Of a DNA stretch of 40,469 nt, positions 1 to 40,469 are shown piece by piece. The position numbers were made by a program, and so were the translations under genes. Positions within the stretch are counted from its first letter, which is position 1. Each line of letters begins with the position of its first letter. The stretch covers positions 1 through 40,469 of the forward strand of contig JALVVU010000100.1 in the NCBI GenBank assembly GCA_027023255.1, written 5' to 3'. The stretch comes from Desulfurococcales archaeon. Its GTDB lineage: Archaea > Thermoproteota > Thermoprotei_A > Sulfolobales > NBVN01. The notes under the pieces are model-generated. The model had not been told where the DNA came from, searched no databases, and saw only the letters and a list, made by a program, of their open reading frames with translations.

Positions 1-78
1 GTGTTGGCTTAGTTATTAATTCTGCTTCATTACGTTGCTTCAAGCCCTAGTAAGGGATTACGTCTTGTTGAGTTGTAG

Positions 79-88
79 GCTTTTTAAG
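79..88 (+). promoter_or_regulatory. TATA-type promoter of cdvA
   Basis: The box GCTTTTTAAG lies about 42 nt before the chosen ATG of cdvA. A start of transcription 25-26 nt downstream (near 110) would leave a leader of about 16 nt carrying a GGTGTGG Shine-Dalgarno-like stretch. The assignment rests on sequence and spacing only. Confidence 0.55.
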
Positions 89-125
89 CATAACATAGAC
101 CGAGACCTTAAACGTGGTGTGGAGT

Positions 126-833
126 ATGGTCGTCACTATTGATCAGATTGAAAAGTTCATGGGTCAAAACGTAAAAGATGAGTATGGCAGGATTATGGGT
201 AAGATCCTCACAGCATTTACTGACGTATCAGGCAATGTTGAATCCATTGAGATTGCCTTAAATGATTTCAGCCTAGAGAGGATAAGCTCTGACAGGATTA
301 AGCTCACTCCTGACGGAGTCATAGTTCTGGCAGAGTGGAAAGTTAAGGCAATATCCACGGAGAATAAGCTTGACAGGGTAAGGAAGAGGATTCGAGCTGT
401 TGAGGAACTTTACAGGAAAGGAAGTATACCTGGTCACGCTTACGAGGAAATAAAGACGAGGCTGGAGGCTCAGTTCAAGAGTGTTAAGGATGAAGTTCGG
501 AAGGTAAAGGAGCTACTCAGGAAGAGGGCTAATGACCTAGAGGATCAGATAATTAGGTTAGAGAAGGACATATCAAACCTAATGGTACTCTACATGAGCA
601 ATGAAGTGAGTGAATCCGCATACAAGGCAGCCATAGACTATCTGAGGGACGCGAAAGCCCGGAACGCAGAGGAGAAGAAAGATGTTGAGAAACACCTGGA
701 CCTAATAACTAAGCTTGAGTCAGAAGCAACCAGCGCGCACAGGCCTGCACCGATCCACACGCCTGTTAAGGAGTCTAGCGAGCCTGAGGTTCAGCATGAA
801 GGACCAATACAGGTCCAGATAATTGAGGCATAA
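126..833 (+). CDS. cdvA: CdvA, cell division scaffold protein
   Basis: CdvA is the membrane-bound scaffold of crenarchaeal cytokinesis; it recruits ESCRT-III (CdvB) to mid-cell. The N-terminal third is a PRC-barrel-like beta domain containing the stretch VKDEYGRIMGKIL. The middle (about residues 75-200) is a long charged coiled coil. The tail, rich in Pro and Glu, fits the segment that binds the CdvB winged helix. Two GTG codons at 114 and 117 are in frame, but the ATG at 126 gives the family N-terminus and sits correctly after GGTGTGG. It is followed by cdvB and cdvC in the standard order. The coiled coil makes exact alignment uncertain, but the three-gene context leaves little doubt. Confidence 0.93.
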   Translation: MVVTIDQIEKFMGQNVKDEYGRIMGKILTAFTDVSGNVESIEIALNDFSLERISSDRIKLTPDGVIVLAEWKVKAISTENKLDRVRKRIRAVEELYRKGSIPGHAYEEIKTRLEAQFKSVKDEVRKVKELLRKRANDLEDQIIRLEKDISNLMVLYMSNEVSESAYKAAIDYLRDAKARNAEEKKDVEKHLDLITKLESEATSAHRPAPIHTPVKESSEPEVQHEGPIQVQIIEA

Positions 834-877
834 ACAAACCACTAACAAAACCTAACAGGTGAGGGGAGGGTTGGAAG

Positions 878-1747
878 GTGAGTTTTACAGCAGGTGAGAA
901 GGGGGGCGGGCTGAGGAGACTGCTCTTCCTTATTAGATGGGGAGCTAAGGGTAAGGGTGATGCTAGGAGTAAGAGGAACGTGATAGCAGGGCTTATCTCA
1001 AGCATTGAGATAGTAAAGACGGATCTGGAGGAGAGTATAACTAGGCTTAAGAAAAGACACGGCCACCTAGTGAAACAGGCAATATCATCTATGTTAAGGA
1101 AGGAGAATGATAGGGCTCTCATATATGCTAACGAAGCAATACAGGTCCGGCGTGTAGTGAAGAAACTCCTTGTGGCTGAGAAGGTACTAGAGCAGGTTAA
1201 GCTAAGGCTGGAGACCATAGAGAACATAAGTAACTTACCCGGTTCGATGGTTGAAGCAGTTAATCTGCTTATGGCCGCTAAGGACTATGTGCAAGGAGTC
1301 ATGCCAAGCATGGCGTATAGCCTAGAGAACCTAATCTCTAAAGCAAGAACAGTGGTAGCTGAAACCACGGACGCCGTCGACATAAATGCTGAGGCAGCCA
1401 TAGAGTACACCCCTGAGGCAAAGAAACTCCTAGAGGACATTGAGAGGGTAGCGGAGGAAACCGTAAAGAACCAACTACCTGAAATCCCGTTGGGGCTTAT
1501 GACCCCAGGGCAGGGTAAGGGACTAGAAGTACGAATTAGAGAGAATGCAATGAAGGTGAGTGTCGCACCAAAGATAAGCATCAGGAAACCAAGGCCTGAC
1601 GAAATAGACAGGGCAGTACTGGAGTATATACTTACACACGGGGGTTTTGTTGATATCGGCGACCTAGCGGCTAAATTAGGTGTTGGGAAGCAGGACATAA
1701 TGTCGTCCCTCCACAGGCTAAAGGAGCAGAACAAAATAACGTTCTAA
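878..1747 (+). CDS. cdvB: CdvB, ESCRT-III homologue
   Basis: CdvB is the archaeal ESCRT-III subunit that polymerises at the division site and is remodelled by CdvC. An N-terminal basic region and helical core (about residues 25-190) carry the ESCRT-III fold. A proline-containing LPEIPLGLM motif near residue 207 resembles MIM2, which binds the MIT domain of CdvC. The last 55 residues, starting near RPDEIDRAVLEYIL, form the winged helix that binds CdvA. The start is GTG, 8 nt after GAGGGGAGGG. The length of 289 residues is near that of the Sulfolobus protein. It lies 44 nt after cdvA and no clear promoter was seen between them, so co-transcription is likely. Confidence 0.94.
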   Translation: MSFTAGEKGGGLRRLLFLIRWGAKGKGDARSKRNVIAGLISSIEIVKTDLEESITRLKKRHGHLVKQAISSMLRKENDRALIYANEAIQVRRVVKKLLVAEKVLEQVKLRLETIENISNLPGSMVEAVNLLMAAKDYVQGVMPSMAYSLENLISKARTVVAETTDAVDINAEAAIEYTPEAKKLLEDIERVAEETVKNQLPEIPLGLMTPGQGKGLEVRIRENAMKVSVAPKISIRKPRPDEIDRAVLEYILTHGGFVDIGDLAAKLGVGKQDIMSSLHRLKEQNKITF

Positions 1748-1772
1748 ACGGCGGGCCTAGAGGGTGGGGGCA

Positions 1773-2921
1773 ATGAGCAACAATGCGTTGCCTTACTTAG
1801 AGGATATGGCCCGCCGTTATGCTATCCAAGCAGTAATGCATGATAGGGAGGGGAACTTCGGCGAGGCCGTTAAATACTACAAGAACGCTATAAGGGTATT
1901 AACAAAAATAATACAGTTATATCCTGACAATGGTTTAAACGCCATATACAAAGACTGGATAAGGCAATATAAGAAGAGGATAAAAGATCTCGAAAGCTTA
2001 CGCACGACCCTGGTCCCGGCAGGGGGTCCCAAACCACCTGGGAATGATGATGAGGATGTTAACGAGTTAGTGCTTAAGGAGAAACCCGAAGTTACGTTTG
2101 ACGACATAGCTGATCTCGAGCATGCTAAGAAGGCAATAAGGGAAGCGATAATATTTCCAACGAAGAGGCCTGATCTCTTCCCACCACAACTCGGGTGGCC
2201 TAGGGGAATACTGCTCTTTGGACCACCCGGTTGTGGCAAAACGCTACTGGCAGCTGCTGTGGCGAATGAGATAGACGGCGTATTCATACAGATAGATGCG
2301 GCATCCATAATGTCGAAGTGGTTAGGCGAGGCTGAAGGTAAGGTAGCTAAGTTATTCAGAAAGGCTAGGGAATTATCAGCTCAAGGGAAGCCGGTTATAA
2401 TATTCATAGATGAGGTAGATTCACTCCTAGGAACCTTTAACACCGAGGTGGGTGGGGAGGTTAGGGTTAGGAATCAATTCCTACAGGAGATGGATGGGTT
2501 GCTGAGTAAGTCAAAGAAAATGTTCATCTACGTAATAGCGGCTACGAATAAGCCATGGAAACTCGATAAGGCCTTCATTAGGAGATTCCAGAGAAGAATA
2601 TACGTTCCGCCGCCTAATAGAGAAGCTAGGGTTCAGTTACTGAGGTTACTTACCAAGAACATAAAGTTAGCGCCTGACGTTGACTTCGAGTTACTAGCTG
2701 ATATACTGGAGGGATACTCAGGAAGTGATATAAGAGATGTTGTCATGGCGGCGCATCTCAGAGTAATAACAGAGCTATTTGAGAAGAATGGAGGGGAGGG
2801 AGACCCGAGACCTGTAACGCTGGAGGACTTCAAGGCAGCTCTTGAGAGTATAAAGCCAAGCATCAACAGGGATCTCATTAAGGTATACGAGGCATGGTAT
2901 GAGAAATTTAAGGCCGAGTAA
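1773..2921 (+). CDS. cdvC: CdvC, Vps4-like AAA ATPase
   Basis: CdvC is the Vps4 homologue that uses ATP to disassemble CdvB filaments during division. An N-terminal MIT domain of three helices (about residues 5-75) precedes one AAA module. Walker A is GPPGCGKT at 150-157, Walker B is IIFIDEVD at 209-216, and the arginine region reads RRFQRRIYVP. A GTG at 1764 is in frame, but it overlaps the purine-rich AGGGTGGGGG ribosome site, so the ATG at 1773 is preferred (382 residues, normal for Vps4/CdvC). It is the last gene of the cdv cluster and faces the oppositely transcribed disulfide oxidoreductase gene. Confidence 0.96.
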   Translation: MSNNALPYLEDMARRYAIQAVMHDREGNFGEAVKYYKNAIRVLTKIIQLYPDNGLNAIYKDWIRQYKKRIKDLESLRTTLVPAGGPKPPGNDDEDVNELVLKEKPEVTFDDIADLEHAKKAIREAIIFPTKRPDLFPPQLGWPRGILLFGPPGCGKTLLAAAVANEIDGVFIQIDAASIMSKWLGEAEGKVAKLFRKARELSAQGKPVIIFIDEVDSLLGTFNTEVGGEVRVRNQFLQEMDGLLSKSKKMFIYVIAATNKPWKLDKAFIRRFQRRIYVPPPNREARVQLLRLLTKNIKLAPDVDFELLADILEGYSGSDIRDVVMAAHLRVITELFEKNGGEGDPRPVTLEDFKAALESIKPSINRDLIKVYEAWYEKFKAE

Positions 2922-3035
2922 ACCCCCACCCAAGACCCTAAAAGTAAATATGATGCTTACCTTATAAAGAAAGCAGGCTTTTCCCGTAAAACGTTATAAT
3001 AAAGTGTCGAACCTGGACTTGACCGTTGCTTCTCT

Positions 3036-3728
3036 TCAGTACTTAGCGTGTTTAAGTATTCTATCTAGTAGTTGATCTTCCGTTGGTGGACCCACGAACT
3101 CGACGGACCTATTTATGGCGACGGTGGGCACAGTCATTACGTTGTACATGTCGGCGATGTCAGGGTTCTCGTAAGCCTCTATGGTTTTACTTATTATGGA
3201 TTTCCTACCACTACGATAGGATTCGTACGCGAACATGTTTGACAGTAATGATGCATACGGGCAGTACGGACACGTGGGGGTCACTACAACATCAATAACC
3301 ATTTTCTTAGAGATTTGGGAGAGCGCTGACTTTGTGCGTTCGCTGAGGCCAGAGTCACCTGTTCCTATTCTAATAACTGTTTCAATAAATCCTCTGATTT
3401 CCTCACCTGCTGGCATACCCACGTATCTTATGTAACCATCCAATAACACCACTGTCGGTACTCTATCTATGCCGTACTTTGCGAAGATCTCTCTCTTGTC
3501 CCTGCTGTACTTCACGATCTCGTGCGTTATTAGAGGTTTCCCATTTCTTCGGGGGCTCGCCTTAACTACGAGCTCTATTAGATCGATGGTGTTGCCACAG
3601 TATCTACAGTTTTCGGCAGTAAATGTTATTATCTTAACAGGGTTACGTACTTCCTCAAGTACAGTCTTCAATTCTTCAATATCGGTTTCACTTAGCGGTA
3701 CCTCGAACATACTGTCTATGTTATACAT
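3036..3728 (-). CDS. pdo: Protein disulfide oxidoreductase (double thioredoxin fold)
   Basis: This glutaredoxin-like protein disulfide oxidoreductase forms and isomerises disulfides in the cytoplasm of hyperthermophiles, whose intracellular proteins are rich in disulfides. The 230 residues hold two thioredoxin folds. The first active site is CRYC at residues 41-44 and the second is CPYC at 153-156; both have intact CxxC pairs. Cis-proline motifs RVPTVVLLDG and TVPTVAI follow each site. An AGGTGA ribosome site precedes the ATG and a TATA box lies further upstream, so it is probably transcribed alone. Confidence 0.93.
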   Translation of the reverse strand: MYNIDSMFEVPLSETDIEELKTVLEEVRNPVKIITFTAENCRYCGNTIDLIELVVKASPRRNGKPLITHEIVKYSRDKREIFAKYGIDRVPTVVLLDGYIRYVGMPAGEEIRGFIETVIRIGTGDSGLSERTKSALSQISKKMVIDVVVTPTCPYCPYASLLSNMFAYESYRSGRKSIISKTIEAYENPDIADMYNVMTVPTVAINRSVEFVGPPTEDQLLDRILKHAKY

Positions 3729-3762
3729 TTCCGTTCACCTTAGGGACTTATGTCTGCTAGAG

Positions 3763-3770
3763 TTATAAAT
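3763..3770 (-). promoter_or_regulatory. TATA box of the disulfide oxidoreductase gene
   Basis: On the minus strand ATTTATAA lies about 35-42 nt before the ATG at 3728, with an A-rich stretch just upstream where BRE would be. The predicted transcript would start near 3741 and carry the AGGTGA ribosome site. Confidence 0.6.
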
Positions 3771-3818
3771 ATTAAGTTTAGACTTATCAAAATAGATAAA
3801 GTGTTTAGCTCGGGTAAG

Positions 3819-4793
3819 CTACAATGACAGTGAAACTATGAAGTTAGTGATTCTAGTCCACCACCTCTCTATGGAGGTATCAACCACCATGTATGAGGCT
3901 CTGCTATTATAATAAGGTGGACCTAACCTACTGAAGAGAGTAACAACTTTACTCCCATGATTAAGCTTGAAGCCGCGGTCAACAGCTTCGTGACCCCGAA
4001 TGACTGCGTTGAACCTGAATGTGTGTAGAAACCACTCAGTGACGGGTCTGCCAAATAGGTATCCAACTCCTCTAGGGGATGGGATTCTGTAATGGTTGGA
4101 CTCTATGGGATCATTCCAGAGTATTTCGGTCATAACATTGAAGTATTCACCATGTGATTTGCCCATGAAGTACTCTACTAAGCTAACCTCTTTTTTAAAA
4201 GTCTCCGTAGGTAAGCCTCCGTGAAGTGCCACGAATTGATTCCTAACTATGAATACTAACGGAAGGTTGCCGAATATCTCCAGGGATTTATTGTAAATTT
4301 CTAAGCCTCTAATATACCCGTACCTAGACCGTAAAACGCTGGGATAGTCATGAGGATAAGGTTTTAGGTTCTCAGGTGGTTCATGATTACCTCTAAGCAG
4401 AACAACAGAGTCGGGAAACTCTTCCTTAAGCATCAACACAGTTAAGAACGTCTCTATTTGATTATTCCCTCGATCTACGTAGTCTCCAAGGAAGACAAGT
4501 GTAAGTTCACCTTTAGCGAGTTTTTCGTGAGACGTCCTTGAGAGTATAGTTCTTAATGTACTCAAGTCTCCATGCAGGTCTCCAATAATTAAGAAGGGGG
4601 TGTTTGGTGGCGCTTCAACGATCCACCGCCCGTTGCGATTTTTCTGTTCGGTCTCAAGTGTTATCAATGCCTCCTCTAGGAACTTCATAACAGAGTTGTA
4701 TTCCGCCGATATTTCTTCGGCCCTCCTAACTACCCAGTCGAGGTTTCTCAAGGCTATCGCCCTCCCGAGTAGCGTATTTCTAAGCGTAAACAA
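3819..4793 (-). CDS. PP2A/PPP-family serine/threonine phosphatase
   Basis: This is a metal-dependent phosphoprotein phosphatase of the PPP family, related to eukaryotic PP1/PP2A. The catalytic signatures are all present: GDLHG at 71-75, GDYVDRG at 103-109, RGNHE at 134-138, LHGGLP near 193 and RGHEA near 268. The N-terminal 60 residues are helical and the 324-residue length fits archaeal PP2A-like enzymes. The start is read as TTG at 4793; a nearby ATG at 4798 is out of frame and soon hits a stop. It lies downstream of its own promoter and shares an upstream region with the rightward gene at 4904. Its substrates cannot be told from sequence. Confidence 0.92.
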   Translation of the reverse strand: MFTLRNTLLGRAIALRNLDWVVRRAEEISAEYNSVMKFLEEALITLETEQKNRNGRWIVEAPPNTPFLIIGDLHGDLSTLRTILSRTSHEKLAKGELTLVFLGDYVDRGNNQIETFLTVLMLKEEFPDSVVLLRGNHEPPENLKPYPHDYPSVLRSRYGYIRGLEIYNKSLEIFGNLPLVFIVRNQFVALHGGLPTETFKKEVSLVEYFMGKSHGEYFNVMTEILWNDPIESNHYRIPSPRGVGYLFGRPVTEWFLHTFRFNAVIRGHEAVDRGFKLNHGSKVVTLFSRLGPPYYNSRASYMVVDTSIERWWTRITNFIVSLSL

Positions 4794-4817
4794 TACATGA
4801 ACAATTAAAACATTAGG

Positions 4818-4827
4818 CTTTTATTAA
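4818..4827 (-). promoter_or_regulatory. TATA box of the phosphatase gene
   Basis: On the minus strand TTAATAAAAG is centred about 30 nt before the TTG start at 4793, implying a leader of only a few nucleotides. It is one half of a divergent promoter region with the plus-strand box at 4843-4853. Confidence 0.5.
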
Positions 4828-4842
4828 TTCGGGATGAACCCG

Positions 4843-4853
4843 CATTTTTAAAG
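4843..4853 (+). promoter_or_regulatory. TATA box of the 4904-6868 gene run
   Basis: CATTTTTAAAG lies about 55 nt before the ATG at 4904. Transcription from near 4874 would give a leader of about 30 nt that includes the GGGAGGGTGTGA ribosome-site region. Confidence 0.5.
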
Positions 4854-4903
4854 ACGAAGGGGTGGTTTACACTAAGTACTGTGGGAGGGTGTGACTGGGA
4901 GAG

Positions 4904-5398
4904 ATGAGTGATCGGAACTCAAGAAAAATGAATTTAATGGAATTCATGAGCACTTTGGAAGGAATAATTAGTAGTGATTCTTTAACCGCGATATTCGCTA
5001 TGGCGGATGAAGAATGTGCTAGGAAGATCGTATTGCACTTCAAGGTCTCTGGGTGTGAGCCCCTAAGTGAGGTTAATTTACTTATAATGTACATCCCGTA
5101 TGCAGATATTGTGGAGCCGTTGCGCCTAGAAGTAAGGGTTAACCCAGATAAGGTGTTAGCACGGGAGTTCATGAGTAACCAGTATAACAGATTAGTAAAG
5201 TCAGGGGCGCAAGTAGCTATAGATAAAGATGGTGTATATGCTATATTCAAAGCACAGGGTAGGGAAGACTTAGTAAGGTTCATTCGCAAAACTCTGGATC
5301 TAGTTTGCGAGGTTTTCAGCGGTAAGAAAGGTAACAAAGAATTCAACCTAACTTATGACGGTTTCACGCTGGTGAGAGAATGGGTAAATTATACCTAA
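4904..5398 (+). CDS. Unknown conserved-looking protein upstream of diphthine synthase
   Basis: I do not recognise this 164-residue protein. It appears soluble and of mixed alpha/beta type, with no membrane segment, signal peptide or Cys/His metal cluster. Acidic N-terminal helices are followed by beta-rich stretches such as LIMYIPYADI and a C-terminal helix. A purine-rich GGGAGGGTGTGA precedes the ATG. Its last 19 nt overlap the start of the diphthine synthase gene, and that gene overlaps the next, so the three are almost certainly one transcript. A role linked to translation or cofactor metabolism is only an inference from this coupling. Confidence 0.75.
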   Translation: MSDRNSRKMNLMEFMSTLEGIISSDSLTAIFAMADEECARKIVLHFKVSGCEPLSEVNLLIMYIPYADIVEPLRLEVRVNPDKVLAREFMSNQYNRLVKSGAQVAIDKDGVYAIFKAQGREDLVRFIRKTLDLVCEVFSGKKGNKEFNLTYDGFTLVREWVNYT

Positions 5399-6165
5399 TA
5401 GGATTGGGGCTAAGCCCAGATCTCATCACGTTAAGAGGGCTTGAGAAAGTCAGGAAAGCACGTAAAGTATACCTAGACGTCTACACGAGTTCCTTTCCTG
5501 GGTCTGTAGACGAGGTTAAGAGGGTAGTTAGGCGTGACGACATAGTACTAGCTACTCGAAGCATACTCGAAGAACGTAGTTCTGAAATCATGGAGGAACT
5601 TGAGCATGGAGATGTCGCGCTACTAGTTATAGGGAATCCTCTGCTAGCAACTACTCACGTATCATTACTTTTAGAAGCGAAAAGCAAAGGACACAGCTTT
5701 GAGGTTGTGCCCGCACCCGGGATCATACCCAATGCACTGCTGCTCACTGGTCTGATGATATATAAAATGGGTAAGCCAGTTACGTTGACATACCCTCGGG
5801 AAGGTATTATTTCAGAGTATCCATATGACGTCATCAAGGACAATGACTCGCGGAACCTTCATACTATACTATTGCTTGAGATGGACATGGAGAAAAACGT
5901 AATGATGACCATACCGGAGGCGGTGAAGCTACTATTTAAATTAGAGAGCATGAGGAAGGAGGGCGTCATTAGCGGTGACCGTAAGGCGGTCGCGGTTTCT
6001 GCGCTGGGTTCCCGTAAGCAACGCATATGCCCATGTAAGCTTAAGGAACTTCTTAACTATGAGGGGGAGGGCCCGCACACATTAATATTAGTATCCCCTA
6101 AGCTCCACTTTATGGAGGAGGAGGCGCTCACGGTGATAGGAAATGAGTTCTGCAGAGAACCTTGA
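5380..6165 (+). CDS. dphB: Diphthine synthase
   Basis: This S-adenosylmethionine-dependent methyltransferase (Dph5/DphB) methylates the modified histidine of elongation factor 2 in diphthamide synthesis. It belongs to the tetrapyrrole methylase fold: the N-terminus reads LYLIGLGLSPDLIT, the cofactor loop GNPLLATTH is at 85-93, and AVALGS-like ALGSRKQ lies near residue 209. The 261 residues match the family. The start overlaps the previous gene by 19 nt and the end overlaps the next gene by 23 nt, so translation is likely coupled. Confidence 0.93.
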   Translation: MGKLYLIGLGLSPDLITLRGLEKVRKARKVYLDVYTSSFPGSVDEVKRVVRRDDIVLATRSILEERSSEIMEELEHGDVALLVIGNPLLATTHVSLLLEAKSKGHSFEVVPAPGIIPNALLLTGLMIYKMGKPVTLTYPREGIISEYPYDVIKDNDSRNLHTILLLEMDMEKNVMMTIPEAVKLLFKLESMRKEGVISGDRKAVAVSALGSRKQRICPCKLKELLNYEGEGPHTLILVSPKLHFMEEEALTVIGNEFCREP

Positions 6166-6868
6166 GGAAACACTTGCATCTAGGATTAGGACATACCTAG
6201 GGATGGTCTCTAAAGCCCTCAAGCAAATAAATGTTGATTCGTCGAAGTTCCACTCGAAAGCTCTAGAAGTTCTGAACTTAGCTAGGTTGTACCGCAATGA
6301 TGCTGAATACTACTTAAATGTCGGCGATCTGCCCACCGCGTTGGCATGCGTATCGTACGCTGAGGGACTGCTTGACGCCCTAAAAATTATGGGTTTAGTA
6401 AACATTTCATGGGTTCGGGAGAGACCCAAGAAAGTGCTTGTTGCTGGCACTTTCGATATAATACATGCTGGTCATATACGCTTCCTAAGGGAGGCATGGA
6501 AACTTGGATTGGTTTACGCCGTGGTTGCTAGGGATAAGAACGTCCAAAAGTTCAAGGGAAGGCTTCCAATAATGCCTGAGGACATGCGGCTAGAGGTAGT
6601 GTCCTCTATAAAGTACGTGTATAAGGCATTCCTAGGCGATGACACTGACCTGCTTAAGCCTGTAGAGCGTGTGAGACCCGATATAATATTCTTGGGCCCG
6701 GACCAGCCTATGGACGAGGAGTTCCTAGAGAGAGAGCTTGAGCGAAGAGGCATAAAAGCTGAGGTTAGGAGAATGTCAAGAAGGGAGGGCCCTGAGATCG
6801 CGTCAAGTACCTCAATAATAAAGGAGATTCTAAGGAGGTATTGTGACAGTAACATTACTAGTGATTAG
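6143..6868 (+). CDS. DUF357 / cytidylyltransferase-type fusion protein
   Basis: Residues 1-85 form a helical DUF357 domain and residues 97-230 a nucleotidyltransferase domain of the cytidylyltransferase superfamily. The HxGH signature is GTFDIIHAGH at 102-111 and the second motif is SSTSIIKEI near 226. Such domains move a nucleotide to a phosphorylated substrate, as in archaeal FAD synthase (RibL) or phospholipid-precursor enzymes; the substrate here is unknown. The ATG lies inside the end of the diphthine synthase gene. The end is convergent with the leftward rpl2, 60 nt away. Confidence 0.85.
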   Translation: MSSAENLEETLASRIRTYLGMVSKALKQINVDSSKFHSKALEVLNLARLYRNDAEYYLNVGDLPTALACVSYAEGLLDALKIMGLVNISWVRERPKKVLVAGTFDIIHAGHIRFLREAWKLGLVYAVVARDKNVQKFKGRLPIMPEDMRLEVVSSIKYVYKAFLGDDTDLLKPVERVRPDIIFLGPDQPMDEEFLERELERRGIKAEVRRMSRREGPEIASSTSIIKEILRRYCDSNITSD

Positions 6869-6928
6869 GTAATTAAGTAGCCTAACGTAGGTGATAAGTT
6901 TAGGTGGTGAGCGCCTTAGAACATAAAA

Positions 6929-7645
6929 TTATCTCTTTCTCCTGCCGGTCCTTCTGGCGGCGATGTGGCCTACCTTCCTACCAGGTGGGGCGTTCCTTGA
7001 CACTGTAGATGGTATTGACACGCTCTGGTGTGAGCCACCGCCGAACTTGTGGCTGACGGCGTTCATGGCAACTCCACGCACTTTAGGCCAGATGTGTGCT
7101 TTGGGCTTCCACTTATAGTACGCTAGCCCAGCTTTCAGCAGGGGCTTCTCAGTGCGTCCAGCGCCTGCAGGGATACCTATGGTAGCCCTGGCTGTGCTGA
7201 GTATGTTCTTCTGCCTCCCGCTAGGTAGCTGAACTATCGTGTACCTTCCGGACCTACCTAAGATTATGGCATAACTACCTGACTGCCTCGCTAATTTGCC
7301 GCCATCTCCTGGCCTTAGCTCTATGTTGTAGACCTTCGTACCCTCAGGGATCTTGCCTAAAGGAAGTGTGTTCCCTATAGCTATTGGTGCGTCTGGCCCA
7401 ATAGCTACTTTCTGACCTACATACATACCCTCCGCTGCAGGTACATAATACTCTGTGCCGTTCTCTAGCTCTATGTGGGCTAGGGGTACCCACCTACCGG
7501 GGTCGTGAACTAACTCAGTTACGACGCCCGTTAACGTGACGTCACTTAATGGTGGATACTTAGCTGGCGCTACCCTTAAGTGTCCCCTGTTCCTGAACTG
7601 TTGACCCCCACGGCCAGCCCTTTGTTGTCTTATCCTCTTACCCAT
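6929..7645 (-). CDS. rpl2: Ribosomal protein uL2
   Basis: uL2 binds 23S rRNA near the peptidyl transferase centre and bridges the subunits. The 238 residues have the archaeal-length form, with the conserved stretch GVAMNAVSHKFGGGSHQ near residues 188-204 and a basic C-terminus ending GRRKR. It is the last gene of a leftward rpl3-rpl4-rpl23-rpl2 run. In most archaea rps19 follows rpl2 directly; here rps19 is 3.5 kb away on the other strand. Confidence 0.97.
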   Translation of the reverse strand: MGKRIRQQRAGRGGQQFRNRGHLRVAPAKYPPLSDVTLTGVVTELVHDPGRWVPLAHIELENGTEYYVPAAEGMYVGQKVAIGPDAPIAIGNTLPLGKIPEGTKVYNIELRPGDGGKLARQSGSYAIILGRSGRYTIVQLPSGRQKNILSTARATIGIPAGAGRTEKPLLKAGLAYYKWKPKAHIWPKVRGVAMNAVSHKFGGGSHQSVSIPSTVSRNAPPGRKVGHIAARRTGRRKR

Positions 7646-7666
7646 GCGTCACACCCCCATCCTGGA

Positions 7667-7930
7667 TTAGATTATGCCTAGGCGAGTTGCTACCTCGCTG
7701 GCCTTGTACTCTGGGGCGAGTCTGACGTAGGCTTTCTTCTCGCCCTTAGGAGTGATTAGCGTACGGACTTTTTCAACCTTAACGTCGAAGAGTTCCTCGA
7801 CTGCTCTCTTAATGTCGTGTTTGGTAGCCCTTAGGTCAACTATGAAAGTTAAGGTATTGGTGGTCTCAATGTAACTCAAGGCCTTTTCGGTAGCTACGAT
7901 CCTCTTTATCACGGTAGCTGGATCCCTCAT
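7667..7930 (-). CDS. rpl23: Ribosomal protein uL23
   Basis: uL23 lies at the exit of the peptide tunnel, where it helps dock the signal recognition particle and the Sec channel. The 87 residues show the usual short archaeal form: [15 protein letters not shown] at the start, then [19 protein letters not shown] and a C-terminal KKAYVRLAP. The ATG overlaps the stop of rpl4 (ATGA), so translation is coupled. Confidence 0.96.
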
Positions 7931-8745
7931 GCTGAAATCACCTCAAACTTCTCTCCTATTTTTGATAAGGCTGAAAGGCTATACACGGTTAACCTACCTG
8001 GAACACCGCCGGGCGCGAGGTGTAGCACGCTTAGGCTGTCAGCAGAAATTACGTCCACACCAGGCAGATTCCTGAAGGCCTTTACTGCAGGGACATCATG
8101 GCTCGACACAACTATGAGCAAGGATTTGGGAACCTTATATCTCCTCCCCCTCATCTTACCTTTCCCGCTCCTCACTCGCTTCCTTGTTGCGGCCCTTTCA
8201 ACATCCTCCCAAAGACCTAGGTTCTGTAACACTTTCTTAGCCTCAGCAGTGCTGCCCACGCTCTCTAGGTCGTCCACAACAATCACAGGTAGGGTCTCTA
8301 CACTGAACTTATGGCCTCTCGCCCTGACTAGCTCTTCTCTGGACGTCGCGGCGATGGCTGAAGCTATCGCTCTAATGCGTTCCTTCTTATTTATCTCCTC
8401 ATGAAGTACCTTCTCAACCCTTGGTGGATGAGCGAGCCTTCCGCCACGTGTCATTGGAGCTATTACAGCGCGTCCATTATCAAGCCTCGGAACCCTTGCG
8501 ACGCTGTGGTGAATACCCCACGACTCGCCAGCCCTCCTCATGCCGGCTAGGGGATCTCTACCCTTAGGCTGGAGCCTCGCTGTGTGGGCAGAATGGAATG
8601 CCCTTCTTATTAGGTCCTTCCTCACTGGTAGGCTAAAGACTGAAGGTAGCTCGACTTCCTTAACGGGGGTTCCATCTAGTCCATAAACAGGTACTCGTTT
8701 CCCCGAGCTCTCCCTTAATCCGAGCCACACTATCCTGTATGCCAT
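7927..8745 (-). CDS. rpl4: Ribosomal protein uL4
   Basis: uL4 binds 23S rRNA domain I, and its long loop lines the peptide tunnel. The family segments [20 protein letters not shown] and [16 protein letters not shown] are clear, followed by [17 protein letters not shown] at 8748 directly precedes the ATG at 8745; the ATG is chosen because GGTGGTGA then sits at a better distance (272 residues). It lies 15 nt after rpl3 and overlaps rpl23 by 4 nt. Confidence 0.96.
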
Positions 8746-8760
8746 CACTCACCACCCAGC

Positions 8761-9813
8761 TCAGATTTTGCTTTCTAAGCTCACATAAATTACCTTAGGT
8801 GCCTGCTCGGGCGTCCACTTGGGCGGCCTTACGGGCCATCGCAGTACGAGCGGGCGTTTAGGTGTTCCTTGCACACTCCCCCTAACAACGATGTAGTCGG
8901 TCCTTAGGAGGCCATAATGTGGGAACGCGCTTACTGGTGTAAACTCGCGCAGGATCTTCTCCGCCTCCTCGGCAGACTTATCGCTTACTATCCTCATAGC
9001 TATGATCCTCTTATTGTATTCTGTCCTCCTATGCATGCCCATTTGGCCAGCCTGCGGCACGGGGCTAATCGCGCCAATACCTGGGCTCCTAGCACCTATC
9101 CTTCTTGATCCTTTTCTCTGCTTATTCCATTTCGGTAGTTCCTTAACGCCGAACCTTTTCACTACACCCTGGAATCCTTTACCCTTAGTTACTCCTATTA
9201 CGTCTATGAACTGGCCTTCACGAAACACGTCTGAAATCTTCAAGGGGTTTCCAAGGATGTTTAACGCGTACTGTACCTGATCCTCTACGCTTCCCCCACC
9301 CACCTTAACCTCCACGATGTCAGGAACCTTCTTGCTGAGGCCTCCAGTTAACCGTGGCTGCGATGCCAGAATTAAGGAAACCCTAGCAACATAATCCTTA
9401 TTATTCTCCAGCTTCTTACGTGCCTTCTCAACGCTCTCTTCACTCACCTTCAACGACTTTATTCTTCGCTTTATCTGGAGCTCCTCGGGGGGCTGTGCCC
9501 AGACCTCCGTAAGTGCCCGTAGCCCGCCGACGGTTGCTTCATAGAATCTCGCCGCAACAGGGATCATTGGAGGCGTCTCAATTACGGTTACTGGAACAAA
9601 TACTTCCTTCCCATACGTTGGGGTCCCGGGTCTATCATCAATCATTAATATGTGGGTCATTCCAACCTTGTAACCTAAGAACCCTAGGGCTCTGGGCTCA
9701 TCGAAGTCCACTTCTGGCCAAGTCTTCACTCTAGGCACAAACTTGGATGCCCTCTTCCTAGGCCTTACCCCTAGGCTACCCCTACGAGGCGCTGAATGCT
9801 TCCGCCGTGCCAT
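8761..9813 (-). CDS. rpl3: Ribosomal protein uL3
   Basis: uL3 is a large-subunit protein that reaches the peptidyl transferase centre. The archaeal form of 350 residues is full length. Its signatures are FLGYKVGMTHILMI near residue 44, VIGVTKGKGFQGVVKR near 213 and RRIGARSPGIGAISP near 244. GGAGG repeats precede the ATG. It heads the leftward block; the upstream region carries one or two TATA-like boxes and, beyond them, a C/D box sRNA candidate on the same strand. Confidence 0.97.
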   Translation of the reverse strand: MARRKHSAPRRGSLGVRPRKRASKFVPRVKTWPEVDFDEPRALGFLGYKVGMTHILMIDDRPGTPTYGKEVFVPVTVIETPPMIPVAARFYEATVGGLRALTEVWAQPPEELQIKRRIKSLKVSEESVEKARKKLENNKDYVARVSLILASQPRLTGGLSKKVPDIVEVKVGGGSVEDQVQYALNILGNPLKISDVFREGQFIDVIGVTKGKGFQGVVKRFGVKELPKWNKQRKGSRRIGARSPGIGAISPVPQAGQMGMHRRTEYNKRIIAMRIVSDKSAEEAEKILREFTPVSAFPHYGLLRTDYIVVRGSVQGTPKRPLVLRWPVRPPKWTPEQAPKVIYVSLESKI

Positions 9814-9863
9814 ACCTCCACACCACTACCTCCAAGTGTCTGCTATCTGGCTTTAAATCCTTA

Positions 9864-9872
9864 GCTTATAAC
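9864..9872 (-). promoter_or_regulatory. TATA box of the rpl3-rpl4-rpl23-rpl2 run
   Basis: On the minus strand GTTATAAGC lies about 55 nt before the rpl3 ATG. A second candidate, ATTTAAAG, lies near 9851-9858. Either would give a leader containing GGAGGTAGTGGTGTGGAGGT. The choice between the two is open. Confidence 0.45.
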
Positions 9873-9885
9873 GCTTTTGAAGGTT

Positions 9886-9940
9886 GTGTCAGCCTATGTC
9901 CCTACATCACCCATCAGAACTCGGCAAACACATCATTCAC
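9886..9940 (-). ncRNA. C/D box sRNA candidate (2'-O-methylation guide)
   Basis: On the minus strand the boxes follow the full archaeal order. C is ATGATGT (9936-9930), then a 12-nt guide (9929-9918), D' CTGA (9917-9914), a 3-nt spacer, C' GTGATGT (9910-9904), an 11-nt guide (9903-9893), and D CTGA (9892-9889). Flanking GTG and CAC could form a short terminal stem. Such RNAs direct fibrillarin to methylate rRNA or tRNA. The D' guide GTTTGCCGAGTT is complementary to AACTCGGCAAAC, which resembles, from memory, a conserved domain IV segment of 23S rRNA (GGAACUNGGCAAA). A TATA-like box at 9952-9962 is suitably placed. The target of the D guide was not identified. Confidence 0.72.
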
Positions 9941-9951
9941 TTTCACATTTA

Positions 9952-9962
9952 CCTTAATAAGG
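9952..9962. promoter_or_regulatory. Shared, near-palindromic TATA element
   Basis: CCTTAATAAGG reads almost the same on both strands (reverse complement CCTTATTAAGG). On the plus strand it lies about 39 nt before the ATG of the small basic ORF at 9996. On the minus strand it is centred about 21 nt before the C box of the sRNA candidate. It may therefore drive both divergent transcripts; this is inferred from spacing. Confidence 0.4.
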
Positions 9963-9995
9963 CGGGTAATAAGCTATGAGAGGAGGTTAGCAAGA

Positions 9996-10112
9996 ATGGG
10001 AGGACGCCAGAGAACAACGCTCTTCATGGGTGTTGGTGGAATAAAGGAAGAAAAGAAGAAGGAGCAGGAAAGAGGTAGGCAGAAGGGTAGGGGTAAGAGA
10101 AAGAAAAGGTAG
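9996..10112 (+). CDS. Small basic protein, 38 residues, unknown
   Basis: This short ORF starts MGGRQRTTLFMGVGGIKEE and ends in an Arg/Lys/Gly-rich tail (KGRGKRKKR), with a charged KEEKKKEQER stretch between. It has a strong GAGAGGAGGTTAG ribosome site 5-6 nt before the ATG and a TATA-like box further upstream, which argues for real translation. The composition resembles small ribosomal or RNA-binding proteins, and the neighbours are rpl3, a SPOUT methylase and rps19. I do not recognise the family; a relation to eS25-type basic N-termini was considered but cannot be supported. Confidence 0.6.
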   Translation: MGGRQRTTLFMGVGGIKEEKKKEQERGRQKGRGKRKKR

Positions 10113-10196
10113 AGTACCATAGGTTTTTACGTCACTAAGCCGGCAAATCAGTGAGGCATATTAGTAATAGAATAGCAATCTTGGAGTTGGGGTGAA

Positions 10197-11072
10197 TTGA
10201 AGGCTTTTGAGTGGCCTCCTCGGAAGCATCCGGTGCATATAGTGGTGGTTATACCTGCATCCAACTTATCAATCCTACCTACACTTCGGGAGAAGACGGA
10301 ATTTGCTGGTGAGCTCGGGCGTACCCTAGCGATATACAAGGTTAACGACGTTATAGTATACGATGACGAATTTGCTGAGGAAGGCGACGCCGACCTCCTA
10401 GCAACGTTGCTGAGCTACCTGCAGGTTCCACCCTATCTTCGAAAAAGGATAGTCCCGATAACACCTGAGTTAAGGTATGCGGGGCTTCTACACCCGCTTA
10501 ACATAGTTACTCACAATCCCACAAACAAAGCACCTGCCCGCGGTGATCTTAGGGAGGGGGTTGTGGTGGTCTCATGGGGTACGACAGCTAAGACGTTCGT
10601 GGGGTCAAGGAACCTTTGCTTTACCGAATCATCTCGAGAACTTAAGCCGGGAGAACGGATCCTAGTCAGGATCGAACGCGTCAAGCCTATGATATGTCGT
10701 GAGGTAAGACCGGAAGAGATAAAGGAGTACGTAGGTTACAGAGTGTTGAGGGCAGGAGACGACATAGTTGATGCAATAAGGTATTTTAACGGTGTAATTG
10801 TTCTAACATCTAAACAGGGCGAAAGCTTTTCCAAACAAGGACTAAGGAAAGCCCTGCTAAGCGAGGCGTTGCGGAGCAAAGGATTAGTTCTGTTATTTGG
10901 TAATAGCAAGCTAGACTTTGATGAAATCCTCGGCAAAGAGAGGTTCACAGCCCTTGAGCCAGTGTGGAGAGTGAACTTCATCCCAGGGCAAGGGGTACTC
11001 TCAGTAAGAACCGTTGAGGCTCTACACGCCGTTTTGGCCCAGATAAACACGGAGTTATGGTCTAGAAAATAA
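10197..11072 (+). CDS. SPOUT-superfamily RNA methyltransferase (COG2106 type)
   Basis: The protein has the form of the archaeal COG2106 family of knotted SPOUT methyltransferases, which use S-adenosylmethionine. Family features are an N-terminal VVIPASNLSILPTLREKT, then YKVNDVIVYDDE, a large insert after LRYAGLLHPLN, and a C-terminal region with VLLFGNSKLDFDEIL and NFIPGQGVLSVRTVEAL typical of the cofactor knot. The human relative SPOUT1 is reported to act on large-subunit rRNA, so an rRNA target is plausible but not shown here. The start is TTG directly after GGGGTGA, which is unusually close; no better start was seen. In many archaea this gene sits next to rpl3. Confidence 0.85.
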   Translation: MKAFEWPPRKHPVHIVVVIPASNLSILPTLREKTEFAGELGRTLAIYKVNDVIVYDDEFAEEGDADLLATLLSYLQVPPYLRKRIVPITPELRYAGLLHPLNIVTHNPTNKAPARGDLREGVVVVSWGTTAKTFVGSRNLCFTESSRELKPGERILVRIERVKPMICREVRPEEIKEYVGYRVLRAGDDIVDAIRYFNGVIVLTSKQGESFSKQGLRKALLSEALRSKGLVLLFGNSKLDFDEILGKERFTALEPVWRVNFIPGQGVLSVRTVEALHAVLAQINTELWSRK

Positions 11073-11103
11073 CCTTAAGTGTTGGCCAGGATAAGAGAGG
11101 AAA

Positions 11104-11113
11104 ACTAATAAAG
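11104..11113 (+). promoter_or_regulatory. TATA box of rps19
   Basis: ACTAATAAAG is centred about 25 nt before the start region of rps19. The predicted transcript would begin at or next to the TTG/GTG start codons at 11133 and 11136, so the mRNA would be leaderless. Confidence 0.5.
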
Positions 11114-11132
11114 CTCGCAAAGTAAAGACGGG

Positions 11133-11618
11133 TTGGTGCGTAGAGTGGCGCTAGACATCGAGATACCACCAGAGTGGAAGAAGTTCAGGTATAGAGGAAA
11201 GACCCTCGAGGAACTACTGAACATGCCTATGGATCAGCTACTAGAATTACTGCCTTCGAGAGCAAGGAGATCACTACTCAGGGAATCCTCCCCTGAGATA
11301 CAGCAGAGAAGAATGGAAATGGGTATTAAGGAGTCCCCTAGGCTAAAGTTGCTTAGGAAGGTTATGGAGGCTAGGGAACTACTAAAACAAGGCAAGAAAG
11401 TTCGCATAAGGACGCATGTTAGGGACATGATAATACTGCCAGTAATGGTCGGACTCACAATTGAAGTATATAATGGTAAGGAATTCATACCGGTGAAAAT
11501 AACGCCTGAAATGATAGGACATTACTTAGGAGAGTTCGCGCCAACAACTAAGATAGTGCAGCACGGAGAGCCAGGCCTTAAGGCAACTAGGTCAACACTG
11601 TTCGTCGCAATGAAGTAA
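11133..11618 (+). CDS. rps19: Ribosomal protein uS19
   Basis: uS19 binds the 16S rRNA head near the A site. The archaeal signatures are [17 protein letters not shown] at the start, [20 protein letters not shown] in the middle and [20 protein letters not shown], ending STLFVAMK. The frame opens with TTG (11133), GTG (11136) and a further GTG (11145); no clear ribosome site is seen, and the TATA spacing suggests a leaderless message, so the exact start is uncertain. Unusually, it is not joined to rpl2 or rpl22: it stands with the SPOUT methylase, followed by two convergent genes. Confidence 0.95.
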
Positions 11619-11630
11619 GTAGTCTTGCAT

Positions 11631-12026
11631 TTAACCAACGTATTTCTTCAGGCTTTTTACGAGTCTACCAACGTCCTTCTCGAAGAGAATTAAACAGACT
11701 TCCTTACCGTTTCTTAACCTTATTAGTACCTCTGATACGTTTCCACTAATTTCCTCAGGAAATAGGTCAGCAATATCTCTCCGTGTCCTCCTTAGGGGGT
11801 ACTTACGGATGTTGAGGACATCCCTTGCGTGAATCTCTAGTTCCGTGATGCCTTTGCTTGATAAGATAGTATGTAGCTCCCTTATTGAGAGTTGTCCCTT
11901 TATCTTAACAAGTCTGTTACTTATATCTGGATAAGTTATGATACGTACCTTCCCTGGGGACGCCACAATCTTGCACTTATGAAAAAATCTGTCCCTACGT
12001 ACGTATGCTGGCTTGATTACTGGCAT
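11631..12026 (-). CDS. Unknown basic protein co-transcribed with rtcB
   Basis: I do not recognise this 131-residue protein. It is basic (N-terminal KPAYVRRDRFFHKCK, then RKYPLRRTRRDIADL) with several predicted beta strands (KVRIITYP, EVLIRLRNGKEVCLILF) and a C-terminal helix ending VKSLKKYVG. The basic patches suggest nucleic-acid binding. It begins 5 nt after the stop of rtcB on the same strand, so the two are very likely one operon. A role with RtcB in RNA ligation or repair is an inference from this pairing alone. Confidence 0.75.
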   Translation of the reverse strand: MPVIKPAYVRRDRFFHKCKIVASPGKVRIITYPDISNRLVKIKGQLSIRELHTILSSKGITELEIHARDVLNIRKYPLRRTRRDIADLFPEEISGNVSEVLIRLRNGKEVCLILFEKDVGRLVKSLKKYVG

Positions 12027-12031
12027 CGTGC

Positions 12032-13483
12032 TTAACCTTTGACAACCCCAATTGGTCTGAGCCTAGCGACTAGTGCTGCTATTTTTACTTGATGAGTTAC
12101 CATCGCTACTTTGTCTACGTCCTTATATGCACCAGGTGCCTCCTCACTTATTACTCTCCTAGTTGCTGCGTGGAGGTATATGCCTTGTTTAGCTAGGCTG
12201 GAGGTGACTTCCTGAGGTCTGTAGGTCCTTATTGCGGCGTGTCTCGACATCCACCTGCCAGCTCCGTGCGCTGCTGAGTAGAACGTGCGTTTCCCTTCAG
12301 GCACTCCTACCATAACGTAGCTAGCCGTCCCCATGGAGCCCGGTATCAGTACTACCTGCCCTATTGACTTATGGTCCTTCGGTATCTCTGGGTGACCCGG
12401 CGGGAACGCCCTTGTTGCCCCTTTCCTATGAACCACGAGTTTCATTCTCTTTCCGTTCACTTCATGTTCTTCGAGCTTAGCGATGTTGTGTGCCAGGTCA
12501 TATATTATCTTCAACCCTAGTTTGTCTGGGTCGGTGTGGAATACCTTACCGAAGGACTCGCGGACCCAATGCGTTATTATTTGCCTGTTAGCAAAGGCGA
12601 AGTTTGCTGCTGCGCCCATGGCCTTAAAGTAGTCTTGCCCCTCCTTGCTGTTGAAGGGGACTGAGGCAAGCTCCCTGTCTGGGGGCCTTATCCCATACTT
12701 GCGCATCGCCCTCTCCATAATTATTAAGTAGTCGCTAGCCACCTGGTGCCCAAGACCCCTGGACCCTGTGTGAACCATCACAGTGACTTGCCCTTCCTCG
12801 TAAATCCCTAGCACCTTAGCTACGGCGGGATTGTATATCTTATCCACTACCTGGATTTCCAGGAAGTGGTTCCCAGCACCTAACGTGCCTAGCTGAGGAG
12901 CGCCTCTCCTCTTGGCGGTGTTACTCACCTTGCTTGCGTCAGCCCAAGGTATCCGACCCTGGGCCTCTATATGCTCGGTGTCGTCGGCCCAGCCAAAACC
13001 GTTTCTCACAGCCCACTGTGCTCCCTCATTAAGGACCTTATCGAGCTCGCTGAAGCTTAACCTAAGTTTCCCCGTGCTCCCAACACCGGATGGTACGTTC
13101 CTGAAGATTGTGTCAACGAGTTCCTTCAGCCTCGGCCTTATATCATCGACCCTTAACTCAGTTGAAAGCAGCCTAACACCACAGTTTATGTCGTAACCAA
13201 CACCACCCGGCGAAATCACGCCCCCGTCAGCCGTCATTGCGGCGACGCCGCCTATTGGGAAGCCGTAGCCCTGGTGACCGTCAGGCATCACGTAAGTTGC
13301 TAAGACGACGCCGTCGAGACATGCTATGTTAGCTGCTTGAACTAACGTTAGGTCGGTCTTCATTTTGCTTAGGAGATACTCATCAGCGAATATTATCGCT
13401 GATACCTTCATACACGGCTTGGTTCCCTTCGGTATTTCCCACGTGTACTTATCTACCCTTCGCAGTGGGATGTTATGACTCAT
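12032..13483 (-). CDS. rtcB: RtcB RNA ligase
   Basis: RtcB joins RNA ends with 2',3'-cyclic phosphate (or 3'-phosphate) to 5'-OH using GTP and Mn2+; in archaea it seals exons after the splicing endonuclease. Key segments are all present: GGVGYDINCGVRL (metal Asp and Cys), GTLGAGNHFLEIQ, HTGSRGLGHQV, HRKGATRAFPPGHPEI and SAAHGAGRWMSR, which holds the guanylylated His. No intein is present. An ATG at 13510 is in frame, but the predicted transcript start (near 13496) and AGGTG ribosome site favour the ATG at 13483 (483 residues, N-terminus SHNIPLRRV). Archease, its activator, is encoded at 30469. Confidence 0.96.
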   Translation of the reverse strand: MSHNIPLRRVDKYTWEIPKGTKPCMKVSAIIFADEYLLSKMKTDLTLVQAANIACLDGVVLATYVMPDGHQGYGFPIGGVAAMTADGGVISPGGVGYDINCGVRLLSTELRVDDIRPRLKELVDTIFRNVPSGVGSTGKLRLSFSELDKVLNEGAQWAVRNGFGWADDTEHIEAQGRIPWADASKVSNTAKRRGAPQLGTLGAGNHFLEIQVVDKIYNPAVAKVLGIYEEGQVTVMVHTGSRGLGHQVASDYLIIMERAMRKYGIRPPDRELASVPFNSKEGQDYFKAMGAAANFAFANRQIITHWVRESFGKVFHTDPDKLGLKIIYDLAHNIAKLEEHEVNGKRMKLVVHRKGATRAFPPGHPEIPKDHKSIGQVVLIPGSMGTASYVMVGVPEGKRTFYSAAHGAGRWMSRHAAIRTYRPQEVTSSLAKQGIYLHAATRRVISEEAPGAYKDVDKVAMVTHQVKIAALVARLRPIGVVKG

Positions 13484-13515
13484 AACTACACACCTACGCT
13501 TAACTACCATTAAGC

Positions 13516-13524
13516 GGTTTTAAG
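13516..13524 (-). promoter_or_regulatory. TATA box of rtcB
   Basis: On the minus strand CTTAAAACC is centred about 37 nt before the ATG at 13483, placing transcription start near 13496. This excludes the upstream in-frame ATG at 13510 as the start. Confidence 0.55.
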
Positions 13525-13563
13525 AGTTCCATGGTCTCTACACGCGTGGGTAAAACTTATGAA

Positions 13564-13571
13564 CTTATAAG
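13564..13571 (+). promoter_or_regulatory. TATA box of the rpl22 operon
   Basis: CTTATAAG lies about 45 nt before the rpl22 ATG. Transcription would start near 13593, and the short leader holds GGGGAAGGTGGG. It is the only clear promoter before the long run from rpl22 to rpl15. Confidence 0.6.
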
Positions 13572-13612
13572 CCCCACCTAAAAAGGTCTTAGGCAGTGGG
13601 GAAGGTGGGACG

Positions 13613-14098
13613 ATGCCAGTGTGGCACTACTCCGTGAAGGTGAAGAAGGAGGATGAAGATCGCGTAGCTAAGGCTATGGTTTGGGATGCACCGGTCTCAC
13701 TTAAGGAGACCTATGAGATATTTAAAATAATCCGGGGCATGAAACTGAAGGAAGCCGAGAAATTACTTGAGGACGTCATAGCGCTTAGAACCCCTATTCC
13801 TTATGTTAGATATAAACTGCAGGTCGCTCATAAGCGGGGTCTACCCCAGAGATTCCCACGGTGGAAAACACCGATAGGTAGGTACCCTGTTAAAGCCGCT
13901 AGGGCTGTTCTCAAATTGCTGAAAAACGTTGAGAACAATGCGGAGCAGAAGCAACTAGATATCGATAGGCTAGTCATAATTCACGCGGCTGTCCATAAGG
14001 GTAGGTACCTTAAGAGATGGATACCTCGTGCTTTCGGCCGTGCAACCCCGAAGGTCGGGACCATGGTTAACATGGAGGTAATAGTTAAGGAGGTGTGA
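13613..14098 (+). CDS. rpl22: Ribosomal protein uL22
   Basis: uL22 lines the peptide exit tunnel. The 161 residues are the archaeal long form: MPVWHYSVKV start, AMVWDAPVSLKETYEIFKII, then KRGLPQRFPRWKTPIGRYPVKAA (family hallmark, broken here by the length rule only) and HAAVHKGRYLKRWIPRAFGR near the C-terminus. It opens the rightward ribosomal operon under its own promoter, rather than following rps19 directly. Confidence 0.97.
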   Translation: MPVWHYSVKVKKEDEDRVAKAMVWDAPVSLKETYEIFKIIRGMKLKEAEKLLEDVIALRTPIPYVRYKLQVAHKRGLPQRFPRWKTPIGRYPVKAARAVLKLLKNVENNAEQKQLDIDRLVIIHAAVHKGRYLKRWIPRAFGRATPKVGTMVNMEVIVKEV

Positions 14099-14103
14099 AG
14101 TGA

Positions 14104-14730
14104 ATGGTCGACATAAAGTCACACTTCATAGGCTTAAATATTCTCCGAATAAAGATTGACGAGTACCTAGCAAAGAACTTCATGAGGGCAGGGTACTCCA
14201 GGGTGGAGCTGATTAAGACACCTCTCGGAACTAGGGTAATTATATACGCTGACAGGCCTGCCCTAATAATAGGTAGGAGAGGTCAAACCATAAGGAGATT
14301 AACGGAAATCCTGGAAAAATACTTCAAACTAGAGAACCCGCAAATAACAGTGACCCAGGTTGAGAACCCAGACCTTGACGCAAGGATCGTGGCAACTCGC
14401 CTTGCGTTGGCCATAGAGAGGGGTTATCACTTCAGGAGGGCGGCATTTGTTGCCCTTAGGAGGGTTCTTGGTGCGGGCGCCGTTGGTGTAGAGATTATAA
14501 TCAGTGGTAAGTTAACCTCAGAGAGGGCTAGGTACGAGAAAATACGTGCCGGTAAGGTCTACAAGACCGGGCACCACATCGAGCACCTCACTGATAGGGC
14601 AGTCATACACTTACTGCGGAAACCAGGTATCTACGGTATAGAGGTCTTAATAGTGAAACCAGGTGAACCGGACGACATAGTTAGGATTAAGGAACCAGGT
14701 GAGGAAAGCGTAGGTGGTGAAGCGGCATGA
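14104..14730 (+). CDS. rps3: Ribosomal protein uS3
   Basis: uS3 sits at the mRNA entry of the small subunit. The N-terminal KH domain has its GRRG loop at residues 57-60 (ALIIGRRGQTIRRL), and the C-terminal domain contains GVEIIISGKLTSERARYEK. The 208 residues match archaeal proteins. It lies 5 nt after rpl22, preceded by AAGGAGGTGAAGTG, and overlaps rpl29 by 4 nt. Confidence 0.97.
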   Translation: MVDIKSHFIGLNILRIKIDEYLAKNFMRAGYSRVELIKTPLGTRVIIYADRPALIIGRRGQTIRRLTEILEKYFKLENPQITVTQVENPDLDARIVATRLALAIERGYHFRRAAFVALRRVLGAGAVGVEIIISGKLTSERARYEKIRAGKVYKTGHHIEHLTDRAVIHLLRKPGIYGIEVLIVKPGEPDDIVRIKEPGEESVGGEAA

Positions 14731-14954
14731 CTTTGAAGCCTGATGAAATAAGGAAGATGAGCCCAGAGGAAAGGATGCGTAAGTTAAGGGAGCTTAGGGC
14801 GGAGCTGATAAAGTTAAGGACCCAGGCATACCTCGGGACACTAACAAATGTCGGGAGAATAAAGCAGGTCCGTAAGGACATTGCAAGGATACTCACGATA
14901 ATGCGGGAAGAGGAACTAAAATCAACTCAGGGCAAGAAGGGTAGTAAGTCTTGA
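14727..14954 (+). CDS. rpl29: Ribosomal protein uL29
   Basis: uL29 is a small helical protein near the tunnel exit, beside uL23, where targeting factors dock. The 75 residues form two helices with the family stretch LRELRAELIKLRTQAYLG followed by IKQVRKDIARILTIMRE. The ATG overlaps the end of rps3 and the stop overlaps the TTG of rnp1, so translation is coupled on both sides. Confidence 0.95.
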   Translation: MTLKPDEIRKMSPEERMRKLRELRAELIKLRTQAYLGTLTNVGRIKQVRKDIARILTIMREEELKSTQGKKGSKS

Positions 14955-15235
14955 GGAGAAGTAAGAAGAACATCGTGTACCATGAATTGATAGGGTTGGA
15001 AGTAATGGTGAAGGACCATACGAGCAAATCCTTTGTCGGCATGAAGGGGAAGGTTATCGACGAGACAATGAACACGTTAGTCATCATGGACAGTAAGGGT
15101 AACAGGAAGGTCGTGCCTAAACTGGGCGGGGTATTCCTTTTTAAACTCGGTGACCACCACACTGTAGAGGTCAAGGGTGACCGGATAATGGGTAGGCCTG
15201 AAGACAGGTTGAAAAGGTATGGGGGTGTGATGTGA
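14951..15235 (+). CDS. rnp1: RNase P protein Rpp29/Pop4
   Basis: Rpp29 is a protein subunit of archaeal RNase P, which trims the 5' leader of pre-tRNA; it works with Rpp21, encoded in this window at 31456. The 94 residues show the Sm-like barrel: HELIGLEVMVKDH, then GMKGKVIDETMNTLVIMD and KVVPKLGGVFLFKL. The start is TTG overlapping the rpl29 stop. Its place between rpl29 and rps17 is the usual one in archaea. Confidence 0.93.
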   Translation: MRRSKKNIVYHELIGLEVMVKDHTSKSFVGMKGKVIDETMNTLVIMDSKGNRKVVPKLGGVFLFKLGDHHTVEVKGDRIMGRPEDRLKRYGGVM

Positions 15236-15591
15236 GTATGCCAAGCAGGGTTAGGAACATAGGAATAAAGTATGAAGGATTAAATCCACCTGAGAAGGGG
15301 TGTGACGATCCTCTATGTCCTTGGCACGGATACCTAAAGGTGCGTGGTGGGTTACTCGTCGGCAAGGTACTTAAGGCTAGGATGAGGCGAACCGTCGTTA
15401 TTGAGAGGGAGTACCTCGTTTATATAAAGAAATACATGAGGTATGAACGAAGGAGGTCACGTATTCACGCTCACCTTCCACCATGCATTGACGCTAAACC
15501 CGGAGACGTTGTGTTAATCGGTGAGACACGCCCGCTGGCAAAGTCAGTATCTTGGGTAGTGCTAGGTGTGCTTAAGAAGGGGGTGAGCTAA
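15232..15591 (+). CDS. rps17: Ribosomal protein uS17
   Basis: uS17 is an OB-fold protein of the small-subunit body. The archaeal N-terminus VRNIGIKYEGLNPPEKGCDD is followed by CPWHGYLKVRGGLLVGKVL and the basic KYMRYERRRSRIHAHLPPC. GTG at 15232 overlaps the rnp1 stop; an ATG two codons later (15238) is an equally possible start. rpl14 follows after 1 nt. Confidence 0.96.
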   Translation: MSMPSRVRNIGIKYEGLNPPEKGCDDPLCPWHGYLKVRGGLLVGKVLKARMRRTVVIEREYLVYIKKYMRYERRRSRIHAHLPPCIDAKPGDVVLIGETRPLAKSVSWVVLGVLKKGVS

Positions 15592-15592
15592 G

Positions 15593-16012
15593 GTGCCGGA
15601 GAAGAAGGGCGGTGCTGCGTATAGTAGGGTTCGTAGGGTTCCCGGAATAGTAGTTGGCACAAGACTCAAAGTAACCGACAATAGCGGTGCTAAGGAAGCC
15701 ATGGTAATAGGTGTTCCAGGCCTTAAGACTAGGTTAAGGAGGTTACCCTTCGCCACGGTAGGTGACATGGTCGTAGTGACTATAAAGAAGGGGAACGCCG
15801 ATTTAGTCGGCCAGGTAATGAACGCCATAATAGTGAGGCAGAAGAAACCCTTCAGAAGGCCTAACGGCGTGTGGGTTGCTTTCGAGGATAATGCGTGCGT
15901 CATAGTGTCGCCGGAAGGGGCGCCTAAGGGCACTGAGATAAGAGGACCGATAGCTAAGGAAGCCGCTGAACGTTGGGCTAGGCTATCAACGATAGCGTCA
16001 ATGGTTGTTTGA
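15593..16012 (+). CDS. rpl14: Ribosomal protein uL14
   Basis: uL14 lies at the subunit interface and is also the ribosomal contact of aIF6, encoded at 34842. The conserved core is [19 protein letters not shown] and [19 protein letters not shown], and the archaeal segment [20 protein letters not shown] follows. The start is GTG, after GTGAGCTAAG. The 139 residues are normal for archaea. Confidence 0.96.
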
Positions 16013-16026
16013 GGTGGGGGATAGCG

Positions 16027-16500
16027 ATGGCGCCGAAATCGAAAAAACCAGGAAAACAGCGTCTTGCCCAGATTAATGCTCCTTTCCACATTAGAAGGAA
16101 ATTCATGACCGCGAAGCTAGTGCGGGAGCTCAGGGAGAAACTGGGTATTAAGAGGCTACCTGTTCGTAAAGGTGACGTCGTACGTGTGGTAAGGGGAGAG
16201 TGGACAGGGCATGAAGGCAAGGTAGTGGCAGTTGACTACAAGAAAATAGCCTTACATATTGACGGAGTAACGATAAAGAAGGCCGACGGCACACCTGTTT
16301 ATTACCCAATACACCCCTCGAACGTAATGATAGTTAAGCTCGACCTCAGTGATAAGTTCAGGAAGAAAATCATCGAGAGACGCAAAGGAAGGCCGGAAGC
16401 AATAACTGAGGAAGAGGCGGCTGAGGAGAAACCTGAAGAGGAGGCTAAGGAGGGACTCGAGGTTAAAAAGGAAGAAAGCACACCTCAAGGAGGTGAGTGA
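16027..16500 (+). CDS. rpl24: Ribosomal protein uL24
   Basis: uL24 starts assembly of the large subunit. The KOW motif is at [20 protein letters not shown]; the C-terminal 35 residues are an acidic tail ([14 protein letters not shown]), as in crenarchaeal versions. An in-frame TTG at 16009 overlaps the rpl14 stop, but GAGGTGGGGG is placed correctly for the ATG at 16027 and the family N-terminus [12 protein letters not shown] begins there. Confidence 0.95.
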
Positions 16501-16502
16501 GA

Positions 16503-17261
16503 GTGGCGCGAATGGGTTCAAGAAGGCACTTGAAGAGGCTCGCTGCGCCCGAGTTCTGGCCTATTCTTAGGAAAGAGCGTACCTGGACTGTTAAGCCATC
16601 AGCAGGTCCTCACCCAATAAGTCGCTCATTACCGTTGCTTATTATTGTGCGTGACATCCTAGGCTTAGCTGACACAGCTAGAGAGGCGAGGAGAATCATT
16701 GCCGAAGGACACATTAAGGTCGACGGTAGGGTGAGAAAGAACTACAAATACCCTGTAGGTATAATGGACGTTGTGGAAATCGTTGACACCCAAGAGTACT
16801 TCAGGATGATCCCGGTCCCCGTGAAGGTAATGACTCTAATACCGATACCCAAGGAGGAGGCTTCATTTAAGATCTGCAGGATAGAGAACAAGACCACGGT
16901 TAAGGGAGGCCACATCCAACTCAACCTACACGACGGTAGGAACGTGTTGATTAGGGTCAGCGACCCCACGAATCCTGAGGAGGACACGTATAGAACCATG
17001 AGTTCAGTCAAGATAAGCTTACCAGGCAATGAGTTACTCGAGTACTACCCGCTAGAGGAGGGAGTAACAGTAATAGTGATCGGCGGTAGGAACGTTGGCA
17101 GAGTAGCTAAGTTCCTAAGCGTTTCCGAAGGAATGAGACACTATAGAAAGCAGGTTGCTCTAGAGGACTTCAAGGGTAATAAATTCTACACGACCCTAGA
17201 CAAGATTATGGTTATAGGGCGTGAAAAGCCTGAAATAACGCTGCCGGAGGGAGCGGTATGA
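16503..17261 (+). CDS. rps4e: Ribosomal protein eS4
   Basis: eS4 is an archaeal/eukaryotic small-subunit protein with S4-like, central and KOW domains. The N-terminus VARMGSRRHLKRLAAPEFWP is typical; an S4 region (ARRIIAEGHIKVDGRVRKNY) and a KOW-like VTVIVIGGRNVGRVAKF follow. GTG codons occur at 16497 and 16503; the second is chosen because the perfect GGAGGTGA ends 6 nt before it and the product then starts with the family ARMG. It overlaps rpl5 by 4 nt. Confidence 0.95.
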   Translation: MARMGSRRHLKRLAAPEFWPILRKERTWTVKPSAGPHPISRSLPLLIIVRDILGLADTAREARRIIAEGHIKVDGRVRKNYKYPVGIMDVVEIVDTQEYFRMIPVPVKVMTLIPIPKEEASFKICRIENKTTVKGGHIQLNLHDGRNVLIRVSDPTNPEEDTYRTMSSVKISLPGNELLEYYPLEEGVTVIVIGGRNVGRVAKFLSVSEGMRHYRKQVALEDFKGNKFYTTLDKIMVIGREKPEITLPEGAV

Positions 17262-17830
17262 GCCCGAAGAGAACAGTAACGTTCACAGAGGATGAGATCG
17301 AGGCAGTGGTTGAGAAGTGGAATAAGAACCCGATGTTGAAGCCTAGGATAGCTAAGGTAGTCGTCAACATCGGTGTAGGTGAGTCCGGAGAGCGCCTCCA
17401 GAAGGCTAAACAGGTATTAAAGGAGCTAACTGGGCAGGAACCATCCATAAGGAGGGCTAAAAGAACCATCAAGGAATTCGGCATCCGTAAGAGGGAGCCG
17501 ATAGCCGTAGTTGTTACCCTACGTGGTGAGAAGGCATTATCATTCCTTAACAGAGCTTTAGAGGCTGTGGGACGCAGGGTTAAGGCATCAAGTTTCGACG
17601 ACTTCGGGAACTTCTCGTTCGGGATAAGCGAGCACATAATACTTCCTGGCGTAAAGTATGATCCCAATGTGGGTGTCTTCGGAATGGACATATCGGTGAA
17701 GCTCGAGCGCCCAGGGTACAGGGTAATGAGGCGGAGAGTTAAGAGGTCTAAGATACCGCGCAGACATAGGGTTTCTAAGATAGAAGCGATAGCTTTCTTC
17801 ATAAAGGAGCTGGGAGTCAGGGTGATGTAG
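17258..17830 (+). CDS. rpl5: Ribosomal protein uL5
   Basis: uL5 binds 5S rRNA and the P-site tRNA elbow. Conserved segments are [40 protein letters not shown] and [20 protein letters not shown], the last being the family signature. The 190 residues fit archaeal proteins. The start overlaps the rps4e stop and the stop abuts rps14. Confidence 0.97.
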
Positions 17831-17831
17831 C

Positions 17832-17996
17832 ATGGGTAAGTTCAGGAAGCCTATAAAGAGGAAATATGGAAGAGGCGTGCAGGTCTGCAGAAGATGCGGT
17901 AGTAGGGATGCTGTCATACAAAAATACGGGCTATACCTATGCAGGCAGTGCTTCAGGGAACTCGCAGGCGAGTTAGGCTTCAAGAAATATAGCTAG
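17832..17996 (+). CDS. rps14: Ribosomal protein uS14 (zinc form)
   Basis: This 54-residue gene starts 1 nt after rpl5. uS14 helps assemble the small-subunit head. Two CxxC pairs, CRRC at 19-22 and CRQC at 37-40, form the zinc site of the short archaeal type. The N-terminus [15 protein letters not shown] and C-terminal ELGFKKYS are typical. rps8 follows 12 nt later behind TAGGAGGTG. Confidence 0.95.
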
Positions 17997-18008
17997 GAGG
18001 TGTAAGCC

Positions 18009-18410
18009 ATGGTGACGATGGACCCACTAGCAAACGCTCTCTCCACAATAATGAATAACGAAATGCGCGGTCATAAGGAGGCCGTGATAACGCCAGCATC
18101 GAAGCTCATAGCTATGGTACTTAGGGTCATGCAGAAATACGGCTACATAGGTGAGTTCGAGCACATCGATGACGGCAGATGGGGTAAAATAAAGGTGCAG
18201 TTACTTGGCAGGATAAACAAGACTGGCGTCATAAAGCCCAGAGTGCCTGTGAAGTACAAGGAATTACGAGAGATGCCGCACTGGTTAAGGAAGTACTTAC
18301 CCTCCAGGGACATAGGAATATTAATTCTGTCAACACCTGAGGGAGTGATATCACATAGGGAAGCCCTCGAAAGGCGAATCGGGGGTGTGCTCCTAGCGTA
18401 CGTATACTGA
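18009..18410 (+). CDS. rps8: Ribosomal protein uS8
   Basis: uS8 binds the central domain of 16S rRNA. The N-terminus [20 protein letters not shown] and the C-terminal [20 protein letters not shown] are family signatures. The 133 residues are normal for archaea. The ribosome site TAGGAGGTG is 6 nt before the ATG. Confidence 0.97.
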
Positions 18411-18433
18411 AGTCATTCCAGGGGTGGTAGCTG

Positions 18434-18982
18434 ATGGTGAAGGAGGTAAGGGTGCGGGACGAGATTGAGGTTCCCGAAGGTGTCGAGGTAAGTATTGAAG
18501 GGAAGACCGTGCGGGTGAAAGGACCCAAGGGAGAGATCGTCAGGGATTTCAGCCACGCGAGGAAGGTACGTATCTACTTAGAGGATAATAAAGTGGTCGT
18601 GGAGACCTTCTTTGCGCGGAGGAAGGAAAAAGCTGTTGTTTACTCAATAGGTGCGCACATAAGGAACATGATAACGGGCGTAACCAAGGGATACAGGTAC
18701 TGGTTGAAGATCATTTACTCACACTTCCCAATATCGGTGAAGGTGCAGGGAGATAAGGTTCTGATAGAGAACTTCCTTGGTGAACGTGCTCCTAGGGTAG
18801 CCAAGATAGTCGGTAATGTTAAGGTGAAGGTGCAGAAGAACGATGTAATAGTTGAGGGCGTTAACATAGAGGAGGTCGGCCAGACAGCAGCAAACATAGA
18901 GCAAGCAACAAAGATTCGTGGCTTCGACAGGAGGGTATTCGTTGATGGAATCTACATATACAAGAAGGAGTTGATGGAGTAA
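18434..18982 (+). CDS. rpl6: Ribosomal protein uL6
   Basis: uL6 sits near the factor-binding region of the large subunit. Two related domains are seen; [20 protein letters not shown] opens the first, and the archaeal [20 protein letters not shown] bridges to the second. The 182 residues are normal. The ATG follows GGGGTGGTAG, and rpl32e begins 14 nt after its stop. Confidence 0.97.
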
Positions 18983-18996
18983 GGAGGTGAGTGATG

Positions 18997-19380
18997 ATGG
19001 CCGCACTAGATAGGGAGAAGATAAAGCGCATGGTCCAGAAAAAGAAGAAGATAGTGTTCCTGCGCAATAAGTGGTGGAAGTTCGAGAAGTTCAAGAACGA
19101 CCCCAAGTGGCGCAGACCTAAGGGTAAGGACAACCCAATGAGGTTAAAGTTGAAGGGCCACCCGCCAGTAGTTAGTGTAGGGTACAGAACCCCGCGAGTG
19201 ATACGTGGACTTCATCCTCAGGGACTGAAGCCTGTGGTGGTGCATTCGGTAAGGGAACTTGAGGGCTTAGATCCGTCAAGTGTTATTGTGTACATAGGTG
19301 CCACTGTCGGCGCACGGAAGAGGGTAGAGTTAATTAATAAGGCTAAGGAAAGAGGTTTCCTCATAGCTAATGCGGGGTGA
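18997..19380 (+). CDS. rpl32e: Ribosomal protein eL32
   Basis: eL32 is an archaeal/eukaryotic large-subunit protein. The stretches FLRNKWWKFEKF, DPKWRRPKGKDNPMRLKLKG and VSVGYRTPRVIRGLHPQGLK are family marks. In-frame GTG (18991) and ATG (18994) precede the chosen ATG; AGGAGGTGA sits 6 nt before 18997, the best distance. It is one of the eukaryote-type genes inserted in the archaeal spc operon. Confidence 0.95.
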   Translation: MAALDREKIKRMVQKKKKIVFLRNKWWKFEKFKNDPKWRRPKGKDNPMRLKLKGHPPVVSVGYRTPRVIRGLHPQGLKPVVVHSVRELEGLDPSSVIVYIGATVGARKRVELINKAKERGFLIANAG

Positions 19381-19387
19381 TGGGAAG

Positions 19388-19840
19388 ATGACGGACTTAA
19401 GCATGCAGAAGAGGCTTGCGGCTGAGGTGCTCGGAGTAGGTGTGTCAAGAATAAGGATCGACCCCGAGAGGATAGAAGATGTTGAATCAGCGCTGCGCAG
19501 GGAGGACATACGGCGCCTAATAAAGGACGGAGCTATTTACGTGCTCCCAGTTCGCCGCAATTCGCGCGGTAGATGGAAGGAGAGACACCGCAAGAGGAAG
19601 AAGGGACATAGGAGGGGACCAGGCAAGAGGAAAGGAGCACGCGGTGCTAGAGTGGACGAGAAGCGCCTGTGGATGTACACAATCAGGAAAATTAGGAGGT
19701 ACCTCAAGTGGCTTCGCGATAATGGCGTCATCGACAGAAAGACGTACAGGAAGCTATACCTGCTGGCGAAGGGCGGGACCTTCAGGAGCTTATCAGACTT
19801 AAAACGCCACTTAACGGATATGGGTATTCAGGTGAGGTGA
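19388..19840 (+). CDS. rpl19e: Ribosomal protein eL19
   Basis: eL19 is a helical large-subunit protein whose C-terminus makes an inter-subunit bridge. The N-terminus TDLSMQKRLAAEVLGVGVSR and the very basic RWKERHRKRKKGHRRGPGKR in the middle are typical. An ATG at 19370 is in frame inside rpl32e, but GGGGTGAT precedes the ATG at 19388, where the family sequence begins (150 residues). Confidence 0.95.
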   Translation: MTDLSMQKRLAAEVLGVGVSRIRIDPERIEDVESALRREDIRRLIKDGAIYVLPVRRNSRGRWKERHRKRKKGHRRGPGKRKGARGARVDEKRLWMYTIRKIRRYLKWLRDNGVIDRKTYRKLYLLAKGGTFRSLSDLKRHLTDMGIQVR

Positions 19841-19841
19841 C

Positions 19842-20444
19842 ATGGCGAGAGGACCTAGGTATAAGGTGCCGAGACGTAGGCGGAGGGAGGGCAAAACCAA
19901 CTACTACAAAAGGTACAGAATGATAAAGTCAGGGCAGAAAATAAGGGCAGTTATCCGTAAGACTAACACCCAGATAATAGTACAGATAATAGAGTTCGCG
20001 CCTAACGGCGACAAAACCCTAGTCGGGGTCACTAGCAAGAAGCTCAGGCGGTTCGGCTGGAAGGGTAGCTTGAAGAGTACGCCGGCTGCATACTTAACGG
20101 GCTTAATTGCAGGATTAAAGGCCAAGAAAGCAGGCATAGAGTACGCTATACCCGACATAGGTCTTCACCCTTCAGTCCGCGGCTCACGGATATACGCCGC
20201 AATCAAAGGTCTAAGGGACGCTGGTGTTGAGGTGCCTGCTTCCGAGGAGGTACTCCCAAGCGAGGACAGGATACAGGGTAAGCACATAGCGGAATATGCA
20301 AAGAAATTAGCTGAGGAGAACCCGGAGGAGTTCCAGAGGAGGTTCTCTCAACTACTCTCCAGAGGCTTAGACCCACGCGAATTACCTGATCACTTCCTCA
20401 AGATACGTGATATCATAATAGGTTACTTCCAGGCAGGTGATTAA
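19842..20444 (+). CDS. rpl18: Ribosomal protein uL18
   Basis: uL18 binds 5S rRNA together with uL5. The archaeal/eukaryotic long form has 200 residues: [19 protein letters not shown] at the start, [19 protein letters not shown] in the middle and a C-terminal helical extension ([19 protein letters not shown]). It starts 1 nt after rpl19e, preceded by AGGTGAC. Confidence 0.97.
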
Positions 20445-20446
20445 GA

Positions 20447-21082
20447 ATGTCGCGCGCGATTACCTCGCTTGAGGAATGGGTTCCCAGAACTCGTTTAGGC
20501 TGGATGGTCAAGGAAGGCAAGATTAGCAGCATCAAGGAAATCTTCGACATGAACCTAGTCATACAGGAGCCCGAGATAGTTGATTACTTACTGCCCGACC
20601 TACAACATGAGGTCGTAGACGTTAACATTGTCCAGAAACAGACCGACGCGGGCGAAATGACGCGCTTCCGCGTACTTGTGGTAGTGGGTAACTTTGACGG
20701 ATACGTAGGTATAGGGCTTGGTAAAGCAAGGCAGGTAAGGCAAGCAATAAGCAAGGCAATAAGGAACGCGAAACTAAACATAATACCAGTAAGGCGAGGA
20801 TGCGGTAGCTGGGCATGCTCATGCACGGAGCCACACAGTGTACCCTTCACAGTGATGGGTAAGTGCGGAAGTGTTAGGATCAAATTAATACCGGCACCCA
20901 AAGGCACGGGTTTAGTCGCTGGAGATGCAGCTAAGGTCGTGCTAAGGTATGCAGGAATAAAGGACGTTTGGACATGGAGCCGTGGTGAGACGAGAACAAC
21001 TATAAACTTCGTCGGTGCTGTTTACGATGCCCTCAAGAACACCTATAAGTTCGTCACGGTGTACGACTGGACTAGGAGGTGA
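20447..21082 (+). CDS. rps5: Ribosomal protein uS5
   Basis: uS5 shapes the mRNA channel and influences decoding accuracy. The double-stranded RNA-binding domain contains [20 protein letters not shown], and [17 protein letters not shown] marks the archaeal/eukaryotic form; a C-terminal domain with [19 protein letters not shown] follows. The 211 residues are normal. It starts 2 nt after rpl18. Confidence 0.97.
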
Positions 21083-21090
21083 ACAGTACA

Positions 21091-21561
21091 GTGACACTAT
21101 ATGCCATCATCAGGATACGGGGAACGGCGGACGTACCGCCAGACGTTAAAGCAACTTTAAGGATGCTCAGGTTAACGAGGAAATTCACAGCAGTAATTTA
21201 TCCGAAAGACTCCACAATAGACGGTATGCTAAAGGTGGTTAAGGACTGGGTCACATGGGGGGAGATAGACAGGGAAACACTCAAGGAACTAATACTAAGG
21301 CGAGGGAGACTCATAGGAAATAAACCAATAACAGAGGAATCACTGAGGGAAGCAATTGGGATGAGTGTGGACGAACTTGTTGATGCCTTACTTGACGGGA
21401 AGGTAAAGTGGCATAAATTAGACAGCAAAGTAAAGCCCGTGTTTAGGCTACACCCGCCGCGAGGAGGTTTCAAGAAGAGCGTAAAGAAACCCGTGAAAGC
21501 TGGCGGTGAGTTAGGGTATCGCGGCAGGGATATAAATGACTTGATTCGCAGGATGATTTAG
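21091..21561 (+). CDS. rpl30: Ribosomal protein uL30
   Basis: uL30 of the long archaeal type (156 residues). The N-terminal fold shows LYAIIRIRGTADVPPDVKAT and LRMLRLTRKFTAVIYP; the C-terminal extension has FRLHPPRGGFKKSVKKPVKA. A GTG at 21079 overlaps the rps5 stop and is in frame, but AGGAGGTGA ends 8 nt before the GTG at 21091, which gives the usual N-terminus. Confidence 0.95.
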   Translation: MTLYAIIRIRGTADVPPDVKATLRMLRLTRKFTAVIYPKDSTIDGMLKVVKDWVTWGEIDRETLKELILRRGRLIGNKPITEESLREAIGMSVDELVDALLDGKVKWHKLDSKVKPVFRLHPPRGGFKKSVKKPVKAGGELGYRGRDINDLIRRMI

Positions 21562-21578
21562 AGAGGTGGTGAGAGACA

Positions 21579-22031
21579 ATGGTAGTTAGGAGAAGGAAGA
21601 AAAGCCGCAAGCAACGCGGGTCCCGAACCCATGGATGGGGTTCGATTGGTCAGCATAGGAAATCCGGCAGTAGAGGCGGTGTGGGTGCTGTCGGCTACTG
21701 TAAGCATAAATGGACATGGGTAGTGAAGTACTTCCCCGACTGGTACGGGAAGCATGGATTCACGAGACCTCCCGTGATAAGGACGGAGGTCAAAGCTATT
21801 AACGTAGGGCGACTTAACGAGCTAATTAATGAGATGATATTGCGTGGGGAAATAGAGCCTGTTGGCGATGTTTACGAGGTCGACCTCTCAGCCTTAGGAA
21901 TAAACAAATTACTCGGTGGAGGCAAAGTGGATAAGAGGATAAGGGTTAAGGTGGCATATGCCAGTGAAGCAGCGATAAACAAGATAAAGGAGGCTGGCGG
22001 AGAAGTAATTCTACTCAGTAGTAAGGAGTAA
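21579..22031 (+). CDS. rpl15: Ribosomal protein uL15
   Basis: uL15 is a late-assembling large-subunit protein. The basic N-terminus KKSRKQRGSRTHGWGSIGQH followed by RKSGSRGGVGAVGYCKHKW is the archaeal/eukaryotic signature. The 150 residues are normal. The gene ends the run that began at rpl22; a new promoter follows before secY. Confidence 0.96.
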   Translation: MVVRRRKKSRKQRGSRTHGWGSIGQHRKSGSRGGVGAVGYCKHKWTWVVKYFPDWYGKHGFTRPPVIRTEVKAINVGRLNELINEMILRGEIEPVGDVYEVDLSALGINKLLGGGKVDKRIRVKVAYASEAAINKIKEAGGEVILLSSKE

Positions 22032-22055
22032 GTCAGCACAATCCCCAGAAAATAA

Positions 22056-22066
22056 GCTTTTAATTA
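22056..22066 (+). promoter_or_regulatory. TATA box of secY
   Basis: GCTTTTAATTA lies 30-40 nt before the secY ATG. The transcript would start near 22087 with a leader under 10 nt, so secY is likely expressed from its own promoter as well as by read-through from rpl15. Confidence 0.5.
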
Positions 22067-22095
22067 CCTCCTCTTAACCGATACGGGACTGGACG

Positions 22096-23490
22096 ATGGG
22101 TTGGCTTGAAGCATTCGCAAAGCTGGGTGATTACTTCCCTTCGCCACCGAAGCCAGCGAGGAAACCTGACCTTAAAAAACGATTAATATACACAGCCCTC
22201 GCACTAGTTGTTTATTATATGCTCGCATCAACCCTAGCTTTCCCACTAGTTAAGTTCCCGAACGTTCCAGGCTTGAACCTACCGCAAATAGTCAATATAA
22301 TATTCGCGTCAACTAGGGGATCCATAGCACAGCTAGGTATAGGTCCTCTAGTGACTTCAGGCTTGATAATTCAGATACTCGCTGGCGCTAAGATCATTGA
22401 CCTAGATCTAACGGACCCCAGCGATAGGAAGTTATTCACTCAAGCCGAAAAAGGCATGGCGGTAATAATAGCGGCGGTTGAGGGATTTGGCTTCGCCATG
22501 TACTATAGGCTCAACATATTCATCACACTAGCCCTCTTCCTGCAGTTCATGGTCGGAGCATTCATACTGATAATACTCGACGAAGCCATACAGAAAGGAT
22601 ACGGCATAGGCTCCGGTGTGAGCCTATTCATCCTAGGCGGAGTTGCTAGGCGAATAATCGTCGATATGTTCAGCCCGCTTAAGGTGCAGGGAACTAACGA
22701 GTACTTCGGGTTCTTCCCATACATAATTCAGGCAATTCAGAACGGGACACTGGACATAGAAAGGATCCTCTACGGAAAGTACCTACCTGGCGCCGGAACG
22801 TTGCCCTCGTTGACAGGGTTAATAGCGTTCATAATGCTCGTCTCGATCCTTGTCTACCTGCAGCAAATGAAGGTGAACATACCTGTTACGATGCAGAGAT
22901 TACCGGGGATAAAGAGCAGGGTTCCCCTACAGTTCCTCTACGTAACTAACATCCCTATTCTGTTAGTCGGCATAGTGTTTTCGGACTTAATACTGTTCAA
23001 CAACCTCGCCTCAGCTTACCTCATTGATAAGGCGCCATGGCTAGCGAATGCGTTGAGAACTATGGTTTACTACATGGCGCCACCGCGAACTATGTTAGAA
23101 TTAATCTATGCACCCGTAAGGATAGCTGTTTACTCAGCTCTGCTAATAGGGTTATCACTACTATTCGGTCTAATGTGGATTGAGGTGGCGGGCCTAGGTC
23201 CAGAGGCTCAAGCAGAGAATCTGGTTAAATCGGGCTTGCAGATGCCTGGACACAGGAAGAGTCCTAAGCTACTGCAGAACGTATTAGCTAAGTACATCTA
23301 CCCATTGACAATCCTGAGCTCACTGATAGTTGCTGTGATAGCGCTTGTAGGCTACATATTCAACGTCTACGGCTCAGGAATGGGGATATTACTGGCTGTC
23401 GGTATAGTGTACCAGCTGTACACGCAAATAGCGTACGAGAGGGCGCTAGAAACATATCCGTTACTGAAGAGACTAATAGGTGAGGGATAA
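22096..23490 (+). CDS. secY: SecY protein translocase channel
   Basis: SecY is the membrane pore through which proteins leave the cytoplasm or enter the membrane; SecE is at 37277. The 464 residues hold about ten membrane segments. The signatures ARGSIAQLGIGPLVTSGLI-type stretch near residue 72 and GYGIGSGVSLFILGGVARRI near 170 are clear, the former with the plug region before it. The cytoplasmic loop QMKVNIPVTMQRLPGIKSRV marks the ribosome-contact region. adkA follows after 2 nt. Confidence 0.97.
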   Translation: MGWLEAFAKLGDYFPSPPKPARKPDLKKRLIYTALALVVYYMLASTLAFPLVKFPNVPGLNLPQIVNIIFASTRGSIAQLGIGPLVTSGLIIQILAGAKIIDLDLTDPSDRKLFTQAEKGMAVIIAAVEGFGFAMYYRLNIFITLALFLQFMVGAFILIILDEAIQKGYGIGSGVSLFILGGVARRIIVDMFSPLKVQGTNEYFGFFPYIIQAIQNGTLDIERILYGKYLPGAGTLPSLTGLIAFIMLVSILVYLQQMKVNIPVTMQRLPGIKSRVPLQFLYVTNIPILLVGIVFSDLILFNNLASAYLIDKAPWLANALRTMVYYMAPPRTMLELIYAPVRIAVYSALLIGLSLLFGLMWIEVAGLGPEAQAENLVKSGLQMPGHRKSPKLLQNVLAKYIYPLTILSSLIVAVIALVGYIFNVYGSGMGILLAVGIVYQLYTQIAYERALETYPLLKRLIGEG

Positions 23491-23492
23491 AA

Positions 23493-24119
23493 ATGATGAG
23501 TGAGGGGAAAGAAGCAAAAATAATTGTGATAGCTGGCTTACCCGGAGTAGGTAAATCCACGGTCTTAAGTATAGCGCGTAAGAAGCTAGAGAATGAAGGA
23601 ATCGAAGTTGAGGTAGTAAACTTTGGCGACTACATGCTTAAGTATCTCACGGATAAGGGTCTGGTCAAGGATAGAGATGAAATAAGGAAGCTACCTCTAC
23701 GCATCCAGCAGGAAGCGCAGGCGGCCGCAGGAAGAATGATTAGGGAACATTTCAACGAGAGAGCAAGTAAGTGTGAGAAAGAATTCGTGGGCTTCGTTGA
23801 CACGCACGTCCTGATAAAGACACCCACCGGCCTCTGGCCTGGACTACCGCTTCACGTGATAAGCGAGTTAAAGCCGGCAAGCATACTGCTCGTTGAGGCG
23901 CCACCCGAACAGATCGTGGCTAGGCAGTTAAGGGATAAGACAAGGTTCAGGAAAGACTATGCTGATGTGAAACTGGTTAAGGAGTTAATGGACTTAATGA
24001 GGATGTACGCGATATCAGCAGCTACTCTAGTGGGTGCTTCAGTGAACTTCATAATTAACGAGGAAGGAAAACCTGACGTGGCCGCGGATCACGTAGTTAG
24101 TATTGTGAGGAACCTATGA
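23493..24119 (+). CDS. adkA: Archaeal adenylate kinase
   Basis: AdkA catalyses AMP + ATP to 2 ADP; this is the archaeal family distinct from bacterial Adk. The P-loop GLPGVGKST is at residues 15-23, followed by VVNFGDYMLKYLTDKGLVKD and the lid-like QLRDKTRFRKDYADVK. The 208 residues fit. Its position directly after secY is the usual archaeal arrangement. A second ATG follows at 23496, which makes the first residue uncertain. Confidence 0.95.
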   Translation: MMSEGKEAKIIVIAGLPGVGKSTVLSIARKKLENEGIEVEVVNFGDYMLKYLTDKGLVKDRDEIRKLPLRIQQEAQAAAGRMIREHFNERASKCEKEFVGFVDTHVLIKTPTGLWPGLPLHVISELKPASILLVEAPPEQIVARQLRDKTRFRKDYADVKLVKELMDLMRMYAISAATLVGASVNFIINEEGKPDVAADHVVSIVRNL

Positions 24120-24120
24120 G

Positions 24121-24582
24121 ATGTTAGTGCTACTCTATGTCGCCACGGCAGTAGCGGCTTTCCTACCCTGGACATTAATGGTAAGGACATATGCACGGAA
24201 AGTAAAAATTGATGATGTGATTAAGGAGCTTAAGGAAGTTGCTGATAAACTATCTAAAACGCCACCACGTAAAGAGAAAAAGCTAAGGCTACTTCAAACA
24301 AGGTACAAAGCATTACGTGGACGCATAAGCAGGTTCTTCCTTCTCAATCTAATGGGATTATGGGCAGGAATATTCACATCCCTAATCGCTGCTAGATCCG
24401 TGCTTTACTACACGTCAGTAGAATATGGTTTTCCTTTACCACCATCCCCTCTAAACCTACCGGGAATATCGATAAACGGGCAACTAAATGATCTGATACT
24501 GTACTTAGCAGTGATACTGGGGTACCAATACGTACATAATGAGTTAACCGGTGTGAGTAAGCTAAGTAAGCTTAAGCAGTAA
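24121..24582 (+). CDS. EMC3/DUF106-type membrane insertase
   Basis: This 153-residue protein fits the archaeal DUF106 family, related to YidC/Oxa1, Get1, EMC3 and TMCO1, which insert membrane proteins. An N-terminal membrane segment (LVLLYVATAVAAFLPW) is followed by a cytoplasmic coiled coil (about residues 25-70, IDDVIKELKEVADKL), then two further segments near 78-98 and 123-140. It starts 1 nt after adkA and sits downstream of secY, its usual neighbour, which supports a role beside the Sec channel. Confidence 0.88.
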   Translation: MLVLLYVATAVAAFLPWTLMVRTYARKVKIDDVIKELKEVADKLSKTPPRKEKKLRLLQTRYKALRGRISRFFLLNLMGLWAGIFTSLIAARSVLYYTSVEYGFPLPPSPLNLPGISINGQLNDLILYLAVILGYQYVHNELTGVSKLSKLKQ

Positions 24583-24600
24583 CGCATATGTGGCGATAAA

Positions 24601-24610
24601 GGTTTTTAGC
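24601..24610 (+). promoter_or_regulatory. TATA-like box before rpl34e
   Basis: GGTTTTTAGC is centred about 25 nt before the ATG at 24630. If used, the rpl34e message would be leaderless from that ATG. Confidence 0.35.
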
Positions 24611-24629
24611 TCGCTCATATCACCCCTCA

Positions 24630-24908
24630 ATGGGGTCGACGATGGTTCGGCCAGGACTAAGGTCTCACGCCAAGAAAAGGGTGGCGAGGAAGCTGCCTGG
24701 CGGTGGGACCAAGGTGTTTTACATTAGGAGAAAGCACTACAAGGCGCGATGCGCCATATGCGGCAGATTACTAGGCGGAATACCAGTCGATCCTGACATC
24801 ATTAGGAGAGGAGCGAAAACCCTGAAGAGGCCGGAAAGGCCTTACGGCGGCGTAATATGTCCGGACTGCCTAGCCCGCGCCTACAGGATAGCCATAAGGA
24901 GCGGTTAG
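24630..24908 (+). CDS. rpl34e: Ribosomal protein eL34
   Basis: eL34 is an archaeal/eukaryotic large-subunit protein. The N-terminal VRPGLRSHAKKR and ARKLPGGGTKVFYIRRKHYK, plus two CxxC pairs (CAIC and CPDC) forming a zinc site, are diagnostic; TLKRPERPYGGVICPDCLAR closes the protein. Two starts are possible: ATG 24630 fits a leaderless transcript, while ATG 24642 matches the usual N-terminus more closely. Confidence 0.93.
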   Translation: MGSTMVRPGLRSHAKKRVARKLPGGGTKVFYIRRKHYKARCAICGRLLGGIPVDPDIIRRGAKTLKRPERPYGGVICPDCLARAYRIAIRSG

Positions 24909-24926
24909 TCAACGAGGCGGTAATTT

Positions 24927-25508
24927 TTGACAGGTAGTAATACCTCAAGGTACTGTAAGGAAAAGATAGTTATCGCCGTCAGTGGGCCGCCGGGCTCTGG
25001 GAAATCAACTTTGGCTAAGCTTCTGGCCAAGGAATTGCAATTAAGGTATGTTTCATCAGGTGCCCTCTTCAGGAGGTTAGCTAAGGAAAGAGGCATGTCC
25101 TTACTTGAGTTCACGAAACTTGCCGAGAAAGACTACAGTATAGATAGGATGATCGATAACGAAGCTAGAAAAGAAGCTATGAAGGGCTGTGTGGTAGTGG
25201 ACGGTCATATAGCCGGGTGGATCCTGAGGGACCTAGCCCATGTTAAGGTGTACCTTTATGCCCCCAAGGAGGTTAGGGCGTCCAGGATAGCTGCGCGAGA
25301 CGGTAAGTCGCTTGAGGATGCGTTGAGGGAAGTGGTAGAGCGTGAGAGATCAGAGTCTAAGCGATTTAAAGAGATATATGGGATCGACGTTAGTGACTTA
25401 ACGGTCTTTGACGTCTGCATAAACACAGCAACGTATGGTATAGAGGAAACGTTACGCATAGCTCTTGAGGCCGTAAGGGAGGCTACGAGAAAAAAGCTTA
25501 AAGACTAA
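24927..25508 (+). CDS. cmk: Cytidylate kinase
   Basis: Cmk phosphorylates CMP (and dCMP) with ATP. The P-loop GPPGSGKST is at residues 20-28, followed by the family stretch LRYVSSGALFRRLAKERGMS and VVDGHIAGWILRD. The 193 residues are close to archaeal Cmk, with about a dozen extra residues before the first strand. The start is TTG; no ATG lies before the P-loop. Location between rpl34e and rpl14e is standard in archaea. Confidence 0.93.
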   Translation: MTGSNTSRYCKEKIVIAVSGPPGSGKSTLAKLLAKELQLRYVSSGALFRRLAKERGMSLLEFTKLAEKDYSIDRMIDNEARKEAMKGCVVVDGHIAGWILRDLAHVKVYLYAPKEVRASRIAARDGKSLEDALREVVERERSESKRFKEIYGIDVSDLTVFDVCINTATYGIEETLRIALEAVREATRKKLKD

Positions 25509-25536
25509 GCCCATAAACAAGGGTAGGTGTTAAGGA

Positions 25537-25863
25537 ATGCCGGCGATCGAGGTAGGAAGGATATGCGTTAAGGTATTAGGCCGTGAAGCAGGACGCAAGT
25601 GCGTCATAGTCGATATCATAGATGAGAATTTCGTACTCATAACAGGACCTAAGTCCCTCACAGGCGTCAAGAGAAGGAGGGTGAACATTAACCACATAGA
25701 GCCGCTCGATAAGAAAGTGGATATAAAGAAGGGCGCTGACGATGAAGCCGTGCTTAATGCGATCAAGGAAGCGGGCCTCGAGGACTTCATGAAGCAGAAG
25801 GTTAAGATATCGCGCAGGGTGTTCTTAGAGACGAAGGCACTTAAGCCGTCGGTGAGTGCATAA
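25537..25863 (+). CDS. rpl14e: Ribosomal protein eL14
   Basis: eL14 is an archaeal/eukaryotic large-subunit protein with an SH3/KOW-like barrel. The N-terminus [20 protein letters not shown] and then [20 protein letters not shown] followed by [17 protein letters not shown] are family marks. The 108 residues are slightly longer than the minimal form. AGGTGTTAAGGA precedes the ATG. Confidence 0.95.
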
Positions 25864-25896
25864 GCCTTTTCCTCGCTCAGCAGGCATTAGTAATTC

Positions 25897-25906
25897 CTTT
25901 TTAAAC
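25897..25906 (+). promoter_or_regulatory. TATA box of cbf5
   Basis: CTTTTTAAAC lies 33-42 nt before the cbf5 ATG; transcription from near 25927 would give a leader of about 12 nt. Confidence 0.5.
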
Positions 25907-25938
25907 TAACACGTGCATCGAAGTAAGGGTATGGTTGC

Positions 25939-27021
25939 ATGTCGTCAGCAGGTAAGGAGTTAGTAGAGAGGGGTTTGGACTTCATAAGGAAGTTAGATGA
26001 ATATGCAGGGCTAAAACGCAGGCTTGTGTTAGTTAAGCATGAGGTCACAACGAACCCAGCTTACGGAAAGGTACCAAGCGAGAGAACGTTAAACGAGAAA
26101 CTTAGGCTAGGCATCATAAACCTCGACAAACCCCCCGGACCAACAAGCCATGAGGTAGTGGCGTGGATCAAGAAAATGCTGGGCCTAACGAAGGCCGGGC
26201 ACGGCGGGACCCTAGTTCCCCGGTGAACACCGGGGAAGGGACATCCCAAAGTGTCCGGCGTCCTGCCCGTAGCGTTAGAGTCTGCATCAAAAATCATAGG
26301 TTACTTGATGCTCTCAACTAAGGAATACGTAGCGGTGATGCAACTACACGGACATGTGAGTGAGAAGCGGTTGAAGGAAGTTATCAAGAGCTTTATTGGA
26401 CGCATATATCAGAAACCACCCGTCAGGTCATCGGTAAAGAGGGCCCTCAGAATAAAGGAGATCTACAACATAGAGATCCTGGAAATACAGTACCCGTTCG
26501 TACTTATGCGCATTGAATGCGAACACGGAACGTACGTGAGGAAACTAATTCACGATATAGGGGATATCCTAGGAGCTGGAGCACACATGAGGGAACTCAG
26601 GAGAACACGTACGGGTCCCTTCAAGGAGGACGAAACTTTAGTCACTATGCATGAGTTATCCGAGGCCACCTACATGTGGAAGCAGATGAATGACGACAAG
26701 CCTCTAAGCGATATAATCCTTCCCGTGGAATTCGGTGTCTCTCACCTACCTAAAGTGATAATAATGGACGGTGCCGTGTCTGCAATAACTCATGGTGCGG
26801 ACCTAGCTGTCCCAGGAATAGCGATGCTTCATGAAGGGATCAGACCAGGTGATGCCGTAGGGATATTCACACTAAAAGGCGAGCTAGTAGCTACGGGTAT
26901 AGCTAGGATGAGTACCGAGCAAATAATTCAGTCAACGAAGGGAATAGCCGTCAAAACGAAACGCGTTATAATGAATAAAGACACGTACCCGAGGTTATGG
27001 GGACGCCGAAAGAGTCAGTAA
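25939..27021 (+). CDS. cbf5: Cbf5 tRNA/rRNA pseudouridine synthase, interrupted by an intron
   Basis: Cbf5 (dyskerin/TruB family) is the catalytic subunit of H/ACA RNPs and also makes pseudouridine 55 in archaeal tRNA. The coding sequence is join(25939..26215, 26243..27021), giving 351 residues. Unspliced reading stops at the TGA 26224-26226. Removing the 27-nt intron restores GHGGTLDPKVSGVLPVAL; the predicted catalytic Asp93 codon is itself assembled across the junction (G from exon 1, AT from exon 2). The catalytic domain includes LDKPPGPTSHEVVAWIKKML and GTYVRKLIHDIGDILG; the C-terminal PUA domain runs from about residue 255 to 335. tRNA-Ser follows. Confidence 0.95.
26216..26242 (+). other. 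Bulge-helix-bulge intron in cbf5 pre-mRNA
   Basis: The RNA folds into a textbook splicing-endonuclease substrate. Outer helix GGGA (26206-26209) pairs with UCCC (26244-26247). Central 4-bp helix CCCU (26210-26213) pairs with AGGG (26237-26240). The 3-nt bulges are AGU (26214-26216) and ACA (26241-26243). The inner stem UCCCCGGU (26217-26224) pairs with ACCGGGGA (26229-26236) around a GAAC loop. Cutting after the second nucleotide of each bulge removes exactly 27 nt. cbf5 introns of this kind are known in other Crenarchaeota. Confidence 0.95.
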
Positions 27022-27022
27022 G

Positions 27023-27032
27023 CTTAATTTAT
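27023..27032 (+). promoter_or_regulatory. TATA box of tRNA-Ser
   Basis: CTTAATTTAT is centred about 29 nt before the first base of the tRNA, which predicts transcription starting a few nucleotides upstream of it. Confidence 0.55.
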
Positions 27033-27056
27033 CCCTCAATAACTCCTAAAAACGGA

Positions 27057-27143
27057 GCCGGGGTGCCCGAGCGGCCTAAGGGGCCGGCCTTGAGAGCCGG
27101 TGGACGAACGTCCGCGCGGGTTCAAATCCCGCCCCCGGCGCCA
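27057..27143 (+). tRNA. tRNA-Ser(UGA)
   Basis: The acceptor stem GCCGGGG pairs with CCCCGGC, the anticodon stem CCGGC/GCCGG encloses loop CTTGAGA with anticodon TGA (27091-27093), a long variable arm marks a class II tRNA, and the T arm is GCGGG-TTCAAAT-CCCGC. Discriminator G (27140) and CCA (27141-27143) are encoded. No intron. Confidence 0.95.
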
Positions 27144-27170
27144 CAACCTAACAATTGACTTAGGGGATAT

Positions 27171-28130
27171 TCATGTCATTGCAAGTATCTCTTGTGCTAG
27201 GCGTTCCGCCCCGTCAGGGTATGATGGGGGTTTACGTGATTCGGACTTCTCGAGGGCTTTCAAGAGGGTTTCAGGGGTTATATTCTCAATAACTACGGCA
27301 TTAAGTTTCTTTGCGAGAATTCTGGCGTCCTCCCATCCAGCAGTAAGTGTCCACTCGGGGTTGGGGACTATTATGACCGGCTTACCATACGTTAGTGCCG
27401 CGTCTATGACAGTCTTCCCCAAATGACTTACGACGACCCTTGCCCCCGCGATCCAGCGGCCAAAGTCCGGATCAAACTGAAATACCTCCCAGTCTGGGTG
27501 TGTCCTCCTGTAGGGTTCGGGGTCAACACGCCCTGTTTGTAGAACCACGTTCTTAAGGCCTAGCTTGGAGAAGGCATCAAACAGTATTTTGTGGCCGTAC
27601 GTCCCACCGGTGACCAGTATGTAACCCTTATCTTCGGGTTCATACTCTGGGAGTTCGTAGAGCGGCCCGTAAACCTTTCCCTTAGGGTGGATCTTAAGTT
27701 GTTCCTCCCACTGAAGTACGGTTACGTGGCTGAAAGGCCTTAACCATCTAGCGCTTAGGCTAGGCCTCGTGAATCTAACAGAGCTTTCAATGTTGTAGAC
27801 CTTGAGCCCCTTTATCCAAGCTATTATTGCTGGAGGTACGCTATGATTACTACCGGTACTGACAAGCACATCATACGAACCTTTAATTTTCCTAAGGCTT
27901 TCAATGAAGGCTCCAGGCATACGTGCCAGTAGTTTTGCTGTGGAATCCCTAGGTCCACGAGGCTTAGATACCTCAATAACTCTCCCATACTTAGATACTT
28001 TACTTTCCGTCCATCGATCTCCCTTAGGAATTATGAACGTCAACTCAGCATGATTGTAGAGTCTCTGGGCAACAGCCACAGCGTAACCGGTGTGCCCGCC
28101 TCCACTAGCAGTTATTAGCACCCTAACCAT
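27171..28130 (-). CDS. Alg14-Alg13-like glycosyltransferase, fused form
   Basis: The 319-residue protein has a GT-B fold like MurG and the Alg13/Alg14 UDP-GlcNAc transferase. The N-terminal half resembles Alg14: LITASGGGHTGYAVAVAQRL, then TFIIPKGDRWTESKV and VSTGSNHSVPPAI. The C-terminal half resembles Alg13: ILVTGGTYGHKILFDAFSKL, ARVVVSHLGKTVIDAALTYG and KPVIIVPNPEW, the nucleotide-sugar site. Both halves are separate proteins in yeast. A likely job is the second sugar addition on the dolichol-linked glycan used for N-glycosylation; the real substrate is not shown. It is convergent with tRNA-Ser. Confidence 0.82.
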   Translation of the reverse strand: MVRVLITASGGGHTGYAVAVAQRLYNHAELTFIIPKGDRWTESKVSKYGRVIEVSKPRGPRDSTAKLLARMPGAFIESLRKIKGSYDVLVSTGSNHSVPPAIIAWIKGLKVYNIESSVRFTRPSLSARWLRPFSHVTVLQWEEQLKIHPKGKVYGPLYELPEYEPEDKGYILVTGGTYGHKILFDAFSKLGLKNVVLQTGRVDPEPYRRTHPDWEVFQFDPDFGRWIAGARVVVSHLGKTVIDAALTYGKPVIIVPNPEWTLTAGWEDARILAKKLNAVVIENITPETLLKALEKSESRKPPSYPDGAERLAQEILAMT

Positions 28131-28215
28131 TACTTAAGCCCAACGTAGACTAACGTATCAGGATAATAACTTAATGTCCCGCTCCTAAGCACTACATTCA
28201 CCACATATCGCCTAA

Positions 28216-28276
28216 GTTACGTGTATGAAGCTCCTGAAATTCCCTTTCAGGGGTTCTTAAGGATTTCTGAGGTAAC
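28216..28276 (+). other. Structured element before the DUF505 gene
   Basis: An 11-bp hairpin with two G-U pairs (28229-28239 with 28245-28255, loop TTCCC) is enclosed by GTTAC (28216-28220) and GTAAC (28272-28276). A CTGA at 28267-28270 and GTATGA near 28223 recall C/D boxes, but the C box is degenerate and C' is missing. It may be a leader structure or a separate small RNA. Confidence 0.35.
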
Positions 28277-28329
28277 TTTTTGACTGAAGGTGAAGAGTAA
28301 GTAAGAGGCAGAGGAGGTGATTAGGCAAA

Positions 28330-30078
28330 ATGTTCGTGAGAGTAAATCATGTGAGAGTATTAAGGAAATTAAAGGAGGAGAGGAGTGCAGATAAGCTGTC
28401 AGCGTCAAACATTGTTGCTAGGAGGGAATTCTCTAGAACAGTAATGGAGTTACATATAATGGGCTTGGTCAAAATAAGCGGAGATAATATCATAATAACG
28501 CATGCAGGGGAACGCATAGTGGAGGCATTCGAAGCAATCAACGTGCCAGAGGATAAAATACCAGATCCTTGGATAAACTCAGCAGTGATCTACGCTCTTG
28601 AGCTTGCTGAGTTAACCGGGTATGTGCCTAAGCTGTGGAGGGACATGCTCGAAGCTAGAGGATTATGGAGTAACGGGACAACTAAAGCAGCCACCGAGAT
28701 ACTAGAGGCTTACAGAAACGCGCGCCCGTTGATATACATAACCCCCGAGATAGCAGAGTTCCTCATAGGTCTACCACCTGGCCCGGCCCCGCTCGATGAA
28801 CTCATCGCCTCCAGAGACTCCGGCGGTTATGGGCACAATGTGGTCAACGCATTAGAGGCGACCAGGCTCCTTAGAATATCACCACCAACACCGGAGGGAA
28901 GCACGTACATCTTAACACCAGTAGGTAGGAAGGTTCGTCGAGCCCTACTGAGGGCCCCAATCTACGACTCAGTAATCCTGATAGACGAGAGAATCGTGGA
29001 TTTAATGCAGAGGGAAGACCTAAGTGAAGCAGAGATAAGCGAACTAGAGCGCATGCACCTCAGAACAGGAACAAAAACAACGAGCATGGGTAAGGAGCTT
29101 GTCGAAAGCTATAAGGAGCAAACCAAAGTGGAGGACGTAATAGTACCGTTCTCCATATCCGTCGAGGAACTCGCAGTCATGAAAATGATCGAGGAGTTCA
29201 CCAAGAAGTACCCGCCTGAGGAGCCCGTACCCACATACAGTGACTTAAGGGATAAGGTTCCCGGAGTTAACTTAGGTGAGATCCTCCACCTTCTCGAAGC
29301 TAAGGAACTTGTAAAAAGAGTTGAGAAGCGCTCGAAAGACACTTACGAACTAACAGATATTGGCTTAGAAGTTCTTTCCAAGTTTAGAGATCTTGACAGA
29401 AACATCACATCATCCGCGGTTAAATCAGCTACCTACACAGTAATCGGCCGTCCTCCGAAGGCAGAATGGGTTAAGGAAGGTAGGGAATTAGGCATAATAT
29501 TTAACGACATAACTGAACGAGGCTGGTTCCTCATAAATATCGCAAAGAGAATTCGCAAGAAGCCCTTCCTAACAATATATGATGCAAACATCGTGCATAA
29601 GGTCCCAGCGAAAGGTATGAAAATAGATGAGCTAGTGAAGAACATTGCTAATACATTAAACGTCGATGAGGGCGGTGTTGTTAGGGCGATATCTGAAGCA
29701 GAATCAAAGGGCTTAGTTGACGTCCTGCCAAACGACGTGGTGGTACTCACATATCTTGGAAAAGCAGTAAAGGACGTAATATCGATGGCATCAACTAATG
29801 AGTTACTGAAATCAAGAATATCGATAACACCCACGCATTATAACGTACTGCTAATCATTAGGGAGAACATAGGGACTCTTAAGAAACTGTATGCGCAAAA
29901 AGACGTGAAGACTTTAATAAATGAGGAAGTCAAGATAATCTACAACAACATAAAGAGAGTTACCAGCATATCGCTTGATGAAATTAAGAAAACATTGCAA
30001 CAGCTACGGGCGTATGGATTGCTAGGTCGTACAGGCATAACTGAGGCCGGAGAACTTCTCTTAAAAGCCTACGCATAG
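28330..30078 (+). CDS. DUF505 protein with repeated winged-helix modules
   Basis: The 582-residue protein looks like the archaeal DUF505 family (function unknown). It has several winged-helix-like modules: near residues 1-70 (a MarR-like start LRKLKEERSADKLSASNIV), 285-350 (YSDLRDKVPGVNLGEILHLL, then TDIGLEVLSKFRDL), 435-490 (NIANTLNVDEGGVVRAISEA) and 500-580 (SLDEIKKTLQQLRAYGLLGR, then TGITEAGELLLKAY). No catalytic motif or membrane segment is seen. A perfect GGAGGTGAT ribosome site precedes the ATG. DNA binding is likely from the folds, but its role is unknown. Confidence 0.8.
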   Translation: MFVRVNHVRVLRKLKEERSADKLSASNIVARREFSRTVMELHIMGLVKISGDNIIITHAGERIVEAFEAINVPEDKIPDPWINSAVIYALELAELTGYVPKLWRDMLEARGLWSNGTTKAATEILEAYRNARPLIYITPEIAEFLIGLPPGPAPLDELIASRDSGGYGHNVVNALEATRLLRISPPTPEGSTYILTPVGRKVRRALLRAPIYDSVILIDERIVDLMQREDLSEAEISELERMHLRTGTKTTSMGKELVESYKEQTKVEDVIVPFSISVEELAVMKMIEEFTKKYPPEEPVPTYSDLRDKVPGVNLGEILHLLEAKELVKRVEKRSKDTYELTDIGLEVLSKFRDLDRNITSSAVKSATYTVIGRPPKAEWVKEGRELGIIFNDITERGWFLINIAKRIRKKPFLTIYDANIVHKVPAKGMKIDELVKNIANTLNVDEGGVVRAISEAESKGLVDVLPNDVVVLTYLGKAVKDVISMASTNELLKSRISITPTHYNVLLIIRENIGTLKKLYAQKDVKTLINEEVKIIYNNIKRVTSISLDEIKKTLQQLRAYGLLGRTGITEAGELLLKAYA

Positions 30079-30154
30079 ATCGCCACGTTTAATTTTATCT
30101 TAAATGACGGTAAACTCGCGATCATGGGTTACGATGCCTAGATGGATGTGAATA

Positions 30155-30164
30155 CGATTAAAGC
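30155..30164 (+). promoter_or_regulatory. TATA box of the 30188 sRNA
   Basis: CGATTAAAGC is centred about 28 nt before the terminal stem of the C/D box sRNA candidate, the distance expected for a crenarchaeal promoter. Confidence 0.45.
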
Positions 30165-30187
30165 CCTGATTCTAGGTATTAATTGAA

Positions 30188-30256
30188 GCGGTCGTATGAT
30201 GAGAAGAGGGTCTCGTGACATAATGGATGATTTGAGCCGGAAATGCTGAAGACCGC
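30188..30256 (+). ncRNA. C/D box sRNA candidate with terminal stem
   Basis: A perfect 6-bp terminal stem GCGGTC (30188-30193) and GACCGC (30251-30256) encloses the boxes. C is ATGATGA (30196-30202), an exact match to RUGAUGA; then a 12-nt guide (30203-30214), a weak D' GTGA (30215-30218), a 5-nt spacer, a relaxed C' TGGATGA (30224-30230), a 15-nt guide (30231-30245) and D CTGA (30246-30249). It sits alone between the DUF505 gene and tRNA-Gly with a TATA box in place. Targets complementary to TTTGAGCCGGAAATG or GAAGAGGGTCTC were not identified. Confidence 0.7.
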
Positions 30257-30319
30257 ATTTATCTATCACCGTAAGAAGCTATCATTAATTTATGGTTAGT
30301 TCGCTGTCGAAAGGTGATC

Positions 30320-30398
30320 TGGTGCGGCGGCCGGGATTTGAACCCGGGACCTCCGGCTTGGAAGGCCGGCGTCCTAGACCAGGCTAGACGACCGCCGC
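30320..30398 (-). tRNA. tRNA-Gly(UCC)
   Basis: On the minus strand the acceptor GCGGCGG (from 30398) pairs with CCGCCGC, the anticodon stem CCGGC/GCCGG encloses CTTCCAA with anticodon TCC, and the T arm is CCGGG-TTCAAAT-CCCGG. Discriminator A (30323) and CCA (30322-30320) are encoded. No intron. Confidence 0.95.
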
Positions 30399-30420
30399 CA
30401 TACAATTTAAGGACGTAGGG

Positions 30421-30433
30421 GGTTTAAGCTTTT
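30421..30433. promoter_or_regulatory. Shared TATA region of tRNA-Gly and archease
   Basis: GTTTAAGCTTTTA contains the palindrome AAGCTT and AT-rich arms. On the minus strand it is about 29 nt before tRNA-Gly; on the plus strand about 42 nt before the archease ATG. It may serve both. Confidence 0.4.
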
Positions 30434-30468
30434 AGCGCCTCAGACTACCAAGAAGGCTGGGCGGTATC

Positions 30469-30903
30469 ATGAGGTGTGGTTACTTCAGATTCCTTGAACA
30501 TACAGCAGATGCTTACGTTGAGGCGACCGGGAGAACTCTTGAGGAAGCGTTCGAGTGGATGGCAAAAGGAATGTTCGAGATAATGACAGATACAAGCAAG
30601 GTCCGCCCGCTTATTAAGAAGGATTTAAGCGGCACCGGAGTTGACCTGGAAGGCGTGCTGTACAGGTGGTTGGAGGATCTATTAATACTGCATGATGCTG
30701 AAGGCTTAGTCTTCTCCGAATTTAGAGTCTACGAAGTTAAGAAGATCGGTAATGAATACACATATAAGGCAAGCGTGTGGGGTGAGGTCTTCGACCCATC
30801 TAGGCACGAGATACGTACGGAGGTAAAGGCAGTGACGTACTCACTAATGGAGGTGAAGAACGTTGACAGTTGCTGGGTACTTAGAGTAGTGTTCGACCTG
30901 TGA
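30469..30903 (+). CDS. Archease, activator of RtcB
   Basis: Archease speeds guanylylation and turnover of the RNA ligase RtcB. The 144 residues match the family: YFRFLEHTADAYVEATGRTL at the N-terminus with its conserved HTAD Asp, EEAFEWMAKGMFEIM, then LYRWLEDLLILHDAEGLVF and the C-terminal VKAVTYSLMEV. It is not beside rtcB (12032) but in the same 20-kb span, between tRNA-Gly and tRNA-Phe. Confidence 0.93.
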   Translation: MRCGYFRFLEHTADAYVEATGRTLEEAFEWMAKGMFEIMTDTSKVRPLIKKDLSGTGVDLEGVLYRWLEDLLILHDAEGLVFSEFRVYEVKKIGNEYTYKASVWGEVFDPSRHEIRTEVKAVTYSLMEVKNVDSCWVLRVVFDL

Positions 30904-30949
30904 TGCATGCCTAGGTTAAGCATGAATACCGCGCAACCCTCGTTGTAAA

Positions 30950-30960
30950 ACTTAAATAGC
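30950..30960 (+). promoter_or_regulatory. TATA box of tRNA-Phe
   Basis: The segment AACTTAAATAG is centred about 29 nt before the tRNA-Phe gene, matching the spacing seen at the other tRNAs in this window. Confidence 0.5.
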
Positions 30961-30983
30961 CACTCAAACAATCAATCCTCGGA

Positions 30984-31060
30984 GCCGCCGTAGCTCAGCC
31001 CGGGAGAGCACCCGGCTGAAGACCGGGGTGTCCGGGGTTCAAATCCCCGCGGCGGCACCA
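30984..31060 (+). tRNA. tRNA-Phe(GAA)
   Basis: The acceptor GCCGCCG pairs with CGGCGGC, the anticodon stem CCCGG/CCGGG encloses CTGAAGA with anticodon GAA (31018-31020), and the T arm is CGGGG-TTCAAAT-CCCCG. Discriminator A and CCA (31058-31060) are encoded. No intron. The 155 nt that follow, up to 31216, hold nothing I can support. Confidence 0.95.
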
Positions 31061-31216
31061 AACCCTGATTGATTCCTCCATCAAAGTTATTTAATGATAC
31101 ACGAAGCCAAGCCTCAAATACGTGTGGTTTTCCGCGCATGATCAACGACTATTCCTATATATGAGGCTCCATAGTAGAAATTCGTTTGACGTGACACGTA
31201 CCCATACTTAGTTACC

Positions 31217-31501
31217 TTAGTGTTTAGTTTGCTTCCTGACTAGGACGAAAACATTACCTCTGACATCGATTACATCAGCATTAACTTTAGAGGCAACCTC
31301 GTGAGCAATTTCCTTGATGTTTGCTCCTGCTCGCTTTAGGGACTTCATTACCCTCACTTTTATTATGCCTTCACGTTTCAACCAGGTGCGTATCTCCTCG
31401 ATTACGCCAGGTGTCACTCCGTTCTTGCCTATCCGCACGTGTGGCTCCCCGGCGATTACGCGCTTGACTTTCTCTGATTTCTTGATTTTTCCCTTAGGCA
31501 T
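31217..31501 (-). CDS. CRM-domain (YhbY-like) RNA-binding protein
   Basis: The 94-residue protein is a single CRM domain, the fold of bacterial YhbY, which is associated with pre-50S particles and RNA splicing in plants. The GKNGVTPGVIEEI loop near residue 25 is the GxxG-like RNA-binding motif; IIKVRVMKSLKRAGANIKEI and a final RGNVFVLVRK follow. Its start lies within the end of the Rpp21 gene (46-nt overlap), so the two are translated from one message. Confidence 0.88.
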   Translation of the reverse strand: MPKGKIKKSEKVKRVIAGEPHVRIGKNGVTPGVIEEIRTWLKREGIIKVRVMKSLKRAGANIKEIAHEVASKVNADVIDVRGNVFVLVRKQTKH

Positions 31502-31824
31502 GGTGTCCTCACCACGTACCCACAGTGTAAGCAGGTCTTCGTCACTATAATTTGTTTCCTATTTCTCCGTATCCTAACGCGGCATGAAACCTCCGGCACT
31601 AAGGGTACTAAGCAGTTCTTACAGACCCACCTCCTGTACTTAACTGGCTTCCTAACGTCGGCTTTGCTCAGTAGTCTTAGACCTAACGCTATGTACCTGC
31701 GTGAGAGGTTCGTCATTCCTTGCTTGAGGGCCTTAACGGCCTCGCTGTATAGTATTAACGCTCGCTGGTATGCTAGGTCCCGCTTTGCGTTCCTTAACTT
31801 TCTCCGCACTGGTTCCTCCCGCAT
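31456..31824 (-). CDS. rnp4: RNase P protein Rpp21
   Basis: Rpp21 is a zinc-ribbon subunit of archaeal RNase P and pairs with Rpp29 (rnp1 at 14951) in the holoenzyme. The N-terminal helices (LRNAKRDLAYQRALILYSEA, then LSRRYIALGLRLLSKADVRK) and two CxxC pairs at residues 68/71 and 98/101 form the family pattern. The long overlap with the CRM gene suggests tight coupling. It has its own promoter and diverges from nep1. Confidence 0.92.
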   Translation of the reverse strand: MREEPVRRKLRNAKRDLAYQRALILYSEAVKALKQGMTNLSRRYIALGLRLLSKADVRKPVKYRRWVCKNCLVPLVPEVSCRVRIRRNRKQIIVTKTCLHCGYVVRTPCLREKSRNQRKSSA

Positions 31825-31857
31825 AACTACATTGGAACTTGTAAATTAAGGCGCTTT

Positions 31858-31866
31858 GCTTTATAG
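31858..31866. promoter_or_regulatory. TATA element between rnp4 and nep1
   Basis: On the minus strand CTATAAAGC is centred about 38 nt before the rnp4 ATG. On the plus strand GCTTTATAG is a similar distance before the nep1 ATG at 31898. The two genes may share it. Confidence 0.4.
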
Positions 31867-31897
31867 AGGACTTAGCTTTCATCTAATCGGGGTAAGT

Positions 31898-32593
31898 ATG
31901 AGTGACGAGTGTGTTACAGTGATACTCGCTGAGGCAAGTCTTGAGTTAGTGCCTCAGCAAATAGCTGGGCACCCTGCGGTGGTTAAAAATGCGCGGAGGC
32001 GAGGGCGAAAACCCACGGAGACTTTACTTGATGTTTCGCTGCATTATCATGCTATGAAGCGCCTTAGTAAGAGGGAAAAGAGGGGCAGGCCAGACATAGT
32101 TCACGTTACGTTGCTGGAGCTTCTTTCTTCACCACTTAACTTAGAGGGGAAGCTGAGGGTTTACGTGCATACCTTGAATGACTACGTGTTGTTTATAGAT
32201 CCAGCAACTAGAATACCTAGAAATTACAACAGGTTCATCGGTTTAATGGAGCAATTATTTATTAAGGGGCAAATACCGCCTCAAGCTGATAAGCCCTTAA
32301 TAATAGTGAAACCAGCAACACTGAGCTCGCTTCTGAAGATGTTGGGTTTTGATAGCATAATTCTGTTGAGTGAATTGGGAGAGCTTCGAAACCCAACAGT
32401 GATTTGCTCTGAGTCCCTCGAGCGCAACGCCCCTATAGTCATAGGTGCGTTTCCTCACGGTGACTTCGAGGAGGAAACGAAGGCGTTGGCAAGAGGCGTC
32501 TATGCGATATACCCTAAGCCCCTTGAGACCTGGGTTGTGGCGTCCCGCATTACGCATGCGTGTGAGGAGCTACTGAGTATACTACCCAAGTAG
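31898..32593 (+). CDS. nep1: Nep1 rRNA pseudouridine N1-methyltransferase
   Basis: Nep1/Emg1 is a SPOUT methyltransferase that methylates N1 of a pseudouridine in helix 35 of 16S rRNA and aids small-subunit assembly. Features include an N-terminal VTVILAEASLELVPQQI, the RNA-binding KRGRPDIVHVTLLELLSSPL, NYNRFIGLMEQLF, and the knot with APIVIGAFPHGDFEEETKAL and ETWVVASRITHACEEL. A longer frame opens at 31856, but the ATG at 31898 has GGGGTAAGT before it and gives the normal N-terminus (231 residues). It pairs functionally with Cbf5, which can make such pseudouridines. Confidence 0.94.
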   Translation: MSDECVTVILAEASLELVPQQIAGHPAVVKNARRRGRKPTETLLDVSLHYHAMKRLSKREKRGRPDIVHVTLLELLSSPLNLEGKLRVYVHTLNDYVLFIDPATRIPRNYNRFIGLMEQLFIKGQIPPQADKPLIIVKPATLSSLLKMLGFDSIILLSELGELRNPTVICSESLERNAPIVIGAFPHGDFEEETKALARGVYAIYPKPLETWVVASRITHACEELLSILPK

Positions 32594-32626
32594 GGATACT
32601 CGAGAAAATGTCGCTGAGTTAACGTG

Positions 32627-32734
32627 TGGTGCCGCGGCCGGGATTTGAACCCGGGTCACGGGCTGTCCACGCAGGGCCAGCTCAAGCCCTTACTCGAGAG
32701 GCCCGCATACTTGGCCGGGCTATACTACCGCGGC
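32627..32734 (-). tRNA. tRNA-Glu(CUC) with intron
   Basis: On the minus strand GCCGCGG (from 32734) pairs with CCGCGGC, and the anticodon stem CGGGC/GCCCG holds loop CTCTCGA with anticodon CTC once an insertion of 30 nt is removed. The T arm is CCGGG-TTCAAAT-CCCGG; discriminator A (32630) and CCA (32629-32627) are encoded. The body closely resembles crenarchaeal tRNA-Glu/Asp. The intron makes expression dependent on splicing endonuclease and a ligase such as RtcB. Confidence 0.9.
32665..32694 (-). other. tRNA-Glu intron at canonical position 37/38
   Basis: With cleavage after G37 and before A38, 30 nt are removed and a normal anticodon loop results. The 3' bulge would be ACA, as in cbf5, and the intron has an inner stem AGGGC/GCCCU. 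The central helix (CUCU with GUGG) is poor, with one mismatch and two wobble pairs, so the motif is relaxed and the borders could be off by a base. Confidence 0.75.
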
Positions 32735-32758
32735 ACCAATAGCTTCAATCTCTAGGGA

Positions 32759-32767
32759 CTTAAAAAC
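32759..32767 (-). promoter_or_regulatory. TATA box of tRNA-Glu
   Basis: On the minus strand GTTTTTAAG is centred about 29 nt before the first base of the tRNA. Confidence 0.5.
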
Positions 32768-32798
32768 ATCACGTTCTTTCTCACAAATTGGTACATCC

Positions 32799-33314
32799 TC
32801 AACGATCTCGACCTTGACTAGTGTTACCTGCCCTTTCCCCATACTTGCGAAGCGTGTAAGCCAGCAGAACCACTATAATTAGTGCTATTTGCCCTAGATC
32901 CACAACATATGTGCTGTGTGTTCCATTACTTAATAAGAGCATGCAAGGCAATGGCATGACGCTAAGATGCCTGGACAGAATGATGTAGTATTCGTAAAGG
33001 TAGAAACTCACGGTTATTGAGAGCAGGGAAAATATGAGTGCGTAAATAATCCTCCTAGTGTACTTGATTACAGCTACAACGATGAATACTAGCGTTGAGA
33101 GGAATGCTGCTAGAGCCAATACTATGAGGTAGTAGGGTACTCTATAACCTATGTAAGGTCCTCGAGTAAGCGATAAGATTGCATAAGACACCAGTACAGA
33201 GAAGAGTAACGCTATGGAAAAGTAGAAAAGACCGGCTGCAAGATCCGTAGAGGCACTTGACTTCCTTACCTCTACTCTTTCAGTCTTTATGCAATTGTCG
33301 TCACTCAATATCAT
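32799..33314 (-). CDS. Orphan four-helix membrane protein
   Basis: I do not recognise this 171-residue protein. Four membrane segments are predicted at about 25-49, 60-83, 89-112 and 136-155, with a charged, hydrophilic N-terminus of 24 residues and a basic C-terminus. No catalytic or cofactor motif is seen. It stands between intron-containing tRNA-Glu and rps19e, on the opposite strand to the ribosomal genes. Codon use looks like that of the neighbours, and it may be a lineage-specific gene. Confidence 0.65.
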   Translation of the reverse strand: MILSDDNCIKTERVEVRKSSASTDLAAGLFYFSIALLFSVLVSYAILSLTRGPYIGYRVPYYLIVLALAAFLSTLVFIVVAVIKYTRRIIYALIFSLLSITVSFYLYEYYIILSRHLSVMPLPCMLLLSNGTHSTYVVDLGQIALIIVVLLAYTLRKYGERAGNTSQGRDR

Positions 33315-33470
33315 TCAGCCAGACGATAATTCTAGGAAGTAAAATAAGGCTATTTATTATCCCTGCTGACTGTTCCCCGCAGATGAAAGACGTAGCTCCG
33401 AATAGATACGGGAAACTAATGAACCCCCAAAGGCTGCTCTAAGGGCAACAGTACACTGGTAAGTGTAAAG

Positions 33471-33480
33471 CTTAATAAAA
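33471..33480 (+). promoter_or_regulatory. TATA box of the rps19e run
   Basis: CTTAATAAAA lies 37-46 nt before the rps19e ATG and predicts a start near 33502, with a short leader containing GGGGAGTG. Confidence 0.5.
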
Positions 33481-33516
33481 CTTCAGGGGTAGTTTCTGAG
33501 GAGCGGGGAGTGTGCA

Positions 33517-33990
33517 ATGGTGAACGTGAAGGAAGTGCCAGCTGATAGGTTCATCAGGGCGCTGGCCCAGTACCTAAAGGAGAATGTACGTGCGGTAGAG
33601 CCTCCTGAGTGGGCGTTATTTGCCAAGACAGGTCCGCATAAGGAGAAGGTTCCAGAAGATCCTGACTGGTGGTATATCAGGGCAGCAAGCATCATGCGGA
33701 AGCTATACATAGCCGGGAGGCCCTTAGGAATAGAGAGATTTAGAACCATTTATGGAGGGTTAAAGGACAGGGGATCGGCTCCACCTCATTTCATGAAGGC
33801 TGGTGGCTCGCATATTAGGAAAATACTTCAGCAACTTGAGCGTGCAGGACTTGTTGCGAAGAAGAGTAATAAGGGCAGGGTCCTCACACCTAAGGGCAGG
33901 TCGATAATGGATAAAATAGCTGGTGAAGTATTCCAAGAGGTGGTTAAGGAAATACCAGAGCTAAGTAAATACGGAGGTTCCAGGAAGTGA
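33517..33990 (+). CDS. rps19e: Ribosomal protein eS19
   Basis: eS19 is an archaeal/eukaryotic small-subunit head protein needed for 16S rRNA maturation. The signatures are VKEVPADRFIRALAQYLKEN, WALFAKTGPHKEKVPEDPDW, WYIRAASIMRKLYIAG, and GGLKDRGSAPPHFMKAGGSH with IRKILQQLERAGLV. The 157 residues are normal. Its stop overlaps the GTG of the PDCD5-like gene. Confidence 0.97.
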   Translation: MVNVKEVPADRFIRALAQYLKENVRAVEPPEWALFAKTGPHKEKVPEDPDWWYIRAASIMRKLYIAGRPLGIERFRTIYGGLKDRGSAPPHFMKAGGSHIRKILQQLERAGLVAKKSNKGRVLTPKGRSIMDKIAGEVFQEVVKEIPELSKYGGSRK

Positions 33991-34337
33991 GCGATGAATA
34001 CTATGACGCAGAGTTAGAGGAACTTAAGAGAAGGAGGCTAGAAGCCTTACTAAGGAAGCAAGCTGAGGAGAAAAGAAGGCAGGAGGAACTAGCGCGAGAG
34101 GCCCAGAAGCAGGAAATATTAAGGAGAGTAATGACTCCGGAAGCTAGGGCGCGTTTAACTAATGTGAAGTTAGTGAGACCTGAACTCGCCAGCGCCGTCG
34201 AGGAATACATCGTCAGTCTGGCACTTTCGGGGCAGTTAACAAGGATCATCGATGAGGAAACCTTAAAACAGATTTTGTACGTAGTTGACTCCAGAAGTAG
34301 GCGTGAGTTCCGCATAAGGATTAGGGAGAAGAGGTGA
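33987..34337 (+). CDS. PDCD5-family DNA-binding protein
   Basis: The archaeal PDCD5 homologue is a small helical protein able to bind DNA; its cell role is poorly known. A charged N-terminal helix ([20 protein letters not shown]) leads into the core: [20 protein letters not shown], then [20 protein letters not shown] and the C-terminal [11 protein letters not shown]. The start is GTG overlapping the rps19e stop by 4 nt. The rps19e-PDCD5-rpl39e-rpl31e order is common in archaea. Confidence 0.93.
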
Positions 34338-34342
34338 GTGAA

Positions 34343-34501
34343 ATGGCTCGTAATAAGCATGTCGCACGGAAACTACGCCTTGCTAGGGCACTCAAGAGTA
34401 ACTCATCAATACCGGTGTGGGTAGTGATAAAAACTCTGAGGAAGGTACCATACAGGCCACGTATGCGTAATTGGAGGAGATCTAAGTTAGGTAATATTTA
34501 A
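34343..34501 (+). CDS. rpl39e: Ribosomal protein eL39
   Basis: This 52-residue gene encodes the small basic protein that lines the peptide tunnel. [20 protein letters not shown] at the start, followed by [13 protein letters not shown] and [11 protein letters not shown], is the family pattern. GAGGTGAGTG precedes the ATG. It lies 5 nt after the PDCD5-like gene and 29 nt before rpl31e. Confidence 0.95.
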
Positions 34502-34530
34502 TGATGGTCTGGAGGAAGTGGTGATCTAGG

Positions 34531-34836
34531 ATGCCGGACGAGAGGATATACGTAATAAACCTTTCACGGCTGTACTGGACGGGTCGAGCCCGTAGAGCCC
34601 CAAGAGCACTTAAGAGGATAAGGGAATTTCTGGAAAGACATACTAAAGCAGAGAAGATAATAATAGATGAATCCATTAATGAGTACATCTTTTCAAGGGC
34701 TTATGATAGGCCTCCCAGAAGAGTGGCAGTGAGGGTTCTCCCGGTCGACAAGGAAGGTAAAATACTCAAAGCAGTCCTAGCAATACCCGTTACGGCTGGC
34801 GAGGTTCGCGCCAGTGAGGCTGAGAGTCAGGGGTAG
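34531..34836 (+). CDS. rpl31e: Ribosomal protein eL31
   Basis: eL31 lies near the tunnel exit of archaeal and eukaryotic ribosomes. Family marks are YVINLSRLYWTGRARRAPRA, RIREFLERHTKAEKIIIDES and VRVLPVDKEG. The 101 residues include a short C-terminal extension. GGTGATCT precedes the ATG. tif6 starts 5 nt after its stop. Confidence 0.95.
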   Translation: MPDERIYVINLSRLYWTGRARRAPRALKRIREFLERHTKAEKIIIDESINEYIFSRAYDRPPRRVAVRVLPVDKEGKILKAVLAIPVTAGEVRASEAESQG

Positions 34837-34841
34837 TGTTG

Positions 34842-35510
34842 ATGCCACTTGACACCCTGAGAATCCGTGGTAATCCTAACATTGGTGTGTATATTTTCGC
34901 GAACAATAAGATAGCCCTAGTTCCAAAGGGGACTGAAAGCGAAATTAAGAGGAAAATTAGCGATACACTTAATGTCGAAGTCATTGAAGCCAGCGTAGAT
35001 GATTCACCCTTACTAGGAATATTTGTTGCCGGTAACGATAGAGCTATACTGTTACCTCGCCTAGCTAAGGAAGAGGAGGTTAGGGAGTTAAGGGAGGCAG
35101 GGTTAAATGTGCATGTAGTACACACAGTCTTCACAGCCTTAGGTAACATCATACTTGCTAATGACAAAGCCGTGATGTTCCACAAGGAGATCGAGGATCA
35201 TGAATTAGAGCGAATGGTGCGGATACTTGATGTCAGTAAGTTTAGGAAGGGCTCAATAGCTGGCATACCTACTGTTGGATCCGTAGCTGTCATAACCGAT
35301 AAGGGGGGAGTGATTCATCCAGACGTGAGTGATGATGAGTTAGAAGGTCTCTCGGAGTTTTTCGGAGTTCCCTTGGATGTAGGAACCGTTAATTTCGGTG
35401 TAGCCTTTATTAAGACTGGCCTCGTAGCGAATAACTACGGGGCCCTAGTGGGGGAGAAGACAACAGGCCCTGAAATAATGAGAATCATGAAAGCCCTAAA
35501 TATGAGGTGA
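34842..35510 (+). CDS. tif6: Translation initiation factor aIF6
   Basis: aIF6 binds the large subunit at uL14 and keeps the subunits apart until it is released. The fivefold pseudo-symmetric fold shows repeated segments: IRGNPNIGVYIFANNKIALV, GIFVAGNDRAILLP, ALGNIILANDKAVMFH, VGSVAVITDKGGVIHPDVSD and GLVANNYGALVGEKTTGPE. GTG (34836) and TTG (34839) precede the ATG at 34842, which is chosen because it follows GGGGTAG at a normal distance. 222 residues. Confidence 0.95.
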   Translation: MPLDTLRIRGNPNIGVYIFANNKIALVPKGTESEIKRKISDTLNVEVIEASVDDSPLLGIFVAGNDRAILLPRLAKEEEVRELREAGLNVHVVHTVFTALGNIILANDKAVMFHKEIEDHELERMVRILDVSKFRKGSIAGIPTVGSVAVITDKGGVIHPDVSDDELEGLSEFFGVPLDVGTVNFGVAFIKTGLVANNYGALVGEKTTGPEIMRIMKALNMR

Positions 35511-35516
35511 AAACGG

Positions 35517-35780
35517 ATGGCAGAGGTAAAGGTCTTCAGGGTAAAGGGTGTAGCGCTCTTCAGCCCGGATAAGCTACGTGAGTGGCAACCCTTTACAATA
35601 GATGTTAGGGCAGTCAAGAAGGAGGACGCTATAGAGAAAGTGTATTCGGATCTCGGAAGTAAGCATAAATTAAAGAGAGCCCACATTAAGATCCTAGAAG
35701 TATACGAGATACCGCCTGAGAAGTCAAAGTACAAGTACATTCGCGACCTAGCTACGCTGAGGGGATGGGAGATTGAGTAA
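35517..35780 (+). CDS. rpl18a: Ribosomal protein eL20 (LX/L18a)
   Basis: eL20/LX is a small large-subunit protein at the base of the L7/L12 stalk region. The 87 residues show VKVFRVKGVALFSPDKLREW, the EKVYSDLGSKHKLKRAHIKI segment and a final DLATLRGWEIE. It lies between tif6 and prefoldin alpha, the usual archaeal order, and overlaps the TTG of pfdA by 8 nt. Confidence 0.93.
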   Translation: MAEVKVFRVKGVALFSPDKLREWQPFTIDVRAVKKEDAIEKVYSDLGSKHKLKRAHIKILEVYEIPPEKSKYKYIRDLATLRGWEIE

Positions 35781-36225
35781 CGCGCCAGCGCAAGCCATAA
35801 GCATTAATGAAGCTATTGCTAGGCTAGCTGAGTTAAGGCGATACATAGAGGCTATACAGACACAGATAGACCAGGTCACGGCTGAAATAGAGGAGATAAG
35901 AGCAAGTACTAACGCGTTATCCGAACTGCGTAAGGAGCACGTGAGTGAGTTATTCATGCCTGCAGATAGTAGGGGGCACATAATGATTAAGGTTACCCCA
36001 GTAACTAAGGAGAGGGTGTTAACTCACTTAGGAATGGAGTACTTCGCGGAGTTAGATCTGGAGAAGGCGATGGAGGTGCTGTCACTCAAGGAGAAGGAGC
36101 TTAGAGACGTGATTAAGAGGTTACAGGAGGAGCTTGACCGCGTAGTAACCATGTATAAGCAGTTGCAAAGTGCTGTCAACGCAGCCATAGCGCAGGCCCA
36201 GGCACGGGCTCAGAAGACTGGATGA
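35773..36225 (+). CDS. pfdA: Prefoldin alpha subunit
   Basis: Prefoldin holds unfolded proteins and hands them to the thermosome. The alpha subunit has two coiled-coil helices (about residues 10-50 and 95-145) joined by a beta hairpin (ELFMPADSRGHIMIKVTP). 150 residues is a normal length. The start is TTG inside the end of rpl18a, so translation is coupled; no other start is suitably placed. A promoter for ftsY follows. Confidence 0.93.
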   Translation: MSNAPAQAISINEAIARLAELRRYIEAIQTQIDQVTAEIEEIRASTNALSELRKEHVSELFMPADSRGHIMIKVTPVTKERVLTHLGMEYFAELDLEKAMEVLSLKEKELRDVIKRLQEELDRVVTMYKQLQSAVNAAIAQAQARAQKTG

Positions 36226-36300
36226 CTTTAACCCAGGCTTTTAACGTTGTGTGAGGAACGGTAATGGTATTCATAATGTGTACTTTCAATGCACGAAGCA

Positions 36301-36310
36301 TATTTAATTA
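36301..36310 (+). promoter_or_regulatory. TATA box of ftsY
   Basis: TATTTAATTA lies 32-41 nt before the ftsY ATG. The leader, about 10 nt, would include part of AAGGGGTTAGCG. Confidence 0.5.
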
Positions 36311-36341
36311 CGTGAGAAGCCCACACTAAGGGGTTAGCGAG

Positions 36342-37256
36342 ATGTTCAAAAACCTAAGGAAGGCCTTCGAGGGTTTCACGAAGAAACTAAGCGAAGTGGT
36401 TGCAAAGAAGGAATTAACTGAGGAGGAGTTTGAGGAAATATTTTCTGACTTTGAGCTCACGTTACTTGAGGGTGATGTCGCGGTAGAGGCCGTGGAGAAG
36501 CTTAAGGAAATCCTTAAGCACGAACTCGTTGGTCTGCGGGTCGGCAGGTTTGGCGGTGCCGAGCGCTTAGTGCAGGAGAAGATTAAGGAAGCAATAAGGA
36601 AGTATCTCAGCCAAGGGATCTTCGGTAAGGACATTGTTGACGTTGTTAAGGACGGACCTAAGCCATATATAATTGTGTTCGTCGGGGTAAACGGCGTTGG
36701 AAAAACTACTACGATAGCTAAAATAGCTTACAGATTAAAGAAACACGGATTAATACCGGTCATCGTAGCTGCCGACACCTTCAGGGCAGGGGCTCAAGAG
36801 CAGTTGAGACTACACGCAGAAAGGCTGGGCCTACCCTTCATAAGGGGTAAGTATGGAGCGGACCCGGCAGCCGTGGCTAAAGATGGTGTGCTGCATGCAA
36901 TGAGCTCTAAGCTTGATGCCGTCCTCATAGATACTGCTGGGAGAATGCACACGGACAGGAACCTTATGGAGGAACTACGCAAAATAGTCCGCGTCGTTAA
37001 GCCTCACCTGAAGATACTTATTCTTGACGCGTTGACAGGCAACGACGCTGTGCAACAGGCAAGGTGGTTTGATAACGCGATAGGTGTGGACGCAGTGATC
37101 CTAACGAAGCTTGATGCTGATGCTAGAGGTGGTTCCGCCTTAAGCATAATTCTATCCATAAATAAACCCATAATGTACGTTGGTGTGGGGCAGAGATATG
37201 ATGATTTATCTCCGTATGATCCTGATGAAATACTTAATAAGCTACTCAGTCAGTAG
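36342..37256 (+). CDS. ftsY: FtsY, signal recognition particle receptor
   Basis: FtsY is the membrane-associated GTPase that receives SRP-ribosome complexes and passes them to SecYE. The helical N domain covers about residues 1-95. The G domain carries GVNGVGKT at 115-122, DTFRAGAQEQL at 145-155, DTAGR at 197-201 and TKLDADARGG near 250. The 304 residues are the short archaeal form without a long acidic region. secE and spt5 follow. Confidence 0.96.
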   Translation: MFKNLRKAFEGFTKKLSEVVAKKELTEEEFEEIFSDFELTLLEGDVAVEAVEKLKEILKHELVGLRVGRFGGAERLVQEKIKEAIRKYLSQGIFGKDIVDVVKDGPKPYIIVFVGVNGVGKTTTIAKIAYRLKKHGLIPVIVAADTFRAGAQEQLRLHAERLGLPFIRGKYGADPAAVAKDGVLHAMSSKLDAVLIDTAGRMHTDRNLMEELRKIVRVVKPHLKILILDALTGNDAVQQARWFDNAIGVDAVILTKLDADARGGSALSIILSINKPIMYVGVGQRYDDLSPYDPDEILNKLLSQ

Positions 37257-37276
37257 GTTTTAGGCTGGTGGGGGTA

Positions 37277-37456
37277 ATGCGGCTAGAGGAGCTCTTCGCT
37301 ACGTGGAGGAAGATACTGGCGATCTCAGAGAAGCCCGAGCCAGACGAGTATAAGTTACTCCTAAAGATAACCTTCGGTGGCTTATTTCTAGTCGGAGGCA
37401 TAGGCTTCGTAGTGTACACGATACTCACGGTGGTTCAGGGGATAGGGCATGGGTGA
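37277..37456 (+). CDS. secE: SecE, translocase gamma subunit
   Basis: SecE (Sec61 gamma) clamps the SecY channel. The 59 residues contain an amphipathic helix (ELFATWRKILAISEKPEPDE) and one membrane span at about 32-53 (FGGLFLVGGIGFVVYTILTV). A GTG at 37268 is in frame, but GGTGGGGGTA fits the ATG at 37277. It overlaps spt5 by 8 nt. Confidence 0.93.
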   Translation: MRLEELFATWRKILAISEKPEPDEYKLLLKITFGGLFLVGGIGFVVYTILTVVQGIGHG

Positions 37457-37931
37457 ATCAGCAGGGACGAGAGAGGCTACGGCAAGGTCACCTAAGTACG
37501 TGGTGTTGAGGACCACGGCTAGGCAGGAGATGAACGTAGCTATGATGCTTGAGTCCATAGCTAAGGGTAGTAACGCCAAGGGACTCTACTCGATAATAGT
37601 CCCACCCGAAATACATGGTTACATAGTAATCGAGACCGCAGGGCTTCATATAGTGCATCAATTAGCAAGGGACATCAAGCACGTCAAGGGACGCGCAATG
37701 GGTTCACTAACTCATGAGGAGGTTGAGAAGTTAATTAAAGTCAGGTCACCCATCGAGGAGATAAAGCCCGGAGATATAGTCGAGATAATCTCAGGCCCGC
37801 TCAAGGGACAGCGCGGCAAGGTAATATCCGTCGATGTTCAGAAGAACATTGTTAAGCTCGACATGCTTGAGACCTCGTTTAAGGCTGAGATGACCGTCCC
37901 AGGAGATTTTGTAAAACCGGTAAGGAAGTGA
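37449..37931 (+). CDS. spt5: Transcription elongation factor Spt5 (NusG)
   Basis: Spt5 binds RNA polymerase over the DNA cleft and raises processivity. An N-terminal NGN domain (KYVVLRTTARQEMNVAMMLE, then YIVIETAGLHIVHQLARDIK) and a C-terminal KOW domain (IKPGDIVEIISGPLKGQRGK) are seen, after a short extra N-terminus. 160 residues is typical for archaea. It sits between secE and rpl11 as in most archaea and bacteria. Confidence 0.95.
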   Translation: MGESAGTREATARSPKYVVLRTTARQEMNVAMMLESIAKGSNAKGLYSIIVPPEIHGYIVIETAGLHIVHQLARDIKHVKGRAMGSLTHEEVEKLIKVRSPIEEIKPGDIVEIISGPLKGQRGKVISVDVQKNIVKLDMLETSFKAEMTVPGDFVKPVRK

Positions 37932-37937
37932 TGTGAT

Positions 37938-38447
37938 ATGCCGTGGAAAACGGTTAGGGCAAGAATAAAAGGAGGGGAAGCAACGCCTGCACCCCCGCTC
38001 GGACCCTCCTTGACGCAGTATGGACTCAACGTAGATGAAGTCATAAACAAGATAAACGAGTTAACCAAGGACTTCAAGGGTATGGAGGTAACCGTTAATG
38101 TTTACGTGAATACCGACACTAAGGAATACAGGATAGAGGTGAAATCTCCGCCAACATCTGCGCTCCTCTTAAAGGTAGCGGGTGTGGATAAACCCTCAGG
38201 AGATCCCGCTCATAACAAGATTGGGGACATAAGCCTAGAGGATGTCGTAAAGGTTACGTTAATGAAGAGGAATGACCTCACGGCTAAAACGCTAAAGAAA
38301 GCGGTTAAGACAGTGTTATCGACCGCCGCGACCATAGGGCTAACCGTGGAGGGTAAGGAACCAAAGGAGGTGGTGAAGGAGGTAGAGGAGGGTAAGTATG
38401 ACGACCTATTGCTTAAATATGAGGAAGAATGGAGAAAGGGTAGGTGA
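37938..38447 (+). CDS. rpl11: Ribosomal protein uL11
   Basis: uL11 forms the GTPase-associated centre at the stalk base. The family stretch GGEATPAPPLGPSLTQYGLN and the C-terminal rRNA-binding HNKIGDISLEDVVKVTLMKR are clear. 169 residues. It begins 6 nt after spt5 and overlaps an in-frame GTG of rpl1. Confidence 0.97.
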   Translation: MPWKTVRARIKGGEATPAPPLGPSLTQYGLNVDEVINKINELTKDFKGMEVTVNVYVNTDTKEYRIEVKSPPTSALLLKVAGVDKPSGDPAHNKIGDISLEDVVKVTLMKRNDLTAKTLKKAVKTVLSTAATIGLTVEGKEPKEVVKEVEEGKYDDLLLKYEEEWRKGR

Positions 38448-38452
38448 GAAGG

Positions 38453-39097
38453 ATGCCGCTTACGAAGGAAGTGTTGGCTGACGCCATAAGGAAAGCAATA
38501 GAGCTAGGTAAAGGTAGGAACTTTAAGCAGTCAGTTGAACTCCAAGTGGTGTTTAGGGGAGTCAATCCCAGAGACCCAGAGGTAAAGTTTAGAGACAACG
38601 TAGTCTTACCAAAGGGTACAGGCAAGACACCAAAGATCCTAGTTATTGCCACCGGAGACATGCTACTTAAAGCTAGGGAAGCTGGCGTAGACGCGCTAAG
38701 CGGTGACGAAGTTAAGTCCATGAGTAAGAGGGAGCTGAAGAAGTTAGGGCGAAAATATGATTGGGTGTTAGTACGTGCTGACCTAATGGCTCAAATGGGT
38801 AGAATAATAGGTCCGGTGCTAGGTCCCAGAGGAAAAGCTCCAATTCCCGTGCCGATAAATGCAGACATAAATGTCTTCATCAAGAGGTACACTAATAGCG
38901 TAAGGCTGAGGAACAAGGAGCAGGCATGGGTGGGTTGTAAAATAGGTACTGAGGACATGTCCCCCGAAGACCTAGCTGAAAACGCGATGGCAGTGATAGA
39001 ACATATAAAAACTAAGTTTAAGAGACCCTTCGAGACCTCAACCCGTGTTTACGTCAAAACAACTATGGGACCACCAGTGGAGGTGTTCACGCAATGA
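38453..39097 (+). CDS. rpl1: Ribosomal protein uL1
   Basis: uL1 forms the mobile stalk that escorts E-site tRNA and in many archaea also represses its own mRNA. Segments include NFKQSVELQVVFRGVNPRDP, DWVLVRADLMAQMGRIIGPV, LGPRGKAPIPVP and VGCKIGTEDMSPEDLAENA. GTG at 38444 is in frame, but GGTGA fits the ATG at 38453 (214 residues). No obvious uL1-binding mimic was found in the short leader. It overlaps rplP0 by 4 nt. Confidence 0.96.
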   Translation: MPLTKEVLADAIRKAIELGKGRNFKQSVELQVVFRGVNPRDPEVKFRDNVVLPKGTGKTPKILVIATGDMLLKAREAGVDALSGDEVKSMSKRELKKLGRKYDWVLVRADLMAQMGRIIGPVLGPRGKAPIPVPINADINVFIKRYTNSVRLRNKEQAWVGCKIGTEDMSPEDLAENAMAVIEHIKTKFKRPFETSTRVYVKTTMGPPVEVFTQ

Positions 39098-40167
39098 AAG
39101 GGAAGACCAGGGCTCAGTTGCTTAAGGTGTTACGGAAACTAGAGGAGTCTAAGAGGGTTACTAAGGAGAAGGTAAGACCAGCAATCCTGAGGAAGCAGCA
39201 GATAGTTCAGGAAATACGTGATTTACTTCGTAAGTATAGGTGCGTAGCGATAATAAGCCTAGACGGCGTCCCAACACCTCAATACAAGAAGATAAAGCAG
39301 GAACTCTCTAAATACGGTTTTATTAAGGTATACAAGAACAGCATATTCCTTAGAGCCGCACGCGAAGAAGGCATACCGAACATCGATGAACTCGAGAAAT
39401 ACCTTATCGGTACTAATGCATTCATGTTCACGAACATGAACCCCTACGAACTTGCACTACTACTAGACAAGTTAGTAGCGCCCAAGTATGCTAAGCCGGG
39501 AGACATAGCGACCGATGACATATACATACCCGAGGGACCCACCGGAATACCGCCTGGACCAATGCTTTCAGTGTTCGGCAAACTCCGAATAAGGACGCAG
39601 GTAAGGGAGGGTGTTATCTGGATAGCTAAGGAAACTAAGGTAGCGTCAGCAGGGGATGAAATATCACCCGAGCTCGCGTCATTGCTTAGGAAACTCGATA
39701 TCAAGCCAGTAGTCGTTAAGCTAAAGCCTAGGGTAGTGTGGGAGGATGGGAACGTAATACCTGCAGAGCAACTCAAGGTGGATGTGGAAGCCTTCAGAGA
39801 CGACTTACTGCGTGCTGTAAGCATAGTGAAGGAAGTTGCAATAGAGGCTGCGCTACCATTACCTGATATATTACCAGAGATCATAGCTAGGGCTTACCGC
39901 CGCGCCGCTGTCTTAGCTGGAGAGGCTGGCTTCATAACGCCTGAAACTGCAGCTGAGGTGTTCAGGAGGGCAATGGCTAAAGCTCTGGCCCTCGCACTAC
40001 AGTTACAGCAAAAGGCACCAGATCTCGGCATTGAGGTTAGTGTACAAGTAGTTCCTGCCGCACCGGTGGCTGCTGGCGCGTCTGCCGAGGAGAAGAAGGA
40101 AGAGGAAGAAGAGAAGGAAGTTAGCGAAGAGGAAATCGCTGAAGGGATATCATCACTATTCGGCTAA
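39094..40167 (+). CDS. rplP0: Ribosomal stalk protein uL10 (P0)
   Basis: P0 anchors the stalk of L12/P1 dimers. The N-terminal rRNA-binding domain has VQEIRDLLRKYRCVAIISLD and GLTGV-like PEGPTGIPPGPMLSVFGKLR; the long C-terminal helices that bind L12 dimers run from about residue 230 to 320. A charged hinge (EEKKEEEEEKEVSEEE) leads to the conserved SSLFG end. 357 residues is full archaeal length. Unusually, no rpl12 gene follows it in this window. Confidence 0.97.
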   Translation: MKGKTRAQLLKVLRKLEESKRVTKEKVRPAILRKQQIVQEIRDLLRKYRCVAIISLDGVPTPQYKKIKQELSKYGFIKVYKNSIFLRAAREEGIPNIDELEKYLIGTNAFMFTNMNPYELALLLDKLVAPKYAKPGDIATDDIYIPEGPTGIPPGPMLSVFGKLRIRTQVREGVIWIAKETKVASAGDEISPELASLLRKLDIKPVVVKLKPRVVWEDGNVIPAEQLKVDVEAFRDDLLRAVSIVKEVAIEAALPLPDILPEIIARAYRRAAVLAGEAGFITPETAAEVFRRAMAKALALALQLQQKAPDLGIEVSVQVVPAAPVAAGASAEEKKEEEEEKEVSEEEIAEGISSLFG

Positions 40168-40210
40168 ACAAGGAAACAAAGACCTATTCAACCTCAATTT
40201 ACCTTCATGT

Positions 40211-40225
40211 GTTTTGCTTTTTCTC
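40211..40225 (+). terminator. T-rich terminator after rplP0
   Basis: GTTTTGCTTTTTCTC, 44-58 nt after the rplP0 stop, is the kind of T-rich run at which archaeal polymerases stop. No stem-loop is needed or seen. A new promoter follows before alaS. Confidence 0.4.
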
Positions 40226-40274
40226 AAAACGATCCTAGGGTTACAAATTTACATTCTGTGTTGCGGCACCTAAT

Positions 40275-40284
40275 CATTATTAAG
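40275..40284 (+). promoter_or_regulatory. TATA box of alaS
   Basis: CATTATTAAG lies 37-46 nt before the alaS GTG; transcription near 40306 would leave a leader with GAGGGGAGG. Confidence 0.5.
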
Positions 40285-40320
40285 TCTTAGCTAAGGTATT
40301 TCCAGAGCGAGGGGAGGATC

Positions 40321-40469
40321 GTGAAGGTAGACCCATCTATTTACAGGGTTAGGATGTTCCGTGAACGAGGGTACATCAGACAGAAATGCCCGATCTGCGG
40401 GGAATTTTTCTGGTCTCTCGACGAGAGACCTAACTGTGGGGATGCACCCTGCAGTGACTATTATTTCTT
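40321..40469 (+). CDS. alaS: Alanyl-tRNA synthetase, N-terminal part (cut by window end)
   Basis: The frame runs off the end of the window. Its 49 visible residues (VDPSIYRVRMFRERGYIRQK, then a CPICGEFFW cysteine pair and DERPNCGDAPC) match the archaeal AlaRS N-terminus, which has this zinc-like extension before the class II catalytic core. The start is GTG after GAGGGGAGGATC. The enzyme charges tRNA-Ala. Its place after the L11-L1-P0 cluster is common in Crenarchaeota. Confidence 0.88.
   Translation, partial: MKVDPSIYRVRMFRERGYIRQKCPICGEFFWSLDERPNCGDAPCSDYYF

Follow-up and report, generated by a model that had tools for sequence, protein, structure and literature searches.

A divergent relative of the sR20 guide RNA with two predicted 23S rRNA targets in a Desulfurococcales archaeon

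Relation to described guide RNAs and modification sites

Archaeal C/D box sRNAs are described as RNAs of about 50-70 nt that carry RUGAUGA and CUGA boxes close to their ends (PMC7994747), and for class assignment we further considered the internal D' box (CUGA) and C' box (RUGAUGA), both of which are frequently relaxed. In its main text, PMC4644070 names helices 68, 69, and 71 of the large subunit (LSU) rRNA as methylation hotspots, describes double guides that reach sites within 100 nt of each other, and applies a nine-pair criterion to guide duplexes, somewhat relaxed for some double guides. That main text mentions neither 1920 nor 1956; positions there are numbered after the paper's own alignment, and the supplementary site lists lay outside our search. 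A Thermococcus sRNA of similar name, Tko-sR20, is listed by PMC9014305. C1920 is the 2'-O-methylation site of TlyA in some bacteria (PMC12805891), and the equivalent position is given as methylated in Arabidopsis organelles (PMC8053127). The eight modified positions of Haloarcula 23S rRNA given in PMC2584109 include, in helix 69, Gm 1909 and the pseudouridines 1915 and 1917, with C1920 absent from that account. We found no archaeal guide for C1920 in the literature searched, and supplements outside this search may well list one.

The window analyzed here is the whole stretch of 40,469 nt (positions 1 to 40,469 of contig JALVVU010000100.1, assembly GCA_027023255.1) from a Desulfurococcales archaeon. 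A gathering-level Rfam scan of the window returned tRNAs only, whereas a relaxed scan gave RF01140 (sR20) as the best of 4227 families for an intergenic element on the forward strand, at 30 bits (E 7e-05) and thus below the sR20 gathering cut-off of 44 bits. The alignment spans the whole 56-position model with the boxes and both guides in register; the element differs from sR20 by four additional bases between D' and C', a relaxed C' box, and a 6-bp terminal stem. Among 22 homologs scanned in the same way, 17 reach E 0.5 or better against sR20, and five exceed the cut-off: L165, L166, L169, L170, and L172, which make up five of the nine family f11 loci scanned and all lie in places hit by the homolog model R1 (see below). 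Within the same set, L176 matched only sR3, and L190, L199, L201, and L202 gave no sR20 match. As these intermediates pass the cut-off and link the element to RF01140, we regard it as a homolog of sR20: judged by its sequence, it is a divergent sR20 relative of the archaeal C/D guide class that formally falls under the Rfam cut-off. The sRNA gene is real, ordinary, and of a known kind; it adds a guide RNA gene that the gathering-level scan misses, with specific predicted targets, C1920 and perhaps U1956. Like the double guides in the main text of PMC4644070, the element has two predicted sites within 100 nt, placed in a known hotspot. The comparison with TlyA (PMC12805891) concerns the same nucleotide and the same predicted modification; TlyA is a protein enzyme that uses no guide, whereas the predicted archaeal route is RNA guided through fibrillarin. 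If the prediction holds, these archaea would use a guide RNA, and bacteria a protein, to methylate C1920 of helix 69.

Anatomy and genomic setting of the element

A sequence-only reading had proposed a C/D box sRNA gene at 30155-30256, and the boxes and 6-bp stem that it named can all be read back from the sequence (table 1). The interpretation as a C/D sRNA gene is supported. The element itself begins at 30188; the span proposed from 30155 also covers the TATA-like stretch that lies upstream of it. The end boxes and length agree with the description of archaeal C/D sRNAs. The D' and C' boxes (GTGA and TGGATGA) depart from the CUGA and RUGAUGA consensus, as the same reading had noted. Most homologs have a relaxed internal D' box; in L031, L181, L182, L200, and L201 an exact CTGA occupies this register, which supports the spacing. 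Columns of the C box are mostly invariant in alignment A2, which comprises 30 loci. A C/D pattern of our own, run over both strands of the window, matched the 30188-30256 element and nothing else; the other C/D candidate of the sequence-only reading gave no hit.

Table 1. Coordinates of the sRNA element and neighboring features in the window
Feature	Position	Strand	Details
TATA-like TTAAAG, possible promoter	30158-30163	+	starts 38 nt before C box
C/D box sRNA, whole element	30188-30256	+	69 nt; boxes, stem, homologs
Terminal stem, 5' arm GCGGTC	30188-30193	+	pairs with GACCGC at 30251-30256, 6 bp
C box ATGATGA	30196-30202	+	exact RUGAUGA
D' guide GAAGAGGGTCTC	30203-30214	+	part AAGAGGGTC pairs with LSU 1918-1926; predicted methyl site C1920
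D' box GTGA, relaxed	30215-30218	+	register matches CTGA of L031, L181, L182, L200, L201
C' box TGGATGA, relaxed	30224-30230	+	TGA alone invariant in alignment A2
D guide TTTGAGCCGGAAATG	30231-30245	+	GCCGGAA pairs with LSU 1955-1961; predicted methyl site U1956, less certain
D box CTGA	30246-30249	+	invariant in alignment A2
Terminal stem, 3' arm GACCGC	30251-30256	+	pairs with GCGGTC at 30188-30193
tRNA-Gly(TCC), convergent neighbor	30320-30398	-	ARAGORN, Rfam

The terminal stem beside the C/D kink-turn has the same letters across four aligned same-genus genomes and is weak or absent in many relatives. Over the homologs, flanking stems average 4.02 pairs compared with 3.21 when flanks are swapped, with none of 200 swaps reaching 4.02, and stems of at least five pairs are found in 24 of 63 distinct flank pairs. 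The TTAAAG segment is the same in G003 and G004, and G001 has an A+T-rich stretch at a similar distance. Across 64 distinct upstream regions, TATA-like motifs and A+T content peak some 36-25 nt upstream of the C box, the motifs being commonest at 36-31 nt, which lends mild support to the TATA-like box that had been suggested upstream of the sRNA. Just upstream of the sRNA, 30133-30180 forms a predicted hairpin with a 10-bp stem, which is present in G003 and G004 and not in G001.

The element lies in a gap between the stop codon of a DUF505 open reading frame (30078) and the ATG of an archease gene (30469). As had been claimed, this gap contains no protein gene, only the sRNA and tRNA-Gly, the latter being the sole ARAGORN or gathering-level Rfam call within it; tRNA-Gly adjoins the sRNA in G001, G003, and G004 too. 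A tRNA-Gly is also found near the sRNA homolog in loci of families f7, f8, f10, and f11, and in two loci of family f2 (L019 1408-1555, L027 1378-1549) the sRNA is preceded on its own strand, at a distance of about 15-25 nt, by a complete tRNA-Gln. The stretch beside the sRNA (30469-32593) encodes RNA-processing proteins: archease, a CRM-domain protein, RNase P Rpr2, and EMG1/NEP1. A further tRNA is found at 32630-32734 on the minus strand by the Rfam tRNA model (48.4 bits, own-genome search), where neither ARAGORN nor the gathering-level window scan made a call; its length suggests an intron.

Conservation and predicted 23S rRNA targets

The element is near-identical in four of the five same-genus genomes, its own included, the fifth (G002, 52% complete) giving no match. 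Over the whole aligned region G003 and G004 differ little from the window; in G001 both flanks have diverged and the element is kept at 94%. Loss of the boxes in close relatives had been named in advance as an outcome that would speak against the gene; we found both boxes and guides kept. A DNA search at E 0.01 or better matched 36 of 60 genomes, again with the own genome counted. Of the 229 genomes in the class, model R1, built from the sequences of 30 loci without structure, matched 150, with the own genome counted, or 100 of 122 when only good assemblies are considered. The remaining 79 genomes of the class gave no match to this model, and of the 20 misses given by name, 15 belong to family f5. 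A stricter pattern run against named genomes returned 53 stretches, 51 of them under archaeal titles (e.g., Zestosphaera tikiterensis, Staphylothermus, Thermogladius); the two bacterial stretches are probably chance matches. The double guide is thus retained across much of one archaeal order, and it should be noted that the guide-containing queries used to gather homologs partly select for guide conservation. G185 and G191 carry second, diverged copies (L189 and L192) with an exact CTGA D' box one base closer to the guide core; read by eye, this shift would place the predicted methylation on C1921 instead of C1920.

In C/D guides, methylation falls on the target base that pairs with the guide nucleotide five positions upstream of the D or D' box. 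We found no rRNA in the window's own assembly and therefore predicted targets on the 23S rRNA of relatives, where both guides place a Watson-Crick pair at this fifth nucleotide. The D' guide segment AAGAGGGTC is complementary over nine bases to LSU GACCCTCTT, which corresponds to positions 1918-1926 in an alignment with E. coli rrlB, on the 3' side of helix 69; guide position five faces C1920. This site is the top match inside the LSU at all seven of the relatives' loci (L032-L038) in a scan without the position-five rule. GACCCTCTT occurs once in the G020 LSU and is absent from the G020 SSU, and when LSU and SSU together were dinucleotide-shuffled 4000 times, 35 of the shuffles contained the 9-mer. 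The LSU of G037 and G055 reads GACTCTCTT, with U replacing C, so that one D' pair becomes G-U. Against 30 of the 42 tRNAs of the genome (sense strand), the D' guide scores at best 8.0, with wobbles, and against the G020 SSU at best 6.5.

The D guide segment GCCGGAA is complementary over seven bases to LSU TTCCGGC, 37 nt downstream of the D' target (start to start). In the E. coli rrlB alignment this target corresponds to 1955-1961, with guide position five facing U1956, and the two predicted methyl sites are 36 nt apart. TTCCGGC occurs once in the G020 LSU and is absent from the G020 SSU. Both targets within 100 nt of each other were found in none of the 4000 shuffles. The sequence-only reading had suggested that, with D' and C' relaxed, one guide may be weaker; the sequences give no sign of this for the D' guide, which pairs with its target over 9 bases (7 for the D guide) and has eight consecutive invariant columns in the 30-locus alignment compared with six invariant columns for the D guide.

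To follow individual guide positions we used 70 loci, 30 from the DNA search and 40 chosen for spread from the places hit by model R1; two (L177 and L198) could not be parsed, and merging identical cores reduced the other 68 to 67 distinct cores. The parser demanded AGAGGGT and a loose D core, so D' positions 4-10 are invariant by construction, and with part of the guides demanded by both parser and homolog search, absolute conservation is overstated in these counts. Outside the imposed stretch, 65 of the 67 cores carry C at D' position 3 and 61 carry A at D' position 11. Watson-Crick pairing with 1955-1961 is kept at D positions 4-7, 9, and 10 in 64 to 66 of 67; at position 8 of the D guide, 41 cores have C and 24 have U, and either base pairs with the same G. 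Unpaired guide positions are freer than paired ones, yet some preference shows: 52 of 67 cores have T at D' position 2 although it is unpaired, 49 of 67 have G at D' position 12, and 60 of 67 have A at D position 3 although it is unpaired and faces G1954.

Proposed function, alternative readings, and LSU interruptions

Taken together, we consider it very probable that 30188-30256 is a double-guide archaeal C/D sRNA, a divergent relative of sR20, predicted to direct methylation of both C1920 and U1956. The sequences compared directly show its boxes and terminal stem, its deep conservation, and its ability to pair with two 23S sites; the RNA itself would then be expressed, and L7Ae, Nop5, and fibrillarin would assemble on it. 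Genes for fibrillarin and Nop5 lie side by side in the assembly (G000:C82, 453-1130 and 1316-1993). Pairing of the D' guide with 23S 1918-1926 would lead to 2'-O-methylation of C1920, and pairing of the D guide with 1955-1961 to methylation of U1956, the likely effect being that a segment of the LSU on the intersubunit face is stabilized and folded at high temperature, to the presumed benefit of the ribosome.

Several points against this reading concern the D guide. Its duplex has seven contiguous pairs, or eight with one mismatch across nine positions, and falls below the nine-pair criterion in the main text of PMC4644070; its conserved A at position 3 stays unpaired, and the 7-mer TTCCGGC appears in 1115 of the 4000 shuffles. 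The D guide finds an equal match at position 307 of the G020 LSU, over seven bases with position five included, so that 1955-1961 ties with this site for first when the position-five rule is applied, and other LSU sites outrank 1955-1961 when the rule is omitted. Because another LSU site matches at equal length, U1956 is less certain than C1920. The D' guide might then work as stated on its own, with the D guide serving another target or acting as an assembly aid without methylation. We judge this to be unlikely, though an alternative to be taken seriously, given how the homologs vary: D position 4, required solely by 1955-1961, is A in 66 of 67 cores, whereas position 11, required by the rival site, suits that site in 38 of 67, and the C/U exchange at position 8 retains pairing with 1955-1961 in 65 of 67. 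The proximity to the D' site speaks for 1955-1961 as well, and other RNAs offer little, with nothing above 6.0 scored pairs for the D guide among 30 of the 42 genome tRNAs (sense strand) and nothing above 6.5 in the G020 SSU.

Two further readings would take methylation, or the gene itself, out of the picture. LSU matches were obtained in 94 genomes, of which seven were set aside as unclassifiable; 27 of the 87 others have an interrupted match, at approximate places near 1913 (6), 1924 (3), 1927 (13), and 1952-1954 (13). The interruptions, which are probably introns, were deduced from split BLAST pieces sorted by eye, with L032, L035, and L037 alone read as sequence, and a short LSU piece is missing in some genomes (G007, G053, G091, G152, and G154). 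They cluster beside or within the duplexes 1918-1926 and 1955-1961, as would suit an RNA that guides no methylation and instead serves the LSU segment 1913-1954 as a chaperone or in splicing. No link between sRNA and interruptions is seen, as the sRNA accompanies 22 of the 27 LSU genes that are interrupted and 48 of the 60 that are not (Fisher p 1.0); this equal frequency leaves a splicing role unsupported, and the complete C/D anatomy with correct spacing favors methylation, making the chaperone or splicing reading highly improbable. Intergenic DNA that resembles a C/D gene by chance, or the relic of a gene in decay, would fit the relaxed D' and C' boxes and the unremarkable fold of the element on its own (z -1.40; 20 of 200 shuffles fold as well or better). 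The boxes and guides are retained in many families, and in G001 despite its diverged flanks, and this conservation makes a chance or relic origin very unlikely, to the point of being hardly credible. Building on the double-guide reading that we prefer, one could picture an ancestral double guide, kept through much of the archaeal order, that combines a TlyA-like Cm1920 with a clamp around the 23S intron cluster and so aids folding or rejoining; we regard this extension as speculative and improbable.

A separate observation concerns family f4, in which we noted an apparent split tRNA-Gln(CTG), its 5' half preceding the sRNA homolog and its 3' half on another contig. The 5' parts are found in L109 (1440-1560, minus strand), L031, and L183, and the 3' parts in L204, L205, and L207; ARAGORN called no tRNA on L031, L109, L204, L205, or L207. 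Split tRNA-Asp and tRNA-Lys are named in PMC3218864, a text search of which gave no tRNA-Gln. The 5' half lies directly before the sRNA homolog in G043 and G053 and some 50 nt away in G076. Complementarity between tail and leader of the two halves spans 11, 13, and 12 nt, and the letters involved differ between the two genera.
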